A stretch of 64,000 nucleotides of DNA, taken from Terriglobia bacterium (lineage in GTDB: Bacteria; Acidobacteriota; Terriglobia; Terriglobales; Acidobacteriaceae). The notes beneath the pieces are model-generated. The model did no database searches and was not told the DNA's origin. It saw only the letters and a program-made list of their open reading frames with translations. Positions 1 through 64,000 of this stretch are shown in pieces (the stretch's first letter is position 1; every line of letters begins with the position of its first letter). The stretch is from contig JAIQFD010000002.1 in NCBI GenBank assembly GCA_020073495.1, positions 124,001 to 188,000 on the forward strand. The letters run 5' to 3'. The translations under genes and the position numbers were made by a program.

Positions 1-894
1 CCGCCGAAGCATCCTCCCAAGCTGACCTCGCGGCGCATCGGCATCCACACCTCGACCCAGGGAGGCGCAGCGACCGCCGCCGAGCGCGCCTACCGCCTGG
101 GGTGCAACACCTTTCAGATCTTCTCCTCGAGCCCGCGCCAATGGAAGCCGTACGCGCTGGCGCCGGAGCAGTGCGACGCCATGCATCGCCTGCGCTCGAA
201 GTACGGCCTCAAGCCGCTGGTCATCCACGCCAACTACCTGGTGAACCTGGGCGCGATCAACGAGACCTTCTACGGCAAGACCATCGCGGCATTCCGCGGC
301 GAAGTGGAGCGCGCCCTGGCGCTCGGCGCCGAGTATCTCGTCGTGCATCCCGGATCGTTCCGCGGCGCCAGCAGGGAAGAGGGACTCGCCCGCGCCGCGC
401 ACGCCATCACCCAGGCCACACAAGGGCTCGATCTGGCGAAGGGCGGCCTCACCGTGCTGATCGAGAACACTGCGGGAGCGGAGTTCTCCCTCGGCGGAAG
501 CTTCGAGAAGGTGGCGGCGCTGGTCGGCGTCCTGCGCGACATCGTCCCCGTCGCCGCCTGCATCGACACCTGCCACACCCACGTCGCCGGCTACGACATC
601 GTCTCCGATGCGGGCTACCACGCCACGCTCGCGCAGATCGACGTGACCATCGGCCTGGAGAACGTCCCCGTTTGGCACTGTAACGACGCCAAGGCCGCCT
701 TCGCCTCCAAGCTCGACCGCCACCAGCACATCGGCAAGGGAACCATCGGCCTGGAGCCCTTCCGCCGCCTGCTCAACGATCCTCGGCTCAAGCGCGCCGC
801 CTTCATCGCCGAAACCCCCATCGACGAACCCGGCGACGACCGGCGGAACGTGGACGCGCTGAAGAAACTTGTCGCTAAGAAGCACCCCATCTAA
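1..894 (+). CDS. nfo: Deoxyribonuclease IV (endonuclease IV), 5'-truncated by window edge
   Basis: AP endonuclease of the xylose-isomerase-like TIM-barrel family that cleaves DNA 5' of abasic sites in base-excision repair. The frame is open from base 1, so the true start lies outside; 297 residues are visible. Family landmarks are in order: IHTSTQGGAA near the N-terminus, NTFQIFSSSPRQW, VIHANYLVNL, VVHPGSF, LIENTAG, CIDTCHTH, WHCNDAK and the closing IAETP. These hold the His, Glu and Asp ligands of the trinuclear zinc site. The C-terminus is complete and a 19 bp gap leads to the next gene. Function is from family knowledge; the motifs are seen directly. Confidence 0.93.
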   Translation, partial: PPKHPPKLTSRRIGIHTSTQGGAATAAERAYRLGCNTFQIFSSSPRQWKPYALAPEQCDAMHRLRSKYGLKPLVIHANYLVNLGAINETFYGKTIAAFRGEVERALALGAEYLVVHPGSFRGASREEGLARAAHAITQATQGLDLAKGGLTVLIENTAGAEFSLGGSFEKVAALVGVLRDIVPVAACIDTCHTHVAGYDIVSDAGYHATLAQIDVTIGLENVPVWHCNDAKAAFASKLDRHQHIGKGTIGLEPFRRLLNDPRLKRAAFIAETPIDEPGDDRRNVDALKKLVAKKHPI

Positions 895-913
895 ACGCAA
901 AAAGGAGAGCGTG

Positions 914-1396
914 ATGAGAATAATCCTGCTTATCGCTTGTTTAGCAACTGCTATCGCGGGCTCCGCACAAACAAAAGTTCCACCCAAAGTCGTTCGGCGA
1001 TTGGAGCCAACTCTTGCGGCTCTTAAGAAACCTCATGTGGACCCGGAGTGCCGGGGTGTCGACTACACGGGGCGCTGCGCCGACATGTTCCGCGCGTATG
1101 AAGAACGACTTTACGACCTATTCAAGGACAAGACGGCCACGGGTGATGAGTCAGTTGCAGTCTTATTCTCCTTTTACATTGGTGAACACCCGGGAGAGGA
1201 GCTACTGTGCGAGGCTGCTGGTCGAGGACGCCCCATGATTCCTCTTCTCAAGAAGTACCGGACTTGCAGCCCAGACATACTGTCACGCTACCCACGAAGC
1301 ATGCATCTGGAACAGAACATTTGCCGAGAAAACATCGATCGAGCGATTGATCTCATACGCACCGACAAAGTGAAGAAACAATGCGATTTCGATTAG
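914..1396 (+). CDS. Hypothetical secreted Cys-rich protein
   Basis: About 160 residues. I chose the ATG at 914 because AAAGGAG lies just upstream and a signal peptide (MRIILLIACLATAIAGSAQ) follows at once; the frame also extends upstream into nfo. The mature part carries six cysteines (in PECRG, GRCAD, LLCEA, RTCSP, NICRE, KQCDF), which suggests a disulfide-stabilised periplasmic protein. Base composition is less GC-biased than in the flanking housekeeping genes. I recognise no family. It may be cotranscribed with nfo (19 bp gap) but has no obvious functional link. Confidence 0.7.
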   Translation: MRIILLIACLATAIAGSAQTKVPPKVVRRLEPTLAALKKPHVDPECRGVDYTGRCADMFRAYEERLYDLFKDKTATGDESVAVLFSFYIGEHPGEELLCEAAGRGRPMIPLLKKYRTCSPDILSRYPRSMHLEQNICRENIDRAIDLIRTDKVKKQCDFD

Positions 1397-1403
1397 AAGT
1401 CGC

Positions 1404-1446
1404 TGTGTTTTTTCTCTGCGTTCTCTGCGTCCTCTACGGTGAAATC
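1404..1446. repeat. Intergenic CTCTGCG-type repeat arm
   Basis: TTTTCTCTGCGTTCTCTGCG and the following CCTCTACGGTGAA resemble the right arm of the inverted element at 4455-4588. It lies between the hypothetical gene and leuS, so it is a dispersed low-complexity intergenic repeat in this genome. Confidence 0.6.
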
Positions 1447-1497
1447 GTTTCGTCGTTGTAAAATCAACAATTCCGCATTCATCCGCGGTCTATCCCG

Positions 1498-4107
<2,610 letters not shown>

Positions 4108-4275
4108 CGGTGCTGCACAATTGCTGATGGCGTCACCCTGAGCGATCGCTGCCGCGACGGAAGTGCCGCCCCTCATGTAAAATTGGGATCGGCGAGTAGC
4201 TCTTACCCGAAGTCTTACTCCCGACCCAAATCTGATCCCGCAATTGTCGGGAGAAATCTGCCAGGAGAGATTTGC

Positions 4276-4455
4276 ATGGCGAAGATTGCCAAGACGGCCG
4301 ACCGCAAGAAGGTGATGGACACCAGCGTGAGCACCGATTGTCCCAAATGCGGCAAGCCTACGCGTATCGTGAAGCGGCTCAAGGATCGCGACCGGGGCGT
4401 GCCCGGCGGGATCTACATCTCGTGCTCGGCCTGCGAGTTCTACGAAAAACTGTAA
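4276..4455 (+). CDS. Small zinc-ribbon protein
   Basis: A 59-residue basic protein. The start at 4276 is set by the ribosome-binding site CAGGAGAGA 5 nt upstream; the frame stays open upstream only through non-coding sequence. Two Cys pairs, CPKCG and CSAC about 30 residues apart, form a single zinc ribbon similar to those in topoisomerase or ribosome-associated zinc-finger proteins. No further domain. Convergent with pyrF, with the inverted repeat element starting at its stop codon. Likely nucleic-acid binding, but this is inference. Confidence 0.8.
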   Translation: MAKIAKTADRKKVMDTSVSTDCPKCGKPTRIVKRLKDRDRGVPGGIYISCSACEFYEKL

Positions 4456-4588
4456 CCGCAGAGAACGCAGAGACCGCCGAGAACAATCAAGCCACAGATT
4501 CGCACGGCTCCTCACGGGTCGAATCAGGTCCGGGTTCATCCGCGTGAATCCGTGGCTTTCTTCTTGATTTCTCTGCGATTTCTGCGGT
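4455..4588. repeat. Inverted repeat element filling a convergent intergenic gap
   Basis: Arms ACCGCAGAGAACGCAGAGA (4455-4473) and TCTCTGCGATTTCTGCGGT (4570-4588) are reverse complements at 17 of 19 positions. Inner segments (GCCACAGATTCGCACG and CGTGAATCCGTGGC) also pair. The element runs from the stop codon of the zinc-ribbon gene to the stop codon of pyrF, so its long hairpin may act as a two-way terminator. A related arm lies at 1404-1446. Confidence 0.75.
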
Positions 4589-5301
4589 CAAATCTTCCCG
4601 CACGCAGCGCCGATCTCCTTCAGGATTGCCTCCGCCGCTTTTGCCGGATCCCTCGCTTCTGTGATCGGCCTTCCCACCACCAGGTGACTGGCGCCATTCC
4701 GGATCGCTTCGCTTGGAGTGGCCACGCGCGCCTGATCTCCGGCGTCCGCACCGGCCGGCCGCACCCCCGGCGTGACGATCGCGAAGGCTCCACCCAGCAC
4801 CGCCCGCAGTTGCTTCACCTCCTGCGGCGACGCCACCACCCCCAGGCATCCGCTATTCCGCGCCAGGACCGCCAGGCGCAGCACCTGTTCGGCGGCCCGG
4901 TCGCTCACTCCGATCTCTCGCAGGTCGTCATCCCCCATGCTGGTCAGCACCGTCACCGCCAGCACCAGCGGCGGGTTGTTCGCCGACTTGGCGGCATCGG
5001 CGGCAGCGCGCAGCATTTTGGCCCCGCCCGAGGCGTGTACCGTCAGCATGCTGACTCCCAGCCCCACGGCGGAGCGCACCGCTCCCGCCACCGTATTCGG
5101 GATGTCGTGGAATTTCAGGTCGAGAAAGACTTTCCGCCCGGAGCCGACCAGGTCGCGGACCACTTTGGGTCCTTCAGCGGTGAATAGCTGCTTACCGACT
5201 TTGAAGGTTGAAACCGAGTCCCCCACCGCTTGGACTATCTTCTGCGCCTCCGCGGCGGTGGGCACGTCGAGGGCGACGATCAGCCGGTCGCGCGCTTCCA
5301 T
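4588..5301 (-). CDS. pyrF: Orotidine 5'-phosphate decarboxylase
   Basis: Last step of de novo UMP synthesis, decarboxylating OMP. 237 residues when started at the ATG at 5301 (MEARDRLIVALDV), which matches the usual family N-terminus; the open frame continues 28 codons upstream without support. The catalytic Asp-Lys-x-x-Asp array is seen in FLDLKFHDIPNT. The phosphate-binding loops VTPGVRP and LVVGRPIT are present. It lies downstream of the rlpA-like gene but is separated from it by a terminator hairpin at 5376-5402. Confidence 0.95.
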   Translation of the reverse strand: MEARDRLIVALDVPTAAEAQKIVQAVGDSVSTFKVGKQLFTAEGPKVVRDLVGSGRKVFLDLKFHDIPNTVAGAVRSAVGLGVSMLTVHASGGAKMLRAAADAAKSANNPPLVLAVTVLTSMGDDDLREIGVSDRAAEQVLRLAVLARNSGCLGVVASPQEVKQLRAVLGGAFAIVTPGVRPAGADAGDQARVATPSEAIRNGASHLVVGRPITEARDPAKAAEAILKEIGAACGKI

Positions 5302-5375
5302 TGTCCAGCAGTGTACACGACTCCAAACCAACGGGGTTGTAGCGCGGACGCTGCCGGCTGCGCTACCGTGCAAGG

Positions 5376-5402
5376 AAAAAGGCACGCCCTGTGGCGTGCC
5401 TT
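5376..5402 (-). terminator. Rho-independent terminator after the rlpA-like gene
   Basis: A 10 bp stem AAGGCACGCC/GGCGTGCCTT with a four-base loop, followed on the minus strand by five T residues (AAAAA at 5376-5380 on the plus strand, partly overlapping the stem). It sits 18 bp after the stop codon at 5420. Confidence 0.8.
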
Positions 5403-5419
5403 GAGACTTTCCGTGGATC

Positions 5420-5881
5420 CTATGGCAATGGAATCGGCCTGTTAGCTGCCACTACCTTCGGCTCGATCGGGACTAGGTCCAACTGCACCTTTTCCAGCCC
5501 CTTGGCGCGGAAGTCCAGCATCTGGGCGGCGCCGTAGGACAGGTCGATGATACGGCTTTCAGGAACCGGTCCGCGGTCGTTCACTCGGACCATGATCCAC
5601 CGGCCGTTGTGCAGGTTCGTCACCCTGACCCAGGTGCCCAGAGGCAGGCTCCGGTGGGCCGCGGTGAATTGGAACATGTCGTACGCTTCGCCGCTGGCGG
5701 TGGTTTTCCCGTGGAACTGCTTCCCGTACCAGGAGGCTTTGCCTACCTGGTATGGCTTGGGCGCGGTCTTGGCCTGGCTGGGGGTATTCTCTGGAGACCT
5801 TGAGCCCGTGCCGGCGGGTGCCGCCCCCAGGCTGGCGACCGTGACAAAAGTCGTCAAGATGAAGGGTAGAACTCGTCGCAT
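5420..5881 (-). CDS. RlpA-like double-psi beta-barrel protein (septal ring lytic transglycosylase family)
   Basis: 153 residues with an N-terminal signal peptide (MRRVLPFILTTFVTVASLGAA), a Pro/Ala/Thr-rich linker and one DPBB domain from about residue 47. Family motifs: GKASWYGKQFHGKTTASGE, FTAAHRSLPLGTWVRVTNL, VRVNDRGP and IIDLSYGAA. The Asp in VNDRGP is the proposed catalytic residue of RlpA, which cleaves peptidoglycan glycan strands lacking stem peptides. There is no SPOR domain, so septal targeting by denuded glycans would need another route. Periplasmic location is inferred; no lipobox is clear. Confidence 0.87.
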   Translation of the reverse strand: MRRVLPFILTTFVTVASLGAAPAGTGSRSPENTPSQAKTAPKPYQVGKASWYGKQFHGKTTASGEAYDMFQFTAAHRSLPLGTWVRVTNLHNGRWIMVRVNDRGPVPESRIIDLSYGAAQMLDFRAKGLEKVQLDLVPIEPKVVAANRPIPLP

Positions 5882-6005
5882 TTGGTTACCTCTCAGTCCT
5901 CAGTTACCTTCCTCCCCTACCACGTATCCGAAAATGCTACGGGGGAGGTGGCCTGGAGTCAACTCAAATGTTTGTCACTCTTTTGTTTTCAATAGCTTAC
6001 AGACG

Positions 6006-6026
6006 AAAAAACACGCCAAAATGGCG
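6006..6026 (-). terminator. Probable terminator after thiD
   Basis: On the minus strand a short stem CGCCA/TGGCG with a three-base loop is followed by TG and six T residues. It lies about 70 bp downstream of the thiD stop. The stem has only 5 bp, so strength is uncertain. Confidence 0.5.
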
Positions 6027-6097
6027 CTGTTTTCCTCTCATTTGAGGCAATAGGGCTGTTTGGCTAAGGTGGGTGAATTGCCCCGATGACCCGATTC

Positions 6098-6946
6098 CTA
6101 GCGATGCACTGGTTCCACAAACTCTGCCGCCGACCGGGGCGTCTCGTCCATTCTATAGAGGTGGTGCAGCGGCCCAGCCCCCTTGCCAAGAGGGTAGGCC
6201 TTGGCAATCGCCTTCGTGACGTACACCTTGGCCATGATTACCGCATCGGCTAACTGCCGTCCCAGAGCCAGGTTACAGGCTATCGCTGTGGCAAAAGCGC
6301 AACCCGTGCCGTGGGTTGAGTTGGAGCGCAGCAGGTTGGATCCGAATTCGGTCTGCTTGGGCGGCCCCTCCGGCTGCTTGACGCTCAGGAGGTCGATGGC
6401 CTTTTCCAGGTGTCCGCCGGTGACCACCACGTTGACCGCCCCCATGTCGTGCAGTTTGAGGGCGGCCACCTTCATCTGGTCCAGGTTGGTGACCGGCACC
6501 CCGGTCAAGGCGGCAGCTTCATCTATGTTGGGGGTCAGGACGTAGGCCAGCGGCAGCAACGCCCGAAGCTTCTCGGGCGCCCCGTTGTTCAGGAGCTTGG
6601 TCCCCGAGGTGGACTTCAGGATGGGATCCAGCACCACGTTGGGCAGCCGGGCCGACGCCAGGAAGTCTCCCACCGCCCCCACCACCTCCGCGTTGCCCAG
6701 CATCCCGATCCGCACCGCGGCGATGGGGATATCGTTGGCCAACTCGCGCAGCGTCTCGCCGATCAGCTTGCCCGAGACCGGCTCCACCCGGCGCACTCCC
6801 TGCGTGGACTGTATGGTCAGTGCCGTAATGCAGCTCAAGCCGTAGCAGCCGTGTGCGGCGATGGTCTTGATGTCTGCTGTGATCCCGGCCCCCGAGGATG
6901 GATCGAAGCCGGCGATGCTGAGGACGACCGGGGGCGTTTGCGCCAT
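6098..6946 (-). CDS. thiD: Hydroxymethylpyrimidine/phosphomethylpyrimidine kinase
   Basis: Ribokinase-fold kinase phosphorylating HMP and HMP-P in thiamine synthesis. Motifs: VVLSIAGFDPSSGAGITAD at the N-terminus, ITALTIQST, VLDPILKSTSGTKLL, LTPNIDEAAALTG, and the anion-hole motif THGTGCAFATAIA near the C-terminus. I start at the ATG at 6946; a TTG at 6994 adds 16 residues but its purine-rich stretch is too close to be a good RBS. No other thiamine genes are adjacent. Confidence 0.93.
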   Translation of the reverse strand: MAQTPPVVLSIAGFDPSSGAGITADIKTIAAHGCYGLSCITALTIQSTQGVRRVEPVSGKLIGETLRELANDIPIAAVRIGMLGNAEVVGAVGDFLASARLPNVVLDPILKSTSGTKLLNNGAPEKLRALLPLAYVLTPNIDEAAALTGVPVTNLDQMKVAALKLHDMGAVNVVVTGGHLEKAIDLLSVKQPEGPPKQTEFGSNLLRSNSTHGTGCAFATAIACNLALGRQLADAVIMAKVYVTKAIAKAYPLGKGAGPLHHLYRMDETPRSAAEFVEPVHR

Positions 6947-7121
6947 GCGCGAAATGTACGGCAAGTCGCGCGCAAGGAAAAGAGCTTTTTTCAATCCCCC
7001 CTATTTTTTCGCGTGACGGCTGCCGGCGCTTCGCAGCACCCGGCCCATATCTTCGGGGCGATAGGTATTACGTTTTGAGGGTTGACCGGCCCATCGGTTA
7101 AACTGCGGACTCATCCTCCCC

Positions 7122-8369
7122 ATGAATCCCTGCCTCACGCTAGGCTGTCGGCGGATTTTCTGGCTCATGGTCGTGGTATCTGCGCTGGTCGGATTTGCAG
7201 CGAATCCGGTGCGGGCCGCGTCTTCCACCGACAAAATCACAAACTCCCCTGCCGAATCCGACCCGCTCACCCGCTCCGGTTTCGAGCGCTTCTACAACCT
7301 GGAGTACGACGCCGCCGTCGCCGATTTCGAGAAGGCGGCCAAGGCCCATCCCGACGACCCCTTCGCCGTCAACCATCTGCTCAACGCGGTGCTCTTCCGC
7401 GAGCTCTACCGCGTCGGCGCTCTTGACACCGGCCTTTACGCCAGCAACAGCTTCGTCACCAAGAAGAAATTCGAGTTCGATCCCAAGTTCAAGGAGCGCG
7501 TCGCCGAACTGATGGCTCGCGCCATGGATCTCTCCGAGCAGCGGCTGAAGGCCGACCCCAACGACCTCCAGGCGCTCTACACCCGCGGCATCACCCGCGG
7601 CCTGCGCGCCACCTATCTGGCTCTGGTGGACAAATCCTGGTTCGCGGCGCTGCGCAGCGCCGTCGGCGCCCGCCACGATCACGACAAGGTACTGGAGAAG
7701 GTCCCGGACTTCGCCGACGCCAAGACCATCGTCGGCGTGCACAACTACGTGGCCGGAAGCCTGCCCTGGGCGGTGAAGGTTGCGGCTTCCGTGGTCGGCC
7801 TGAGCGGCTCCAAGCAAAAGGGACTGGAGTACCTCTACGCCGCGGCCGCTGGCGGCGGAGAGACCGCCGTCGACGCCAAGATCACCCTGGTCCTTTTCCT
7901 GCGCCGCGAGCAGCGCTTCGACGACGCCCTCAAGGTCGTCCGCACCGTCACCTCGGCCTATCCCAGGAACGCGCTGTTCGCCATCGAGGAAGGGAACATC
8001 CTCAACGCCGGCGGCCACGGCATGGACGCCATCGCCGTATTCCGTAGCGTCCTCGAGAAGGGCAAGCAGGGCTACTACAGGGACCCGCACCTGGAGCTGG
8101 CGGCCTGGACCCTGGGCGAGGCCCAGCGCGGACAGAAGCTCTACAACGACGCGGCGGAAGCCTACGAGATGGTGCAGACCTTCCCCCACCGCGATCCCGA
8201 GCTCCTCCAGAAGGCCAAGCTCGCCGCCGGACAGATGTACGATCTCCAGCAGCGCCGCGACCAGGCCGTGGCCAGCTACAACTCCGTAATCGCCGCCGAC
8301 GCCACCTCCCCCGAAGCCGAGCAGGCCAAGCGCTTCCTCCGCCAGCCCTACCGCGCCACGAATCCCTAG
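7122..8369 (+). CDS. Secreted TPR-repeat protein
   Basis: 415 residues with a signal peptide ending near AANPVRA. The rest is alpha-helical with TPR-like repeats: FYNLEYDAAVADFEKAAKAHP near residue 58, a long central region, then RRDQAVASYNSVIAADATSPEAEQAK at the end. The central part (GARHDHDKVLEKVPDFADAKTIVGVHNYVAGSLPW) resembles conserved exported TPR proteins of Acidobacteriota, but I cannot name a function. Periplasmic scaffold is the likely role. TTAAACT at 7097 may be a -10. Confidence 0.8.
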   Translation: MNPCLTLGCRRIFWLMVVVSALVGFAANPVRAASSTDKITNSPAESDPLTRSGFERFYNLEYDAAVADFEKAAKAHPDDPFAVNHLLNAVLFRELYRVGALDTGLYASNSFVTKKKFEFDPKFKERVAELMARAMDLSEQRLKADPNDLQALYTRGITRGLRATYLALVDKSWFAALRSAVGARHDHDKVLEKVPDFADAKTIVGVHNYVAGSLPWAVKVAASVVGLSGSKQKGLEYLYAAAAGGGETAVDAKITLVLFLRREQRFDDALKVVRTVTSAYPRNALFAIEEGNILNAGGHGMDAIAVFRSVLEKGKQGYYRDPHLELAAWTLGEAQRGQKLYNDAAEAYEMVQTFPHRDPELLQKAKLAAGQMYDLQQRRDQAVASYNSVIAADATSPEAEQAKRFLRQPYRATNP

Positions 8370-8440
8370 CTACGAACGACCAGCTACTCGCCCGGGAACT
8401 TTTGCCTCTCACCCGTCGTATCATTTCTTGGGAGGCCCGT

Positions 8441-8752
8441 ATGTACTGCAACTACTGTGGCAAGGTCATCCAGGACGACGCCCACCTCTGCGCCTACTGC
8501 GGCAAGCGCGTAGCGGCGGTGATCGCCCGCAAGCGCCTGGTGCGCCCGCGCCAGGGACGCAAGATCGCCGGCGTCTGCCTCGGCCTGTCGGAATATTTTG
8601 ACCTCGACGTCACCCTGATCCGCTTCGTCTGGGTGTGCGCCGTGATCTTCGGCGGCACCGGGCTGCTGGCCTACGCCATCGGTTGGATCGTCATGCCCGA
8701 CGAGCCCGAGCCCGCACCCGAACCCGCCGGCCAGCACATCACGAATCCTTGA
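8441..8752 (+). CDS. PspC-domain membrane protein with N-terminal zinc ribbon
   Basis: 103 residues. The ATG at 8441 has TTGGGAGGCC just upstream. An N-terminal zinc ribbon (MYCNYCGK, then CAYCGKR) is followed by a PspC domain: GRKIAGVCLGLSEYFDLDVT, LIRFVWV and a hydrophobic helix VIFGGTGLLAYAIGWIVM. A Pro/Glu-rich tail closes it. PspC family proteins sit in the inner membrane and take part in envelope-stress responses; the zinc-ribbon fusion is common. No pspA is nearby, so its partner is unknown. Confidence 0.88.
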   Translation: MYCNYCGKVIQDDAHLCAYCGKRVAAVIARKRLVRPRQGRKIAGVCLGLSEYFDLDVTLIRFVWVCAVIFGGTGLLAYAIGWIVMPDEPEPAPEPAGQHITNP

Positions 8753-8971
8753 TCGGCTGGTCCTGAACAGGGCGCGCCAGACGGAGATTCCGAGTGCGGC
8801 TAGTACGGTTTGGAAGCTACACCGTTCCGGGATGACCATAAGACTCTAGCTGGACTTGGCGCCGCATAGGCTCCCCATCGCGATTGCCCTCGACGTCACA
8901 CGACCACGGGACCCAAATCACTGCGCCCGTTCACTCGTGGGTCTAGAGTTTGCACATACAAGGAGCAAGGC

Positions 8972-9583
8972 ATGATCAGCACGATCCTTTCATTCCTTCT
9001 GCCCGCTGCTGCCGTTGTGGCCACCAAGTCCGCGACGGCGGAAACCACTAAGACACTCGATAATCTGCAAGCCGCCTTCAACGGCGAGAGCAACGCTCAT
9101 GCGCATTACCTGGCGTTTGCCAAGAAGGCTGACGAAGAGGGTTACGGCGAAGTCGCGAGCCTGTTCCGCGCGGCCTCCAAGGCCGAGGGGATCCACGCGG
9201 CAAATCACGCCCGGGTGATCCGGGAAATGGGGGCCGAACCGGAGGCTACGATCGAGCCGGCGCACGTCAGGTCGACCCGCGAGAACCTCCAGGTCGCCAT
9301 CGACGGCGAGACGTACGAGCGCGATCAGATGTATCGAAGCTTCGTCGAAGAAGCAACTGCCGCCAAGAATGCCTCTGTCATCAAAACATTTACCTTTGCG
9401 CTCAAGACCGAAGCCGAGCACGTCCGGCTCTATAGCGAAGCACTGAAGAATCTGGAGAAACTCCGCGGAAAAAGCCACACATACTACGTCTGCTCCGAGT
9501 GCGGTTACACGGTCGAGACCTTGAATTTCCTGAAGTGCATAGTCTGTGGACATCCGAAAGACGACTACATCCGTGTCAGCTAA
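8972..9583 (+). CDS. Rubrerythrin with hydrophobic N-terminal extension
   Basis: 203 residues, RBS AAGGAGCAAGGC before the ATG. A ferritin-like diiron domain spans residues ~25-160, with paired motifs FNGESNAHAHY and KAEGIHAANH in the first half and IDGETYERDQMY and TEAEHVRLY in the second. A C-terminal rubredoxin-like iron site follows (CSECGY, CIVCGHP). Rubrerythrins reduce peroxide using electrons from NAD(P)H systems. Unusual is the N-terminal ISTILSFLLPAAAVVATK before the normal family start (TLDNLQAAF); it could export or anchor the protein. Confidence 0.92.
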   Translation: MISTILSFLLPAAAVVATKSATAETTKTLDNLQAAFNGESNAHAHYLAFAKKADEEGYGEVASLFRAASKAEGIHAANHARVIREMGAEPEATIEPAHVRSTRENLQVAIDGETYERDQMYRSFVEEATAAKNASVIKTFTFALKTEAEHVRLYSEALKNLEKLRGKSHTYYVCSECGYTVETLNFLKCIVCGHPKDDYIRVS

Positions 9584-9603
9584 GTCGTTGTCACCAAGCC
9601 AAA

Positions 9604-9629
9604 GGGGCGCCGCGATGGCGCCCCTTTTT
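9604..9629 (+). terminator. Rho-independent terminator after rubrerythrin
   Basis: Perfect 8 bp stem GGGGCGCC/GGCGCCCC with loop GCGAT, followed by five T residues at 9625-9629. It lies 20 bp after the stop codon. Confidence 0.92.
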
Positions 9630-9689
9630 CGACCCTTCGGGCAACGTGCCCAAGGCCTTCCCATGTTTCACGAATGTCCTCCCGGCGTC

Positions 9690-9695
9690 TACAAT
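9690..9695 (+). promoter_or_regulatory. Probable -10 (TACAAT) close to the hydrolase start
   Basis: TACAAT ends 8 nt before the ATG at 9704, leaving almost no 5' leader. It follows a strong terminator, so a new transcript is needed here. Confidence 0.5.
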
Positions 9696-9703
9696 CCCAC
9701 TCC

Positions 9704-10501
9704 ATGCGCTTCACCAGCGACGACGCCGAGATCTATTACGAAGTCATGGGCGACGGGCCGCCCGTAGTCCTGCTGCACGCCTTTCCCGCGAATCACCAGC
9801 TCTGCGTTCCGGTGGCGGACATGCTCGCGGCGCGCTACCGCGTCATCCTGCCCGACCTGCGCGGACACGGAGACTCCACCCCCGGCCAAGGCCCGGCCAC
9901 CTTGGAAAAGCACGCCGCCGACCTGGCGCGCCTTTGTGACGCCGAGCGCATCGGCCGCGCCGTCTTCACTGGTGTCTCCATCGGCGGCTACGCGCTCTTC
10001 GAGTTCTGGCGGCGGCACCGCGAGCGCGTCGCGGGGCTGGTCTTCTGTGACACCAAGGCCGCCGCGGACAGCGAGCAGGCGCGGGCGGATCGGCTGAAAT
10101 CGGCCGACGACGTCCAGCAGCATGGACCGGTCGGCTTCCTCGACACCATGGCGGGAAAACTTGTGGGCGCAACCACGCGCACCAACCGTCCCGACCTGGC
10201 CGCGGCCGCGCGCAAGTTGATGTCGAAATCCAGCGTCCCCGGCATCGTCGCCGTGCAGCAGGGAATGGCGGCGCGTCCGGACTCCGTGCCCACCCTGGCC
10301 ACTATCAATGTTCCCACCCTTGTGGTCGCGGGCGAGGAGGACGTCACCACGCCGCTGGCGGATTTGCAGGCCATCCACCGCGGCATCGCCGGCAGCCAGA
10401 TGGTGGTGATTCCCAAGGCGGGGCACTACGCCATCTTCGAGCGCTCCGGCGACGTCGGCGGCGCCATCCGCAAGTTCCTCGACGCCCTGCCGCCCTGGTG
10501 A
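9704..10501 (+). CDS. Alpha/beta-fold hydrolase
   Basis: 265 residues. The start at 9704 (MRFTSDDAEIYYEV) matches family members; an upstream in-frame start would overlap the -10. The oxyanion-hole motif HAFPAN is near residue 28, PDLRGHGDS follows, the nucleophile elbow is GVSIGGY, the acid lies in GEEDVTTP and the catalytic His in AGHYAIFE. A full Ser-Asp-His triad is therefore present. Substrate cannot be told from sequence; relatives include 3-oxoadipate enol-lactonases and esterases, but no aromatic-degradation genes are near. Confidence 0.88.
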   Translation: MRFTSDDAEIYYEVMGDGPPVVLLHAFPANHQLCVPVADMLAARYRVILPDLRGHGDSTPGQGPATLEKHAADLARLCDAERIGRAVFTGVSIGGYALFEFWRRHRERVAGLVFCDTKAAADSEQARADRLKSADDVQQHGPVGFLDTMAGKLVGATTRTNRPDLAAAARKLMSKSSVPGIVAVQQGMAARPDSVPTLATINVPTLVVAGEEDVTTPLADLQAIHRGIAGSQMVVIPKAGHYAIFERSGDVGGAIRKFLDALPPW

Positions 10502-10505
10502 AGGA

Positions 10506-10601
10506 AGTAGCTGGTAGTTGGTAGCTAGTAGCTGGGGACCGGCAGCGCGCGATGCCATCGCGACCGATTACTAGCTACCAACTACTAGCTACCAGCTACT
10601 A
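10506..10601. repeat. TAGCTAGTAG-type inverted intergenic repeat
   Basis: Left arm 10506-10534 (AGTAGCTGGTAGTTGGTAGC and onward) is roughly the reverse complement of the right arm 10568-10601. The same word set recurs at 28588-28637 and 31247-31281. It contains no gene. Confidence 0.75.
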
Positions 10602-10605
10602 CAAT
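10600..10605 (+). promoter_or_regulatory. Probable -10 (TACAAT) at the edge of the repeat
   Basis: TACAAT ends 7 nt before the ATG at 10613, again leaving almost no leader. It argues for 10613 over the overlapping upstream ATG at 10604. Confidence 0.45.
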
Positions 10606-10612
10606 GTCCGCC

Positions 10613-11020
10613 ATGTTCGAAACTCTCCTGGTTCCCGAGAAGACGGTCGTCACCGCCAAAGGTGACGGCCAGCCGGTGGACGCCTCCGCCGCTGCCGGCA
10701 AGACTTTGCTGCTCACCCTCACCATTACCCGCATCATCGAGCAGGAGTCCATCGACGTCAGCGTGTGGGGCTCGCCCGACGGCGCCAATTTCGGCGCCAA
10801 GCCTCTGATCGCCTTCCCGCAGAAGTTCTACGCCGGCGAGCATCCACTGCTGCTCGACCTGGCGCAGCACAAGGACGTGAAGTTCCTGCGCGCGCACTGG
10901 GAAGTCGGCCGCTGGGGACGGGGCTCCGAGACCCCCATGTTCGAGTTCCAACTCAGCGCGCGCGAGATTCCGGCCGACATCCTGAAAGAGGCCCAGGCCG
11001 AGGCCCGCAGCCGGGCCTGA
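10613..11020 (+). CDS. Conserved-looking hypothetical protein
   Basis: 135 residues starting MFETLLVPEKTVV; an ATG at 10604 overlaps the likely -10 and is less probable. No signal peptide or membrane helix. The protein looks beta-rich (TLLLTLTITRIIEQESIDVSVWGS) with a charged C-terminal helix. GC-rich codon usage and a clean frame support a real gene. I do not recognise the family. The spacing and repeats on both sides suggest a single-gene unit. Confidence 0.7.
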   Translation: MFETLLVPEKTVVTAKGDGQPVDASAAAGKTLLLTLTITRIIEQESIDVSVWGSPDGANFGAKPLIAFPQKFYAGEHPLLLDLAQHKDVKFLRAHWEVGRWGRGSETPMFEFQLSAREIPADILKEAQAEARSRA

Positions 11021-11031
11021 ACAGATTCGGG

Positions 11032-11142
11032 ATTTGTGATTCTCGATTTGTGATGTCGCCGGTTAGTCATCGCCAACTTGAAATCATCCATCACCAGTCA
11101 CAAATCACAAATTGCCAATTACAAATTACCAATTACAGATCC
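11032..11142. repeat. ATTTGTGATT/AATCACAAAT low-complexity inverted repeat
   Basis: Copies of GATTTGTGAT at the left and TCACAAATCACAAATTGCC, ATTACAAATTACCAATTAC at the right. It is much more AT-rich than the flanking genes and carries an open frame that runs into aroA. Confidence 0.65.
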
Positions 11143-11146
11143 CGAT

Positions 11147-12445
11147 TTGCTCGCCCCCGACGCCAACTCGTTGACCATCCGCCCTGCCAGGAACGTGAGC
11201 GGAGCCGTGCGCCTGCCCGGCGACAAGTCCATCTCGCACCGCTATGCCATGCTGGCGGCGCTGGCCGAAGGCCGCACCCGGCTGGAGAATTTTTCCACCG
11301 GCGCCGATTGCGCCAGCACGCTCGCCTGCGTCGAGGCGCTGGGCTGCCACGTGCAGCGGGACCCCTCCGGCTCAGTCGAGATCGAAGGCGTAGGTACTTC
11401 GCTGCGTGCGCCCTCGCGGGTGCTCGACTGCGGCAACTCCGGCTCCACCATCCGCATGCTCTCCGGGATCCTCGCGGGCCAGAAGTTCACGAGCGAGTTG
11501 GTGGGCGACGAGTCGCTCTCCCGCCGGCCCATGGGGCGCGTCATCGATCCCCTCACCGCCATGGGGGCGCGCATCGAGAGCGCGGGCGGACGCCCGCCCC
11601 TGCGCATCACAGGCGGGCGCCTGAAGGCGATCGAGTACAAGCTGCCCGTAGCCAGCGCCCAGGTGAAGACCTGTGTGCTCTTCGCCGGATTGCTGGCCGA
11701 TGGCGAGACCCAGGTCGAAGAGCCTCTCCGCACCCGCGACCACGGCGAACTCGCGCTGCGCGCTTTCGGGGCGGAGGTCACGCGCCAGCGCAATCGCGCG
11801 GCGATCGCTGGTGGACAGAAGCTGCACGCCATCGAGGCCGTGATTCCCGGCGACATCTCCTCCGCTGCCTTCTTCCTCTGCGCGGCGGCGCTGTACCCGG
11901 AATCGAATCTGGTCATCGAAGGCCTGCTGCTGAATCCCACGCGCGCCGCTATCCTCGACCTGCTCGCCGCGATGGGAACGCGCACCACCATAATCAAGGT
12001 GGAAGAGCGCCACGGCGAGCTGGCAGGCAGTGTGGCGCTGCAACCGGGACGCCTGCACGGCGCCACCATCGCCGGCGCGCAGACCGCCTTGCTCATCGAC
12101 GAATTGCCGGTGTTGGCGGCCATCGGCCCCTATACGGAAGAGGGCATCGAAATCCGCGACGCGCGTGAGCTGCGCGTGAAGGAGTCGGACCGCATCGCCG
12201 CGGTCGCGCGCAACCTGCGCGCCATGGGCGCCGCGGTCGAAGAGCGCGAAGACGGGCTGCGCGTTCCCGGACGCCAGCGCCTGCACGGCGCCGAGATCGA
12301 TGCCATGGGCGACCACCGCATCGCCATGGCCTTCGCCGTCGCCGCCCTGCGCGCCGAAGGCGACACCCTCATTCGCGGCGCCGCCTCCGCCCGCATCTCC
12401 TTCCCCGGCTTCTTCACCACCCTCGACGCCATCGTCGAGCGCTGA
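11147..12445 (+). CDS. aroA: 3-phosphoshikimate 1-carboxyvinyltransferase (EPSP synthase)
   Basis: Sixth step of the shikimate pathway, joining PEP to shikimate-3-phosphate. About 432 residues. Motifs: LPGDKSISHRYAML near the N-terminus, LDCGNSGSTIR, ESLSRRPM, TRDHGE, IPGDISSAAFFL, RVKESDRI and MGDHRIAMAF. The start is uncertain: no ATG fits, the frame is open through an AT-rich repeat to a TTG at 11078, and TTG codons also lie at 11147 and 11171. I chose 11147 because it is the first after the repeat. The tRNA-Lys gene begins 17 bp downstream. Confidence 0.93.
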   Translation: MLAPDANSLTIRPARNVSGAVRLPGDKSISHRYAMLAALAEGRTRLENFSTGADCASTLACVEALGCHVQRDPSGSVEIEGVGTSLRAPSRVLDCGNSGSTIRMLSGILAGQKFTSELVGDESLSRRPMGRVIDPLTAMGARIESAGGRPPLRITGGRLKAIEYKLPVASAQVKTCVLFAGLLADGETQVEEPLRTRDHGELALRAFGAEVTRQRNRAAIAGGQKLHAIEAVIPGDISSAAFFLCAAALYPESNLVIEGLLLNPTRAAILDLLAAMGTRTTIIKVEERHGELAGSVALQPGRLHGATIAGAQTALLIDELPVLAAIGPYTEEGIEIRDARELRVKESDRIAAVARNLRAMGAAVEEREDGLRVPGRQRLHGAEIDAMGDHRIAMAFAVAALRAEGDTLIRGAASARISFPGFFTTLDAIVER

Positions 12446-12462
12446 CTATACTGTTGCTGGGT

Positions 12463-12538
12463 GGGTGCGTAGCTCAGCTGGTAGAGCAATGCCCTTTTAA
12501 GGCATGGGTCGCAGGTTCGAATCCTGCCGCACTCACCA
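12463..12538 (+). tRNA. tRNA-Lys (anticodon UUU)
   Basis: 76 nt cloverleaf with encoded CCA. Acceptor arms GGGTGCG/CGCACTC pair (one G-U), the D arm contains GTAGCTCAGCTGGTAGAGCA, the anticodon stem ATGCC/GGCAT encloses loop CTTTTAA giving anticodon TTT, and the T arm has GGTTCGAATCC. Discriminator A at 12535 and CCA at 12536-12538. No integrase or att-like duplication is seen nearby. Confidence 0.97.
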
Positions 12539-12539
12539 A

Positions 12540-12600
12540 ATGAGTCCTGTCGTTTGTCGTTGATGGTTTGTCGCTGGTGGTTGGTGGTGAAGAGTCGGCA
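12540..12600. repeat. TTTGTCGTTGGTGG-type low-complexity intergenic sequence
   Basis: Repeated words GTCGTTTGTCGTTGATGG and TTTGTCGCTGGTGGTTGG after tRNA-Lys. It resembles the other short word-repeat spacers in this window and carries no supported gene. Confidence 0.45.
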
Positions 12601-12628
12601 GCCAAGCGAAACGCTCCTTCCGATCGTG

Positions 12629-13135
12629 ATGCGCAAGTTCCTGATACAAACGGCGGTGATCTGCGCGCTGCTGGCCAGCGCGACGGCGCAGCGGGCGAGG
12701 GGCAAGCCGCCCACGGGCGGGCGGATCGCGACCCGGACGCGGCTGGTGGCCTTGTACTCCGACCTGGAGGCACAACTGGCGAGCGCGGCGCAAAAACAAG
12801 ACCGGGCCAAGCTCGGCCAACTGCTGGGGGACGACTTCGAGCAGTGGTCTCCGGAACCGCCGGGCGATCCGGTGCCGCGCGAAGATTGGATGGCGGGCTA
12901 CCATCCGGTGAGCGTCGGCACCCGGCAGATGGCGGTGCGGGCGTTCCCCGACACGGACGTGGTGAGCTTCGTACTCCACCAACAAGCCAAATTCGGGGAC
13001 AACGATGCCAGCGGTGACTTCTTCGTGGTGGACGTCTGGCGGCACGAAGGGAAAGGCCAGAAGCTGGCCAGCCGATACATCTCCAAGGCCGCGAAGACTA
13101 GCGTCCAGCCTGCGTCCCAGGGCGGCAAGCGTTGA
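12629..13135 (+). CDS. Secreted NTF2-like (SnoaL/DUF4440-type) protein
   Basis: 168 residues. The ATG at 12629 is followed by a signal peptide (MRKFLIQTAVICALLASATAQ); the open frame upstream runs through the low-complexity spacer. The mature part has the NTF2-like pattern: a helix ending in LGQLLGDDFEQWSPEPPGDP followed by EDWMAGY, then strands with VVSFVLHQQ and DFFVVDVWRHEG. Such folds serve as small-molecule-binding or catalytic domains; no specific role can be given. It likely acts in the periplasm. Confidence 0.75.
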   Translation: MRKFLIQTAVICALLASATAQRARGKPPTGGRIATRTRLVALYSDLEAQLASAAQKQDRAKLGQLLGDDFEQWSPEPPGDPVPREDWMAGYHPVSVGTRQMAVRAFPDTDVVSFVLHQQAKFGDNDASGDFFVVDVWRHEGKGQKLASRYISKAAKTSVQPASQGGKR

Positions 13136-13384
13136 GATTCTCAACAGCTTTTGGGGTTGCGGACCAAACATTCGCGCGGACGCGGCGCGTGGCGACATCA
13201 CAAACCTGAAGTTCCAAACCTGCAATCTGAATTCAGTTTCTGGCGCAGCTGCGATGGTCCGCTTGCTCACGCGCCGGAGTGACTGGAATCACGGAAAACC
13301 GAGTCACGAAAGTGGTAGGAAAGGGCGAAGGAGAGGCGGGCGAAGTAAGCTCCTACCCATCGCGGCCTCTCGGGAGTGAGTCTC

Positions 13385-14176
13385 ATGCGTAAGACGATCA
13401 TTTGCGTATGCGCACTCGCGGTTTCGCTGGCCATGACGCTGGGAACGGTAAAGAGCCTGGCGCAAAGCAACCCGGTGGACCAGCGGGCCGCGAAGGCCGT
13501 GCACCCGCCCGGAAACCTCTCCGTCGCAGAGCTCGAGAAGGAGGGCGATGCGCTGCGGGAGAAGAAAGCCTACGAGGAGGCACTCAGCTACTATCGGGCT
13601 GCACAGCGGAAGGACAAATCGAATGCAGTCCTGTACAACAAGGCGGGCATCGCGCAGCTTCAGCTGCGTGAGCTGCGCGAGGCAGAGAAATCCTTCGCAC
13701 GAGCGGTGAAGAAGAATAAACAGTACGCCGCGGCGTACAACAACCTGGGTGTGGCGGCCTACCTGCAGGGCGCTTACCAGAAAGCGACGCAGCAATACGA
13801 AAAAGCCATCGCGCTGCAGGAAACGTCGGCATCGTTCCACAGCAACCTGGGGACGGCATGGTTCGCGCAGGGAAAGATCGAGAAGGCCCTGGTCGAATAC
13901 AACCGGGCGGTAGAGATCGATCCCGAAATCCTGACGCGGGTGACGTCCGGAGGAGCGGAGGCGCGGGTCTCGACACCGCAGGAGCGGGCGTACTACTTCT
14001 ACGTGCTAGCGAAAATGTACGCCGCGCGGAAAGACGTGGAGCGGTGTCTCCACTGCCTGCGCAAAGCCAAGGAGGACAATTACTCGCGGATCGGCGATGT
14101 GTATAAGGACGCGGATTTCGAAACCGTGCGCGCGGACCCACGATTTGCCGAATTGATGTCCAGCAAGCCGGAATGA
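13385..14176 (+). CDS. Secreted TPR protein
   Basis: 263 residues. The ATG at 13385 has GGGAG 8 nt upstream; a GTG at 13376 is an alternative. Signal peptide MRKTIICVCALAVSLAMTLG with cleavage near SLAQS. Then consecutive TPRs from residue ~50: AYEEALSYYRAAQRKD, LREAEKSFARAVKKNKQYAAA, AYQKATQQYEKAIALQE and KIEKALVEYNRAVEIDPE, followed by a C-terminal TPR-like helix pair ending DPRFAELM. Likely a periplasmic scaffold; no partner is evident. A strong terminator follows. Confidence 0.85.
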   Translation: MRKTIICVCALAVSLAMTLGTVKSLAQSNPVDQRAAKAVHPPGNLSVAELEKEGDALREKKAYEEALSYYRAAQRKDKSNAVLYNKAGIAQLQLRELREAEKSFARAVKKNKQYAAAYNNLGVAAYLQGAYQKATQQYEKAIALQETSASFHSNLGTAWFAQGKIEKALVEYNRAVEIDPEILTRVTSGGAEARVSTPQERAYYFYVLAKMYAARKDVERCLHCLRKAKEDNYSRIGDVYKDADFETVRADPRFAELMSSKPE

Positions 14177-14193
14177 GCATAGCGAACCCGCCA

Positions 14194-14226
14194 GGCCATC
14201 CGGGAAGCGGGGTGGCCGTTTTTTTT
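14194..14226 (+). terminator. Rho-independent terminator between convergent genes
   Basis: Stem GGCCATCC/GGGTGGCC (8 bp with one G-U) and eight T residues at 14219-14226. The last T is the first base of the converging gene's stop codon. Confidence 0.88.
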
Positions 14227-14765
14227 CATCGGCCGCGCTGGTACTTGCCCATCAATTGCGCTTCGGCCAGGACGCGTCCTTTCATGGCCTGTTCCACGTC
14301 TCTCTTGGCCGCGCCAGCTTTTAGGTTCAGCTTCGTGTCCAGGGCATAGAGCTTGAAGAAGTAGCGGTGCGGCTTGCCCGGGGGCGGACAGGGCCCGCCG
14401 TAGCCAATCCTCCGGAAATCATTCGTTCCCTGGTGTCCTCCGCCGGGAAGGTCGGCGGTCTTGGCGACGTTCTCCGGCAACTGGCGAGTGGCGGCGGGCA
14501 GGTCCCAGGCGACCCAGTGCACCCAGGTGCCGACGGGAGCGTCGGGGTCGTCGGCGATGAGGGCGAAGCTCTGTGTTTTCTGGGGCGCCTCACCCCAGGA
14601 GAGTGCGGGGGAGATGTCCGCACCCTCGCAGGTGTATTGCCGCGAGATGTCGGCACCTTCCTTGAAGGCGGACGACTGCAGGGAGAAAGACATGGGGCCT
14701 CCTTTCTGGGCAAAAAGAGTTGCGGCCAAGAGGGTGACGAGGAGAAGAGGAGCAAGACGGAACAT
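14226..14765 (-). CDS. YbhB/YbcL-type PEBP (Raf kinase inhibitor-like) protein, secreted
   Basis: 179 residues from the ATG at 14765, which gives a signal peptide (MFRLAPLLLVTLLAATLFAQ). The PEBP fold is marked by FKEGADISRQYTCEGADISP, FALIADDPDAPVGTWVHWVAWDLP, the GTNDFRRIGYGGPCPPPGKPHRYFFKLYALD block split by short variable parts, and a C-terminal helix MKGRVLAEAQLMGKY. Bacterial PEBP proteins bind small anions or phosphates; the biological role is unclear. Single gene, with a repeat copy immediately upstream. Confidence 0.9.
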   Translation of the reverse strand: MFRLAPLLLVTLLAATLFAQKGGPMSFSLQSSAFKEGADISRQYTCEGADISPALSWGEAPQKTQSFALIADDPDAPVGTWVHWVAWDLPAATRQLPENVAKTADLPGGGHQGTNDFRRIGYGGPCPPPGKPHRYFFKLYALDTKLNLKAGAAKRDVEQAMKGRVLAEAQLMGKYQRGR

Positions 14766-14816
14766 GGGCGACTCCGGCCAGGTGAGGTGGGGAGAATGGT
14801 ACACCTTCTTTTTTCA

Positions 14817-14926
14817 GAGTGGGGTGCCCCGCATCTCTTCGTCCGGGCCACCCGCCCAGCTTCCGAAGTTGTCTACCCGGGCTGGTTGGAATCGCTCGGT
14901 CGCTGGTGAGGAGGGGGATTAATGAG
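14817..14926. repeat. Long direct repeat, copy A
   Basis: About 110 bp matching copy B at 17923-18033. Identical runs include CTCTTCGTCCGGGCCACCCG and a 27-base stretch covering GGCTGGTTGGAATCGCTCGG plus CGCTG. The two copies have the same orientation and bracket about 3 kb. Confidence 0.85.
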
Positions 14927-15179
14927 ATGGTCCGCCGCTCAATCAGCCGGATGGGATGATCGAGCACGACAGGAGGACCATCTCAACAGTTATCCAGGAC
15001 GTCCAAATCCTATCGGGCCGGCCGATCTCTTCAAAGACATGCAGCCGTTCGCGAATCAGATGGAGATCGACTGGAGATGATTCTGAAGACAGTCGAAGCC
15101 TGGTTTTCGGGGAGCAGGTCACGTGGTTGTCCCAGTCTGGTCGTCTTTTCCAGGTGCCCTGGGACCGACGTCAGGGATA
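14927..15179. other. Intergenic stretch with no recognisable gene
   Basis: With copy A of the direct repeat this forms a 414 bp gap between the PEBP gene and the TMTC-like gene. Only short frames without family resemblance occur. I see no clear promoter or RNA structure. Confidence 0.5.
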
Positions 15180-17006
15180 ATGGCGACAGCGCAGATGGAT
15201 AAGGCGGTCATCAACAGAAACCGACGCGACAAGAGTCTTGCGCAGTCGGCGGAGGAGCTCCGGCACCTTCCGGGCTTTTTACTCGGCTTGGCATTGCTGC
15301 TGGCGGTGGTCAGTTATTGGCCGGCACTGGATTACGGCTTCATTTATGACGACACCCAGCAAATCGTCGAGAATCCTGCGCTAAGGTCCTGGAGCTACCT
15401 GCCACAATACTTCACCGCCAACGTGTGGGCGGGCGTCTTTCCCGGGGGTGGGGGCAACTATTACCGGCCATTATTCTTGCTGTGGCTGCGCCTCAATCAC
15501 ATCCTGTTTGAAACCGCGCCCTGGGGCTGGCATCTGACCAGTCTGCTCGCGCACCTGGCCGCGACGGGGATGTTCTTCCTCGTATTGCGGCAGTGGACTA
15601 GCGATGGCGTTGTCGCAGGCTGGGGAGCCCTGCTGTTCTCGGTTCACCCCATTCACATTGAAGCCGTCGCCTGGGTGTCAGCCGTGCCGGAGGTTTTGTT
15701 CACGGCAGCCGGCCTGGGAGCGATCTATAGCTATGTTCGCTTCCGCCAGAGTCACCGCCGGGCGCCGCTGCTGGTGGCGGTGATGCTGTACGGGATTGCG
15801 CTCTTCACAAAGGAGTCGGCGATCGTGGTCTGGCCGATGATCTTTGCGTGCGAATGGTGGCTGGAGCGGGACTGTCGCGCGCAAGTTCGGCCGGCCGGCT
15901 TGCTCGCGACCGCGAAAATGCAGGTCCCATTCGCGTTGGTGACGGCGGTGTACATCGGGCTGAGGTTTCATGCACTGCGAGGACTGGCCGGAGGAAAGGC
16001 TACGTTCACGCTTGGGGAGGTGTTGCGCGAAGCACCTTCGCTGTTGTGGTTTTATCTGCGAAAGCTCGTGATCCCTTCCGGGTTGTCTCCGATCTATTCC
16101 GATCCGAGGAGCGGTTCGATCGCCTCGGCGCAGTTCTACTTGCCGCTGATCGCCGTCTGCGCGGTGGGCGTGGGACTGTTTCTCTGGGGCTGCAAGTCCA
16201 GGGCGGCCGCGTTCTCGGGACTGCTGCTGGCACTCTCTCTCTTGCCACCGCTGATCGGAGTGTGGGTTTTCAGGCGGAACGATCTCGCGCACGACCGCTA
16301 TCTCTACCTGCCCTCAGCCGGAGGGTGCATGCTGCTTGCGTTGGCGTTACGGACGGCTACGCAACACGGGAAGCTACCCGCGGCGATAAAGGTGCGCTGG
16401 CTCGGCCATCTGACAATCGTAGCCGCGGCGCTCGGCCTTTCCCTTTCTGTCCGGGCTCAAGAGCCGCCCTATCGAAACGACCTCGCGCTCTTCACGCACG
16501 CTGTGCAGATTTCCCCGGACAATGCGATGGCGTGGGGCCTTCTGGGCGAAGAGCTCATGACACTCGGGCGCCACCCGGAAGGACTCGCCGCTTTTCACCG
16601 GGCGGAGGCATTGGAGCCCGATGAGTTCCTGACCAATTACCGGCTGGGCGCGGCCTACTATTTGATCCAGGACATGGCGTCGGCGGAAGGTTTCTTTCAG
16701 CGCGCCGTAAACAACTATCGCGAACGGGAAGTCATCAGCAACGATTACGCTCTTTACAGGCTCGGGTTGTCGCAGTACGCGCAGGGCAAGATGCCGCTGG
16801 CGGAAGCGACGCTCCGCCGGGCGGCCGAACTCGATCCCCAAACGCCCGGCTATCACCTGGCGCTCGCTGCGGCCATGAAGTACCAGGGCAAATTGCGTGA
16901 GGCCAAGGAGCAACTGGAGCTGGAGCTGAAACTTGGTGCGAATCCGGAAGCATCCAAAATCATGGGCGAGGTGGATGCGGGGTTGAACTCAAGTACGCAT
17001 CGATAG
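15180..17006 (+). CDS. TMTC-like multi-pass membrane protein with C-terminal TPRs
   Basis: 608 residues from the ATG at 15180. N-terminal half: about 9-10 hydrophobic helices starting FLLGLALLLAVVSYWPAL, with the acidic loop motif FIYDDTQQIVENP (Asp57-Asp58) and HPIHIEAVAWVSAVPEV and FTKESAIV, as in GT-C-type and TMTC O-mannosyltransferase-like proteins. C-terminal third: TPRs (AFHRAEALEPDEFLTNYRLG, AEATLRRAAELDPQTPGYHL). Glycosyl transfer from a lipid-linked sugar to exported proteins is inferred from the family. A broken gene tail follows in the same frame. No RBS is obvious. Confidence 0.8.
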   Translation: MATAQMDKAVINRNRRDKSLAQSAEELRHLPGFLLGLALLLAVVSYWPALDYGFIYDDTQQIVENPALRSWSYLPQYFTANVWAGVFPGGGGNYYRPLFLLWLRLNHILFETAPWGWHLTSLLAHLAATGMFFLVLRQWTSDGVVAGWGALLFSVHPIHIEAVAWVSAVPEVLFTAAGLGAIYSYVRFRQSHRRAPLLVAVMLYGIALFTKESAIVVWPMIFACEWWLERDCRAQVRPAGLLATAKMQVPFALVTAVYIGLRFHALRGLAGGKATFTLGEVLREAPSLLWFYLRKLVIPSGLSPIYSDPRSGSIASAQFYLPLIAVCAVGVGLFLWGCKSRAAAFSGLLLALSLLPPLIGVWVFRRNDLAHDRYLYLPSAGGCMLLALALRTATQHGKLPAAIKVRWLGHLTIVAAALGLSLSVRAQEPPYRNDLALFTHAVQISPDNAMAWGLLGEELMTLGRHPEGLAAFHRAEALEPDEFLTNYRLGAAYYLIQDMASAEGFFQRAVNNYREREVISNDYALYRLGLSQYAQGKMPLAEATLRRAAELDPQTPGYHLALAAAMKYQGKLREAKEQLELELKLGANPEASKIMGEVDAGLNSSTHR

Positions 17007-17171
17007 CCAAAGGAGCGGACGCGGGGCGCCCTGACCCGCGCGTACGCCATGAGCGGCGACACCGCCAAAGCTCATGCCGCATATCAGGGCTTCCTGGCGC
17101 TTTGGAAAGACGCCGACCCGGATGTTCCCATCCTGAAAGAAGCCAAGGCGGAGTACGCGAAGCTGCGATAA
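17007..17171 (+). pseudogene. Orphan C-terminal fragment of a TPR/kinase-TPR protein
   Basis: After the TAG at 17004-17006 the same frame continues for 54 sense codons to a TAA. The recognisable part from 17031 includes LTRAYAMSGDTAKAHAAYQG and FLALWKDADPDVPILKEAKA, a tail typical of Acidobacterial Ser/Thr-kinase-TPR proteins. It has no start codon of its own with an RBS and no upstream domain, so it is most likely a remnant left by deletion or rearrangement. Confidence 0.7.
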
Positions 17172-17292
17172 GCGGACCTCCCTCTTGAGACCAGCAGTGA
17201 AGCTACAGATCTGAAGGTTCCGTTCACCCAAGAACGGGAGTAGACTGCCGCAGCATCGGTGGGCCAGCCGATGATGATAAGGAGAACAAGAA

Positions 17293-17889
17293 ATGTTTAG
17301 ATATCGACTCACGTCATCCGCACACCTGGGATTCGCGCTCATGATGATCGTGGGAGTGTCGCTGGCTGCTCCAGCACAAGAGCGTCCCAGCCCGGCTGCA
17401 CTCATTGCGGCCCAGCGCGACGCCATGGTCCGGCTGGCATACATGGACGGAGTGTGGCGAGGCCCTGCGTGGACCATCCTGCCATCCGGCGAGAAGCACA
17501 CCATCACGCAGACGGAGCGGATCGGCCCGTTCCTCGATGGGTCGGTGAAGGTCATCGAGGGACGGGGATACGACCCGGATGGCAAGGTCACCTTCAACGC
17601 TTTCGGCACCATTTCCTTTAATCCGGCGACAAAGGTCTACACGCTGCACTCACATGCGATGGGATACGTCGGCGATTTCGTGCTGACCCTCACTCCCGAT
17701 GGCTACACGTGGGACATCCCCGCCGGGCCGATGACGATCCACTACACCGCCGTCATTAAGGATGGTGCGTGGCGCGAGGTTGGGGACCGCATCGTGCCCG
17801 GCAAGGACCCTGTCCGCTTCTTCGAGATGAACCTCAAGCGCGTGGGCGACACCGACTGGCCCGCCGCCGGCGCGGTCAGCCCCAAGTGA
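17293..17889 (+). CDS. Secreted DUF1579-like (lipocalin-type beta-barrel) protein
   Basis: 198 residues with RBS AAGGAGAACAAGAA and a signal peptide ending at SLAAPAQ. The mature part begins with a helix and then LAYMDGVWRGPAWTILPSGE, HTITQTERIGPFLDGSVKV, GYDPDGKVTFNAFGTISFNP and VYTLHSHAMGYVGDF, the antiparallel pattern of small lipocalin-like domains that measure 'residual' activity-free folds such as DUF1579. Family assignment is tentative. It lies between copies A and B of the direct repeat. Confidence 0.75.
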   Translation: MFRYRLTSSAHLGFALMMIVGVSLAAPAQERPSPAALIAAQRDAMVRLAYMDGVWRGPAWTILPSGEKHTITQTERIGPFLDGSVKVIEGRGYDPDGKVTFNAFGTISFNPATKVYTLHSHAMGYVGDFVLTLTPDGYTWDIPAGPMTIHYTAVIKDGAWREVGDRIVPGKDPVRFFEMNLKRVGDTDWPAAGAVSPK

Positions 17890-17922
17890 AAACTGCTGCC
17901 TGAAGTGCCTGTACCGTCAGTG

Positions 17923-18033
17923 TCGTGGGGGTGCGCCGCAGCTCTTCGTCCGGGCCACCCGCCTGGCTTCGAAAATTTGTTGCCGCGGGCTGGTTGGAAT
18001 CGCTCGGTCGCTGATGAGAAGGGGATTCATCAG
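17923..18033. repeat. Long direct repeat, copy B
   Basis: Second copy of the ~110 bp element at 14817-14926, same orientation, with a few substitutions and a 2 bp indel. It starts 33 bp after the preceding gene. Confidence 0.85.
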
Positions 18034-18371
18034 CACCTAACGGCAAAGGCTTCTGTGGATTCGAAAGCCCAACACTGAGCATTTGACTGTGACTAATTGT
18101 GAGTTTCGAATCCCGCGATGCCCGGTTACTTGCGTCATCGTCAAATGATGATGTGCGAACGGTCACTGCAGGCGGTACACACGTGGCGCAGAATGCGTAC
18201 AATCGGTCCAGCCCATCTTCTCGGCCCAGAGACTCTATGAAGAGGCTACGACTGATGTCGGCACTTCTTCTGCCTCTGATGGTCGGACTGGCGTTCCGGC
18301 GAGAGCAAAGAGTTGGCTGGTGCGCAAGTGCCGGGGTTAGAGGGCGATGATTGCCACGGCACGAGTCTAGC
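18034..18371. other. Intergenic stretch with a possible decayed small ORF
   Basis: Only a 37-codon ATG frame at 18237-18350 stands out: MKRLRLMSALLLPLMVGLAF looks like a signal peptide but the protein ends 17 residues later. TACAAT near 18199 could be a -10. This may be the stump of a lost secreted-protein gene; I do not call it as a gene. Confidence 0.4.
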
Positions 18372-18593
18372 TTAGCTTCTGTGCCGCCTACTCCTTCCAT
18401 CCTTCAGGTACAGAAGGGCACCCTTCCGAAGAATATCCGCGATGGTCTCCTGTCGGCCGTGAGACGCCCGCATCAGCTTGGCCCGCTCCTTGGGGGACAG
18501 TCGGAGCAGGAATCGCATGCTGCGCCGTTCTGAGTCCGGTTTGCGAGGCCTGCCTATAGACGATTGTTGGATAACGATCTTATGTTCTCGCAT
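18372..18593 (-). CDS. Small ribbon-helix-helix-like protein
   Basis: 73 residues, strongly basic. A short basic leader (GRPRKPDSERRS) precedes a predicted strand MRFLLRLSP and two helices (KERAKLMRASHG, TIADILRKGALLYL), the layout of MetJ/Arc-type DNA-binding proteins or antitoxins. No toxin gene is adjacent. It follows the lactonase gene by 16 bp on the same strand, so it is probably the last gene of a three-gene operon with it and the beta-barrel protein, perhaps as an autoregulator. DNA binding is inference from the pattern. Confidence 0.65.
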   Translation of the reverse strand: MREHKIVIQQSSIGRPRKPDSERRSMRFLLRLSPKERAKLMRASHGRQETIADILRKGALLYLKDGRSRRHRS

Positions 18594-18609
18594 TGAAACT
18601 CAAGTCTGC

Positions 18610-19833
18610 TTACTGATGTGTGACCGCAATTCCCTCCGGCCCTTGGCTCGTGTCGAAGGGCGACCCGGGAACCTGGGTGAGGGCTCCGGTCTGCTGGTTG
18701 ATCTGAAAAACGTACAAGCCGGCCGTCCCTGGTACAGCTGGAGCCTTTGGTACTGGCGCGTCGCCGCCTGGTGTTTCACCTGCATCTTCGATGGTGACAC
18801 CCACAAAGTTCCCGGATGGGTCCACCGCAATGCGTTGGGGATTCGGGCCAGCGGTAAACGGCGACCCGGGCACTGCTGTAAGCGCACCGGAAGATGGGTT
18901 CACGGAGAAGGCTGCGACATTGCCGTTTATGGCGGAGTCGAACTCCCCGTTGTTTGCGACGAACACGAACCTACCGTCCGGGGTGACAGCAACTCCTTGC
19001 GGATTGCTTCCCGCCACGCCCGTGCTGAACGGTGAGCCTGTTACGTTCGTTAGTGTACCGGTGCTGGGGTTGATTTGATAAGCCCAAACGGTATCGTTGT
19101 CCGGGTCCGTCACATACAGGAAGTTTCCTGCGTTAGGGATGGCAAGGATCTTCGTACTTCCAGCCTCGCCTCCAGCAGCTGGAGGCAAGATCTCCTTCAA
19201 GGCGCCGTTCGCGTCAATCGAAAAGACGATGACTCCCCCGTCTTGGGCCCCCACATAGAGGAAATTGCCGCTGGGGTGAATTGCTACACCCTGATCGTTG
19301 ACTACTGACGTTGGAAACGGGGAATCCGCCATCGTCTTCAGAGTTCCGTCAGCGCCAATCGTGTAGGCCACTATTTGGCTGTCGGAATCCTCCGGAACAT
19401 AAAGGAACCTGCCGGTGGGGTGGACGACTGGCTGTACGACGTCGAAATTGTCGGTGCCCGTGGGGAAAGGAGAACCAGCGATCTCTTTCAGTGCACCCGT
19501 GGTCTGATCGATGGCGAACACACCGACGGCGTCGTTGTCCGATTCCGGCACGAAAAGAAACCGGCCGCTGGGATCGGGCACCGCCTCGTCCTGCCCGCCG
19601 TTCCCACCAGCCACGGCGAACGGCGACCCGGGAACAGGGGTGCCTTTCCCGGTGTTGGGATCGATTGCAAAGGCAGTAATATCGCCATCGCACACGATGT
19701 AGACAAACTTCGGCTGCAAGCTTCCCACCGGGATCAGAAAGCCGTCAATCACAGCGGTGCCACAGCCGATGATGCTGGCAATAATCACCAGGCACGCGAA
19801 TGCAAGCAGAACCATCAATCTTTGCTTTTTCAT
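18610..19833 (-). CDS. Lactonase-family seven-bladed beta-propeller lipoprotein
   Basis: 407 residues. Lipoprotein signal peptide with lipobox IASIIGC (Cys near residue 24). The rest is YVTN/6-phosphogluconolactonase-like propeller blades, each with an FAIDPNTG-type strand, a PVPGSPF turn and a GRFLFVPESD or GNFLYV strand; at least six PGSPF-type turns are visible. Although the fold is called lactonase, such lipoproteins are usually of unknown substrate and may be binding scaffolds. Probably cotranscribed after the beta-barrel gene (47 bp gap). Confidence 0.88.
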   Translation of the reverse strand: MKKQRLMVLLAFACLVIIASIIGCGTAVIDGFLIPVGSLQPKFVYIVCDGDITAFAIDPNTGKGTPVPGSPFAVAGGNGGQDEAVPDPSGRFLFVPESDNDAVGVFAIDQTTGALKEIAGSPFPTGTDNFDVVQPVVHPTGRFLYVPEDSDSQIVAYTIGADGTLKTMADSPFPTSVVNDQGVAIHPSGNFLYVGAQDGGVIVFSIDANGALKEILPPAAGGEAGSTKILAIPNAGNFLYVTDPDNDTVWAYQINPSTGTLTNVTGSPFSTGVAGSNPQGVAVTPDGRFVFVANNGEFDSAINGNVAAFSVNPSSGALTAVPGSPFTAGPNPQRIAVDPSGNFVGVTIEDAGETPGGDAPVPKAPAVPGTAGLYVFQINQQTGALTQVPGSPFDTSQGPEGIAVTHQ

Positions 19834-19880
19834 GTTCGATCCTCAGGTGCGCACGGCAACCCCCGCCGTGCGCGATCTCG

Positions 19881-20393
19881 CTACCTCTTGCCGAAGTGGA
19901 AGACCAGCCCCGCCGACAGCCGGAGGTTCTTCTGCGTCTCGTCCGCGTAACGTGTCCCCAATAAATCCGCCTGCACCAGCCGGACCGAGATCCGCTCCGT
20001 CCACTTGACGTCGATCCCGCCCCCCAGCGCGAACCCCAGCACCGTGTCGGAGAAGCCTCCGGTCGAGGTGCCGTGGCTGCCGCCCACCAGTCCGTGCAGG
20101 AACGGCTTCACCTTCCCATGCCCCAGGTTGATCTGCGGGCCGAACAGAAAATTGTGCATGGTTTGATCGCAGCAGTAATGGCCGTCGAAGTCGGCCTTCA
20201 GCGCCAACCAGTTGTTCCAGTTGTAGGTCAGGGCGCCTTCCCAGCCGCTGGCGTTCCCTGCAGGCAGACTGAAGCCCGGGTCGGACCGCACGTAGGAATA
20301 CCCGCCGAACACGTCAAACTTCGGTGTTGTTTGGGCCACCAGGCTTGAGGAAAGAAGAGCAAAAACTGCGATGCAAATGCCTTTTCTGACCAT
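19881..20393 (-). CDS. Outer-membrane beta-barrel protein (OmpA-like/OprF-type small porin fold)
   Basis: 170 residues with a signal peptide (MVRKGICIAVFALLSSSLVAQ). The mature part is a small barrel of alternating strands: FDVFGGYSYVRSDPG, WEGALTYNWNNWLALKADFD, HNFLFGPQINLGHGKVKPF, LGFALGGGIDVKWTERISVR, and the C-terminal LRLSAGLVFHFGKR ending in an aromatic-rich strand. Eight strands fit the length. First gene of a probable operon with the propeller lipoprotein and RHH protein, divergent from a two-component system. Confidence 0.85.
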   Translation of the reverse strand: MVRKGICIAVFALLSSSLVAQTTPKFDVFGGYSYVRSDPGFSLPAGNASGWEGALTYNWNNWLALKADFDGHYCCDQTMHNFLFGPQINLGHGKVKPFLHGLVGGSHGTSTGGFSDTVLGFALGGGIDVKWTERISVRLVQADLLGTRYADETQKNLRLSAGLVFHFGKR

Positions 20394-20523
20394 TGAATTA
20401 CCTCCGCCGCGTGTTTACACGCGGCAGTTGGATATGGAAGCATCTACAGGTCCGGGATCGTTGAGCGTCGCCGTGTGACACTGACGCCACCAGGGCGAAT
20501 CGGGGCGGGATTCTATTAGGTCG

Positions 20524-20546
20524 AACCTTAAGGAAACCTTAAGGTT
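20524..20546. promoter_or_regulatory. Perfect palindrome with CTTAAG-N5-CTTAAG; likely response-regulator box
   Basis: AACCTTAAGG-AAA-CCTTAAGGTT is a perfect 10 bp inverted repeat and also a tandem pair CTTAAG (20527-20532) and CTTAAG (20538-20543) separated by 5 nt. Tandem YTTAAK half-sites with 5 nt spacing are the arrangement bound by PmrA/QseB-type OmpR-family regulators. It lies in the divergent promoter region, 131 bp upstream of the beta-barrel start and 173 bp upstream of the response-regulator start. Confidence 0.65.
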
Positions 20547-20718
20547 TGGTGCATAAGTTCCGGTCGGAAACTCGGCTGGACGGCCTCAGGAGGTGCTGCC
20601 ATGATGGCATCCATCCGAAATGACCCGAGGCGCTGGTTCTCCCGGCTTTGCGGAATCTGCGATCGTGCACGGGCCGGCAACCAGTGCAAACGGCGGTCGA
20701 ACTGGCAAGGAGCGACTA

Positions 20719-21405
20719 GTGCGTGCCCTCGTTGTTGAGGATGAGACTCGGTTGGCGGAGAATCTTGCCCGGATCTTGAAGACCGGTGCGGGGTATGCCG
20801 TCGACCTTGCCCACGACGGAGGCGATGGCCTGTCTATGGCGGCATCGGACGAGTATGACCTCATCATTCTTGACCTGATGCTGCCCGGGATTGATGGTGC
20901 CCAAGTCCTATCCCGGCTGCGGAAGGCTGGGATACAGACTCCGGTCCTCGTGTTGACGGCGAGGGACGACAAGGAATCCATCGTGAGGCTCCTCAACGAT
21001 GGTGCGGACGATTACCTGGCCAAGCCATTTGATTTGGGAGAACTTCTTGCTCGTGCGAAGGCCCTGGTCCGCAGAGGAAAGAACCAGGCATCGCCCATCC
21101 TTGCGGTGGGAGATTTGCGTGTCGACAGCATACGGCGGACCGTCCATCGGGGTGAGAGAGAAATCAAACTGACCCCGATGGAATACCGGGTTCTGGAATA
21201 CCTGGCCCATCAGCCGGAGCGGGTGATATCCAAGGCGGAGTTGCTCGGGCACCTGTATGACTACAACCGCGACCAGTATGCCAACGTCATTGAGGTCTAC
21301 ATCTGGGGCTTGCGAAAAAAGATCGACGAAGGAGCCGATGTGAAGCTGATTCACACGTTCCGCGGCCAGGGCTATTCGATCCGCTTCAAACCGGAAGGCG
21401 CATGA
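20719..21405 (+). CDS. OmpR/PhoB-family response regulator
   Basis: 228 residues. The GTG at 20719 is chosen because AAGGAG lies 6 nt upstream and the protein then starts VRALVVEDE as in the family; the frame is open upstream. Receiver domain 1-115 with acidic pair E7/D8, phosphoacceptor D52 in LIILDLMLPG, T in VLVLTARD and K in DYLAKPFD. C-terminal winged helix from ~125 (MEYRVLEYLAHQPERVISKA, IEVYIWGLRKKID, IHTFRGQGYSIR). Overlaps the kinase gene by 4 bp. QseB/PmrA-like rather than a heavy-metal regulator, by overall motif style. Confidence 0.93.
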   Translation: MRALVVEDETRLAENLARILKTGAGYAVDLAHDGGDGLSMAASDEYDLIILDLMLPGIDGAQVLSRLRKAGIQTPVLVLTARDDKESIVRLLNDGADDYLAKPFDLGELLARAKALVRRGKNQASPILAVGDLRVDSIRRTVHRGEREIKLTPMEYRVLEYLAHQPERVISKAELLGHLYDYNRDQYANVIEVYIWGLRKKIDEGADVKLIHTFRGQGYSIRFKPEGA

Positions 21406-22844
21406 AGACGTTGTCTCTTTCGCAGCGAGTGATTGGGGCCATCCTTGTCTCTCAGCTCATCCTGACTGCCGGGTTGATTACCGTCGCGTTTGTGCTGACC
21501 AGGTCGAATTTCCTTTCCGCGTTCGACGCAACTCTGTACGCGAACGCCATGAGGCTCGCTGCCTTAGCCTACCTGTCGGAAGAACCGAACCCGCGGCTGG
21601 TGGTGGATGCAAAGTCCCTTCCGAGATCCGGGATCGCGGGCCATCCGGACTTTTTTGAGATGTGGGATGAACGAGGCTCTGTGGTGGCAGTGTCTCCGGA
21701 TTGGCACGCCAGCTTAGATTACCGGGCCCCGAACCCTTCGGGAGTCGTTGTCTTTCTGAAGGATGGGGTTCCGTATCGAGGTGTCGTTCTTCACGATGTA
21801 TCTATTCCGGAAGAAGAAGAGGTTGGCCTGGTGGAGATGAAAGTCTCCGTGTTTTATGCGTCCAGCACGGCTGAGATGAACCGGCGGGTGGCGCAACTCG
21901 GGTCTTATCTCGGCGGCGCGAGTTTGCTCCTCTTTGTTGGCACCAGTGTGTTTGCCGCCGTTCTCGTGCGCAGAGGCCTGCAACCGCTTCAAGATCTGGC
22001 TTCCCGGGCCGCGTGCATTTCCACTGACAATTGGGAGTTCCCGCCCGATCCGCGTGCCTCGGAGATTGCGGAGTTGAAGCCTCTGGTCCAGGCGTTGGAC
22101 GACTTACTCTCTCGTCTCCACGCGTCGTTCGTTCGACAACAGGAATTCACTAGCGACGCTGCTCACGAGCTGAAGACCTGCGCTGCGATTGTGAAATCCT
22201 CCGTCCAGGTGTTGATGTACCAGGACAAGCCGGCCGCTGAGTATCGGGCCGGGCTCACCAGGATTCTTGAGGACACGCTCCGACTGGAGACACTCCTGGA
22301 CAAAATGTTGCGCCTCGAAAGGATAGAGCAGCTCCCGGCGATCGACCCGGAGCGATTCGTTCATTCGTGTGAGCTCACATCGACCTGCGAAGGCGCAGCC
22401 ATACGTGTGCAGAGTTTGGCGGAAGCCAGGAACGTCAAAGTCATAGTGACTTCTAGCGATCGGATCCACCTGCGCGGTGACAGCGAAGATCTGGAATTGC
22501 TTTGGACAAGCCTTCTGGAAAATGCGATTCGGCACAGCCCGCCGGGCGCGTCGGTAAGGATCACGGTTTCAAGACTCGAGGATAACAGGGCGGCGGTAAC
22601 GGTCGAAGATGCGGGCGAGGGGATTCCGCCGGAACATCTGCCTAGGATCTTCGAACGTTTCTATCGTATTGATCCTTCTCGCTCTCGCCAAACCGGAGGT
22701 TCTGGACTGGGGTTGGCGATTTGCCGGGCCATCGTCACTGCCCACCGGGGTTCGATTAGTGTGGCCAGCACAGTGAACGTCGGCACGCGCTTCGAAGTGA
22801 TTTTTTGCGGTGCCGTTGCAGGATCGGTAGCCGTGCCGCTCTGA
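21402..22844 (+). CDS. Sensor histidine kinase
   Basis: 480 residues, 4 bp overlap with the regulator. Two membrane helices (VIGAILVSQLILTAGLITV near 10-30, YLGGASLLLFVGTSVFAAVL near 170-190) enclose a ~135-residue periplasmic sensor. A HAMP-like linker, then the H-box FTSDAAHELKTCAAIVKS with His255, then HATPase: N-box LLENAIRHSP, VEDAGEGIPPEHLPRIFERF and GGSGLGLAICRAIV. The H-box has Thr-Cys-Ala where Thr-Pro-Leu is usual. Signal unknown; the neighbours suggest an envelope stimulus. Confidence 0.93.
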   Translation: MKTLSLSQRVIGAILVSQLILTAGLITVAFVLTRSNFLSAFDATLYANAMRLAALAYLSEEPNPRLVVDAKSLPRSGIAGHPDFFEMWDERGSVVAVSPDWHASLDYRAPNPSGVVVFLKDGVPYRGVVLHDVSIPEEEEVGLVEMKVSVFYASSTAEMNRRVAQLGSYLGGASLLLFVGTSVFAAVLVRRGLQPLQDLASRAACISTDNWEFPPDPRASEIAELKPLVQALDDLLSRLHASFVRQQEFTSDAAHELKTCAAIVKSSVQVLMYQDKPAAEYRAGLTRILEDTLRLETLLDKMLRLERIEQLPAIDPERFVHSCELTSTCEGAAIRVQSLAEARNVKVIVTSSDRIHLRGDSEDLELLWTSLLENAIRHSPPGASVRITVSRLEDNRAAVTVEDAGEGIPPEHLPRIFERFYRIDPSRSRQTGGSGLGLAICRAIVTAHRGSISVASTVNVGTRFEVIFCGAVAGSVAVPL

Positions 22845-23168
22845 ACTGCAGCGCGCCGGGTGCCCCATGCAACCGAGCCAACATTCTCTATCGTGCGCAC
22901 GTCCTTGCGTTACGCAGCAGCAACGCCAGTTCCGTAACTCAGCCTCGACGGCCTGACTACTGTCAACTGTCGAGAACAGCCCTTCTCACCAGTTACCCGA
23001 CAGGAAGCTCAAGAGTGAGCGATGGGGTGTGCGGTCAGCCTTTGAACTGAAGAACACGAAGGCAGGCACGAGGGAACCTGACAGGAGAGGTCCCGGCGAG
23101 GGCGGGAAGGAAAATCGGCTGGTATAATCGGAAATTCGGCCACTAATGATCGGAGTTCCTAGAAAAAC
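22845..23168. other. Intergenic region before the PPIase gene
   Basis: 324 bp without a supported gene. The only clear feature is an extended -10 (TGGTATAAT) at 23120-23128, 41 nt before the PPIase start. No terminator with a good T-tract is seen after the kinase gene. Confidence 0.6.
23120..23128 (+). promoter_or_regulatory. Extended -10 promoter element
   Basis: TGGTATAAT, a perfect TATAAT with the TGn extension, 41 nt upstream of the PPIase ATG. No good -35 is seen, which is normal for extended -10 promoters. Confidence 0.65.
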
Positions 23169-25136
23169 ATGATCCGTTTTCTTCAGACGCCCGGAAAGTT
23201 CAAGAAGATCGCATTGAGCGCCGTCCTGTTGGTGTTCTGTTTCGCCATGGTCATCAGCCTGATCCCCGGCGGGTTCCTCGGGGACTCGTTCGGATTCGCG
23301 AACACCACGCCCGGAGTGCTGGCGCAGATCGGCGACCAGCAGGTCACGATGCAGGAGATCGAGATGCGCGCGGAACAAATCCGTACGCAGCGCAATTATC
23401 CGCAGCAGCTCATGCCGTTCATCCGCGAGCAGGCGGCGGAGGGCCTGATCACCGTCAAGGCGATGATGGCGGAGGCCAACCGGCTGGGCCTGAAGGTCAC
23501 AGACGCCGAACTCCAGGACGAGCTGCACAACGGCAGTTGGGGGGCGACGCTGTTCCCCAACGGGCAATTCGTCGGCGAAGCGGCCTACGACGACCTGATC
23601 CTGAGAAATCTGCACATGGGGGTAGCTCAGTTCGAAGAGGCACTGAAGAGCGAGCTGCTGATGCGCAAGCTGCGCGGGCTGGTGCAGGACGGCGTTATGG
23701 TGACGCCCAACGACGTCAAGGCGTACTACCTGCAGCAGAACACCAAGGTCAAGCTGGAGTACGCGGTGATCTCGCCGGAAGACGCGATGAAACAGATCAA
23801 CCCGAGCGAGGCGGAACTGCGCGCCTATTTCGAGCGCAACAAGACCAAGTACAAGGACGCGATCCCGGAGCAGCGCAAGGCGAAGTATGTGGTGGTGGAC
23901 ACGGCGCGGGTGGCGGAGAGAATGCCGGTCACGCGGGAAGACCTGCAGCGCTACTACAACGAGCACAAGGAAGAGTTCCGGGTGCAGGACGAGGTGAATG
24001 TCCGCCACATCCTGATCGCCACGCCGGACGCAAAGGACGAGAAGGCGGTGGCGGCGGCGCGCAAGAAGGCCGAGGACGTCCTGAAGCAGGTGAAGGCAGG
24101 CGGCGACTTCGCAGCGCTGGCCAAGAAGAATTCCGAGGACCCAGGAAGCAAGGACAATGGCGGGTCTCTAGGCTGGGTCGGGCGGGGGCGCACGGTGAAG
24201 GAATTCGAGCAGGCAGCGTTCGCCCTGGATAAAGGCGCGACCAGCGGGATCGTGCAGAGCTCGTTCGGCTTTCACATCATCCGCGCGGATGACAAGCGGA
24301 GCGCGCACCTGCAGAGCTTCGACGAGGTGAAGAGCCAGATCGAGCCGCTGGTGAAGAGACAGAAGGCGCAGCGCGACGCTGAACAGGTGGCCAATGCCAT
24401 CCAGACGCAGGCGCGCACCAGCTCGCTGGAGCAGGCGGCGGCCAAGAACGGTTTCTCCGCCACCGACACCGAGTTCTTCACGCGCACGAGCCAGCTTCCG
24501 GGGGTGGGCGTGTCTCCCGACCTGATGGAGCGCCTGTTCAGCGCGACGGAAAAGTCGGCGGCGGCGATCGCGCCGGTGGCGCAGGGCTTCGTGGTTTACC
24601 AGGTGATGCAGATCAAGCCGGCGCAGACGCCGACGTTCGAGCAGATTCGGGCGCGGGTGGAAAGCGAATTCAAGCGCGAGCGCGCGCAGCAGATGCTGAC
24701 GCAGAAGACGCAGGAGCTGTCGGACCGCGCCCGCGCCGCGCACGACCTGAAGAAGGCGGCGCAGGAGTCCGGCGCGACCGTCAAGACCAGCGAACTGGTC
24801 GGGCCGGACGGCCAAGTACCCGACATCGGTTCCATGACCGGGCAGGCGTCGGTGGCGTTCGGAATGAAGCCGGGCGAGATCAGCGCACCCATCCGGGGCG
24901 GAGCGGGGAACGGCATCGTGCTCTCGGTGGTGGAACGGCACGAGCCATCGCTGCTGGAGATGGACCAGAGCCGCGAGCAGCTACGCGAGTCGCTACTCCT
25001 GCGCAAGCGGGAGATGGTGCTGGAGAATTTCGCCGCCAATCTCCGCCAGCGCATGGAAGCCGAAGGCAAGATCCGCTGGAACAAGGACGAGCGCGATCGC
25101 CTCTTCAAGGAGAAGCTTGGAGGGGCGGGGCTGTAA
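23169..25136 (+). CDS. Membrane-anchored periplasmic peptidyl-prolyl isomerase (SurA/PpiD-like)
   Basis: 655 residues. An N-terminal anchor helix (IALSAVLLVFCFAMVISLI) is followed by a SurA-N-type chaperone domain (IGDQQVTMQEIEMRAEQIRT to about residue 200) and one parvulin domain at ~275-375 (VRHILIATPDAKDEKA, NSEDPGSKDNGGSLGWVGRG, GIVQSSFGFHIIRAD). A long helical C-terminal region resembles PpiD. It likely helps outer-membrane or secreted proteins fold. Start ATG at 23169 with AGAAAAAC upstream; no neighbour is clearly cotranscribed. Confidence 0.9.
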   Translation: MIRFLQTPGKFKKIALSAVLLVFCFAMVISLIPGGFLGDSFGFANTTPGVLAQIGDQQVTMQEIEMRAEQIRTQRNYPQQLMPFIREQAAEGLITVKAMMAEANRLGLKVTDAELQDELHNGSWGATLFPNGQFVGEAAYDDLILRNLHMGVAQFEEALKSELLMRKLRGLVQDGVMVTPNDVKAYYLQQNTKVKLEYAVISPEDAMKQINPSEAELRAYFERNKTKYKDAIPEQRKAKYVVVDTARVAERMPVTREDLQRYYNEHKEEFRVQDEVNVRHILIATPDAKDEKAVAAARKKAEDVLKQVKAGGDFAALAKKNSEDPGSKDNGGSLGWVGRGRTVKEFEQAAFALDKGATSGIVQSSFGFHIIRADDKRSAHLQSFDEVKSQIEPLVKRQKAQRDAEQVANAIQTQARTSSLEQAAAKNGFSATDTEFFTRTSQLPGVGVSPDLMERLFSATEKSAAAIAPVAQGFVVYQVMQIKPAQTPTFEQIRARVESEFKRERAQQMLTQKTQELSDRARAAHDLKKAAQESGATVKTSELVGPDGQVPDIGSMTGQASVAFGMKPGEISAPIRGGAGNGIVLSVVERHEPSLLEMDQSREQLRESLLLRKREMVLENFAANLRQRMEAEGKIRWNKDERDRLFKEKLGGAGL

Positions 25137-25272
25137 GAAGCAGGGGTCCCCTCGGCTTCGGCCCGGGACAGGCTCTTCGACTCGGCGGGCCAAGTACGGG
25201 CGCGCCTCGCTCCGGATGACGCCAATCAGATTTTCCTAGCGGCGCAAACACGCGCAGCCTACAGTTTCCAAT
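25137..25272. repeat. GGGTCCCCTCGGCTTCGGCCCGGGA-type spacer
   Basis: A short GC-rich spacer with the phrases GTCCCCTCGGCTTCGGCC and CTCCGGATGACGCC. It looks like a dispersed intergenic repeat, but no second full copy lies in this window. Confidence 0.3.
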
Positions 25273-26841
25273 ATGCCCTTCGAGCGCGCCTCCGGGATCC
25301 TGTTGCATCCGACTTCGCTGCCGTCGGCCGGCGGCATCGGCGACCTGGGGCCGGCGGCGTATGGGTTCGTGGATTTCCTCGCTAAGGCCAAGCAGGGCCT
25401 GTGGCAGGTGCTGCCGCTGTCGCCGACGGGATACGGGAACTCACCCTACTCATCCACATCCGCGTTCGCCGGCAACCCGCTGCTGATCAGTCTGGAGCGG
25501 CTGGCGGAGCGGGGATGGATCGAAGCGCAGAGGCTGTCGGCACTCGACGAACGACAGCCGAGGGCGGCTGTCCCACACAAGCCGGTGGAGTATGAGCGGG
25601 TGCGCGCCGCCAAGATGCCTCTGCTGCGCGAGGCCGCGCGCAATTTCCTGCGGCAAGGCCGCGACGCCGACCGGCAACGCTTCGAGCGCTGGCACCAGGA
25701 GAACATCTGGTGGCTGGACGACTACGTCTTCTTCGAGGCCCTGCGCGAGCGCTACCAGAACGCGAGCTGGAACACCTGGCCGCGGGAGTTGGCGCAGCGC
25801 GATCCCGCCGCGCTGGACCGTACCGGGCGCGAGCTGGCCGAGGAGCTGGCGATGCGGCGCGTGATCCAGTTCGCCTTCTACGAGCAGTGGCGTGCGCTGC
25901 ATCACTACTGCCGGGAGAAGGGGATCAAGATCATCGGGGACGTCGCCATCTTCGTCAGCTACGACTCGGCCGACGTCTGGACCCATCCCGAGCTCTTCCA
26001 GCTGGACGAGGAGCGCAATCCCTACGTCGTGGCCGGAGTGCCTCCGGACGCATTCAGCACCACCGGGCAGCGCTGGGGGAATCCGCTTTACCGCTGGGAC
26101 GTGCTGCGGCAGCGGGGCTACGAGTGGTGGATCCAGCGCATGCGCTGGGCGACGCGCACCTGCGACATCGTGCGCTTGGACCACTTCCGGGGCTTCGAGG
26201 CGTACTGGGAGATCCCCGCGAGCGAGCCCACCGCGGTCCACGGACGCTGGGTCAAGGGTCCGAATGACGATCTATTCACCGCGCTGCGCAACGCACTTGG
26301 CGACCTGCCGTTCATCGCCGAGGACCTCGGATTCATCACCCCGGAAGTGCACGCGCTGCGCGAGCGCCTGCGCATCCCCGGCATGCGGGTGATGCAATTC
26401 GCCTTCGGCAACAAGGGGGCGCACATCTACCTGCCGCAGAATTTTGTCCCCAACTGCGTCGTATATACCGGCACGCACGACAACGACACGACGGCGGGGT
26501 GGTGGGCGTCAAGCGCGACGGAGCACGAGAAACACGACGTCCGCGCCTACCTGGGCGAGTCGAGTGATGGGGTCCACTGGGATTTCATCCGGGCGGCCAT
26601 CGGGTCCGTGGCGGACCTGTGCGTGATCCCGCTGCAGGACGTGCTGGGCCTGGGGAGCGAAGCGCGCATGAACGTGCCCAGCAAACCGGACGGCAACTGG
26701 AGTTGGCGCTACAAGCCGGGCGCGCTCACGCCCGCGCTGGCCGAGCGGCTGGCCACGCTGGTGGAGGTCAGCGACCGCGACCGCGGGCTCGCGGCTCGCC
26801 AGCAGAGATCCGGGGAAGCGGGTGAGGAGTTCGTGGCGTAA
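25273..26841 (+). CDS. malQ: 4-alpha-glucanotransferase (amylomaltase, GH77)
   Basis: 522 residues. Transfers alpha-1,4-glucan segments in maltodextrin/glycogen metabolism. Motifs: SGILLHPTSLPS at the N-terminus, GIGDLG, WQVLPLSPTGYGNSPYSSTS, IKIIGDVAIFVSYDSADVWT, the nucleophile Asp in IVRLDHFRGFEAYW, the acid in PFIAEDLGFITPEV, and the third Asp in YTGTHDNDTTAGWW. Length and order match bacterial MalQ. No other glycogen genes are adjacent; the next gene is convergent. Confidence 0.96.
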   Translation: MPFERASGILLHPTSLPSAGGIGDLGPAAYGFVDFLAKAKQGLWQVLPLSPTGYGNSPYSSTSAFAGNPLLISLERLAERGWIEAQRLSALDERQPRAAVPHKPVEYERVRAAKMPLLREAARNFLRQGRDADRQRFERWHQENIWWLDDYVFFEALRERYQNASWNTWPRELAQRDPAALDRTGRELAEELAMRRVIQFAFYEQWRALHHYCREKGIKIIGDVAIFVSYDSADVWTHPELFQLDEERNPYVVAGVPPDAFSTTGQRWGNPLYRWDVLRQRGYEWWIQRMRWATRTCDIVRLDHFRGFEAYWEIPASEPTAVHGRWVKGPNDDLFTALRNALGDLPFIAEDLGFITPEVHALRERLRIPGMRVMQFAFGNKGAHIYLPQNFVPNCVVYTGTHDNDTTAGWWASSATEHEKHDVRAYLGESSDGVHWDFIRAAIGSVADLCVIPLQDVLGLGSEARMNVPSKPDGNWSWRYKPGALTPALAERLATLVEVSDRDRGLAARQQRSGEAGEEFVA

Positions 26842-26867
26842 GAGCGCGCGCGGTCCCGCAGAGCGGA

Positions 26868-27350
26868 TCAATCGGAGGGCGGACGAATCTCGCAGGTGGC
26901 TCCGGGCATGCCTGAGGTCTCGAAATAGCGCTGCATGGCGGCGCCGAGAGAGTTCATCTCTTCCCCTGACATCAGCGTCTGGCATTGCTCGAAGAGCTCG
27001 CGCTCCTCGGTGCGGATGTGCTGCGAGAGGGTCTGGTGGAAGCTTTCAAGCTGGCGGTTGTCCATCTTCTTCGCGGCGGCCATGGTGAAGAGGCCGCGCA
27101 GGGTGGCGTGCTCGGACAGCAGACGTTTGACCAGCGCTTTCAACGGCGCGTATTTCTCGCAGGCGGGAAAGAGGATCTTCTCTTCGGCTTCGAAGTGGTA
27201 GCGGATCTCGGAGGCGAAAATTTGGGCGATCTCATCGTGCCAATCGGCGGCGTGGCCGCCCGTCTTCAATGAGCGCTCGATGCGGACGCAGAGAGCGAGA
27301 GCGTGCTGGTGTTGGTGGGAGAGCGGGATGAGGTTCTTGTCGCGAAGCAT
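26868..27350 (-). CDS. Hemerythrin/HHE cation-binding domain protein
   Basis: 160 residues from the ATG at 27350; the frame upstream has no support. Four helices carry the ligand pattern: LSHQHQHALAL, then YHFEAEEKILFPACEKY, then LSEHATLRGLF, then HIRTEERELFEQCQ. These are the usual His, His-x3-Glu and His sites of HHE diiron proteins. Likely binds iron and O2 or NO, or senses oxygen; no enzyme or sensor domain is fused. Single-gene unit between malQ (convergent) and the small 27470 gene (divergent). Confidence 0.88.
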   Translation of the reverse strand: MLRDKNLIPLSHQHQHALALCVRIERSLKTGGHAADWHDEIAQIFASEIRYHFEAEEKILFPACEKYAPLKALVKRLLSEHATLRGLFTMAAAKKMDNRQLESFHQTLSQHIRTEERELFEQCQTLMSGEEMNSLGAAMQRYFETSGMPGATCEIRPPSD

Positions 27351-27469
27351 CGGTCCTCGGAACCCGACTTTACTAAATCCCCGGCAGCGATGAAAATAGC
27401 AGATTCGCCGGCGCAGTTGCGGCGAAGCAGGACGTCCCGCCATCCCCGTGATGCCGGGAGGAGGAGATC

Positions 27470-27664
27470 ATGTCAACGACCACCGGCGAACTCATCCGCA
27501 TGATGAACTACATCGACGACATCGCGGCCACGCTGCGCCGCGTCACCGCCAACATGCCCATGATGACCGAGGAGGAGAAGAAGCGCCTCGCCGAGTACAT
27601 GCGCAAGTCGGACCCCAACTACGAAAGGGTGCTGGAGACGCTGGAAAAGGGCGGCAATGGCTGA
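27470..27664 (+). CDS. Small hypothetical protein upstream of 3-hydroxyacyl-CoA dehydrogenase
   Basis: 64 residues, no Cys or signal. A strong RBS (GGGAGGAGGAGATC) precedes the ATG. Predicted as two helices (GELIRMMNYIDDIAATLRRV, EEEKKRLAEYMRKSDPNYER). The stop codon overlaps the next start by 8 bp, so the two are likely translationally coupled. Function unknown. Confidence 0.72.
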   Translation: MSTTTGELIRMMNYIDDIAATLRRVTANMPMMTEEEKKRLAEYMRKSDPNYERVLETLEKGGNG

Positions 27665-28589
27665 GATCAAAACCATTTCGGTGATCGGCGCCGGGATCAT
27701 GGGGCGAGGCATCGCGCATGCGGCGGCGCTGGGCGGGTACCGGGCCATCCTGGAAGATATCCTTCCGACCAGCCTGCGGCGGGCGGAAAAGGAGATCCGC
27801 CTCAACCTGGACAAGGCGGTGGAGCTGGGCAAAGTGAGCGCGCCAGAGGCGGACGCCGCCTTCAACCGCATCGATTTCGCCGGTTCGATCGAGGAGGCTG
27901 CCCGCGCTGCCGACCTGGTGATCGAAGCCGTCCCGGAAGAGCTGGAATCCAAGATCGAGATCTTCACCCTGCTGGACAAGATCTGCGCCCCGGGCACGAT
28001 CCTGGCGAGCAATACCTCGGGGCTGTCCATCACGGAGATCGCCTCGGTGACCTACCGCGCGCCCAAGTGCGTGGGCATGCACTTCTTCAATCCCGTGCAC
28101 AAGATGAAACTGCTGGAGGTGGTGCGCGCGCTGGAAACCGACGACGAAACGCTGAAGGCGGCGGTCGAGGTGGGGCGACGCATGGGCAAGGAAGTGGTGG
28201 TGATCAAGGAATCGCCCGGGTTCATCACCAGCCGCATCAATGCCATGATCGGGAACGAGGCGTTCTACATGTTGCAAGAGGGCCTCGCGAGCGCGGAGGA
28301 CATCGACAAGGCCTTAAAGCTGGGCTTGAACCATCCTATGGGACCCTTTGAACTGGTGGATCTTGTAGGGCTGGATACGCGTCTGCACATCCTCGAGTAC
28401 CTGCAGAAAACGCTGGGCGAGAAATTCCGTCCTGCACCACTTTTGGTGCAGTACGTGAAGGCCGGTCGCCTCGGGCGCAAGTCGGGACGTGGGGTGTACG
28501 AGTATCCCGACGAAAAGGCGAAGGCGGCGAGCAGCGGGAAGGGGCTGGACGTGGCGGCGCTGACGGCGAGGGAGATGAAGACCAGATAG
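27657..28589 (+). CDS. 3-hydroxyacyl-CoA (3-hydroxybutyryl-CoA) dehydrogenase
   Basis: 310 residues. NAD(P)-dependent oxidation of 3-hydroxyacyl-CoA, in beta-oxidation or butanoate metabolism. Rossmann motif ISVIGAGIMGRGIAH at the N-terminus, DLVIEAVPEELESK, SNTSGLSITEIA, the catalytic-His block GMHFFNPVHKMKLLEVV, then KEVVVIKESPGFITSRI and the C-terminal domain with DKALKLGLNHPMGPFELVDL. Hbd-like single-domain form without fused enoyl hydratase. A strong terminator lies downstream. Confidence 0.94.
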   Translation: MAEIKTISVIGAGIMGRGIAHAAALGGYRAILEDILPTSLRRAEKEIRLNLDKAVELGKVSAPEADAAFNRIDFAGSIEEAARAADLVIEAVPEELESKIEIFTLLDKICAPGTILASNTSGLSITEIASVTYRAPKCVGMHFFNPVHKMKLLEVVRALETDDETLKAAVEVGRRMGKEVVVIKESPGFITSRINAMIGNEAFYMLQEGLASAEDIDKALKLGLNHPMGPFELVDLVGLDTRLHILEYLQKTLGEKFRPAPLLVQYVKAGRLGRKSGRGVYEYPDEKAKAASSGKGLDVAALTAREMKTR

Positions 28590-28637
28590 TAGCTAGTAGT
28601 TGGTAGCTGGTAGCTAGTAGCTAGCAGCTAGTAGCTA
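28588..28637. repeat. TAGCTAGTAG-type intergenic repeat
   Basis: Tandem words AGTAGCTAGTAGTTGGTAGC and GGTAGCTAGTAGCTAGCAGC, starting at the stop codon of the preceding gene. Same family as 10506-10601 and 31247-31281. Confidence 0.75.
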
Positions 28638-28639
28638 GG

Positions 28640-28666
28640 GGGGAGCTCACGCTCCCCTTATTTTTT
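28640..28666 (+). terminator. Rho-independent terminator
   Basis: Stem GGGGAGC/GCTCCCC (7 bp), loop TCAC, then TTATTTTTT. It closes the dehydrogenase unit. Confidence 0.88.
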
Positions 28667-28756
28667 CTCCTGCATCGGTAACAAAGGGCCGCAGAATCAG
28701 TCTCATACATGGCAGGCAGCAGGAACATTTCGGGTCGAAAGCGCGTACTTGAGAAC

Positions 28757-30004
28757 ATGCGGATCTTGCTCGACATCTTCAGCCAGACGCTGCGCACGCT
28801 GTGGGCGCACAAGCTGCGCTCGTTCCTGACCATGTTCGGGATCGCGTGGGGAGTGGGCTCACTGCTGCTGCTGGTGGGGGTGGGCGAAGGATTCCGCACG
28901 GGCAACAAGAAACAACTCGATCAACTCGGCGAAAATATCATGTTTATCTTCCCCGGGCGGGTGCCCGCGATGCCGGGGCAGAGCACGGGGCTGCGGCGCT
29001 ACTGGCTGACCTACGACGACTACCTCGATATCGCGAAGCAGCCACACGTGAAGTGGGCGACGCCGCTGCTGATCCGCAACGACATCCGCGCGGTGAGCGA
29101 GTTCCAGAGCTCGAACGGGCAGGTGACCGGGATCCTGCCGATCTTCAACCAGATCCGCTACCTGCCGATCGGCAAAGGGCGCTGGATCAACGAATTGGAC
29201 AACGAGCAGCGGCGCAACGTAGTGGTGCTGGGCTACGAGATGAAGCGCAACCTGTTCCCCGACGACGAAGCGCCCATCGGCAAGCACGTCCTATTGAACG
29301 GGATCCGGTTCGAGGTGATCGGCGTCATCTCAAACTTCACCAAGAATGAGAACAACTCGACCAGCGTGCGCGCGTACATCCCGTATGAGACGCTGGCGCA
29401 GTACTTCGCGGTGAAAGACACCGACGTTCCCAACGCCATCTCGTTCATCAACTACACGCCGACGTCGAAAGCGGACCACGACCTCTCGCGCCAGGAAGCT
29501 CGGAAAGTCGTGGCGCGCAAGCACAACTTCAATCCCAACAACGAGGACGCCTTCGAGGACTGGGACACGGTCAAGAACCAGGAGATGGTGGGGAAGATCT
29601 TCGACGCCATGAACATGTTCCTGGGGAGCGTGGGGCTGGTGACGCTGGCGCTGGGGGCGATCGGGATCATCAACATCATGCTGGTGTCGGTGGCGGAACG
29701 CACCAAGGAGATCGGACTGCGCAAGGCGCTGGGCGCCACCAACCGCAACATCCTGACCCAGTTCCTGCTGGAGGGGATGACGCTGACGGTGGTGTCGGGA
29801 GCGGTGGGGATGGGGGCCGCGGCGTTGCTGATGCACCTGCTGCACCGGCTGCCGTCACCGGACGGGTTCGATCCGCCAACGCTGGTGGCGTCGAGCGCGG
29901 CGCTGGCGGTGAGCTCGCTGTCGCTGGCGGGAATCGCCGCCGGGGTGTATCCGGCGCGCAAAGCGGCGGCGCTGCCGCCGGTGGAAGCGCTGAGGCAGGA
30001 GTAG
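28757..30004 (+). CDS. MacB-type ABC transporter permease (FtsX/MacB_PCD family)
   Basis: 415 residues. Start taken at 28757 (MRILLDIFSQTLRTLWAHKL), the family form; an in-frame ATG at 28709 is possible. First helix FLTMFGIAWGVGSLLLLVGV, a large periplasmic domain, then three C-terminal helices (VGLVTLALGAIGIINIMLV, TLTVVSGAVGMGAAALLMHL, LAVSSLSLAGIAAGVYPARK) with the usual ERTKEIGLRKALGA loop. No ATP-binding or MacA-like protein is encoded beside it. Confidence 0.9.
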   Translation: MRILLDIFSQTLRTLWAHKLRSFLTMFGIAWGVGSLLLLVGVGEGFRTGNKKQLDQLGENIMFIFPGRVPAMPGQSTGLRRYWLTYDDYLDIAKQPHVKWATPLLIRNDIRAVSEFQSSNGQVTGILPIFNQIRYLPIGKGRWINELDNEQRRNVVVLGYEMKRNLFPDDEAPIGKHVLLNGIRFEVIGVISNFTKNENNSTSVRAYIPYETLAQYFAVKDTDVPNAISFINYTPTSKADHDLSRQEARKVVARKHNFNPNNEDAFEDWDTVKNQEMVGKIFDAMNMFLGSVGLVTLALGAIGIINIMLVSVAERTKEIGLRKALGATNRNILTQFLLEGMTLTVVSGAVGMGAAALLMHLLHRLPSPDGFDPPTLVASSAALAVSSLSLAGIAAGVYPARKAAALPPVEALRQE

Positions 30005-30007
30005 AAG

Positions 30008-31249
30008 ATGTTCACCGACCTGATCCACGAAGCGTATGGCGCCATGCAGCACAACCGGAAACGCGCCACCCTGACCATGCTGGGGATGGCGTGGGGGATC
30101 GCCACGGTCATCCTGCTGCTGGCGTACGGATCAGGCTTCGGGGTGGCGATCCAGCACATTTTCGAATCCTTCGGCGCCAAGGTGATCGCCATCTTCCCCG
30201 GGCGGACCTCGATGCAGGTTGGCGGCGCCAAGGCGGGCGCGCAGATCCGCCTCACGGTGAGCGATGTGGAGAGGCTGGCGGAAGCGGTGCCGACCATCAA
30301 GCATGTCACGCCGGAATTGTGGAAGGACGCGAATGTGCAGGCCGACAACCGCTCGTACCAGTTGCAGGTGATCGGCGACAATCCCTCGACACAGAACATC
30401 CGCGTGCTGAAGCCGGCGGTGGGACGGTTCTTCAACGAGGAAGACAACCTGCAGCGGGCGCGGGTGGCGGTGATCGGCAGCGAGGCCAAGACCAAGCTGT
30501 TCTCCGGGCGGTACGCGGTGGGAGAGACCATCCGCGTCGACGGCATCAGCTTCCAGGTGATCGGGGTGCTGGAGCCGAAGATGCAGGAGGGCGACGACAA
30601 CATCAACCGCATCATCTACATCCCCTTCCTGACCGCGGGCGACCTGAAGAACAGCCAGTACATCGACGCCATCTGGCTGGACTACGAGGGCATGGACTGG
30701 GAGAAGACGGAGAAGATGGTGCGGCAAACGCTGGGCGCCGTGCACCAGTTCAATCCCGACGACCATCGCGCCATCTTCCTGTTCAACTCGATGAAGCAGC
30801 TGAACCAGTTCCGCGTCATCACCATGGGGCTGAAGGTGTTGCTGGCATTCATCGGCACGCTGACGCTGGGCATCGGCGGGGTGGGGCTGATGAACATCAT
30901 GCTGGTGTCGGTGCAGCAGCGGACGCGCGAGATCGGGACGCTGAAGGCGCTGGGGGCGAAGAAACGCGCCATCCTGTTCCAGTTCCTGGCTGAGGCGCTG
31001 ACCATCAGCTTCGCCGGGGGCGTCCTGGGGACGGTGCTGGCCTACATCGTGTCGTTCTCGGTGGGGCGGCTGACGCTGTACAGCGCGCTGGCCAAGAACG
31101 CGGAGGCGGGCGACATCCGGCTGATCATCGATCCCAGCAACCTGCTGGTGGCGACGTCGATCCTGATCGTGGTCGGCATCGTGAGCGGGATGCTGCCGGC
31201 CATCAAGGCGGCGCGGCTAAGCCCGATCGAGGCGCTGCGGTACGAATAG
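30008..31249 (+). CDS. MacB-type ABC transporter permease, second copy
   Basis: 413 residues, 3 bp after the first permease and so in the same operon. Same architecture: helix TLTMLGMAWGIATVILLLAY, periplasmic domain with IKHVTPELWKDANVQ and FQVIGVLEPKMQEGDDN, then LLAFIGTLTLGIGGVGLMNI, QQRTREIGTLKALGAKK and two last helices ending in ALRYE. The two are diverged paralogues and may form a heterodimer with an ATPase encoded elsewhere. Substrate unknown. Confidence 0.9.
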   Translation: MFTDLIHEAYGAMQHNRKRATLTMLGMAWGIATVILLLAYGSGFGVAIQHIFESFGAKVIAIFPGRTSMQVGGAKAGAQIRLTVSDVERLAEAVPTIKHVTPELWKDANVQADNRSYQLQVIGDNPSTQNIRVLKPAVGRFFNEEDNLQRARVAVIGSEAKTKLFSGRYAVGETIRVDGISFQVIGVLEPKMQEGDDNINRIIYIPFLTAGDLKNSQYIDAIWLDYEGMDWEKTEKMVRQTLGAVHQFNPDDHRAIFLFNSMKQLNQFRVITMGLKVLLAFIGTLTLGIGGVGLMNIMLVSVQQRTREIGTLKALGAKKRAILFQFLAEALTISFAGGVLGTVLAYIVSFSVGRLTLYSALAKNAEAGDIRLIIDPSNLLVATSILIVVGIVSGMLPAIKAARLSPIEALRYE

Positions 31250-31281
31250 CTCCTAGCCGCTAGCTTCTAGCTCCTAGCTTG
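31247..31281. repeat. TAGCTTCTAGCTCC-type intergenic repeat
   Basis: TAGCTCCTAGCCGCTAGCTT and CTAGCTCCTAGCTTGG follow the permease stop. A relative of the 10506 and 28588 repeats. Confidence 0.6.
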
Positions 31282-31296
31282 GAGCACTCCCTGTGA

Positions 31297-31302
31297 TTAA
31301 AT
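31297..31302 (+). promoter_or_regulatory. Possible -10 (TTAAAT) just before a GTG start
   Basis: TTAAAT ends 6 nt before the GTG at 31309. No RBS is visible in the gap. Confidence 0.35.
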
Positions 31303-31308
31303 GAATCG

Positions 31309-31605
31309 GTGGCGAACGCGAGACTGCAGAAGGTCCTCGACCAGCTCAAGCTCTACGAACACCCGGTGCTGAACTTCGACGCGCGCGAGGCCGGAGAAGC
31401 GGTCGAGGTGTTCATCACCTTCAAGAACCCCGAAGTAAAGGTGCACACGTACGTTTTCCCATTGCACCCGCGCGATATCGATGGCCCAAACTTCGAGTGG
31501 CAATTCCAGCGCCAACTCTACGATTGCCTGCACGATTATTTCGTCGAGATGTTCATCCGCACGCCGCAGGACCTGAAGGAGCGGCAGGCGAGGGAGCGAG
31601 GGTGA
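31309..31605 (+). CDS. Conserved-looking hypothetical protein coupled to MidA-like gene
   Basis: 98 residues from a GTG. No signal peptide. Helix NARLQKVLDQLKLYEHPVL, beta segments VEVFITFKNPEVKVHTYVFP, and a C-terminal helix WQFQRQLYDCLHDYFVEMF. I recognise no domain. Its stop overlaps the next start as GTGA, so it is translationally coupled to the methyltransferase and may be its partner or regulator; this is inference. Confidence 0.72.
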   Translation: MANARLQKVLDQLKLYEHPVLNFDAREAGEAVEVFITFKNPEVKVHTYVFPLHPRDIDGPNFEWQFQRQLYDCLHDYFVEMFIRTPQDLKERQARERG

Positions 31606-32729
31606 CTCTGCGCGAGGTCATCGCCGAGGAGATCCGGCGAAATGGCCTGATGCCATTCTCCCGCTACATGGAGCTGTGCCTTTACCACCCCGAGCACGGC
31701 TTCTACAGCCGCAACGCGACACAGTTCGGCACGGCGGGGGATTTCTACACCTCGAGCGACGTGCACGCGGTGTTCGGGCGGCTGCTGGCGCGGCAGTTCG
31801 AGCAGATGTGGCGGGCGCTGGACGCTCCCGCTCCCCTGCGCGTCATAGAACTGGGACCCGGGCGCGGATTGTTCGCGCGCGACGTACTGGACTGGTCGAG
31901 AAAGAAGTTCCCCGAATTCTTTGCGGCATTGCACTACGCGCTGGTGGAGTTGTCGCCGGCGCTGCGCGAGGGGTTGGGAGAACGGCTGAAGGAACACGTG
32001 GCGGCGGGGAAGGCATCGGTGCACGATTCCCTGGATTCGGCGAGAGACGCCGCGAGTGGCGTTTCTACCATTGTGTTCGCAAATGAATTCTTCGATGCGC
32101 TGCCGGTGGAAGTCATCGACCATCGCGGCGAGGTGCGTGTGGATGTGAGCGGCGACCGGCTCTTCGAGACGTTCGCACCGGCGAGCCCAGAGTTGCTGGA
32201 GTTCCTGGACCGTTACTCGGTGCATCCCGAGGCGCACGAGCGGGTGGAGGCGGCGCCGTTGGCGCTGGAATGGATGCGGCGCATCGCCGATGCCGTGCCG
32301 CGCGGATTCGCGGTCCTGGTCGACTACGGCTACACGCGCGGAGAGCAGCTTGCGGGACGGCATCGCGGGACGATCATGACCTACCGCCAGCACACCGCCA
32401 GCGACGATCCCTACGCCGCACCCGGGGAGCAGGACATCACCGCGCACGTGAATTTCACCGCCTTGCAGGCGGTGGGTGAAGCCTCGGGGCTGGAACATCT
32501 CGGACTCTTGACGCAATCGCAATTCCTAATGGGGATCGGCGAGGCCAACCAGTTTGCGGATGCGTTCGAGGATTGCCGCCTGCCGCAGGAGCAAGCCAAG
32601 GTCGCGTTGCAGTTGAAGCACCTGGTCACCCCGGCGGGCATGGGCGAGACCTTCCACGTGCTGGTGATGTCGCGCGGGGTGGAAGAAGAGAAGACCGCCC
32701 GGCTGGGCGGCCTGAGCTTCGCGCGATAG
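31602..32729 (+). CDS. MidA/NDUFAF7-family SAM-dependent methyltransferase
   Basis: 375 residues from the GTG at 31602, which has GGGAG 6 nt upstream and overlaps the previous stop. Family motifs: GLMPFSRYMELCLYHPEHGF, the substrate/loop block TAGDFYTSSDVHAVFGRL, the SAM motif VIELGPGRGLFARDVL, IVFANEFFDALPVEVI, LVDYGYTRGEQL, RHRGTIMTYRQHT and the late GEQDITAHVNFTALQ. Eukaryotic relatives methylate an Arg of respiratory complex I; the bacterial substrate is unknown. Confidence 0.93.
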   Translation: MTLREVIAEEIRRNGLMPFSRYMELCLYHPEHGFYSRNATQFGTAGDFYTSSDVHAVFGRLLARQFEQMWRALDAPAPLRVIELGPGRGLFARDVLDWSRKKFPEFFAALHYALVELSPALREGLGERLKEHVAAGKASVHDSLDSARDAASGVSTIVFANEFFDALPVEVIDHRGEVRVDVSGDRLFETFAPASPELLEFLDRYSVHPEAHERVEAAPLALEWMRRIADAVPRGFAVLVDYGYTRGEQLAGRHRGTIMTYRQHTASDDPYAAPGEQDITAHVNFTALQAVGEASGLEHLGLLTQSQFLMGIGEANQFADAFEDCRLPQEQAKVALQLKHLVTPAGMGETFHVLVMSRGVEEEKTARLGGLSFAR

Positions 32730-32760
32730 TACGTGTCAAGGGACTGGGCTAGTTCAGTCT

Positions 32761-32891
32761 CCCCCAGCGGCTAAAGCCGCATTCAGTTGGCATTGTTGCG
32801 GCACGGCTAAAGCCGTGCCCTGACACGAACGACAGTATCGATTGTCGAGGGCGAGACGCCCTCGGGAGAGCCGGCGAGACGCCGGCGCTAC
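32761..32891. repeat. CGGCTAAAGCCG intergenic repeat with four hairpins
   Basis: Four palindromes in a row: GCGGCTAAAGCCGC (32767-32780), GGCACGGCTAAAGCCGTGCC (32800-32819), CGAGGGCGAGACGCCCTCG (32846-32864) and GCCGGCGAGACGCCGGC (32870-32886). A related segment lies at 37605-37665. Located between the convergent MidA-like and M1-like genes, where it may also end transcription. Confidence 0.8.
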
Positions 32892-32895
32892 GTCA

Positions 32896-34968
32896 TCATC
32901 CCTTATCTTTCTCGCGGCTGTAGGGGGCCTGGAGGTACTTGCGGGCCTCTTCCTGCGCGCCCTGGGTGTTGTCGTTGGTGGCGAGTGCCTGGCGGTACTC
33001 GTTGGTGGCGCGCTCGCGCTGCCCGGTAGAGTCGAAGATCTTGCCCAGCTGGATGTGGCTCCAGACCTCGACCCAGCGCGGCTCGCCGTTGCCGTTGAGC
33101 GCCTCGCGATAGGAGTTGGCGGCGGCCTGGTAGTTGCGCTGGAGGAAAAAGACCTCGGCGATGCGATAGTGCGCCAGCGAGCTGTTGCGGTTCGACTCCA
33201 GGGCCTTCTGGAATTCGCGCAACGCGCCGGCCAGGTCTCCCTGCTGCACCAACGACTGGCCGCGCAGGATGTTGGCGCGCACCCGGAGCTCTGACGAATT
33301 CTTCAGCACGTCGTTGCCGGGGTCGATGGAGATGCGGCGCGGCTTGCCGAAGGTCTCAACCACGTAGGGAGAATCGGTGCCCACCACCTCGATCCGCTTG
33401 GCCTCGGGCTTGCCGTCGGTGTCGATGCGCAATTCGACCGGCATGCGGAACAGGTCGAGGTCCTGGGTGATCTCGCCGACGACGCGGAAGCCCTTGGGCG
33501 TGCGATAGACGGTGTACTTATTCTTGAACTCGGGCGCGCCGGTGGAGTCGAGCCACTGGCTGAAGAACGACGTCAGGTTTTCGCCGTAGACGAACTCGGC
33601 CATTTTGCGGAAGTCGTCGGCAGTAGCCGTTTTGCCGGCATACTGCTGGGCGAAGCCTTTCATGGCCTTGTCGAAGGCTTCGTCGCCGATGACCCAGCGC
33701 AGCATGTGCAGGATCATGGCGCCCTTGTCGGTGGTCTCGGACTGGAACTCGGGGGAGAACGGGTCGAGCTTGCCGATGCTGGAGAGGGGGACGGTATCGT
33801 AGGCGAGCGCGCCCACCGACATGTCCTTGGTGACCTCTTCGTAGCCACCCTGGCCGGCCGCCTGCTCGACATAACGGGCCTCGGAGTAGCGGGCGAAACC
33901 GTCACAGAGCCAGAAGTCGTTGCGTGTCGCCGGCGCCACCGAGACGCCCCACCACTGGTGGGCGAGAGTGTTGGCCAAAAGGCGGTAGTTGGTCTTTTCC
34001 TGGATAGCGCGCGCGGCCAAGGCCACGATCTCCGGCGCCCAGGCGGACGGGACGGTGTCGTCCGGCAGCTCGACCAGGTTGATCGTCCGGGATGGGGCGG
34101 GGCCATAAATCGAGCTGAAGAACTCGTATTCCTGCGCGGAGGTATCCGCGTAAGCGGTTTCCTGGCCCTTGTGGTTGGGTTTGAAGAAGGTCCGGATGGT
34201 CAAGCCGCCCCGGGTCTGCATGCCCGGCGAGAAGCGCCCGGCGATGATGGTTCCGGGGAAGCTCGGCCGGTCCCAGACAAAGGAGTACATGGTCTTGCCG
34301 GCTTCGCTGCGGGCGGCGGTCGCGGGCTTGGGCGGCGCGGGCCGACCGCGGCGATCGGAGGCAGAATCCGGCCCCGAACCGACCACCTCGGACTTCGCCG
34401 GACCGACGGTCATGCGCCCGCTGCCGATCACGGTGTATCCGCTGGGAACGATGACGCTGATATTCGCGGTAAAGCGGTTGATGCCGTATCCCGACATGGG
34501 GAACCAGCGCCCGGCGTACAGCAGGTAGCTGATGTCGTCATTGACGCTGGCAAGCTTCAGGCCCTCGACGGGACTCTCGTCGGCCGACTGGAGTCTACCG
34601 TCGTAGTCGAACGTGAGCTCGGTGGATTGTCCCTTGTTCAAGCCGTTGGGCAGGGCGACGCGGACGGTCGAGTCCTGTGTGACGCGCTCCGCGGAGAGCG
34701 TGTGGCCTTCGGCGTCGAGCACCCGGGTCGGACGCAGGGCGTTGTGCAGCTCGAAGACGGCGATGCTGATGTCCTCGAGCGCGGTGAACTTCACCCTGGC
34801 GCGCGCCACCAGGCGGTGCGTATTGGGCACCAGCTCCGCGTTGATGACGTAGTCGTTGACCTCGATGCGCGGCTTCTCGGCGGCGAACGACGCGACGCTG
34901 GACAGCGCCAGCAACAGGGCCAACAGGAATCGCGAATCGCTTCCCAGGGGCCGTCGTGCAAATGACAT
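32896..34968 (-). CDS. M1-aminopeptidase-like protein with C-terminal TPRs, active site lost
   Basis: 690 residues from the ATG at 34968, giving a signal peptide (FLLALLLALSSVASFA). An N-terminal M1-type beta domain (VNDYVINAELVPNTHRLVAR) precedes a catalytic-fold domain with TLAHQWWG. Where M1 enzymes have HELAH, this has NTLAH; the GAMEN exopeptidase motif is absent; and the third ligand region WLNEGFA is WLCDGFA. It therefore looks catalytically dead. The C-terminal ~110 residues are TPR-like (LAGALREFQKALESNRNSS, RERATNEYRQALATND). Probably a periplasmic binding scaffold. It follows lpxB on the same strand after 139 bp. Confidence 0.85.
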   Translation of the reverse strand: MSFARRPLGSDSRFLLALLLALSSVASFAAEKPRIEVNDYVINAELVPNTHRLVARARVKFTALEDISIAVFELHNALRPTRVLDAEGHTLSAERVTQDSTVRVALPNGLNKGQSTELTFDYDGRLQSADESPVEGLKLASVNDDISYLLYAGRWFPMSGYGINRFTANISVIVPSGYTVIGSGRMTVGPAKSEVVGSGPDSASDRRGRPAPPKPATAARSEAGKTMYSFVWDRPSFPGTIIAGRFSPGMQTRGGLTIRTFFKPNHKGQETAYADTSAQEYEFFSSIYGPAPSRTINLVELPDDTVPSAWAPEIVALAARAIQEKTNYRLLANTLAHQWWGVSVAPATRNDFWLCDGFARYSEARYVEQAAGQGGYEEVTKDMSVGALAYDTVPLSSIGKLDPFSPEFQSETTDKGAMILHMLRWVIGDEAFDKAMKGFAQQYAGKTATADDFRKMAEFVYGENLTSFFSQWLDSTGAPEFKNKYTVYRTPKGFRVVGEITQDLDLFRMPVELRIDTDGKPEAKRIEVVGTDSPYVVETFGKPRRISIDPGNDVLKNSSELRVRANILRGQSLVQQGDLAGALREFQKALESNRNSSLAHYRIAEVFFLQRNYQAAANSYREALNGNGEPRWVEVWSHIQLGKIFDSTGQRERATNEYRQALATNDNTQGAQEEARKYLQAPYSREKDKG

Positions 34969-35107
34969 AGGTGAAAATCTCCAGGTCCTCGGCTGACTCC
35001 TAAGATGAAAGTTGGCGCAAAAAAGATGCGCTGAACCACTCGCGAGGCACGAATCACACCCGACGGCTACCCCCCTCCAACGGTCAAAATCGCGGGTCAC
35101 GCCGGTG

Positions 35108-36235
35108 TCATCGCCCAAGCGCACGAAGAACGGCATCGGCGGCGCGTTCGCTGGCGGGCTGCGTCCGCTCCGGCTTGAGACAAGAACGGACTTCGGCCAA
35201 CCCCGCTAGCATTTTCTCACGCGAAGGGCCGTCGGGCAGAATCTCCTCCAGCCGCGCCACCACGTTTCCCGATGTGAAATCGGACTGGATCAGCTCGGGG
35301 ACGACCTCGCGCCCGGCGATGAGATTGGCCATGGCCACGTGAGGCACGCGCAGCAGTGGCCGTCCCAGGCGCCAGGTCAGGGGCGTCACGCGGTACACCA
35401 CGACGAAGGGTACGGCGCTCAGCGCCGCCTCGACCGTGGCCGTCCCACTGGCCACCACGGCAGCGCGGGAGAAGGTGAGCGCGCCGCGGGCATGGGAGAC
35501 GAGCGTGATCTTCTGATGAGTGCCCGCGAGCAGGCGCGTCACCCAGGCAGGCTCGAGCGTGGAGGCGACCGGGAGGATGAATTCGAACTCGGGCTCGATA
35601 TGCTCTGCCGCTTCCACCATGGTGGGCAGGTTCATGCGGACCTCCTTGCGGCGGCTACCGGGGAGCAGGGCGATCCAGTGCTTGTCGGGATCGAGCTTGT
35701 GCTCGGCGGCGAACTGGGCGCGGGTCAGGGCGAGCGGAGTCACGTCGGCGAGCGGGTGGCCGACGTATTCGGCGTCCACGCCACGGTCGCGGTACCACTT
35801 CTCTTCGAAGGGAAAGATGACCAGGGCTTTTTTCACCCACTTGCGCATGCGTTCCACGCGGCCCTCGCGCCAGGCCCAGAGCTGCGGGCAAACGTAATAG
35901 ATGACCGGGACGCCGCGGGCGTGCATTTCGCGAGCTGCCCGGAAATTGAAGGCGGGGGAATCGATGAGGATGGCGCCGCCGGGCTTGCGGCGCTCAGCCT
36001 CGCGCACCAGCCGGCGGAAGAGCGAGTAGATCTTCGGGACCCTGGGAAGGATCTCGGTGATGCCGACGACGGAGAGTTGGCGGGCGTCCACGACGGTGTC
36101 GCAGCCAGCGCGGCGCATGGCCTCGCCACCGACGCCGAAGAACTCGAGCTGGGGGAGGCGGCGGCGGAGCGCGTCGATGAGGGCTGCGCCGTACATCTCG
36201 CCCGAGGCCTCACCGGCGGAGATCAGCAGGTTCAC
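35108..36235 (-). CDS. lpxB: Lipid-A-disaccharide synthase
   Basis: 375 residues. Joins UDP-diacylglucosamine to lipid X in lipid A synthesis at the inner membrane. The GTG at 36235 (VNLLISAGEASGEMYGA) overlaps the preceding stop as GTGA and matches the family N-terminus; the frame is open further upstream. Motifs: ISAGEASGEMYG, FFGVGGEAMRRAG, VGITEILPR, LIDSPAFNF, YYVCPQLWAWREGR, VIFPFEEKWY, YVGHPLAD, LLPGSRRKEV and ASGTATVEAALSAVPFVVVY. Supports a lipid-A-bearing outer membrane. Confidence 0.96.
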   Translation of the reverse strand: MNLLISAGEASGEMYGAALIDALRRRLPQLEFFGVGGEAMRRAGCDTVVDARQLSVVGITEILPRVPKIYSLFRRLVREAERRKPGGAILIDSPAFNFRAAREMHARGVPVIYYVCPQLWAWREGRVERMRKWVKKALVIFPFEEKWYRDRGVDAEYVGHPLADVTPLALTRAQFAAEHKLDPDKHWIALLPGSRRKEVRMNLPTMVEAAEHIEPEFEFILPVASTLEPAWVTRLLAGTHQKITLVSHARGALTFSRAAVVASGTATVEAALSAVPFVVVYRVTPLTWRLGRPLLRVPHVAMANLIAGREVVPELIQSDFTSGNVVARLEEILPDGPSREKMLAGLAEVRSCLKPERTQPASERAADAVLRALGR

Positions 36236-37584
36236 CTGGCGGTTACGGCCTCCGGGCCGCCCACGTCGATGCCGAGATAAGGGTTGTAGAGATACTTCTC
36301 CCCGCCTTCCTGTCCGAAATGGCGGACCAGGATGCTGGCGGGATCGAAGAACCAGGAGCCGGGCGGGAGTCCTTTGTCGTCCAGGTCGAACCACACCCAG
36401 GGCGCAACGGCGGAGTTGGGGCGGGCGACGTCGCCGCGCAAGGCGCCGCCGATGGTTCCGATAGCGCAGGCGGGCTTGACCGCGCCCGGCACGTCACAAA
36501 AACGCTCGCCGAAATCCACCACCGTGCCGTAGGTCAGGTTGGGTTCGTGGGTCTCGAGCGCGTGCTGGTAGAAGGTCTTGCGGATGGGCACGAGCTCGTA
36601 GGTGGCCTGGCCGTCCTTAATCTGAGAGAGCTCGGTCGTTGTCCCATAGCGCAGGACGACGATGGGGCCGTTGCTCTCGGATCGCTCGCCACCGTAGGGA
36701 TGGATGCCGTGCTTCTGCGATTCGATGTAGAAGATGGGGCGCCCGTTCTCGAGCGGCAGCGCCTGCCGCTTGGTGGTGGCCGGAACTTCGAGGCCGGAAT
36801 CGGCGACGACGGCGCGCAAAAGGTGATTGTGTGCGACCGTTTCGGCGGCGACGACCTCGGGGCCGGAAGCGCCCCATTTGTCCACAATGACCATCACGCC
36901 TTCGAGATCGTTTTCGTGGTTGAACTCCACTTCGTCGCGCACACCCTTGGTGAGGATCTGGCCGAGCTTCTCCTGGAGCACGTCGAGCGCGCTGTCGTAC
37001 GAGCCTTGGACTACGGACCAGTCGCGGGGGTGATAGCAGGCGTAGTGCAGGTAGTAATGGTCCTCGGTCTCAGTCACCGAGTAATAGACGAAAGACCAGA
37101 TCTTGTACTTGGGGTCGGCGGCGTGTTCCCAGTTGTTGTTGCCGATCCAGTCGCCGTCGAAGTCGAAGACGGTGCAGAGCTCGAAGCGGTGCTCGGCTTC
37201 GCTGCCTGCCATGCGCTGGTGCCAGACGGGCGCGAAACGGACAGCGAGGTCGCGCATCTCGCGCTCGCGCGGCGAGAGCGGCGCCGGCGCGTTGGTGGCC
37301 GGAGGGGGCTGTGCCGGAGGAGCCGGCGCCACCGTTGTCTGCCCCGCGGGTTGCGGCGCTGCGGGCGTGACCTGCTGAGGTGCTGCCTCTTCTTCGTTGT
37401 ATTCGCGGACCTGCGGCTGCGCGGGGGCGGTGGGCTGTGCGGGTTGCTGGGCCGGAGACGGCGCCGGCTTGTCGACGTCTTCCTCGTTGAATTCGCGGGG
37501 CGGGGCTTGCTTGGGGATCTGCGTGCCCTGCGCGAGCAGGAACTGAGCACAGATCAACAAAGCGAGCAGGACAATTCGGCGCAT
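36232..37584 (-). CDS. Secreted Vps62/NPP1-like protein with Pro-rich linker
   Basis: 450 residues. Signal peptide (MRRIVLLALLICAQFLLAQ), then a ~80-residue Pro/Ala/Gln-rich linker with two REFNEED/REYNEEE words, then a globular domain from ~110. That domain contains VRFAPVWHQRM, YLHYACYHPRDW, FNHENDLEGVMVIVDKWG and FYIESQKHGIHPY, which recall the HxHDWE and HGxH segments of Vps62/NPP1-type beta-sandwich proteins, so a metal site is possible. The match is partial and tentative. It overlaps lpxB by 4 bp. Confidence 0.6.
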   Translation of the reverse strand: MRRIVLLALLICAQFLLAQGTQIPKQAPPREFNEEDVDKPAPSPAQQPAQPTAPAQPQVREYNEEEAAPQQVTPAAPQPAGQTTVAPAPPAQPPPATNAPAPLSPREREMRDLAVRFAPVWHQRMAGSEAEHRFELCTVFDFDGDWIGNNNWEHAADPKYKIWSFVYYSVTETEDHYYLHYACYHPRDWSVVQGSYDSALDVLQEKLGQILTKGVRDEVEFNHENDLEGVMVIVDKWGASGPEVVAAETVAHNHLLRAVVADSGLEVPATTKRQALPLENGRPIFYIESQKHGIHPYGGERSESNGPIVVLRYGTTTELSQIKDGQATYELVPIRKTFYQHALETHEPNLTYGTVVDFGERFCDVPGAVKPACAIGTIGGALRGDVARPNSAVAPWVWFDLDDKGLPPGSWFFDPASILVRHFGQEGGEKYLYNPYLGIDVGGPEAVTAR

Positions 37585-37604
37585 GATCGGTCGCCCAGCT
37601 CGGG

Positions 37605-37665
37605 CCCCCAGCGGCTAAAGCCGTTCCTGAAAGGGCATTTGATGGCGCGGCTGAAGCCGCGCCCC
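37605..37665. repeat. CGGCTAAAGCCG intergenic repeat
   Basis: CCCCCAGCGGCTAAAGCCG repeats the 32761 phrase CCCCCAGCGGCTAAAGCCGC, followed by GGCGCGGCTGAAGCCGCGCC, another hairpin. Lies between the ABC exporter and the secreted protein genes. Confidence 0.78.
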
Positions 37666-37687
37666 TTCAATCCAGAAAGAGCCGAAG

Positions 37688-39628
37688 CTAATCGTCGGCG
37701 CTGACCTGCACTTCCTGGTCTTTGTACTGGAGCTGGTAGAGCTTCCAGTATATACCGCGCTGCGCGAGCAACTGCTGGTGCGATCCCATCTCGCGCAGTT
37801 TGCCCTTGTGCATGACCAGGATCTTGTCGGCGCGCTGGATAGTGGAAAGGCGGTGGGCGATGATCACCGAGGTGCGCCCCTCGACCATGTGGCTGAGGGC
37901 GTCGCGGACGCGGAACTCGGTCTCGGTGTCCACGCTGGAGGTGGCCTCGTCGAGCACGAGGATGCGGGGGTCGTGAGCCAGCGCCCGGGCGAAGGAGATG
38001 AGCTGCTTTTGCCCGGTGGAGAGAGTGCTGCCGCGCTCACGCACGGGCTCGTGGAATCCCTGGGGCAGGGTGCGGATGAAGTCGGCGACGTTGACGTCCT
38101 CGGCGGCTTGCTCCACCTGCTCCTGTTGGATCCAGTCGGTGCCCAGGCGGATATTGTCGCGCACCGTGCCGCTGAACAGGAACGGGTCCTGCAAGACGAC
38201 GCCGAAGCGGCGGCGCAGCTCGGAAACGTCCATCTCGCGGAGGTCCACTCCGTCGATGCGGATGGCGCCCTGCTGCACGTCGTAGAAGCGCAGCAGCAGG
38301 GAGATCATGGTGGTCTTGCCGGCGCCGGTGTGGCCGACGATGGCCACGGTCTCACCCGGCTCGATCACGAACGAGACGTCGCGCAGCACCCAGCCCCACT
38401 CGCCGGGCGTGCCCTGAATGGGTTTGCCGTTTTCCGTCTTGAGCGGCTCGCCATCGGTGGGGAAGGAGATTCGCCGGTAGGCGAACCAGATGTGGTCGAA
38501 CTCGATGCGACCGGGGCCCGTCGCCAGCTTGGGAGCAGCCGGCGAAGTGATCTCGATGGGCGTGTCGAGCAGCTTGAAGACGCGCTCGCTGGAGGCCATG
38601 GCCGACTGCAGAATGTTGTACTTTTCGCTCAGGTCCTGGATGGGCCGGAAGAAGCGCTGGGCGTACTGCATGAATGCGACCAGGACGCCGATGGTCAGGG
38701 CATCGCGGCCGGCGCGGCCGAGCCACAGGTCGCGAAGGATGACGCTGCCGCCGAACCAGAAGACGCAGGCGATGGCCGTCGCCGACAGAATTTCGACGAC
38801 CGGGTAGTAGACCGCGTGGGCCATGATCGCGTCTTTGAATGCGTCCATGTGCTTGCGGTTCACCTTCTCGAACTCGTCGAATGACTTGCGCTCGCGGTTG
38901 AAGAGCTGGAGCACGACGATGCCGCTGACGTGCTCCTGGAGATAGGCGTTGATGCGCGCGATAGCCACGCGGATGCGGCGATAGGAGTCGCGCACCTTGG
39001 CGCGGAACACCATCGTCGCGATGAAGATGAAGGGCAACACGGCAAAGGTGATCAGCGCCAGCCACCACTTCATCTTCAGCATGATGGCCACGATCCCAAC
39101 GAGCACGAAGACGTCCTCGAAGATGGCGACCACGCCGGCGGTGAACATATCGTTGAGGGCGTCCACGTCGGTGGTCACGCGCGTCACCAGCCGTCCGACG
39201 GGGTTGCGGTCGTAGAAGGCGACCTGCATGCGCTGCAGGTGGCGGAAGATCTGGCTGCGCAGGTCGAACATCACCTTCTGCCCCGTCCACTGCATGAGGT
39301 AGGTCTGCACGAACTCGAAGATGAACGTGAGCATCAGGAGCAGCACGTAGATGACGGCGATCTGTGCCAGGCCGGTGAGTGGTTCGGAGCTGAGCCAGGG
39401 GTCGAGTACCGACCTGGCACCGCCGGCGGCCGAGCGGGCGAGATACTTGTCGATGGCGGTCTTGGTCAGGTAAGGGGCGACCACGTCGGCGCCAGACTTG
39501 ATCACGATGGCCGCCAGCGCCGTGAACACCTGCCATCTATAGGGGCGCAGATAGGCTAGCAGCCGCTTCATGAGGCGGCTGTCGTAGGCCTTTCCCAGGA
39601 CCTCTTCTTCGTGGATATCGGCGGCCAT
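37688..39628 (-). CDS. ABC exporter, fused permease-ATPase (MsbA-like)
   Basis: 646 residues from the ATG at 39628. Six-helix ABC exporter domain at ~30-320 (WQVFTALAAIVIKSGADVV, IAVIYVLLLMLTFIFEFVQT, VGIVAIMLKMKWWLALITFA), then an ATPase: Walker A VGHTGAGKTTMISLLLRF, Q-loop VLQDPFLFSG, signature LSTGQKQLISFARAL, Walker B RILVLDEATSSVDTETE and H-loop IAHRLSTIQ. One polypeptide that should homodimerise. Placement upstream of lpxB makes lipid A-core flipping a candidate job, but many exporters look alike, so this is inference. Confidence 0.92.
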   Translation of the reverse strand: MAADIHEEEVLGKAYDSRLMKRLLAYLRPYRWQVFTALAAIVIKSGADVVAPYLTKTAIDKYLARSAAGGARSVLDPWLSSEPLTGLAQIAVIYVLLLMLTFIFEFVQTYLMQWTGQKVMFDLRSQIFRHLQRMQVAFYDRNPVGRLVTRVTTDVDALNDMFTAGVVAIFEDVFVLVGIVAIMLKMKWWLALITFAVLPFIFIATMVFRAKVRDSYRRIRVAIARINAYLQEHVSGIVVLQLFNRERKSFDEFEKVNRKHMDAFKDAIMAHAVYYPVVEILSATAIACVFWFGGSVILRDLWLGRAGRDALTIGVLVAFMQYAQRFFRPIQDLSEKYNILQSAMASSERVFKLLDTPIEITSPAAPKLATGPGRIEFDHIWFAYRRISFPTDGEPLKTENGKPIQGTPGEWGWVLRDVSFVIEPGETVAIVGHTGAGKTTMISLLLRFYDVQQGAIRIDGVDLREMDVSELRRRFGVVLQDPFLFSGTVRDNIRLGTDWIQQEQVEQAAEDVNVADFIRTLPQGFHEPVRERGSTLSTGQKQLISFARALAHDPRILVLDEATSSVDTETEFRVRDALSHMVEGRTSVIIAHRLSTIQRADKILVMHKGKLREMGSHQQLLAQRGIYWKLYQLQYKDQEVQVSADD

Positions 39629-39773
39629 CCGTGCCTTTAAGACTACTGTATAGACGCGCGGAAGGGGTAATGGGATGAAAAACATACAAAGGCTAGGCAG
39701 GCCGGAAAACACTGCGTTCCGTGGTGGTGCGGGAGTACCATTACGCCGTCATCCCCCGGGGTAGAAGTTCTTT

Positions 39774-42608
39774 ATGGCTACTGCCCAAAGCGAGCCCGCG
39801 GAGCCGGCGGGCGAGTTCGTCGGCCGCCGTGTCGGACGCTTCCTGATCCAAAAGATGCTTGGGAGCGGCGGCATGGGCGAGGTGTTCCTCGCCGAAGACA
39901 CAGTCCTACACCGCGAAGTCGCGGTCAAGCGACTCTCGCCGAAGCTGCGCGCCGACGGCGACGCGCGCCGCCAGATCCTGAAGGAAGCGCAGCGCGCCTC
40001 CGCGCTCAGTTCCCCGCACATCGCCAGCGTGTACGACGTGGTCGAGGACGAAAACGAACTCCTCTTGGTGATGGAGTACGTCGAGGGCGAACCGCTGCGG
40101 CACAAGATCCGCGCTGCGGGCGCGATGCCACTCCGGGCCTTTCTGCCCATCGCCATCGAATGCGCGGAGGCCCTGTCGGCAGCGCACAGCCGGGGCATCG
40201 CTCACCGCGACATTAAGCCCGAAAATATCATGCTGACGACCGCGGGGCTGGTGAAGGTGCTGGACTTCGGCCTGGCGCGGCAGTTGCGGCTGGTGGACGA
40301 GAGCTCTGCGACCGCCAGCCTGGTCTCGAGCACTTCGAACTACGCGGGAACGCCAGGCTACATGGCGCCGGAGGTCCTGCGGGAGGAGCCGGCCGACACG
40401 CGCGCCGACATCTTCTCGTTGGGCGTCGTGTTCTACGAGATGCTGACCGGCGAACACCCCTTCCGGTCCAGCAAGGCGGTCCTGACCCTGGATCGCGTCC
40501 TGCACGAAGAGCCCAAGCCGCTGGGCCAGGCCGTTCCCGGCTGTCCGGTGGAACTGGAGCGGATCGTCTCCAAAATGTTGGCCAAGAACCCGGCGGAACG
40601 CTACGCCACCGCGGCGGACCTGGTCGTGGACCTGCGTGCGCTGCAGAAGGGAGCGCAGGCCCCAGGCCAGACGCGAAGGCTTCCCCTGAGAACCCGCATC
40701 CTGACGGCGGTCGCCGCCGCACTCGCGGTTGCTGCCGCGGTGTTGCTGCTTCCTGTCGGTACCGGGAAGAGCCCGACGTTCACGGAGCGCGACTGGGTGC
40801 TGATCTCGGATTTCGAAAACTCCGCCGGTGATCCGATCTTCGACCAGACGCTGGGTGAGGCGCTCAATATCTCCCTGCAGCAGTCGAGCTACGTGAACGT
40901 ATTGCCGCGCGAACGCGTATATGCCGCCCTCGAACGCATGAAACAGAGCGACGCCACCCGAGTGGACGAAGCGCTGGGGAGGGAGATCAGCCAGCGGGAG
41001 AACGTCCAGGTGCTCCTCGCCGGCAGCATCCAGCGCAGTGGCGAGGCCTTCCAGATCCGTGTGCGCGCCCTGGAGGCGCGGAGCGGCAGGCTGCTGTTCG
41101 CCGAAGAACAGCGGTTCACGCGAAAGGAAGAACTCTTCGAGCGGGTGGACGCGGTGGCGAAGGCGGTGCGCCGGCAGCTGGGCGAATCTCTTCCTCAGAT
41201 CCAGAAAAGCAGCCGGCCCTTGGAGAAGGTCACGACTCAGTCCCTGGAAGCGTTGCAGCTTTACACGCGCGGAGTCGACGACCTGGCACGGGCAAGAATC
41301 GAATCGGCAGCAGCCCGTCTGCAGGCAGCGCTAGCGCTCGACCCCGACTTCGCCATGGCGCACTACAAGCTCTCTCTTGTCTACCAGACGCTCGGAAACC
41401 GGAATAAGGAGATTGAGGAGGTGGAGAAGGCCTACGCCCTCCGGGAGCGCGTGACGGAAAGAGAGCGGTACTTCATCGGAGCCGAATATTTCGGTGTCCA
41501 CCGGCGTGAGGCGCAAGCCGCCGCGGTTCTGGAGATCCTGGTGGACCTCTACCCCGACGACGCCGACGCCCAATATGAGCTAGCTGCGACTCACAGTTCC
41601 CTGGGAAAACATGACCTGGCGGTCGCAGACCTGCGCAGGGTGTTGCGTCTGAACCCCTTCTTTGCCGAAGGGTACGCCAGCCTCGTCCTGCGTCTGGCGT
41701 ACACCAATGCCAATGAAGAGGCATTGCAGATCTATTCGCAGGCGATGAGTCACGGGGTCGCATCGCCGCGATTAGAGTGGGGCCGGGCCATGGCGCTGCT
41801 TAATGCTGATCGTCTGGTGGAGGCGCGCCAGGTGCTCGGCGCGATCGAGAACGAATCCGGTTATGGCAATATCGCGCGGGTGTATCTGGCGCGAGCGGAC
41901 ATGTATGAGGGCAAATTCAATGAGGCGGCCCGAAGGCTCGACTCCGACCTCCGGCTCGATGTCAGGACCGGCAACCGTTCGCCGGAGGTGTTACGGCGTT
42001 ATCTGCTCGCCCGCGTCTATCTTGTGCTCGACAGGCAGGCGCAGGCGATCGAACAACTGAAAAGGATCGAGGCTGCTGGCGAGCCCGCCGAGTTTCAGTC
42101 CAAGGAACTGCGCTGGGTCGGGACAGCCTACGCCGAGATGGGCGATCTTCGCGGGGCTCGACGCGCAGCCCGACGGCTGGAGAATCTGAGCAAGGAAGGG
42201 ACGGACCCGTACGACAACAATTCGTTGTTGAGTCTTACGGCAGAGATCGAATTGGCCGAGAGCCGCGCCGCTGAAGCCTCCGATAAATTCCAAAAGGCAT
42301 TGGCCGCCATGCCGTCCTCGTGGGCGCACGCCGGGTTGGCCCGGGCCTATGCCCGCCAGCAAAACTGGCAAGCAGCTCGCGACGAATGGCAAAAGGTCAT
42401 CGATGAGAAGGGAGAGATCATGCGCGACGGCTGCTCCGCCGACTGGGTCCTCTCGCATCTGGAGATGGCCCGCGTCTATCGCCAGCTCGGTGACCTCCGC
42501 CAGGCGCGCTCGCAGTACCAGGCCTTCTTGCGGTCATGGGCGAATGGGGACGATGTCGCGGTGCGCCGGCAAGCCATGCAAGAACTTCAAGAACTCGATC
42601 ATCAGTGA
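39774..42608 (+). CDS. Ser/Thr protein kinase with transmembrane helix, CsgG/TolB-like domain and TPRs
   Basis: 944 residues. PknB-type kinase at ~20-290: LGSGGMGEVFLAED, Lys52 in VAVKRL, HRDIKPENIML with Asp146, DFGLAR with Asp164, YMAPEV. A membrane helix near 305-325 (ILTAVAAALAVAAAVLLLPV) follows. Outside, WVLISDFENSAGDPIFDQTL and VLLAGSIQRSGEAFQIRVRA resemble the extracytoplasmic part of adenylate-cyclase/TolB-like proteins; then many TPRs to the end (ARLQAALALDPDFAMAHYKL and so on). A receptor-like kinase typical of Acidobacteriota. Ligand unknown; divergent from the ABC exporter. Confidence 0.9.
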   Translation: MATAQSEPAEPAGEFVGRRVGRFLIQKMLGSGGMGEVFLAEDTVLHREVAVKRLSPKLRADGDARRQILKEAQRASALSSPHIASVYDVVEDENELLLVMEYVEGEPLRHKIRAAGAMPLRAFLPIAIECAEALSAAHSRGIAHRDIKPENIMLTTAGLVKVLDFGLARQLRLVDESSATASLVSSTSNYAGTPGYMAPEVLREEPADTRADIFSLGVVFYEMLTGEHPFRSSKAVLTLDRVLHEEPKPLGQAVPGCPVELERIVSKMLAKNPAERYATAADLVVDLRALQKGAQAPGQTRRLPLRTRILTAVAAALAVAAAVLLLPVGTGKSPTFTERDWVLISDFENSAGDPIFDQTLGEALNISLQQSSYVNVLPRERVYAALERMKQSDATRVDEALGREISQRENVQVLLAGSIQRSGEAFQIRVRALEARSGRLLFAEEQRFTRKEELFERVDAVAKAVRRQLGESLPQIQKSSRPLEKVTTQSLEALQLYTRGVDDLARARIESAAARLQAALALDPDFAMAHYKLSLVYQTLGNRNKEIEEVEKAYALRERVTERERYFIGAEYFGVHRREAQAAAVLEILVDLYPDDADAQYELAATHSSLGKHDLAVADLRRVLRLNPFFAEGYASLVLRLAYTNANEEALQIYSQAMSHGVASPRLEWGRAMALLNADRLVEARQVLGAIENESGYGNIARVYLARADMYEGKFNEAARRLDSDLRLDVRTGNRSPEVLRRYLLARVYLVLDRQAQAIEQLKRIEAAGEPAEFQSKELRWVGTAYAEMGDLRGARRAARRLENLSKEGTDPYDNNSLLSLTAEIELAESRAAEASDKFQKALAAMPSSWAHAGLARAYARQQNWQAARDEWQKVIDEKGEIMRDGCSADWVLSHLEMARVYRQLGDLRQARSQYQAFLRSWANGDDVAVRRQAMQELQELDHQ

Positions 42609-42675
42609 GGGCCACCGTATTCCGGGCCTGGGGCCAATCCTTGGAACGACCTTTTGCATACGAAGGAGAGCTACT

Positions 42676-43110
42676 GTGAATCAAGAATCGGAACCGGAAG
42701 TGAAACCACGACGAAATCTCTTGACGGCCTTGTCTGTGTGGGCCGTGGGTCTGTGGGGATCTTCGAGGCTGCTAGCCGCCACCGCAGGCGGTGACAATTC
42801 CCAAACTGCCGACCCCGAACCCAAGCGAAAGCACGAACTGACGCTGCTGTTCGGCAGACTTTGTCTTGACCCGGGCTTCCGCTACGACTTCTTCGACTCG
42901 AAGACGGGCGACGAGGCGAGAGGGAAGGCTGAGAGCAGGGGGTTACACATCACGAGAGCCGATGCTAAGGACGTTGTGGCAAGGATCTTGATCGCCCACA
43001 ACAGCCCGAACCCGGTGCGGGATGCCTGCACACAGGTCCAGACCGCGATTGAATCCGCAATCAAAGCCTCCATAGACAGCAAATCGGGTTGCCCGTCATG
43101 GCCGTGCTAG
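42676..43110 (+). CDS. Small exported protein with NHLP-like segment
   Basis: 144 residues from the GTG at 42676, with GAAGGAGAG upstream. N-terminal twin Arg (KPRRNLLTALSVWAVGLWG) gives a Tat-like or ordinary signal/anchor. Residues ~55-105 (LLFGRLCLDPGFRYDFF, GLHITRADAKDVVARIL) follow the spacing of NHLP/Os1348-type RiPP leader proteins: a GR-x-x-x-DPxFR-x-x-F block, then a G-x-x-(I/L)-T block. The C-terminus is Ser/Ala/Cys-rich, ending GCPSWPC. Similarity is weak. It lies 67 bp after the kinase gene. Confidence 0.6.
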   Translation: MNQESEPEVKPRRNLLTALSVWAVGLWGSSRLLAATAGGDNSQTADPEPKRKHELTLLFGRLCLDPGFRYDFFDSKTGDEARGKAESRGLHITRADAKDVVARILIAHNSPNPVRDACTQVQTAIESAIKASIDSKSGCPSWPC

Positions 43111-43142
43111 AAAACCTGCTGCGCCAGCACACGACCTGGTGG

Positions 43143-44393
43143 TCAAGCGAACTTGCGCAGGACTAGGGCGGAGTTCTTCGATCCGAAGGCGATGCAGTTG
43201 CAAACGGCGTGCTCGACCTGGGCCTTGCGACCGGGGTCGGGCACGTAGTCGAGATCGCACTCCGGGTCGGGCACCTCGATGTTGATGGTGGGCGGGAGCT
43301 GGCCGTGGCGCATGGCCACGAGCGTGGCAGCGATGCCGGCGGCGCCGCAGGCGCCCTGCGGATGCCCGATCTGTGACTTTAGAGCGGACATCGGTGTGCT
43401 GGCGGCGCGGCCGTTCAGCGCCAGCTTCAGGGCGCGGGTCTCGATGCGGTCGTTGAGCTGGGTGGAGGTGCCGTGCAGGTTGACGTACTGCACGTCCGGG
43501 GGCGCGATGCCCGCTTCCTCCATGGCCAGGCCGATGGCGCGCGCGGGCTCCTCGCCGCACTCCTGCAGGCGCACACGGTGGAAGGCCTCGCAGGTGGAGC
43601 CGTAGCCCGCGATCTCGGCGTAGATCTTCGCGCCGCGGCCGCGCGCATGCTCATGCTCCTCGAGGACGAACATCCAGGAGCCTTCGGCAATCACGAAGCC
43701 GTCGCGGTCGGCGGAGAAGGGGCGCGAGCCGCGCTGCGGCAAGTGGTTCCACGACGAGGTCAGGATCTTCATCAGGCAAAATCCTTTGACGATGCCGAGC
43801 GCCAGCGGGGCGTCGGCCCCGCCGGCCAGCACCATGGGCAGCACGCCCGCCTGGATGTTGCGCAGGGCGTAGCCGATGGCGTCGGTGGAGGAGGTGCAGC
43901 CCGTGGTCACCACATGGCTCATGCCGCGCAGCCCGAAACGCATCGAGATCTCGCTGGCCAGCGTTCCCATCGTGCCGCTCGGAATGCTGAACAGGCTCAC
44001 CTGCCTGATCTTGCCCGTCAGCCACAGGCGGTACTGTTCCTCGGTGAAATCTTGTGCGCCCCCGCCGGTGCCCAGGATCACGCCGATGCGGCGCTTCTCT
44101 TCGAGCGACATGGCATCCGGATCGAGCCCGGCGTCGCGCAGGGCCTCGGCGGAAGCGGCGAGGGCCAGGGGCACGACGCGCGAGACGTGCTTGCGCTCGT
44201 GCGCGTCGACCCAGTCCAGCTCGTTGAACCCGGCGATCTCGCCGGCGATCTGTACGGGCAGCTCGCCGGCGTCGAAGCGCGTGATGCGGCGCACGCCGCT
44301 GCGGCCTTCGAGCACCGCGCGGCAAAACTCTTCCTTGCCGATGCCGTTGGGGCTGACCACGCCCATGCCGGTGATGACCACTCGCCTTGTCAT
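43143..44393 (-). CDS. fabF: Beta-ketoacyl-ACP synthase II-type enzyme
   Basis: 416 residues. Condenses acyl-ACP with malonyl-ACP in fatty acid elongation. Motifs: RRVVITGMGVVSPNGIGKEE, GSGVRRITRFDAG-like start of the domain, catalytic Cys166 in TTGCTSSTDAIG, then NLHGTSTQLND and KSQIGHPQGACGAAG with the two active-site His, and CNCIAFGSKNSALVL at the end. The Cys-flanking TGCTSST differs slightly from the FabF consensus. It stands alone with no acpP, so a specialised rather than the main KAS II is possible. Confidence 0.88.
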   Translation of the reverse strand: MTRRVVITGMGVVSPNGIGKEEFCRAVLEGRSGVRRITRFDAGELPVQIAGEIAGFNELDWVDAHERKHVSRVVPLALAASAEALRDAGLDPDAMSLEEKRRIGVILGTGGGAQDFTEEQYRLWLTGKIRQVSLFSIPSGTMGTLASEISMRFGLRGMSHVVTTGCTSSTDAIGYALRNIQAGVLPMVLAGGADAPLALGIVKGFCLMKILTSSWNHLPQRGSRPFSADRDGFVIAEGSWMFVLEEHEHARGRGAKIYAEIAGYGSTCEAFHRVRLQECGEEPARAIGLAMEEAGIAPPDVQYVNLHGTSTQLNDRIETRALKLALNGRAASTPMSALKSQIGHPQGACGAAGIAATLVAMRHGQLPPTINIEVPDPECDLDYVPDPGRKAQVEHAVCNCIAFGSKNSALVLRKFA

Positions 44394-44560
44394 GACAGTC
44401 TGCTGATTGTATTAGAGGCGAGCTGGCGGCCAGGGGTTACATGGTTTTCTTTGCACCCGGGGCCAGACCTTTGTATGCTCAGCGGTTCAATATACTCGCG
44501 GTCTAAGATCGACGATGGGCTTGCGCGTGGACGCACGCCCTGAGACGAAGCCGGAAGCTA

Positions 44561-45823
44561 GTGCCCATCGGCATCTACATCTCGGTCCCATTCTGCCGCT
44601 CCAAGTGCAGCTTCTGCAATTTCGCTTCGGGAGTGTTCTCGAGCGATCTGATCTCGCGCTACGTGAAGCGGGCGTGCGAAGACATCCATTCCGCGCCACA
44701 AACGGCGGCAACAATGGGAGCGGAGTTAGACCGCCGCGTGGATTCCATCTATGTCGGCGGCGGAACGCCGACCGCCCTCGAACCGGAGCATTTGCAGGTG
44801 CTGCTGACGAGCGTGCGGGACGTCTTCGAGGTGGTCCGCGGCGCCGAGATCACGGTGGAGTGCGCGCCGGGCACGCTCACGCCGCAGATGCTGCAGACGC
44901 TGATGGGCTTCGGGGTGAACCGGGTCAGCCTCGGCGTCCAGTCTTTCGTGGACCGGGAATCGGCCGCCGTCGGGCGGCTGCACACGCGCGAGATCGTCCT
45001 CGACGATATCGGCCGCCTGCGGGCCCTCGGACTTGGCAATCTGAGTATCGATCTCATCGCCGGCCTGCCGCATCAGACCGTCGAATCGTGGAAGTATTCG
45101 GTGGACGAAACGCTCGCCGTAGTCCCGCCGCATGTCAGCGTCTACATGCTGGAGGTGGACGAGGAATCGCGCCTGGGCAAGGAAGTGATTGCCGGAGGCA
45201 CGCGGTACCACGCCCACTACGTGCCCGATGAGGACATGACCGCCGATCTGTACGACATTGCGTGCCACCGGCTGGGGCGCGCCGGTTACGACCAGTACGA
45301 GATCTCTAATTTCGCCTGGAAAGGCGCCGAGTCCCGGCACAACCTGAAGTACTGGAAGCGACAGCCGTACTTCGGCTTCGGGATGGACGCCCACTCCATG
45401 CTGCCCGCGTCGAGGAATCCGGACGATCTGTTGCGAGCGGCGCAGGAAAGCCCCCAAGCCGACGAAGGGAGCGCGCCTCCCGCTGCGATCGTCGCCGATG
45501 TTGAGGCCGTACGCTTCGCCACCAGCCACGTTCTCGACGCCTACCTCGCGGGCGAGATCCCCGCCCTCTCGTTCGTGTCGCGCCAGGCGGCGCTGGAGGA
45601 GACCTTCTTCCTGGGCCTGCGACTGACCAAGGGCGTGGACCTGCACGTGGTGGCGCAAACCTTTGGAGAGGCGGCGATCCGCGGACTCATCCCCGTCATG
45701 CGCGACCTGGAGCGCGACGGCCTGACGGAGCTCGCCGGCCGCGTGCTGCGCCTGACGGCGCGCGGGCGGCTGCTCTCCAACGAGGTGTTCCAGCGTTTCA
45801 TCGCGCCCCCGGCGCACGCCTGA
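44561..45823 (+). CDS. hemW: HemW-like radical SAM protein (coproporphyrinogen III oxidase-like)
   Basis: 420 residues from a GTG. Radical SAM cluster CX3CX2C in PFCRSKCSFCNF. Then the TIM-barrel: VDSIYVGGGTPTALEPEHL, TVECAPGTLTPQML, GVNRVSLGVQSFVDRE, LSIDLIAGLPHQTVESW, VSVYMLEVDEESRLGKE, GYDQYEISNFAWKG and SRHNLKYW, and a C-terminal HemN-type domain (LEETFFLGLRLTKGVDL). The last lines fit HemW, a heme chaperone, better than HemN, which has a longer N-terminus. No heme genes are adjacent. Confidence 0.92.
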   Translation: MPIGIYISVPFCRSKCSFCNFASGVFSSDLISRYVKRACEDIHSAPQTAATMGAELDRRVDSIYVGGGTPTALEPEHLQVLLTSVRDVFEVVRGAEITVECAPGTLTPQMLQTLMGFGVNRVSLGVQSFVDRESAAVGRLHTREIVLDDIGRLRALGLGNLSIDLIAGLPHQTVESWKYSVDETLAVVPPHVSVYMLEVDEESRLGKEVIAGGTRYHAHYVPDEDMTADLYDIACHRLGRAGYDQYEISNFAWKGAESRHNLKYWKRQPYFGFGMDAHSMLPASRNPDDLLRAAQESPQADEGSAPPAAIVADVEAVRFATSHVLDAYLAGEIPALSFVSRQAALEETFFLGLRLTKGVDLHVVAQTFGEAAIRGLIPVMRDLERDGLTELAGRVLRLTARGRLLSNEVFQRFIAPPAHA

Positions 45824-45889
45824 GCGCATCGCAATTTTCCAACAGATTCGCTAGACTTTCTGTTCCGGCAAACGACAGGACGCCTTCCT

Positions 45890-46978
45890 ATGAGGAGCAG
45901 CGCCGCGCCGCGAGGCACGGCTGAAGTCCAGGACGAGAGCAAGCGCGCCGCCACCGTGGACCTGCGCAGCGACACGGTGACGCGGCCCACGCCCGCCATG
46001 CGCCGCGCCATGGCCGAGGCCGAGGTCGGCGACGACGTCTATGGCGAGGACCCGACCATCAATCGCCTGGAGCACCGCGCCGCCGAGACCTTCGGCCGCG
46101 AGGCGGCGATCTTCGTGCCCACCGGGACCATGGGGAACCAGATCGCCATCAAATGCCACACCCGGCCCGGGCAGGAGGTCATCTGCGAGGCGCGCTCGCA
46201 CATCCTGGATTACGAGATGGCAATGCTGGCGCACTTCTCCGGGTGCATCCCGCGCGCGGTGCCGGGCGAGGACGGCATCCTGCGCTGGAGCGAGATCAAG
46301 AAGAAGATCCGTCCCAAGACGTACTACGTGGCGCAGACCGGCCTGGTCGAGCTGGAGAACACGCATAACATGGGCGGCGGGACGGTGTATCCGACCGAGG
46401 TGGCGGAGGAGATCTGCGACGGCGCACACCAGGCCGGCCTGCCGGTGCACCTGGACGGCGCGCGGGTGTTCAACGCCGCCGCCGCGCTGCAAAGGCCGGT
46501 GGCGGAGATCACGCGCAAGTTCGACTCGGTGATGTTCTGCCTGTCGAAAGGCCTGGCCGCGCCCGTGGGCTCGCTGCTGGTGGGCAGCCGCAAGTTCATC
46601 GACCAAGCGCGCGTGTACCGCAAGGCGCTGGGCGGAGGCATGCGGCAAGCGGGCATCCTGGCGGCGGCCGGGCTGATCGCTTTAGAGGAGATGCCGAAAC
46701 GTTTGCACGAGGACCACGCCAACGCTCGCTGGATGGCGGAGGAACTGGCGAAGGTCCGCGGCATCAAGCTCGACGCGAAAAAGGTCGCGACCAACATCGT
46801 GGTGTTCAACGTCGCGGGGACGGGGAAGACTTCGGCGGAGATCTCGCGGGCGCTGGCCGAGCGGGGCGTGCTGATCAACGGCATCGACCCGGAGAACATG
46901 CGCCTAGTGACGCACATGGATGTGGACCGAGCCGCCTGTGGGCGTGCCCTGGAGGCGCTGCGGAAGGTCTGTGGGTAA
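45890..46978 (+). CDS. ltaE: Low-specificity L-threonine aldolase (beta-eliminating-lyase fold)
   Basis: 362 residues. PLP enzyme splitting threonine to glycine and acetaldehyde. Motifs: [81 protein letters not shown], the PLP-Lys in [15 protein letters not shown], and [17 protein letters not shown]. An extra N-terminal ~20 residues precede the family core, so the true start may be a little later. Single gene. Confidence 0.93.
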
Positions 46979-47066
46979 TGTTCCGCGTGGAACAGTAACG
47001 GGCGTTCGTTCAAGAGCGATCGGCAATAAACCTAAAGAATCACTTTAAGAGGGAGTAGAGCGCTTC

Positions 47067-47525
47067 ATGAGCATCAACCTGGAGTACTCGGCGACGGCGA
47101 AATGCCGTCCGGAGCACATCTGGAAAGTGTTTGAAAAACTGGAGCAATGGGCTTGGTGGAACCCCGGCATTGGGCGAACCAAGTGGACCAGCGGCGAGCC
47201 CTGGCAGAAGGGCAGCCACTTCGACATGGAACTGGAGCGGCCCAGGCGCCTGAAATTCGACTGCGAGGTGCTGGAGCCTTCCATCCCCAACAAGGTCGGC
47301 TGGCGCGGCAAGGGCCACATGACCATCGGTGAGCACTGGTTCAGCTTCGAGGAGCAGCCCAGCGGCACAACCCTTTTGAAGACCTGGGAGACCCTTTCGG
47401 GCTTTGGATCCATGTTCATCGGCAAGGGCATGCAGCAGAAGACGCTTGACTCGTACAAGCTCTGGTTCGAGCGCTTGGCGGCGGAAGCGGAGAAGATCGC
47501 GCGCGAAGAGTTAGCGAAGGCATGA
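47067..47525 (+). CDS. SRPBCC/START-like domain protein
   Basis: 152 residues, RBS AAGAGGGAG about 11 nt upstream. Single helix-grip domain: YSATAKCRPEHIWKVFEKLE, WAWWNPGIGRTKW, KGSHFDMELERPRRLKFDCE, VGWRGKGHMTIGEHWFSFEE, ETLSGFGSMF, and the long C-terminal helix MQQKTLDSYKLWFERLAAEA. SRPBCC domains bind hydrophobic ligands or act in polyketide and lipid metabolism; no specific role. Its stop overlaps the start of the selenoprotein gene as ATGA, so the two are likely coupled. Confidence 0.85.
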   Translation: MSINLEYSATAKCRPEHIWKVFEKLEQWAWWNPGIGRTKWTSGEPWQKGSHFDMELERPRRLKFDCEVLEPSIPNKVGWRGKGHMTIGEHWFSFEEQPSGTTLLKTWETLSGFGSMFIGKGMQQKTLDSYKLWFERLAAEAEKIAREELAKA

Positions 47526-47743
47526 ATATCGAGATCAGGCGCTGCTTCTTTTGAAGGGACATCCGTGCCCGGGCGGGCAGACTACGCGACGAACTGCGCC
47601 AGGCGCTCGGTGTCGAGGCCAAGATCCGGATGGGAGCGCCGGGCGCCCTGGACGTGATCGTGGACGGGCGGAAAGTCTTCTCGGCGAAGCAGGCGGGCCG
47701 ACTGCCCACGGCGGCGGAAATCGTCAAAGCAACCCGGCAGTAG
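47522..47743 (+). CDS. SelW/Rdx-family selenoprotein (in-frame UGA as Sec)
   Basis: Reads as 73 residues if UGA at 47552-47554 is selenocysteine: MNIEIRRC-FF-U, i.e. a C-x-x-U redox motif with Sec at residue 11. Downstream is the Rdx fold: LRDELRQALGVEAKIRMG, then ALDVIVDGRKVFSAKQAGR, then LPTAAEIVKATRQ and TAG. That C-terminal pattern (VDGxxxFSxKxxGRxP) is diagnostic of SelW/SelT/SelH proteins, and C-x-x-U is the usual Sec site there. Sixty-two sense codons with high GC3 follow the UGA, and the start overlaps the SRPBCC stop. A conventional caller would miss it. Confidence 0.78.
47566..47579 (+). promoter_or_regulatory. Candidate bacterial SECIS hairpin
   Basis: TGCCC/GGGCA stem (5 bp) around loop GGGC, starting 11 nt after the UGA; the loop begins 16 nt after it. 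Bacterial SECIS elements lie directly downstream of the UGA with at least one G among the first loop bases; this fits. The outer stem is short. Confidence 0.55.
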
Positions 47744-47911
47744 ACCCTGAGGAGCGGCATCACGTGGCTCGTGGCTGGACCCGTGCTCTGATCTGGCGTT
47801 CGGCAGGCCCACCTCCGCGAGCGGCTGGTTGTTGACCAATCCGCCCGCCGATGATCCCCAGATTCCTTCCGTCATCTGTGACAAACTCCGGCGCTGTGTT
47901 ATAAGCGTACG

Positions 47912-47939
47912 TTTGGGTCACTGCTGGTTTCGCTTATAC
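47912..47939 (+). promoter_or_regulatory. Promoter of the acyl-CoA dehydrogenase gene
   Basis: -35 TTGGGT (47912-47917) and -10 TATACT (47934-47939) with 16 bp spacing, 27 nt before the TTG start. The preceding 170 bp hold no supported gene. Confidence 0.6.
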
Positions 47940-47966
47940 TGACTCAGGCGCTGGAGGGAGCCGGGC

Positions 47967-49109
47967 TTGGATTTTCAACCCAACGAAGAACAGTTACAGC
48001 TGAAGAAAAGCGTGCGTGAGTTCGCGGAGCGCGAGATCCTGCCGCACGTGATGGAATGGGATGAGGCCTCGCACTTTCCCTGCGAAATAGTCAAGGAACT
48101 GGGCCGGCTGGGCCTGATGGGAGTCATCTTCCCCCAGGAGTACGGGGGGGCGGGCATGGGATACGTGGAGTACGTGACCACCATCGAGGAACTGTCGCGG
48201 GTGGACGGCTCGATCGGCATCATCGTGGCGGCGCATACATCCCTCTGTTCCAATCACATCTTCATCGCGGGGAGCGAAGAGCAGAAAAAGAAGTACATCC
48301 CCAAGCTGGCGACGGGGGAGTTCATCGGGGCATGGGGGTTGACCGAGCCGGGTGCGGGCTCGGACGCAGGCTCGGCGCGTATGACGGCGGTGCGCAAGGG
48401 GAACAAATGGGTGCTGAACGGCACCAAGACTTTCTGCACCAATGGCCACTACGCGGACGTATTGGTGGTGATCGCGGTGACCGACAAGACGGCGCACACG
48501 CACGGGCTCTCGGCGTTCGTCGTGGAGAAGGGAACGAAGGGATTCAAGCCGGGCAAGAAAGAGAACAAGCTGGGTCTGCGCGCCAGCGACACCGCGGAAT
48601 TGATCTTTGAAGATTGCGAGATCCCGCTGGAGAACCTGGTGGGCAAGGAGGGCGATGGGTTCGTCGACGCCATGCGCGTGCTCGACGGCGGACGGATCTC
48701 GATCGCAGCGCTGGCCCTGGGCATGGCCCAGGGCGCGTACGAGTCGGCGCTGAAGTACTCCAAGCAGCGCAAGCAGTTCGGCAAGCTCATCAGCGAGTTC
48801 CAGGCCATCCAGTGGAAGCTGGCGGACATGGCTACGGAGATCGACGCAGCGCAACTGCTGACCATGCGCGCCGCAGACATGAAGGACAAAGGCATGAAGA
48901 CCACGCTCGAGTCCTCGATGGCGAAGCTCTACGCCAGCGAGGTGGCAGTGCGCTGCGCCAATGAGGGAGTGCAGATCCACGGCGGGTACGGCTTTGTGAA
49001 GGATTACCCGGCGGAAAAGTTCTACCGCGACGTGAAGCTATGCACCATCGGCGAGGGCACCAGCGAGATCCAGCGGCTGGTGATCGCGCGGCAGGTGCTG
49101 AAGGAATAG
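47967..49109 (+). CDS. Acyl-CoA dehydrogenase
   Basis: 380 residues from a TTG with GGAGGGAG upstream. FAD-dependent alpha,beta-dehydrogenation of acyl-CoA. Motifs: [121 protein letters not shown] (with the catalytic Glu), and [15 protein letters not shown]. Fits short-chain or branched-chain types; the neighbours (meaB, mce) suggest a propionyl/methylmalonyl-CoA or branched-chain pathway. Confidence 0.95.
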
Positions 49110-49129
49110 GTCTGTAGAACGGACGGGCA

Positions 49130-49157
49130 GGGCACGGCTTAGGCCGTGCCCATTTTT
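49130..49157 (+). terminator. Rho-independent terminator after acyl-CoA dehydrogenase
   Basis: Stem GGGCACGGC/GCCGTGCCC (9 bp) with a TTAG loop and TTTTT at 49153-49157. Same family as the CGGCTAAAGCCG hairpins. Confidence 0.85.
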
Positions 49158-49278
49158 CCGCTCTCCACGCCGGGCTCGGCCGCGGCTTCCGCGGGGCCGG
49201 GGAAGGAACAGCGTCATTTATACTGTTCGGTTCAGCGCGGGCGAGAGGAACTGTCTGGGCGCCGGTCTCACAAAATTC

Positions 49279-50211
49279 GTGGAGCGTATCCGCGCGGGCG
49301 ACATGCGGGCGCTGGCGCGGGCCATCTCGGCCATCGAGGACAACACGCCGGACGCGATGCCGCTGCTGAAGGCGCTGTTCCCGCACAGCGGCAAGGCACG
49401 CATCATCGGGTTGACCGGCCCGCCGGGCGCGGGCAAGAGCACGCTGGTGGATGCGCTGGCCCGCGAATATCGCAAGCACAACAAGACCCTCGGCATCATT
49501 GCGGTGGACCCGACCAGCCCGTACACCGGTGGGGCCATCCTGGGCGACCGCATCCGCATGCAGGCGCACCACGCCGACACCGGCATCTACATCCGCAGCA
49601 TGGCCACGCGCGGGTTCCTGGGCGGGCTAGCGCGGACCACGGCGGATGTGGCCACCGTGCTCGACGCCGCGGGCAAAGACCTGATCCTGATCGAGACCGT
49701 GGGGGTGGGGCAGGACGAGATCGACATCGTGCGCCTGGCGGACGTCACGGTGGTGATCCTGGTGCCGGGGATGGGCGACGACGTGCAAACCATCAAGGCC
49801 GGGATCATGGAGATCGCCGACATCTTCGTGATCAACAAGAGCGACCGCGAGGGAGCGGAGCGGGTGGAGCGCGAGATCCGGGCTATGCAGTCCATCTCGC
49901 AACGGGCCGACGGCTGGACGCCGCCCATCGTGAAGACGGTCGCGACCGAGGCGACGGGCGTGCCGGAGCTGGCGGCGGCGATCGCACAGTACGAAGAGTT
50001 CCTGCGCAAGTCGAAGCTGCTGCTGAAGAAGAAGATCGAGAGCTGGCGCGAGCGGCTGGTGGAGATGCTGCGCGAGGCGCTGCTGGAGCGCGCCATGCGC
50101 GAACGCATGGGCGACGGGGCGGTGGCGCAGTATGCGGCCGAGATCGTCGAGCACCGCCGCGACCCGTACACGCTGGTGCAGGAAATCGTAAGGGGTTTGG
50201 GGAAGGATTAG
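49279..50211 (+). CDS. meaB: Methylmalonyl-CoA mutase-associated GTPase MeaB (ArgK family)
   Basis: 310 residues from a GTG. Protects and loads the B12 cofactor of methylmalonyl-CoA mutase. Motifs: RAISAIEDN, Walker A GLTGPPGAGKSTLVDALA, IAVDPTSPYTGGAILGDRIR, IRSMATRGFLGGLARTT, LIETVGVGQDEIDI, VVILVPGMGDDVQTIKAGI and the guanine-specificity NKSD. The true start may be slightly upstream. Mce follows 2 bp after its stop, confirming a methylmalonyl-CoA role; the mutase itself is not in the window. Confidence 0.93.
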   Translation: MERIRAGDMRALARAISAIEDNTPDAMPLLKALFPHSGKARIIGLTGPPGAGKSTLVDALAREYRKHNKTLGIIAVDPTSPYTGGAILGDRIRMQAHHADTGIYIRSMATRGFLGGLARTTADVATVLDAAGKDLILIETVGVGQDEIDIVRLADVTVVILVPGMGDDVQTIKAGIMEIADIFVINKSDREGAERVEREIRAMQSISQRADGWTPPIVKTVATEATGVPELAAAIAQYEEFLRKSKLLLKKKIESWRERLVEMLREALLERAMRERMGDGAVAQYAAEIVEHRRDPYTLVQEIVRGLGKD

Positions 50212-50213
50212 CC

Positions 50214-50621
50214 ATGTTCGCCATCGATCATCTGGGGATCGCGGTCAAGTCGCTGGAGCAGGCGAAAAAATTCTACCAGCAGCTCGGCATGCAGGTGATG
50301 CCGGAAGAGGTCGTCGAACAGGAGAAGGTCCGGCTGGCGATGGTGCCGCTGGGTGAGTCGCGCATCGAGCTGCTGGAGCCCACCAGCGAGGAGTCTCCTA
50401 TCGCGCGGTTCCTGGCCAAACGCGGTGAAGGGCTGCACCATGTGTCCCTGCGCGTGGACGACCTGAACGCCACCGTGAAGCGCCTGAAGCAGCAGGGCGT
50501 GCGGCTCATCTCCGAAGACGTAAAGATCGGGGCGGGCGGACACCAGTACGTATTCGTCCATCCGCAGAGCGCAAGCGGTGTGCTGCTGGAACTGGTGCAG
50601 GAAGCGGCGAAGGGCGTTTAA
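50214..50621 (+). CDS. mce: Methylmalonyl-CoA epimerase
   Basis: 135 residues in a vicinal-oxygen-chelate (glyoxalase-like) fold. Interconverts (R)- and (S)-methylmalonyl-CoA. N-terminal IDHLGIAVKSLEQAKKFYQQ, central ESRIELLEPTSEESPIARFL, GEGLHHVSLRVDDLNATVKR, and C-terminal YVFVHPQSASGVLLELVQ. His and Glu metal ligands lie in these blocks. Directly follows meaB. Confidence 0.94.
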   Translation: MFAIDHLGIAVKSLEQAKKFYQQLGMQVMPEEVVEQEKVRLAMVPLGESRIELLEPTSEESPIARFLAKRGEGLHHVSLRVDDLNATVKRLKQQGVRLISEDVKIGAGGHQYVFVHPQSASGVLLELVQEAAKGV

Positions 50622-50649
50622 CGGATCGCCGGGACCGCCGGCCCACACA

Positions 50650-51321
50650 ATGCTGATTCTCGGCGTCGATACATCGTGGAAGCATGGCAACATCGCGCTG
50701 GTGCGCGATGGAAACGTGTTGGGCACCGCGCTCCTCGAGGGTGGAACCTTCTCCGCGCAACTCGTGCCCCAGATCGCGCGCTTGCTTTCCGAGAACGGGC
50801 TGAAGAAGACCGATCTGGACGGGTTCTCGGTCGTGTCCGGGCCGGGTTCGTTCACCGGACTGCGCGTGGGGCTGGCCGCAGTGAAAGGACTTGCAGAGGT
50901 CCTGCACAAGCCCATCGCGGCGACCACCGTGCTCGAGGCCATGGCGCTGGGCCACGGCAAGGAAGGGAAGGTCGCGGCAGCGACGGATGCGGGCCGAGGC
51001 GAAGTTTACGTTGGCGAATATGAGGTCCGGCGCCGGGGAGTGAGGTTGCAGGCAGCCTCTCTAGGGGAGCTAGTCGTTGCGCGCACGGAGGCGGCGAGCG
51101 CTGTGAAAGGGTCGGAGGTGATCTGCTGCGAACAGTCGATTGCCGCGATGTTCCGCGAATCGGGCATCAACCCCATCGAGTTGCCCCGGCCGGACAGCGC
51201 AGCTATCGGCCGCATCGGGGCAGAAAAGATCGCGGCCGGCGAAACGGTTTCGCCGGATCGGCTCGATGCCGACTACATGCGCCGCTCCGACGCCGAGATC
51301 TTCAGCCCGCCGAAAGCTTGA
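50650..51321 (+). CDS. tsaB: tRNA threonylcarbamoyladenosine biosynthesis protein TsaB
   Basis: 223 residues. Acts with TsaD and TsaE in making t6A37 of tRNA. Motifs: MLILGVDTSWKHGNIALV, FSAQLVPQIARLL, FSVVSGPGSFTGLRVGLAAV, AATDAGRGEVYVGEYE and the closing PDRLDADYMRRSDAEI. ATG at 50650 is 25 codons inside a longer frame and matches the family start. Followed by rimI. Confidence 0.95.
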   Translation: MLILGVDTSWKHGNIALVRDGNVLGTALLEGGTFSAQLVPQIARLLSENGLKKTDLDGFSVVSGPGSFTGLRVGLAAVKGLAEVLHKPIAATTVLEAMALGHGKEGKVAAATDAGRGEVYVGEYEVRRRGVRLQAASLGELVVARTEAASAVKGSEVICCEQSIAAMFRESGINPIELPRPDSAAIGRIGAEKIAAGETVSPDRLDADYMRRSDAEIFSPPKA

Positions 51322-51368
51322 CCAGTCGCGTCACAGCGTTTCCATCGCGTCGCTGCTAGTCTTTATCC

Positions 51369-51845
51369 ATGATCCGCGTGCGCGTCGCCACTCCGGACGA
51401 TGTCCCCGCGATGCTCGCGGTAGAGCATCATGCCGCCACAGCGGCGCACTGGAACGAGCGGGAATACCGGAAAGCGCTCGAGCCCGGCACCCCGGAGCGC
51501 GAGGTGCTGGTGATCGAGGAGGGCGCTCTGCTGGGGTTCATCGTGGCGCGCGTGCTGGGAGACGAGTGGGAGATCGAAAACGTGGCGGTATCCGGGCCGG
51601 CACGAAGGAGGGGGCTGGGGTCGCGGCTGGTCGGAGAGCTGCTGGACCGGGCGCGGGCGCGCAGGGCACGCTCCGTATTCCTCGAAGTGCGCGAATCCAA
51701 CCAGGCGGCACGGCTGCTGTACGAGAAGTGGGCCTTCCTGCCGGCGGGGCGGCGCAAGGCGTACTACTCCGACCCGGTGGAGGACGCCCTCCTGTTTCGG
51801 TTCAGTTTTCCACTATCGCTATCGAAAGCAGTTGAAGGGCTTTAG
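51369..51845 (+). CDS. rimI: Ribosomal-protein-alanine N-acetyltransferase-like GNAT protein
   Basis: 158 residues, GNAT fold. IRVRVATPDDVPAMLAVEHH at the N-terminus, VLVIEEGALLGFIVARVL, IENVAVSGPARRRGLGSRLV (acetyl-CoA loop RRRGLGS), ARSVFLEVRESNQAARLLYE, and the WAFLPAGRRKAYYSDPVEDA end. RimI acetylates the N-terminus of ribosomal protein S18. The tsaB-rimI neighbourhood is common and supports the name. Confidence 0.9.
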   Translation: MIRVRVATPDDVPAMLAVEHHAATAAHWNEREYRKALEPGTPEREVLVIEEGALLGFIVARVLGDEWEIENVAVSGPARRRGLGSRLVGELLDRARARRARSVFLEVRESNQAARLLYEKWAFLPAGRRKAYYSDPVEDALLFRFSFPLSLSKAVEGL

Positions 51846-51891
51846 GACGTGTGCTAGCGTTTTACTGTCGAATTCAGTTGGAGGTCTGTGG

Positions 51892-52119
51892 ATGGCTTCT
51901 CAGCTTCGCGACCACCTGCTGTCCAACCACGAGGAATTCCGCCGGCTGGCCCAGGAACACACACAGTACGCACAACGGCTCGATTCGCTGATCCAGAAAC
52001 GCTTCCTCTCCGAGGATGAGAAACTCGAGGAAGTGCGTCTGAAAAAGCTGAAACTGCGCCTCAAGGACCAGATGGAGGCGATCGAACAGGCGTTCCGCCG
52101 CGACCACCAGGTCGCGTAA
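51892..52119 (+). CDS. YdcH/DUF465-family protein
   Basis: 75 residues, all helical coiled-coil: LSNHEEFRRLAQEHTQYAQR then LIQKRFLSEDEKLEEVRLKK and LKLRLKDQMEAIEQAFRRDH. This is the two-helix hairpin of the DUF465/YdcH family, whose cellular role is unknown. ATG at 51892 chosen over upstream frames because TTGGAGG is upstream. A terminator follows. Confidence 0.85.
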   Translation: MASQLRDHLLSNHEEFRRLAQEHTQYAQRLDSLIQKRFLSEDEKLEEVRLKKLKLRLKDQMEAIEQAFRRDHQVA

Positions 52120-52139
52120 TCTTTTCGCGGTATTCACGG

Positions 52140-52174
52140 CCTCCCGCCGACGGCGGGAGGCTTTGTGTTTTTGG
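52140..52174 (+). terminator. Rho-independent terminator
   Basis: Perfect 9 bp stem CCTCCCGCC/GGCGGGAGG with loop GAC, followed by CTTTGTGTTTTT. Confidence 0.88.
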
Positions 52175-52213
52175 AGGGCGCACAATGGGCGCTGCCGCGT
52201 CGGGCCAACCCGA

Positions 52214-52219
52214 TATAAT
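52214..52219 (+). promoter_or_regulatory. -10 element (TATAAT) of the psd operon
   Basis: Perfect TATAAT, 14 nt before the ATG at 52234 and 8 nt before an in-frame TTG at 52228. Either choice leaves a very short leader. It starts the psd-pssA-asd-like-lptE-holA operon. Confidence 0.6.
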
Positions 52220-52233
52220 CTGGATGTTTGCCC

Positions 52234-52914
52234 ATGGTTCGTGACGGCATGTATTACGGGTCGGGCTTTGTTGCGGCCGCCATCGTCCTCGGCTGGCTGG
52301 CGGGAGCGTGGTTCTCCGTCCCGGGGCTGGTATTGGCCGGCTTCTTCCTGTGGTTTTTTCGCGACCCGGAGCGCGAGATCCCGGCCGTCGCGGGCGCGCT
52401 CGTATCCCCTGCCGATGGCAAGGTGACCGACGTCTCCACCGTCGACGTGGAGGGCGTGCCGCGCCGGCGCATTAGCATCTTCCTCAACGTGTTTGACGTG
52501 CACGTGAACCGGTCGCCGATCGCGGGCGTGATCCGCCACGTGGAGTACCGGAAGGGCACCTTCCACAACGCCATGGGCGCTGCGTCGTCGGAGATGAACG
52601 AGCAGAACATCGTGACCGTCGAGGGGGAAGGGCACACCATCGTCTTCAAGCAGATCGCAGGGTTGCTGGCGCGGCGCATCGTGTTCCACAAAAAGGTTGG
52701 TGACAGCGTGCAGCGCGGCGAGCGCGTGGGGATGATCAAGTTCGGGTCTCGCACCGACGTGGTCTTCCCGGCGGACGCGGAGGTCGCGGTGAAGATCGGG
52801 GACCACGTCGCGGGCGGCGCGACCATCCTGGCGACGCTGCCAGTCGCGCCGGAGGGCGAGTCTGCAACCGCTGGACGGCCGGGTGCGGCTGTCCGACACG
52901 GAGGCAGCCGGTGA
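52234..52914 (+). CDS. psd: Phosphatidylserine decarboxylase
   Basis: 226 residues. Makes phosphatidylethanolamine at the inner membrane. N-terminal hydrophobic helix [17 protein letters not shown] and [15 protein letters not shown], then [39 protein letters not shown], and the self-cleavage site Gly-Ser in [10 protein letters not shown], which yields the pyruvoyl cofactor. It belongs to the short archaeal/Gram-positive-like Psd subfamily. Starts at ATG 52234 or TTG 52228. 4 bp overlap with pssA. Confidence 0.94.
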
Positions 52915-53798
52915 ACGAGCAGCAGCTTCAACTGCCGGGCACGCAGGAGCCCAAGCGGCGGCGCTTGCGCAAGGGCATGCACCTGCTGCCGTCGTTATTC
53001 ACCGGCGGCAACATCTTCCTCGGCTACTACGCGCTGACCCAGGCAATGCAAGGGACCCCTGCCGACTACAGTCACTTCGATACGGCGGCGAAAGCGATCG
53101 GCGTGGCTGTGCTGCTCGACGGCCTGGACGGCCGCATCGCGCGCATGACCAACACCACCAGCGAGTTCGGCAAGGAGCTGGATTCGCTGGCCGACGCGGT
53201 CACCTTCGGGGTCGCACCGGCGGTGCTGGCGTGGCTCTGGGGATTCCGTTTCCTGCCGCCGATGGACGACGTCGAGCTGCGCTCGGGCCTGGTGCGGTTC
53301 GGGCTGGTCGCGACGTTTGTTTTTCTGACTGCGGGTGTGGCGCGGCTGGCGCGCTTCAATATCCAGCTCAACCCGCAACCATCGAATCCTGGCCGGCCAG
53401 GAAGGAAATATTTCGTCGGCATGCCGATCCCGGCGGGCGCGGGCATCATCGCGGCGGTCGTTCACCTGGTGCGAGGGGCGCCCATCGGCGCATCGTTGTG
53501 GGGGGCGTGGTGGCTGGCGGCGCTGTGGCTGTTGCTGATCGTCGCCATCTCGTTCCTGATGGTCAGCACCTGGCGCTTCTATAGTTTCAAGGACATCGAC
53601 CTGCGCGCGCGGCGGCCGTTCCGCATGGTCATCTTCATCGCGCTGATCATCGCGTCTATCTACTTCTACTCGAACTACAGCCTGTTCTTCATCGCGCTGG
53701 CGTACATGCTGTCGGGCGTGCTGGCGCGGCTGTTCTACATCGTGCGGCGGCGCAGCTCCCCGCCACCGGCCTACAAAGAAGCGTCGGAGATGCGATGA
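52911..53798 (+). CDS. pssA: CDP-diacylglycerol-serine O-phosphatidyltransferase
   Basis: 295 residues from a GTG overlapping psd. Makes phosphatidylserine, the substrate of Psd. CDP-alcohol phosphotransferase motif: [11 protein letters not shown], then [17 protein letters not shown], carrying the D-x2-D-G-x2-A-R...G-x3-D-x3-D residues. Multi-pass membrane protein ([46 protein letters not shown]). The psd-pssA pair gives the full route to PE. 4 bp overlap with the next gene. Confidence 0.94.
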
Positions 53799-54862
53799 GC
53801 CCGCGGGAAAGATCCGAAGACAGCATGAATGTGCCCGCGGGGTGGTTCCGGGTCGCGATCGTTGGGGCGGCCACGCTGAAGGGGAAGGAACTCAAGGACG
53901 TCCTCGGGGAGCGCAATTTCCCCGCCGCCGACACGTGCCTGCTCGACGATGACGAGTCGCTGGGGCAGCTCGACGCCGTGGGCGATGAGGTCACCTTCAT
54001 CCAGAGCATCCTGCCGGAACATTTCGACAAGGTGGACTTCGCGTTCTTCGCGTCGGAGGGCGAGTTCACGCGGCGGAATTGGAAGCTGGCGAAGCAGGCA
54101 GGCGCGGCGATCGTGGACCTGTCATACGCGCTGGAGGACGAGCCCGGCAGCGTGGTGCGGGCGCCGTGGATCGAACACGAACTAGGGACGAGGCCGCAGC
54201 CGGAACTGGAATCGGCGACCACGGTGATCGCGCACCCGGCGGCGGTGGTGCTGGGATTGCTGCTGCTGCGCGCGCAGAAAATGGGCGCGATCCGCTCGGC
54301 CGCAACCACGGTATTCGAGCCGGCTTCCGAGCACGGGCGGCGGGGCATGGACGAGCTGCACGAGCAGACCGTGAACCTGCTCTCCTTCCAGCAGCTCCCG
54401 AAGAACGTCTTTGACTCCCAGGTTGCCTTCAACATCATCTCGCGCTACGGCGAGAAGTCGGCGTCGACGGTGGAAAGCGTGGAGCGCCGCGTGCTCGGGC
54501 ACTACAAGAAGATCGTGGGCGGGCGCGCGCCGGTACCTTCCCTGATGCTGCTGCAGGCGCCCATCTTCCACGCGCACGGATTCTCGGTTTACATTGAGCT
54601 GGACAAGAGGGTGTCGCTGGGGGACTTCACGCAGGCGCTGGCCGGCGAGCATGTCACGATCACGCGGCTGGCGGAGGATTCGCCCAGCAATGTGAACGCG
54701 GCCGGACAGGACGACGTGCTCGTCACCCTCCGGCGGGACGTGCAGCACGAGAACGGGTTCTGGCTGTGGGCGACGGCGGATAACCTCCGGCTCGCGGCCC
54801 AGACGGCAGTGGATTGCGCCGCAGCGTTGGCAGCTTCGCGGCCCCAGGGGAAGGTGCAGTGA
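53795..54862 (+). CDS. Aspartate-semialdehyde-dehydrogenase-fold protein lacking catalytic Cys (Usg-like)
   Basis: 355 residues. Family order is kept: VAIVGAATLKGKELKDVLG, VDFAFFASEGEFTRRNWK, AGAAIVDLSYALEDEPGS, then the active-site position. Asd enzymes have N-x-x-C; here the loop is VIAHPAAVVLGLLL, so the nucleophilic Cys is absent. The C-terminal dimer domain (VFDSQVAFNIISRYGEK, FHAHGFSVYIELDKRV) is present. Catalytic loss as in E. coli Usg makes a regulatory or structural role likely. Tightly coupled to pssA and lptE by 4 bp overlaps, which points to envelope biogenesis. Confidence 0.82.
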   Translation: MSPRERSEDSMNVPAGWFRVAIVGAATLKGKELKDVLGERNFPAADTCLLDDDESLGQLDAVGDEVTFIQSILPEHFDKVDFAFFASEGEFTRRNWKLAKQAGAAIVDLSYALEDEPGSVVRAPWIEHELGTRPQPELESATTVIAHPAAVVLGLLLLRAQKMGAIRSAATTVFEPASEHGRRGMDELHEQTVNLLSFQQLPKNVFDSQVAFNIISRYGEKSASTVESVERRVLGHYKKIVGGRAPVPSLMLLQAPIFHAHGFSVYIELDKRVSLGDFTQALAGEHVTITRLAEDSPSNVNAAGQDDVLVTLRRDVQHENGFWLWATADNLRLAAQTAVDCAAALAASRPQGKVQ

Positions 54863-55383
54863 GGCGAGACTCCGTCCTGTTCCTCGCGCTGGTGCTGGCG
54901 CTGGCTGCCAGTTCGTGCGGCTACAAGGCCGCGGGCAAGGCTGCGCGCCTGCCGTCGGACCTGCACATCATCGCCATCCCCGGGTTCGTCAACCAGACGC
55001 AGAACTACCGCATCGAGCAGGTGCTGACCGGCGCCGTGGTGCGCGAGTTCGCCAGCCGGACCAACTACCGCGTGCTCAACCAGGAGAACAGCAGCGCCGA
55101 CGCGGTGCTGCATGGCACTGTGGTCTCGACCGAGCTCGCGCCCGTGACCTACGACTCGCGCACCGGCCGCGCTTCGTCGGGGCTGGTGACGGTGAACATG
55201 CGCGTGTCGCTGGTGGACCGGCAGGGCAAGGTGCTGTACGAGAACCAGAACTACCAGTTCCGCGAGCAGTACCAGATCTCGCGCGAGATCTCGTCGTTCT
55301 TCGAGGAAGAATCGCCGGCCGTGGACCGCCTGTCGCGGGACTTCGCGCGCACGCTCGTCTCCAACATCCTGGAGGCCTACTGA
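54859..55383 (+). CDS. lptE: LPS-assembly lipoprotein LptE family
   Basis: 174 residues from the GTG at 54859, overlapping the previous stop as GTGA. Lipoprotein signal with Cys at the lipobox (LALAASSCGYK). Then the LptE pattern: LHIIAIPGFVNQTQNYRIEQ, VVREFASRTNYRVLNQENS, SADAVLHGTVVSTELAPVTY, and VNMRVSLVDRQGKVLYENQN. LptE plugs the LptD barrel for LPS insertion. lptE-holA order matches other bacteria. Confidence 0.9.
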   Translation: MRRDSVLFLALVLALAASSCGYKAAGKAARLPSDLHIIAIPGFVNQTQNYRIEQVLTGAVVREFASRTNYRVLNQENSSADAVLHGTVVSTELAPVTYDSRTGRASSGLVTVNMRVSLVDRQGKVLYENQNYQFREQYQISREISSFFEEESPAVDRLSRDFARTLVSNILEAY

Positions 55384-56513
55384 TGGCGGCGCGCAGTTTT
55401 GCTCCGAGCGACCGCTTCGTCTCGGAGGTCAAGGAACGCAAGCTGCGGCCGGCGTACGTATTCATCGGCGATGAGGCGTTCTTCCGTGACCGCTGCCGGC
55501 GGGCGTTGATCGAGCACCTGGTCCCGCCCGACCTGCGCGAGTTCAGCCTGTACGAGTTCGACCTGGCCGATGCCGATGTCCACGAGGTCCTCGACCGGGC
55601 GCGCACGCCGTCGCTGATGGCGCCGTTCCAGGTCTTCTTTATTCGCGGTGTCAAGAACCTCTACGGCCGCGGCTCGCACGACGCGGGATTTTCGGCGATC
55701 GAAGCGTACGTAAAGGACCCGAACCCAGACGCGGTGCTGATCTTCGTCGCCGACCACATCAGCATCCCCGCCGACGTCCGGCGCATCGAGCTGACGGATA
55801 AGGACCGGTACGAGCGCATCCGCGACACGCTGGGCGAGTACTGCGGCATCGTGGAATTGGCGCGGGTGGATGAGGGCGAAGGCATGCGTTGGGTGATAGA
55901 CGCGGCTGAGGCCCAGGGCGTCAAGGTCGAGAGCGACGCCGCGCGCGAGCTGGTGGACGCGCTCGGCGCCGACATGATGCTGATCTCGAACGAGCTGGAG
56001 AAGCTCATCCTTTACGTGGGCGAGAAGAAGCGCGTCACCCTGGCCGACGTCGAGACCATGGTGCTGGCGGCCAAGCAGCGGTCGCTGTACGAACTGACCG
56101 ATGCCATCTCATCGAAGGACCGCACCCGTGCCCTGGCGGTGCTCGACGCCATCCTGCACTCGAGCGAGGGAGAAGAGGCGGCGATCGGACATCTTTACAT
56201 GCTGGCCAAGACCTTCCGCCAGATGCTGGTCATCCTGGAAAAGAACGTGCGCGATTCGCGCGCCATCTGGCAGGCGCTTTGGCAAGGCTTCCGGGTGCCT
56301 CCGTTCGCCGCCGAGGACGTCATCCGCCAGGCGCGACGCTACAAGTCCCGCCGGGAGATCACGCGCGCCCTGCGCCTGATCGCCAAGGCCGACCTGGCGC
56401 TGCGCTCGAATCCGCCGAGCAAGCGCTTCGTTCTCGAGCAGCTTGTGCTGGAACTCGCGGCCGAGCCCAAAATCCTTCCCCCCGCCTGGGAGCAAGCTGA
56501 ACTGCCCGTCTAG
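55383..56513 (+). CDS. holA: DNA polymerase III delta subunit
   Basis: 376 residues. Clamp-loader delta. The ATG at 55383 overlaps the LptE stop as TGATG; the open frame extends far upstream as a shadow of lptE. Motifs: YVFIGDEAFFRDRCRRALIE, LREFSLYEFDLADADVHEVL, PFQVFFIRGVKNLYGRG, DSDAARELVDAL-type helices, NELEKLILYVGEKKRVTLAD, RSLYELTDAISSKDRTRALA and the C-terminal collar with KTFRQMLVILE. Last gene of the operon. Confidence 0.93.
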   Translation: MAARSFAPSDRFVSEVKERKLRPAYVFIGDEAFFRDRCRRALIEHLVPPDLREFSLYEFDLADADVHEVLDRARTPSLMAPFQVFFIRGVKNLYGRGSHDAGFSAIEAYVKDPNPDAVLIFVADHISIPADVRRIELTDKDRYERIRDTLGEYCGIVELARVDEGEGMRWVIDAAEAQGVKVESDAARELVDALGADMMLISNELEKLILYVGEKKRVTLADVETMVLAAKQRSLYELTDAISSKDRTRALAVLDAILHSSEGEEAAIGHLYMLAKTFRQMLVILEKNVRDSRAIWQALWQGFRVPPFAAEDVIRQARRYKSRREITRALRLIAKADLALRSNPPSKRFVLEQLVLELAAEPKILPPAWEQAELPV

Positions 56514-56546
56514 TCCTCAGTACTCGGTACCCAGTACTCAGAACTG
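56514..56546. repeat. CAGTACTCGGTACCCAGTACTCAG-type spacer
   Basis: TCCTCAGTACTCGGTACCCA and CAGTACTCAGAAC words, another short word-repeat spacer typical of this genome. Confidence 0.5.
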
Positions 56547-56549
56547 CGA

Positions 56550-56555
56550 TATAAA
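56550..56555 (+). promoter_or_regulatory. Probable -10 (TATAAA) just before a GTG start
   Basis: TATAAA ends 6 nt before the GTG at 56562. No room for a leader with a normal RBS. Confidence 0.45.
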
Positions 56556-56561
56556 GTTGGG

Positions 56562-57353
56562 GTGGACCTCCGCAGCTATCTCGACCGGATCGGATTTTCT
56601 GGACCGACGACGCCAACGCTCGAGGTTCTCCGTGCCCTGCATCGCCAGCACTTGCTGACGATCCCGTTCGAGAATCTGGACATCCCGTTGAAGCGCGAGA
56701 TCCGGCTGGACCTCGATCGCATCTACGACAAGATGGTGCGGAGCGGTCGCGGCGGCTTCTGTTACGAGCAGAACGGATTGTTCGCCTGGCTGCTGCGGCA
56801 GGTCGGATTCGACGTGGACATGCTTTCCGGCCGCGTCGCCCGCGGCGACGGCGGCTACGGTCCCGAATTCGATCACATGGTGCTGCTGGTGCGCATCGGG
56901 GGAGAGCGCTGGATCGCCGATGTCGGCTTCGGAGATTCCTTCGTCGAACCGCTCCAGCTCGACGCGCGGGAGCCTCAGTTCGACCGCGGCGCGGAGTACC
57001 AGGTCGCACGTGAAGGCGACGAGTACCTGCTCCTGCGCCGTGAGGACGGCCGTCTGGAGAAAAAGTTCCTGTTCACCCTGACGCCACGCGAGTTTGCCGA
57101 CTACGCCGAGATGTGCGTCTATCACCAGACCTCTCCGCACTCGACGTTCACTTACCGGCGAGTATGCTCGAAGGCGACGCCGACGGGCCGCATCACTCTG
57201 ACCGGCACCGCATTCATCGTGACCGATGCGGGGAAGAGAACGGAAACGGAGATAGCTTCCGACGAGGACTTCGAGCGGCATTTGCGCGTGCAGTTTGGCA
57301 TCGCGATCAAAGGCTTTCCGTCGCTCGACAGGGCAAAGAACAAGAAGGCATAA
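56562..57353 (+). CDS. Arylamine N-acetyltransferase
   Basis: 263 residues from a GTG. Acetyl-CoA-dependent acetylation of arylamines and hydrazines. Catalytic triad: Cys67 in SGRGGFCYEQNGLFAWLL, His105 in EFDHMVLLV, Asp120 in WIADVGFGDSFVEPL. N-terminal YLDRIGFSGPTTPTLEVLRA and PFENLDIPL are typical of NAT. Ends in the small third domain. Single gene. Confidence 0.94.
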   Translation: MDLRSYLDRIGFSGPTTPTLEVLRALHRQHLLTIPFENLDIPLKREIRLDLDRIYDKMVRSGRGGFCYEQNGLFAWLLRQVGFDVDMLSGRVARGDGGYGPEFDHMVLLVRIGGERWIADVGFGDSFVEPLQLDAREPQFDRGAEYQVAREGDEYLLLRREDGRLEKKFLFTLTPREFADYAEMCVYHQTSPHSTFTYRRVCSKATPTGRITLTGTAFIVTDAGKRTETEIASDEDFERHLRVQFGIAIKGFPSLDRAKNKKA

Positions 57354-57357
57354 CGGA

Positions 57358-57383
57358 AATGGCAGGTCTCGTGACCTGCCATT
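57358..57383. terminator. Bidirectional hairpin between NAT and rpsT
   Basis: Perfect 11 bp stem AATGGCAGGTC/GACCTGCCATT with loop TCGT, a few bases after the NAT stop. No good T-tract on either strand, so activity as a terminator is uncertain. Confidence 0.6.
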
Positions 57384-57452
57384 CAACTCTTGTTGTCCCG
57401 AGATCCTTCGCCCAGAATAGCTCCCGCGGGCTCAGACGCCCGCGATACGGCG

Positions 57453-57716
57453 CTACTTCAGCGCGGCGAGCCGCGCGCTCAGGCGCGATTTGTAGCGGGA
57501 GGCCGTATTCTCGTGGATGACGCCCTTCTGGATGGCCTTGTCGATGGCCGAAACGGTGGAGCGGAAGGTTTCCTGGGCCTTGGCTTTGTCGCCGGCGGCC
57601 AGGGATTCACGCAGGCGGCGCAACTCGGTGCGCAGATGCGACTTGCTGGCGCGGTTGGTGGTGGTCCGCGTCTCGGTCTGACGGGCGCGCTTAAGCGCCG
57701 AAAAATGATTTGCCAT
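57453..57716 (-). CDS. rpsT: 30S ribosomal protein S20
   Basis: 87 residues, very basic helical bundle: [20 protein letters not shown], then [20 protein letters not shown], and [10 protein letters not shown] at the end. ATG at 57716 chosen over the longer frame by the family N-terminus. S20 binds 16S rRNA. Convergent with NAT and divergent from the AAA gene. Confidence 0.95.
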
Positions 57717-57831
57717 GCGGCTGAATGTCCTCTGAAAAAGATTTTCCGTGCTACCCGAATCTAGTATTGTAGCGGACACCTTCGAATACGGTCAAACCGC
57801 CCCTCATCGGGTTTGTGCCGCCGAGACAACG

Positions 57832-59460
57832 ATGGACTCCAAGGACCGCCTGAAAGTCCTGATCAACTCCAGCACCCCCATCGTCGCCATTGAGACCGTG
57901 GAAGAGGCGCGGGCCATGGCGCTGATCCGCCAGACCTGCGTGGACCTGACCCTGCCGCTCTTCGAGTGGAGCATCGCCGACGGCCTGATGCGCACCGCGG
58001 GCCCGCCACCGGCAAGCCGGGCCACGGGGAGCGGACTGCGCCGCGACCAGCTCCAGGCGGCGATGAACCAGGCGGTGAACCTCGGGGTGATGGACAGCAC
58101 GGCCCAGGGCGCCGGCCAGACGATCATGAACACGCGCGAGCCGGCGGGTGTGCTGGCACACATCGAGACCATGACCATCGACGCGGTCTTCGTGCTCAAG
58201 GATTTTCACCGCCATCTGGACGACGCCGTGGTGGTCCGCCGGCTGCGCGACGTGGTGCAGTACTTTGCCGCCTCGCGCCGCGCCCTGGTCCTTACCGGTC
58301 CAGTGATCCAGTTCCCGGCGGAGCTCGAAAAGGAGGTCGAGTACCTCGAGTTCCCGCTGCCGGACCGCAAACGCTTGCGCGAGATCGTGGACGAAACCTT
58401 CGCGCGCGTGTCGAAGACCTACACGCTGAAGCGCAATGCCGACGGCGCAGTGATGGACCAGATGGCGGCCAATCTCAGCGGCCTGACCGAAGAAGAAGCG
58501 GAACGCGCTGTGGCGCAGGCGCTGGTCACGCGCTACGCGCTCTGCCCGGAAGTCGTCACCGACGTGCTCGAGGCGAAGAAAGACATCCTGCGCCGCACCG
58601 GGATGCTGGAGTTCGTGGATGCCACGGTGAACATGAGCGCCGTCGGCGGCCTGGAAAATCTGAAGCGCTGGCTGGCCAAGCGGAGTGGCACCTTCGACGA
58701 TGCCGCAAGGCAGTACGGGCTGGAGCCGCCGCGCGGCGTCATCATCATGGGCGTGCAGGGGTGCGGGAAGAGTATGTGCGCGCGCGCCATCGCCGGCGAC
58801 TGGAAGCTTCCGCTGGCCAAGTTCGACACCTCCGCCGTTTACGACAAATTCATCGGCGAGACGGAGAAGCGGATCCAGAAGCTCTTCCGGGTGGCCGAGC
58901 AGCTCGCGCCGGTGGTGCTGTGGATCGACGAACTGGAGAAGGTCTTCGCGGGCAGCGGGCCGGATTCGGCTTCCGTGGATGCCGGCGTGTCGTCGCGGCT
59001 CCTGGGCTCGTTCCTCTCCTGGATGCAGGACCGCAAGTCGCCGGTGTTCGTCGCCGCCACGTGCAACAACGTCACTGTCCTGCCGCCCGAGCTGATGCGG
59101 AAGGGCCGCTTCGACGAGATCTTCTTCGTGGACCTGCCGAACACGGGTGAGCGCAAGGCCATTTTCACCCTGCATCTTGCGAAACGGAAGCGTGACCCCA
59201 AAGGATTCGATCTCGACCAGTTGGCGGCGGCGGCGCGCGGCTACTCCGGGGCGGAGATCGAGGCGGCGGTACAGTCGGCCATGTACGCCGCGTACGCCGC
59301 GAAGTCCCCGATGACCACCGAGACCGTGCGGGAAGAGCTCAAGAATACGGTGCCGCTGTCTGCGACGCGCGCCGAGGACATCGATCAGCTACGCGCATGG
59401 GCGACGCAGCGGGCGGTCCGTGCCTCTGCCACGGATCCCGAGGCGGCGTCCTCCCGGTAG
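57832..59460 (+). CDS. Ycf46-like AAA+ ATPase
   Basis: 542 residues from the ATG at 57832. N-terminal ~260 residues form a degenerate AAA-like domain (STPIVAIETVEEARAMALIR, VFVLKDFHRHLDDAVVVRRL, ALVLTGPVIQFPAELEKEVE). A full AAA module follows: Walker A IIMGVQGCGKSMCARAIAG, GETEKRIQKLFRVAEQ, Walker B VVLWIDELEKVF, sensor-1 VFVAATCNN, arginine finger RKGRFDEIFFVDLP. This arrangement matches Ycf46. Role unknown; CO2/bicarbonate or stress roles reported for cyanobacterial relatives are not evident here. Confidence 0.9.
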   Translation: MDSKDRLKVLINSSTPIVAIETVEEARAMALIRQTCVDLTLPLFEWSIADGLMRTAGPPPASRATGSGLRRDQLQAAMNQAVNLGVMDSTAQGAGQTIMNTREPAGVLAHIETMTIDAVFVLKDFHRHLDDAVVVRRLRDVVQYFAASRRALVLTGPVIQFPAELEKEVEYLEFPLPDRKRLREIVDETFARVSKTYTLKRNADGAVMDQMAANLSGLTEEEAERAVAQALVTRYALCPEVVTDVLEAKKDILRRTGMLEFVDATVNMSAVGGLENLKRWLAKRSGTFDDAARQYGLEPPRGVIIMGVQGCGKSMCARAIAGDWKLPLAKFDTSAVYDKFIGETEKRIQKLFRVAEQLAPVVLWIDELEKVFAGSGPDSASVDAGVSSRLLGSFLSWMQDRKSPVFVAATCNNVTVLPPELMRKGRFDEIFFVDLPNTGERKAIFTLHLAKRKRDPKGFDLDQLAAAARGYSGAEIEAAVQSAMYAAYAAKSPMTTETVREELKNTVPLSATRAEDIDQLRAWATQRAVRASATDPEAASSR

Positions 59461-59736
59461 TCGGCGGAACCTCCGGCACGCCCGATTTTCGCATCCATCC
59501 TCGCACCCCGGAAGCGGCCGGGTTTATCCAATCGGGTGCGGGGGTACTTCGAGGGCACGGAAGGGCCAGGGCTTATTGACTCCCCCTGGGGAGCGGGGTA
59601 CTCTACGGTTAATGGTAGTTGCTCCAGTTGGTCGAGCAGTTCTGCCTGCCAGCTTCCCTCAAAATTCTCGTGTCCGCGAGCAGGTGGTGTACCGGTGCGC
59701 CTGCCGCCTCATCCGGAGGTTGATCCCGAGACTTAG

Positions 59737-60807
59737 ATGAAGAAAAACCTGGATATTTTTCCCAAGATCGAAACCCTGTTCGGCACGCGCGATGAAAACC
59801 TGCACCTGCTGGAAGACGGCCTGAACGTCACCATCGACCTGAAAGCGGATTCGGTGGAGATCGAAGGCGCAGCCGCGGACGTGGCGCGGGCGGAACAGGT
59901 GTTTGCGGATTACGAGCACCTGCAGCGCAACGGCTTCTCGTTCAACAACGGCGACCTGGGCTCGCTGCTGCGCGTTGTGGTCAGCGACTCGAACGTCACG
60001 CTGCGCGGCCTGGCCGAGGCCGGCAAACAGCGCTCATTCGGCAAGCGCGTGGTGCAGCCCAAGAGCGTCAACCAACGCCGCTACATCGAGGCCATCGAAA
60101 AGCACGACATGGTCTTCGCCATCGGGCCGGCAGGCACGGGCAAGACCTATCTGGCCGTGGCCATGGCCATCGGGGCGCTGCTGGCCAAGCAGGTGGCCCG
60201 CATCGTCCTGGCGCGCCCGGCGGTGGAAGCGGGCGAGCGGCTCGGCTTCCTGCCCGGCACGCTGCAGGAGAAGGTGGACCCTTATCTGCGCCCGCTGTAC
60301 GACGCGCTCTACGATCTGCTCGACCAGGAGCGCGTGGACCGCTACCTGGAGAAGAACGTCATCGAGATCGCGCCCATCGCCTTCATGCGCGGGCGCACGC
60401 TCAACGATGCGTTCGTGATCGTGGACGAGGCGCAGAACACCACTCCCGAGCAGATGAAGATGGTGCTCACGCGCCTGGGCTTCAACTCCAAGGCAGTGAT
60501 CACGGGCGACATCACCCAAATCGACTTGCCGGGCTCGAAGCGCAGCGGCATGCTGGAAGCCATCGACATCCTCAAGAACGTGGAGGGTATCGCCTTCTCC
60601 TACTTCGACGAAAGCGACGTGGTACGCCACCACCTGGTGCAGCGCATCATCGTCGCCTACGATACGCACAAGAAAGTGTCGGAGGCGCAGCTTTCTCTGG
60701 AGCTGTCGGACAAGGCGAACGGCGACAAGAAGAACGGGAAGACGAACGGCAACGGAAAGGCAAAAGAGGCGGCCGACCAGCCGCAAGAATATCGCTACGA
60801 AGAATAG
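59737..60807 (+). CDS. phoH: PhoH family protein (PhoH-like ATPase)
   Basis: 356 residues. N-terminal KH-like part ([20 protein letters not shown]), then the PhoH ATPase from ~115: Walker [58 protein letters not shown], and [20 protein letters not shown]. Lys/Asn-rich C-terminus. Followed by ybeY, the usual RNA-metabolism neighbour. 276 bp upstream hold no supported gene. Confidence 0.94.
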
Positions 60808-60825
60808 AGCCGGGTACAATATCGG

Positions 60826-60852
60826 ACGGGAGGGCTGGAACGGCCCTCCCGT
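60826..60852 (+). terminator. Hairpin between phoH and ybeY
   Basis: 10 bp stem ACGGGAGGGC/GCCCTCCCGT with a seven-base loop, then TCTATTT. The T-tract is broken, so it may attenuate rather than fully end transcription before ybeY. Confidence 0.55.
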
Positions 60853-60865
60853 TCTATTTGGCACA

Positions 60866-61327
60866 ATGGTCATCCTTCGAAGACAGATCGCAGGAGTCAG
60901 CCAGGCCACGCTGGAGCGCTTCGCCCAACGGGCGAGCCGCGCCGCGGGGGTGCGGGGCGAGGTGAACATCCTCATCACCGGCGACGCTGAACTGCGCCGG
61001 CTGAACCGCAAGTTCCGCCACAAGGACAGGCCGACCGACGTGCTCTCGTTTCCCGGAACCGACCGGCGCTTCGCCGGCGACATCGCCATTTCCGCGAGCA
61101 CGGCAGCGCGCCATGCGCGGCAACTCGGCCACAGCACAGCGGACGAACTGAAGGTCCTGCTGCTCCACGGGGTGCTGCACCTGGCCGGCTATGACCACGA
61201 GACCGACAAGGGCGAGATGGCGCGCAAGGAAGGGCGGCTGCGGCGCGCGCTGGGCCTGCCGGCGTCGCTCATCGAGCGGGTGCATGCGCGCAACGGTCGG
61301 CCGGCGCGAGAACGGCGGCAACGATGA
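60866..61327 (+). CDS. ybeY: Endoribonuclease YbeY
   Basis: 153 residues. Metal-dependent RNase for 16S 3'-end processing and rRNA quality control. Metal site motif LLHGVLHLAGYDHET (HGxLHxxGYDHE) at ~108-122. Preceding core RLNRKFRHKDRPTDVLSFPG is also typical. Ends in an Arg-rich tail. Overlaps the next gene by 4 bp. Confidence 0.96.
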   Translation: MVILRRQIAGVSQATLERFAQRASRAAGVRGEVNILITGDAELRRLNRKFRHKDRPTDVLSFPGTDRRFAGDIAISASTAARHARQLGHSTADELKVLLLHGVLHLAGYDHETDKGEMARKEGRLRRALGLPASLIERVHARNGRPARERRQR

Positions 61328-62586
61328 GCGCCACCTTCATGCTCGCCGTGGGGGCGCTGCTCGGCGTGCTAACGCTCGTCTCCTACGTGGACCGCGTCTA
61401 CACGGAGATGGGCAAGTTCCTCTCCCGCGAGTTCCAGGACAATATCGAGGCCTTCGAGCAGCGTATCGAGCCGCGGTTGGGCGTCAGCCGCGCGCGGGCG
61501 CAGCTTTCCCTGGCCGTGCTCACCCAGCTCTCCACGGCGGCGATCGCAGTGCTGATCGGCTACTCCGTCTTCGAAGATGGGCGCTGGGACGTGGCCGAGA
61601 TCCTGCAAGCCGCCCTCGGCATCGTCATCATCGTCATGCTCTTTAACCGCCTCCTGCCGTACGTGTTCTTCACCCGGACGAGAGGGCAATGGCTCTCGTA
61701 CTTCACCATCCCGTTGCGCCTCTTGATCTACCTGGTTTTTCCGGTGACGATGATGCTGGGATTCGCGTTGTCGGTGGCCGCACTGGCGGAGGAGCATCAC
61801 CCCGAAGAGCCCGAGGACTCGTCGGAAGCGGTGGACGCGCTCATCGAAGCAGGACGGGAAGAGGGCATCCTGGAGGAGGGAGACCGCCGGCTCATCCAGT
61901 CGGTGGTCGAGTTCGGCGACAAGACGGTGCGCGAGGTCATGACGCCCCGGCCCGACATCGTGGCCGTGCCCACCTGGACCACGGTCGAACAGTTCGTCGA
62001 GTTGCAGCGCAAGGGACCGTACTCGCGCGTGCCCGTGTACGACGGCACCATCGACAGCATAAAGGGCATCGTGCTGGCGCACGACATCCTCCAGGTCAGT
62101 GACAGCGAGGCGCACGTGCAGACGGTCGAGAAGCTCATGCGTCCGGTGGTGTTCGTGCCCGAGACCATGCACGTCAGCGCGTTGATGCGCGATCTCCAGA
62201 ACCAGAACATGCACATGGCCATCGTGATCGACGAGTATGGCGGCGTGGCCGGCGTGGTCACCATGGAAGACCTGGTGGAGGAGATCGTGGGCGAGATCCG
62301 CGACGAGCACGAGGCCAAATCCGACATCGTGCGCGAGAGCGACACCTCGTACATCGTCCCGGGAAGCATGGACGTGGACCGTCTCGAAGAACTTTTCCAC
62401 CTGAAGCCGGACGGCCACGAAGCCACCACCGTGGCCGGCCTGGTCAGCGAGATCATGGGGCGCATCCCGCAGAAGGGGGAAGTCGTCGAGGAAGAAGGGC
62501 TGCGCTACGAGGTGCTGGATTCGACTCCGCGGCGGGTCAAGCGCCTCCGCATCAGCGCGGGGCTGCCCCAGCAGGCGAGGGCCTGA
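61324..62586 (+). CDS. HlyC/CorC-family (CNNM-type) membrane protein with CBS domains
   Basis: 420 residues. N-terminal membrane part with helices (LAVGALLGVLTLVSYVDRVY, QLSLAVLTQLSTAAIAVLIG, ILQAALGIVIIVMLFN, LVFPVTMMLGFALSVAALAE). Linker GVLEEGDRRLIQSVVEF-like, then paired CBS domains (VREVMTPRPDIVAVPTWTTV, GPYSRVPVYDGTIDSIKGIV, MAIVIDEYGGVAGVVTMEDL), and a CorC_HlyC C-terminus. Proposed Mg/Co efflux or hemolysin-related roles. 4 bp overlaps on both sides tie it to ybeY and era. Confidence 0.92.
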   Translation: MSATFMLAVGALLGVLTLVSYVDRVYTEMGKFLSREFQDNIEAFEQRIEPRLGVSRARAQLSLAVLTQLSTAAIAVLIGYSVFEDGRWDVAEILQAALGIVIIVMLFNRLLPYVFFTRTRGQWLSYFTIPLRLLIYLVFPVTMMLGFALSVAALAEEHHPEEPEDSSEAVDALIEAGREEGILEEGDRRLIQSVVEFGDKTVREVMTPRPDIVAVPTWTTVEQFVELQRKGPYSRVPVYDGTIDSIKGIVLAHDILQVSDSEAHVQTVEKLMRPVVFVPETMHVSALMRDLQNQNMHMAIVIDEYGGVAGVVTMEDLVEEIVGEIRDEHEAKSDIVRESDTSYIVPGSMDVDRLEELFHLKPDGHEATTVAGLVSEIMGRIPQKGEVVEEEGLRYEVLDSTPRRVKRLRISAGLPQQARA

Positions 62587-63533
62587 TGTCCTTCCACTCG
62601 GGCTTTGTCTCCATCATCGGACGTCCGAACGCGGGCAAGTCCACGCTGCTGAACGCGCTGGTGGGCGAGAAGGTCGCGATCGTCACCCACAAGCCCCAGA
62701 CCACGCGGAATCGCATCCAGGGCTTCGTGAATGTCGAGGCTAAGAAGGGAAGACCGGCGGGGCAGATCATCTTCATCGACACGCCCGGCGTCCACAAGCC
62801 GGACACGCCCCTGAACAGAAAGCTGATGCGAGAGGTCCATGACGCGCTCGAGTCCCGCGACCTCATCCTGCTGATCGTGGACGTCACGCAGAGATTCGGC
62901 CCCGGCGACCGCTTCACGCTCGATCTGGTAAAGAAGGCCGGCGGCCCGGCGTTTCTCCTGCTCAACAAGATCGACGTGGTGGAGAAGGGAAAGCTGCTGC
63001 CCATCATCGCCGAGTGGAGCAAGCAGCACGACTTCAAGGAGATCATTCCCCTTTCCGCGCTGAAGAAGGACGGGCTCGACCTGCTGGTGGACAAAGTCAT
63101 CGAAAACCTGCCCGAAGGCCCGCGCTATTTCCCCAAGGACCAGATCACCGACCAGCCCGAGCGCTTCCTCGCGGCCGAGATCGTGCGCGAAAAGGTGCTG
63201 TTCGATACCGCGCAGGAAGTTCCCTACGCGGCGACAGTGATCGTGGAACAGTTCGAAGAGGGGCCGAAGCTGACGCGCATCGCCGCCACCATTTATGTGG
63301 AGCGCGATGGGCAGAAGAAGATCATCGTGGGGAGGGGTGGCGAGATGATCAAGCGCATCGGCACCGAGGCTCGCTACGAGATCGAGCGCCTGCTGGGAAC
63401 GAAAGTGTTCCTGGAGTTGTTCGTGAAAGTTCGCCCCGGATGGCGCGAATCGCGGCAGTTCCTGGAAGAGCTCGACTGGCGGAAGCAGCTTGAGAGCCTA
63501 GCAACCCCCGAAGAACCGGAGGCGGGCAGCTAG
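62586..63533 (+). CDS. era: GTPase Era
   Basis: 315 residues. Ras-like GTPase acting in 30S assembly. G1 SIIGRPNAGKSTLLNALVG, G2 TRNRIQGF, G3 FIDTPGVH, G4 LNKIDVV, then the C-terminal KH domain (VERDGQKKIIVGRGGEMIKR, LFVKVRPGWRESRQFLEEL). An 8-residue insertion (VEAKKGRPA) between G2 and G3 is small. Start ATG overlaps the previous stop as TGATG. Confidence 0.97.
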   Translation: MSFHSGFVSIIGRPNAGKSTLLNALVGEKVAIVTHKPQTTRNRIQGFVNVEAKKGRPAGQIIFIDTPGVHKPDTPLNRKLMREVHDALESRDLILLIVDVTQRFGPGDRFTLDLVKKAGGPAFLLLNKIDVVEKGKLLPIIAEWSKQHDFKEIIPLSALKKDGLDLLVDKVIENLPEGPRYFPKDQITDQPERFLAAEIVREKVLFDTAQEVPYAATVIVEQFEEGPKLTRIAATIYVERDGQKKIIVGRGGEMIKRIGTEARYEIERLLGTKVFLELFVKVRPGWRESRQFLEELDWRKQLESLATPEEPEAGS

Positions 63534-63539
63534 CCACCC

Positions 63540-64000
63540 CTACTCCTTTACTGCAATCCCCAGTGTTTTCATTTTCCTGTAAAGGTGTGACCGCTCCAGC
63601 CCCAGCACCTCCGCCGTCCGGCTGACGTTGCCGTGGTTTTCGTCCAGCTTCTTGAGGATGTAGTCGCGCTCGTATGCCTCCCGCGCCTGGTGCAGGGTCG
63701 AGAACTCCGGACGCGCGCGGCGGCTTCCGTCGCGATAGACCAGCGGCGGCAGGTGCTTGCGTTCCAGCTTCTGCGCCGTGGGATTCATGATCACCATGCG
63801 CTCGATGACGTTGCGCAGCTCGCGTACGTTGCCCGGCCAGGAGTAGCGCATCAGGACTTCGATGGCGTCGTCGTGGATCTCCTTCGGGCGACGGCTGTAA
63901 GTCAACGAAACCTCCTTCAGGAAATGCCGCGCCAAAGCCGGGACGTCTTCCTTGCGCTCGCGCAGTGGCGGCACGAAAAAGGGGATCACGTTCAGCCGGT
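63540..64000 (-). CDS. Sigma-54-dependent activator (NtrC family), C-terminal part only
   Basis: 153 visible residues; the N-terminus lies outside the window. End of the AAA+ domain: NVIPFFVPPLRERKEDVPAL, then LMRYSWPGNVRELRNVIERM, followed by a Fis-type helix-turn-helix (ENHGNVSRTAEVLGLERSHL, YRKMKTLGI). This combination is diagnostic of RpoN-dependent transcriptional activators. Sensor domain and targets cannot be seen. Convergent with era (6 bp gap). Confidence 0.95.
   Translation of the reverse strand, partial: RLNVIPFFVPPLRERKEDVPALARHFLKEVSLTYSRRPKEIHDDAIEVLMRYSWPGNVRELRNVIERMVIMNPTAQKLERKHLPPLVYRDGSRRARPEFSTLHQAREAYERDYILKKLDENHGNVSRTAEVLGLERSHLYRKMKTLGIAVKE

Follow-up and report, generated by a model that had tools for sequence, protein, structure and literature searches.

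The locus examined here raises the question of whether an in-frame TGA codon near the beginning of a short open frame terminates translation or is read as selenocysteine (Sec) in a functional gene of the SelW-like/Rdx family. In the window (the whole 64-kb stretch of DNA that was analysed), the frame opens with an ATG at 47522, continues for nine more codons to the TGA at 47552-47554 and then runs for 62 further codons to a TAG at 47741-47743. The earlier note had described an ATG that overlaps an SRPBCC stop codon as ATGA, a frame broken by this TGA only, and the residues C-F-F-(UGA) at positions 8-11. The ATG at 47522 and the end of the SRPBCC ORF (47067-47525) indeed overlap in this way, the coordinates of the frame are exact to the base and the residues are found in the translation. 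With the TGA read as Sec, the full product has 73 aa (MNIEIRRCFFU...VDGRKVFSAKQAGRLPTAAE...) and carries the motif R-C-F-F-U. On the evidence set out below, the TGA at 47552-47554 is very probably read as selenocysteine in a functional SelW-like/Rdx selenoprotein gene. The features of the locus were listed in Table 1.

Table 1. Features of the candidate selenoprotein locus and its neighbours (positions in the window)
Feature	Position	Strand	Remark
Low-specificity threonine aldolase-like gene, conserved upstream neighbour	45890..46978	+	Named from its own sequence; 16/27 loci
SRPBCC protein gene (Pfam Polyketide_cyc2), overlaps the selenoprotein start by ATGA	47067..47525	+	Present in 11/27 fetched loci
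SelW-like (Rdx) selenoprotein gene (very probable), 73 aa, Sec at position 11, stop TAG	47522..47743	+	Pfam, family conservation, dN/dS, predicted fold
Cys8 codon, presumed resolving Cys of C-F-F-U	47543..47545	+	Invariant in alignment A3
In-frame TGA, codon 11, very probably read as Sec	47552..47554	+	Codon also TGA in 26 fetched family loci
Candidate bacterial SECIS hairpin UGCCC-GGGC-GGGCA	47566..47579	+	Loop 16 nt after UGA, -7.5 kcal/mol, borderline
Site of family SECIS stem (CAGGC-CGUGA-GCCUG in relatives)	47570..47584	+	3/5 pairs possible in the window
Acyl-CoA dehydrogenase gene, conserved downstream neighbour	47967..49109	+	17/27 loci

The 62 open codons and their high GC3 had been offered as an argument against a decayed gene, and this argument did not hold up by itself. 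An open frame proves nothing alone, because 244 TGA codons of the GC-rich window have at least ten open codons before them and 62 after them in the same frame. The abundance of equally open frames counts for the reading in which the TGA is an ordinary stop, with a 10-codon leader or a chance ORF before it and a decayed Rdx gene or an unrelated open frame after it. The candidate stands above chance because of three further observations, namely homology to Pfam Rdx, the same TGA codon in 26 genomes and purifying selection past the TGA.

The product matched Pfam Rdx (PF10262) with 29.4 bits (cut-off 22.6), residues 3-71 aligning to positions 2-72 of the 74-position profile, and 17 of 22 family members matched the same profile at E 0.001. 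Whole-length matches were also obtained to NCBIfam NF041051 SelTWH_Campy (E 3e-9, 36.9 bits) and TIGR02174 CXXU_selWTH (E 7e-6, 26.3 bits), but both lie below their cut-offs (88 and 34.2, respectively), so these models alone would not name the gene. AlphaFold2, run on a 22-row alignment, gave a model with a pLDDT of 85.8, in which a strand (residues 3-7) is followed by the motif and then by a helix (residues 12-29). The best PDB matches of the model are all SelW-related (2fa8, 2obk, 2p0g, 2oka and 3dex; TMq 0.79-0.85), with a TM of about 0.8 and E about 1e-4 for 2fa8, 2p0g and 2obk, and mouse SelW comes next. A thioredoxin-like SelW fold with CxxU between strand 1 and helix 1 is thus predicted, and profile alignments put CxxU at the CxxC of 2fa8, 2oka and 2p0g or directly beside it, a coincidence of Cys and TGA with the Rdx redox site that argues against an ordinary stop. 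The protein resembles PF10262 members and these five solved CxxC proteins in predicted fold and in the position of the redox motif; unlike the latter, it has Sec in place of the second Cys, is shorter (73 vs about 104 residues) and shares about 22-27% identity with them. Of the SelW/Rdx-type label in the earlier note, the Rdx part is borne out by Pfam and the predicted fold, and an assignment to SelW, SelT or SelH proper is not; 'SelW-like/Rdx' is the safer name, because the NCBIfam scores are under their cut-offs and the protein belongs to a separate clade, here called RCxxU after its motif.

Conservation of the codon was assessed among relatives of the host. When 100 related genomes were searched with Pfam Rdx, six loci of the host's own taxonomic family were found, which were matched only from about profile position 12 on. 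When their frames were followed upstream of the match, TGA was present at this codon in all six, within (K/R)RCF(F/L/W)U, and this agreement is non-circular because the Pfam match excluded the TGA region. A profile of the six loci, run over 398 genomes of the host's taxonomic family, matched 34 of them. The RCxxU motif was read in 26 fetched loci, each from a different genome, with TGA as the sole internal stop and always at the same codon, which tells strongly against an ordinary stop; scattered stops are not typical of the family homologs. One further fetched locus (L065) is of a different type, SCPTU. The comparison proposed in the earlier note, of homologs with Cys or UGA at this codon against homologs with scattered stops, therefore came out for UGA, and exceptions are rare. 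Two genomes that keep selA and selB lack the codon, one reading RCFWE with GAA instead of UGA (G039, locus L064) and the other TPLFP without UGA (G024, locus L058), and these represent a lost or altered function, not the customary exchange of Sec for Cys. The third exception is genus g35 (G169 and G423), where there is no internal stop and the G169 locus (L066) reads CTQC, that is CxxC; neither selA nor selB was found over cut-off in these two genomes. Over the taxonomic family, selA was above cut-off in 29 of 30 genomes with CxxU vs 152 of 368 others (Fisher p 6e-10, a value that ignores shared ancestry). The only CxxU genome lacking it is the sister genome G001, of the same genus as the window genome, which has selB (380 bits) and no selA match at E 0.001; its assembly consists of 260 contigs and the missing selA is perhaps an assembly gap. 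In other searches, alignment A1 retrieved five named loci and a scan of genome contigs with the single protein gave no matches; the more diverse alignment A3 contained no sufficiently conserved stretch.

Selection was measured by Nei-Gojobori counting, restricted to the codons that follow the TGA. Between the window gene and that of the sister genome, dN/dS is 0.25, with 15, 11 and 31 differences at codon positions 1, 2 and 3, respectively, and values of 0.06-0.46 were obtained in seven other pairs; the two other frames showed no comparable constraint in the same test. The codons past the TGA are under purifying selection, and the concentration of differences at third positions is a further point against an ordinary stop. 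That reading, to which the borderline SECIS of the window lends some additional weight (see below), is already largely refuted by conservation, and we regard it as very improbable.

Whether the host can insert Sec at all was examined in its genome (3.70 Mb in 8 contigs, with a completeness rating of 100%). Genes for a tRNA-Sec(UCA) (65.5 bits), selB (373 bits), selA (566 bits) and selD (376 bits) are all present. The selD gene (L018:1480-2766 on contig C4 of genome G000) is a selenoprotein gene in its own right: it contains a single in-frame TGA (AAGUASKL), and a clean, strong SECIS hairpin of 7 bp (GUCCGGC-GGU-GCUGGAC) has its loop GGU 20 nt past this UGA. The expectation in the earlier note that this organism makes selenoproteins is supported by these genes, all four of which it had named as the ones to look for. 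The next-best tRNA-Sec matches, on contigs C1 (L003) and C4 (L005), are tRNA-Ser according to ARAGORN. The tRNA-Sec gene adjoins a peroxiredoxin-like gene (L002:1656-2429) that has Cys (TPVCTTEF) and not Sec at its presumed active site.

The TGA might instead stand for some other residue, inserted for instance by near-cognate tRNA-Trp, or be a sequencing error for TGC or TGG. Low-level read-through of UGA by tRNA-Trp occurs in bacteria generally. Nothing specific in the data supports either version. Against them, the same TGA recurs in many independent assemblies, UGA also serves as an ordinary stop (it ends the adjacent SRPBCC gene, as well as this ORF in several relatives), the codon occupies the position of a redox Cys and the genome has a dedicated tRNA-Sec. 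We consider the chance of such decoding or error negligible, and selenocysteine remains the preferred reading of the codon.

A bacterial SECIS element is expected directly downstream of a Sec codon, and according to the published model it has a loop of 3-9 nt with G in the first two positions, a stem of 4-16 bp, a distance of 16-37 nt from the UGA and an MFE of at most -7.5 (PMC13188914). In relatives, the loop of a family hairpin, CAGGC-CGUGA-GCCUG, lies 20 nt past the TGA. As RNAalifold gave no consensus structure for the 26 rows, pairs were counted on the named stem. This stem is paired in 82% of cells (26 rows) vs 21-51% when one arm is slid, and includes six double-sided cells, such as a compensatory C-G to G-C change. 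Since amino-acid conservation could mimic pairing, codons were redrawn synonymously from the pooled set 300 times as a control. The real stem has 107 of 130 pairs vs a mean of 77.5 after redrawing (sd 4.9, maximum 92 in 300), and its summed energy is -300 vs -210 (sd 15). A hairpin just after the TGA is thus selected across the family beyond synonymous codon choice.

The window gene differs from this family picture, as the family stem is broken in both the window genome and its sister. The candidate hairpin of the window (loop GGGC, 5 bp, 16 nt, -7.5 kcal/mol) fits the model of PMC13188914 with spacing and energy exactly at the limits, which 9.7% of window TGAs also pass. The 52 nt of the window's own sequence, when folded, gave a z-score of +0.97, which is no support alone. 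In the synonymous-redrawing test, the window's row had 3 of 5 consensus pairs and a fold energy no better than that of synonymous shuffles; Rfam had no match in the selenoprotein gene region. There is therefore strong evidence of a SECIS at the level of the family, and the evidence for the window gene is only permissive. The broken stem also raises the possibility that the Sec codon is functional in the family and that the lineage of the window has lost efficient recoding through SECIS degradation and is in early decay. This we consider very improbable, because a replacement hairpin is common to both genomes (CGCCC-GGGC-GGGCG in the sister, with the loop GGGC again at 16 nt), the coding sequence between the two is still under purifying selection and selB is kept in both. 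A working Sec codon is the reading we favour, and the SECIS position appears to have shifted in the window's genus.

If so, the hairpin just downstream of the UGA would recruit SelB carrying Sec-tRNA(UCA), and SelB would insert Sec at codon 11 instead of termination. The product would fold into a 73-residue thioredoxin-like Rdx/SelW domain, whose active site, Cys8-x-x-Sec11, would lie where helix 1 begins. A redox function has been inferred from the CxxU of SelW-like proteins in general (PMC1088965), and the most likely chemistry here would be a thiol/selenol redox cycle via a reversible Cys-Sec selenylsulfide. The neighbour counts in Table 1 refer to 27 fetched loci, some of which end too early to tell. 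In the window, the SRPBCC gene and the selenoprotein gene are likely co-transcribed, and the ATGA overlap suggests translational coupling, such that translation probably follows that of the SRPBCC gene via the junction; any link to the SRPBCC protein itself is conjectural.

Of 396 genomes searched across the phylum, 107 gave matches, and a single internal TGA was present in most of these. The matches that were read (L081-L108) are mainly YCxxU-NYxPxA SelW-like proteins, widespread across families of the phylum. In a tree of 63 rows (a short alignment, unrooted), the 30 RC rows are set apart by a branch supported at 100/98 and found in 100% of bootstrap trees, and RCxxU is thus a sister clade to the common YCxxU proteins or a derived-looking one. 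Prokaryotic SelW-like selenoproteins have been known since 2005-2006 (PMC1088965, PMC1794560). Like them, including the acidobacteriotal YCxxU type, the RCxxU proteins are short Rdx proteins with CxxU and a SECIS hairpin directly downstream and need the Sec machinery; they also share the scarcity or absence of Cys homologs reported for SelW-like proteins in Sec-containing organisms (PMC1794560). They differ from the YCxxU type in having R-C-x-x-U, not Y-C-x-x-U-N-Y, in their separate clade, in being almost confined to one taxonomic family and in their frequent gene neighbours (threonine aldolase-like, SRPBCC and acyl-CoA dehydrogenase). Those members of the clade that have names are MAGs; their labels are Acidobacteriaceae, Acidobacteriales and Terriglobia and, in a single case, Rokuibacteriota. 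Judged by its relatives, the window's genome is taken to be that of a Terriglobia acidobacterium. In the Rokuibacteriota-labelled MAG (L074, VGLJ01000037.1), the RCxxU gene lies inside the acidobacterial clade, and the case is one of a mislabelled genome or horizontal transfer.

Four selenoproteins in three families were counted for Acidobacteria in PMC1794560, and we found no paper naming SelW-like proteins of Acidobacteriota specifically; that count leaves earlier notice of some member possible. To the extent that this could be checked, four things are new: the gene, the RCxxU clade, the neighbourhood of the clade and the apparent SECIS shift in one genus. The results indicate that at least two selenoproteins are made by this acidobacteriotal lineage (SelD and the RCxxU protein), and they add a clade whose small selenoproteins would be truncated at codon 11 by standard gene callers. 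Homologs, machinery and a synonymous-site control are the evidence that sets a genuine Sec codon apart from the hundreds of TGA frames that are open by chance in GC-rich DNA, and the conserved RCxxU hairpin with its apparent relocation in one genus offers a test case for the SECIS needs of SelB. We put forward only tentatively, as a possibility rather than an expectation, that RCxxU forms an Rdx subfamily with a function of its own, dependent on Sec almost without exception and linked to the neighbourhood of SRPBCC and acyl-CoA dehydrogenase genes, in which the SECIS was shifted in the window's genus with Sec insertion kept.

Two minor observations were made on related frames. Downstream of the UGA, the YCxxU genes L081-L108 carry a closely similar inverted repeat that is rich in GC, in many cases GGCCGCC...GGCGGCC. 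A second kind of short Rdx-like frame, in genome G223 (L065:1501-1761), reads S-C-P-T-U (MKVEIRSCPTUEGNKAKAASLAAM...), has another C-terminus and scores 21.3 bits with Pfam Rdx, just below cut-off; five further genomes (G146, G267, G110, G056 and G149) gave partial matches of similar extent with one TGA, presumably of the same SCPTU type, and these frames are possibly another undescribed type of selenoprotein.
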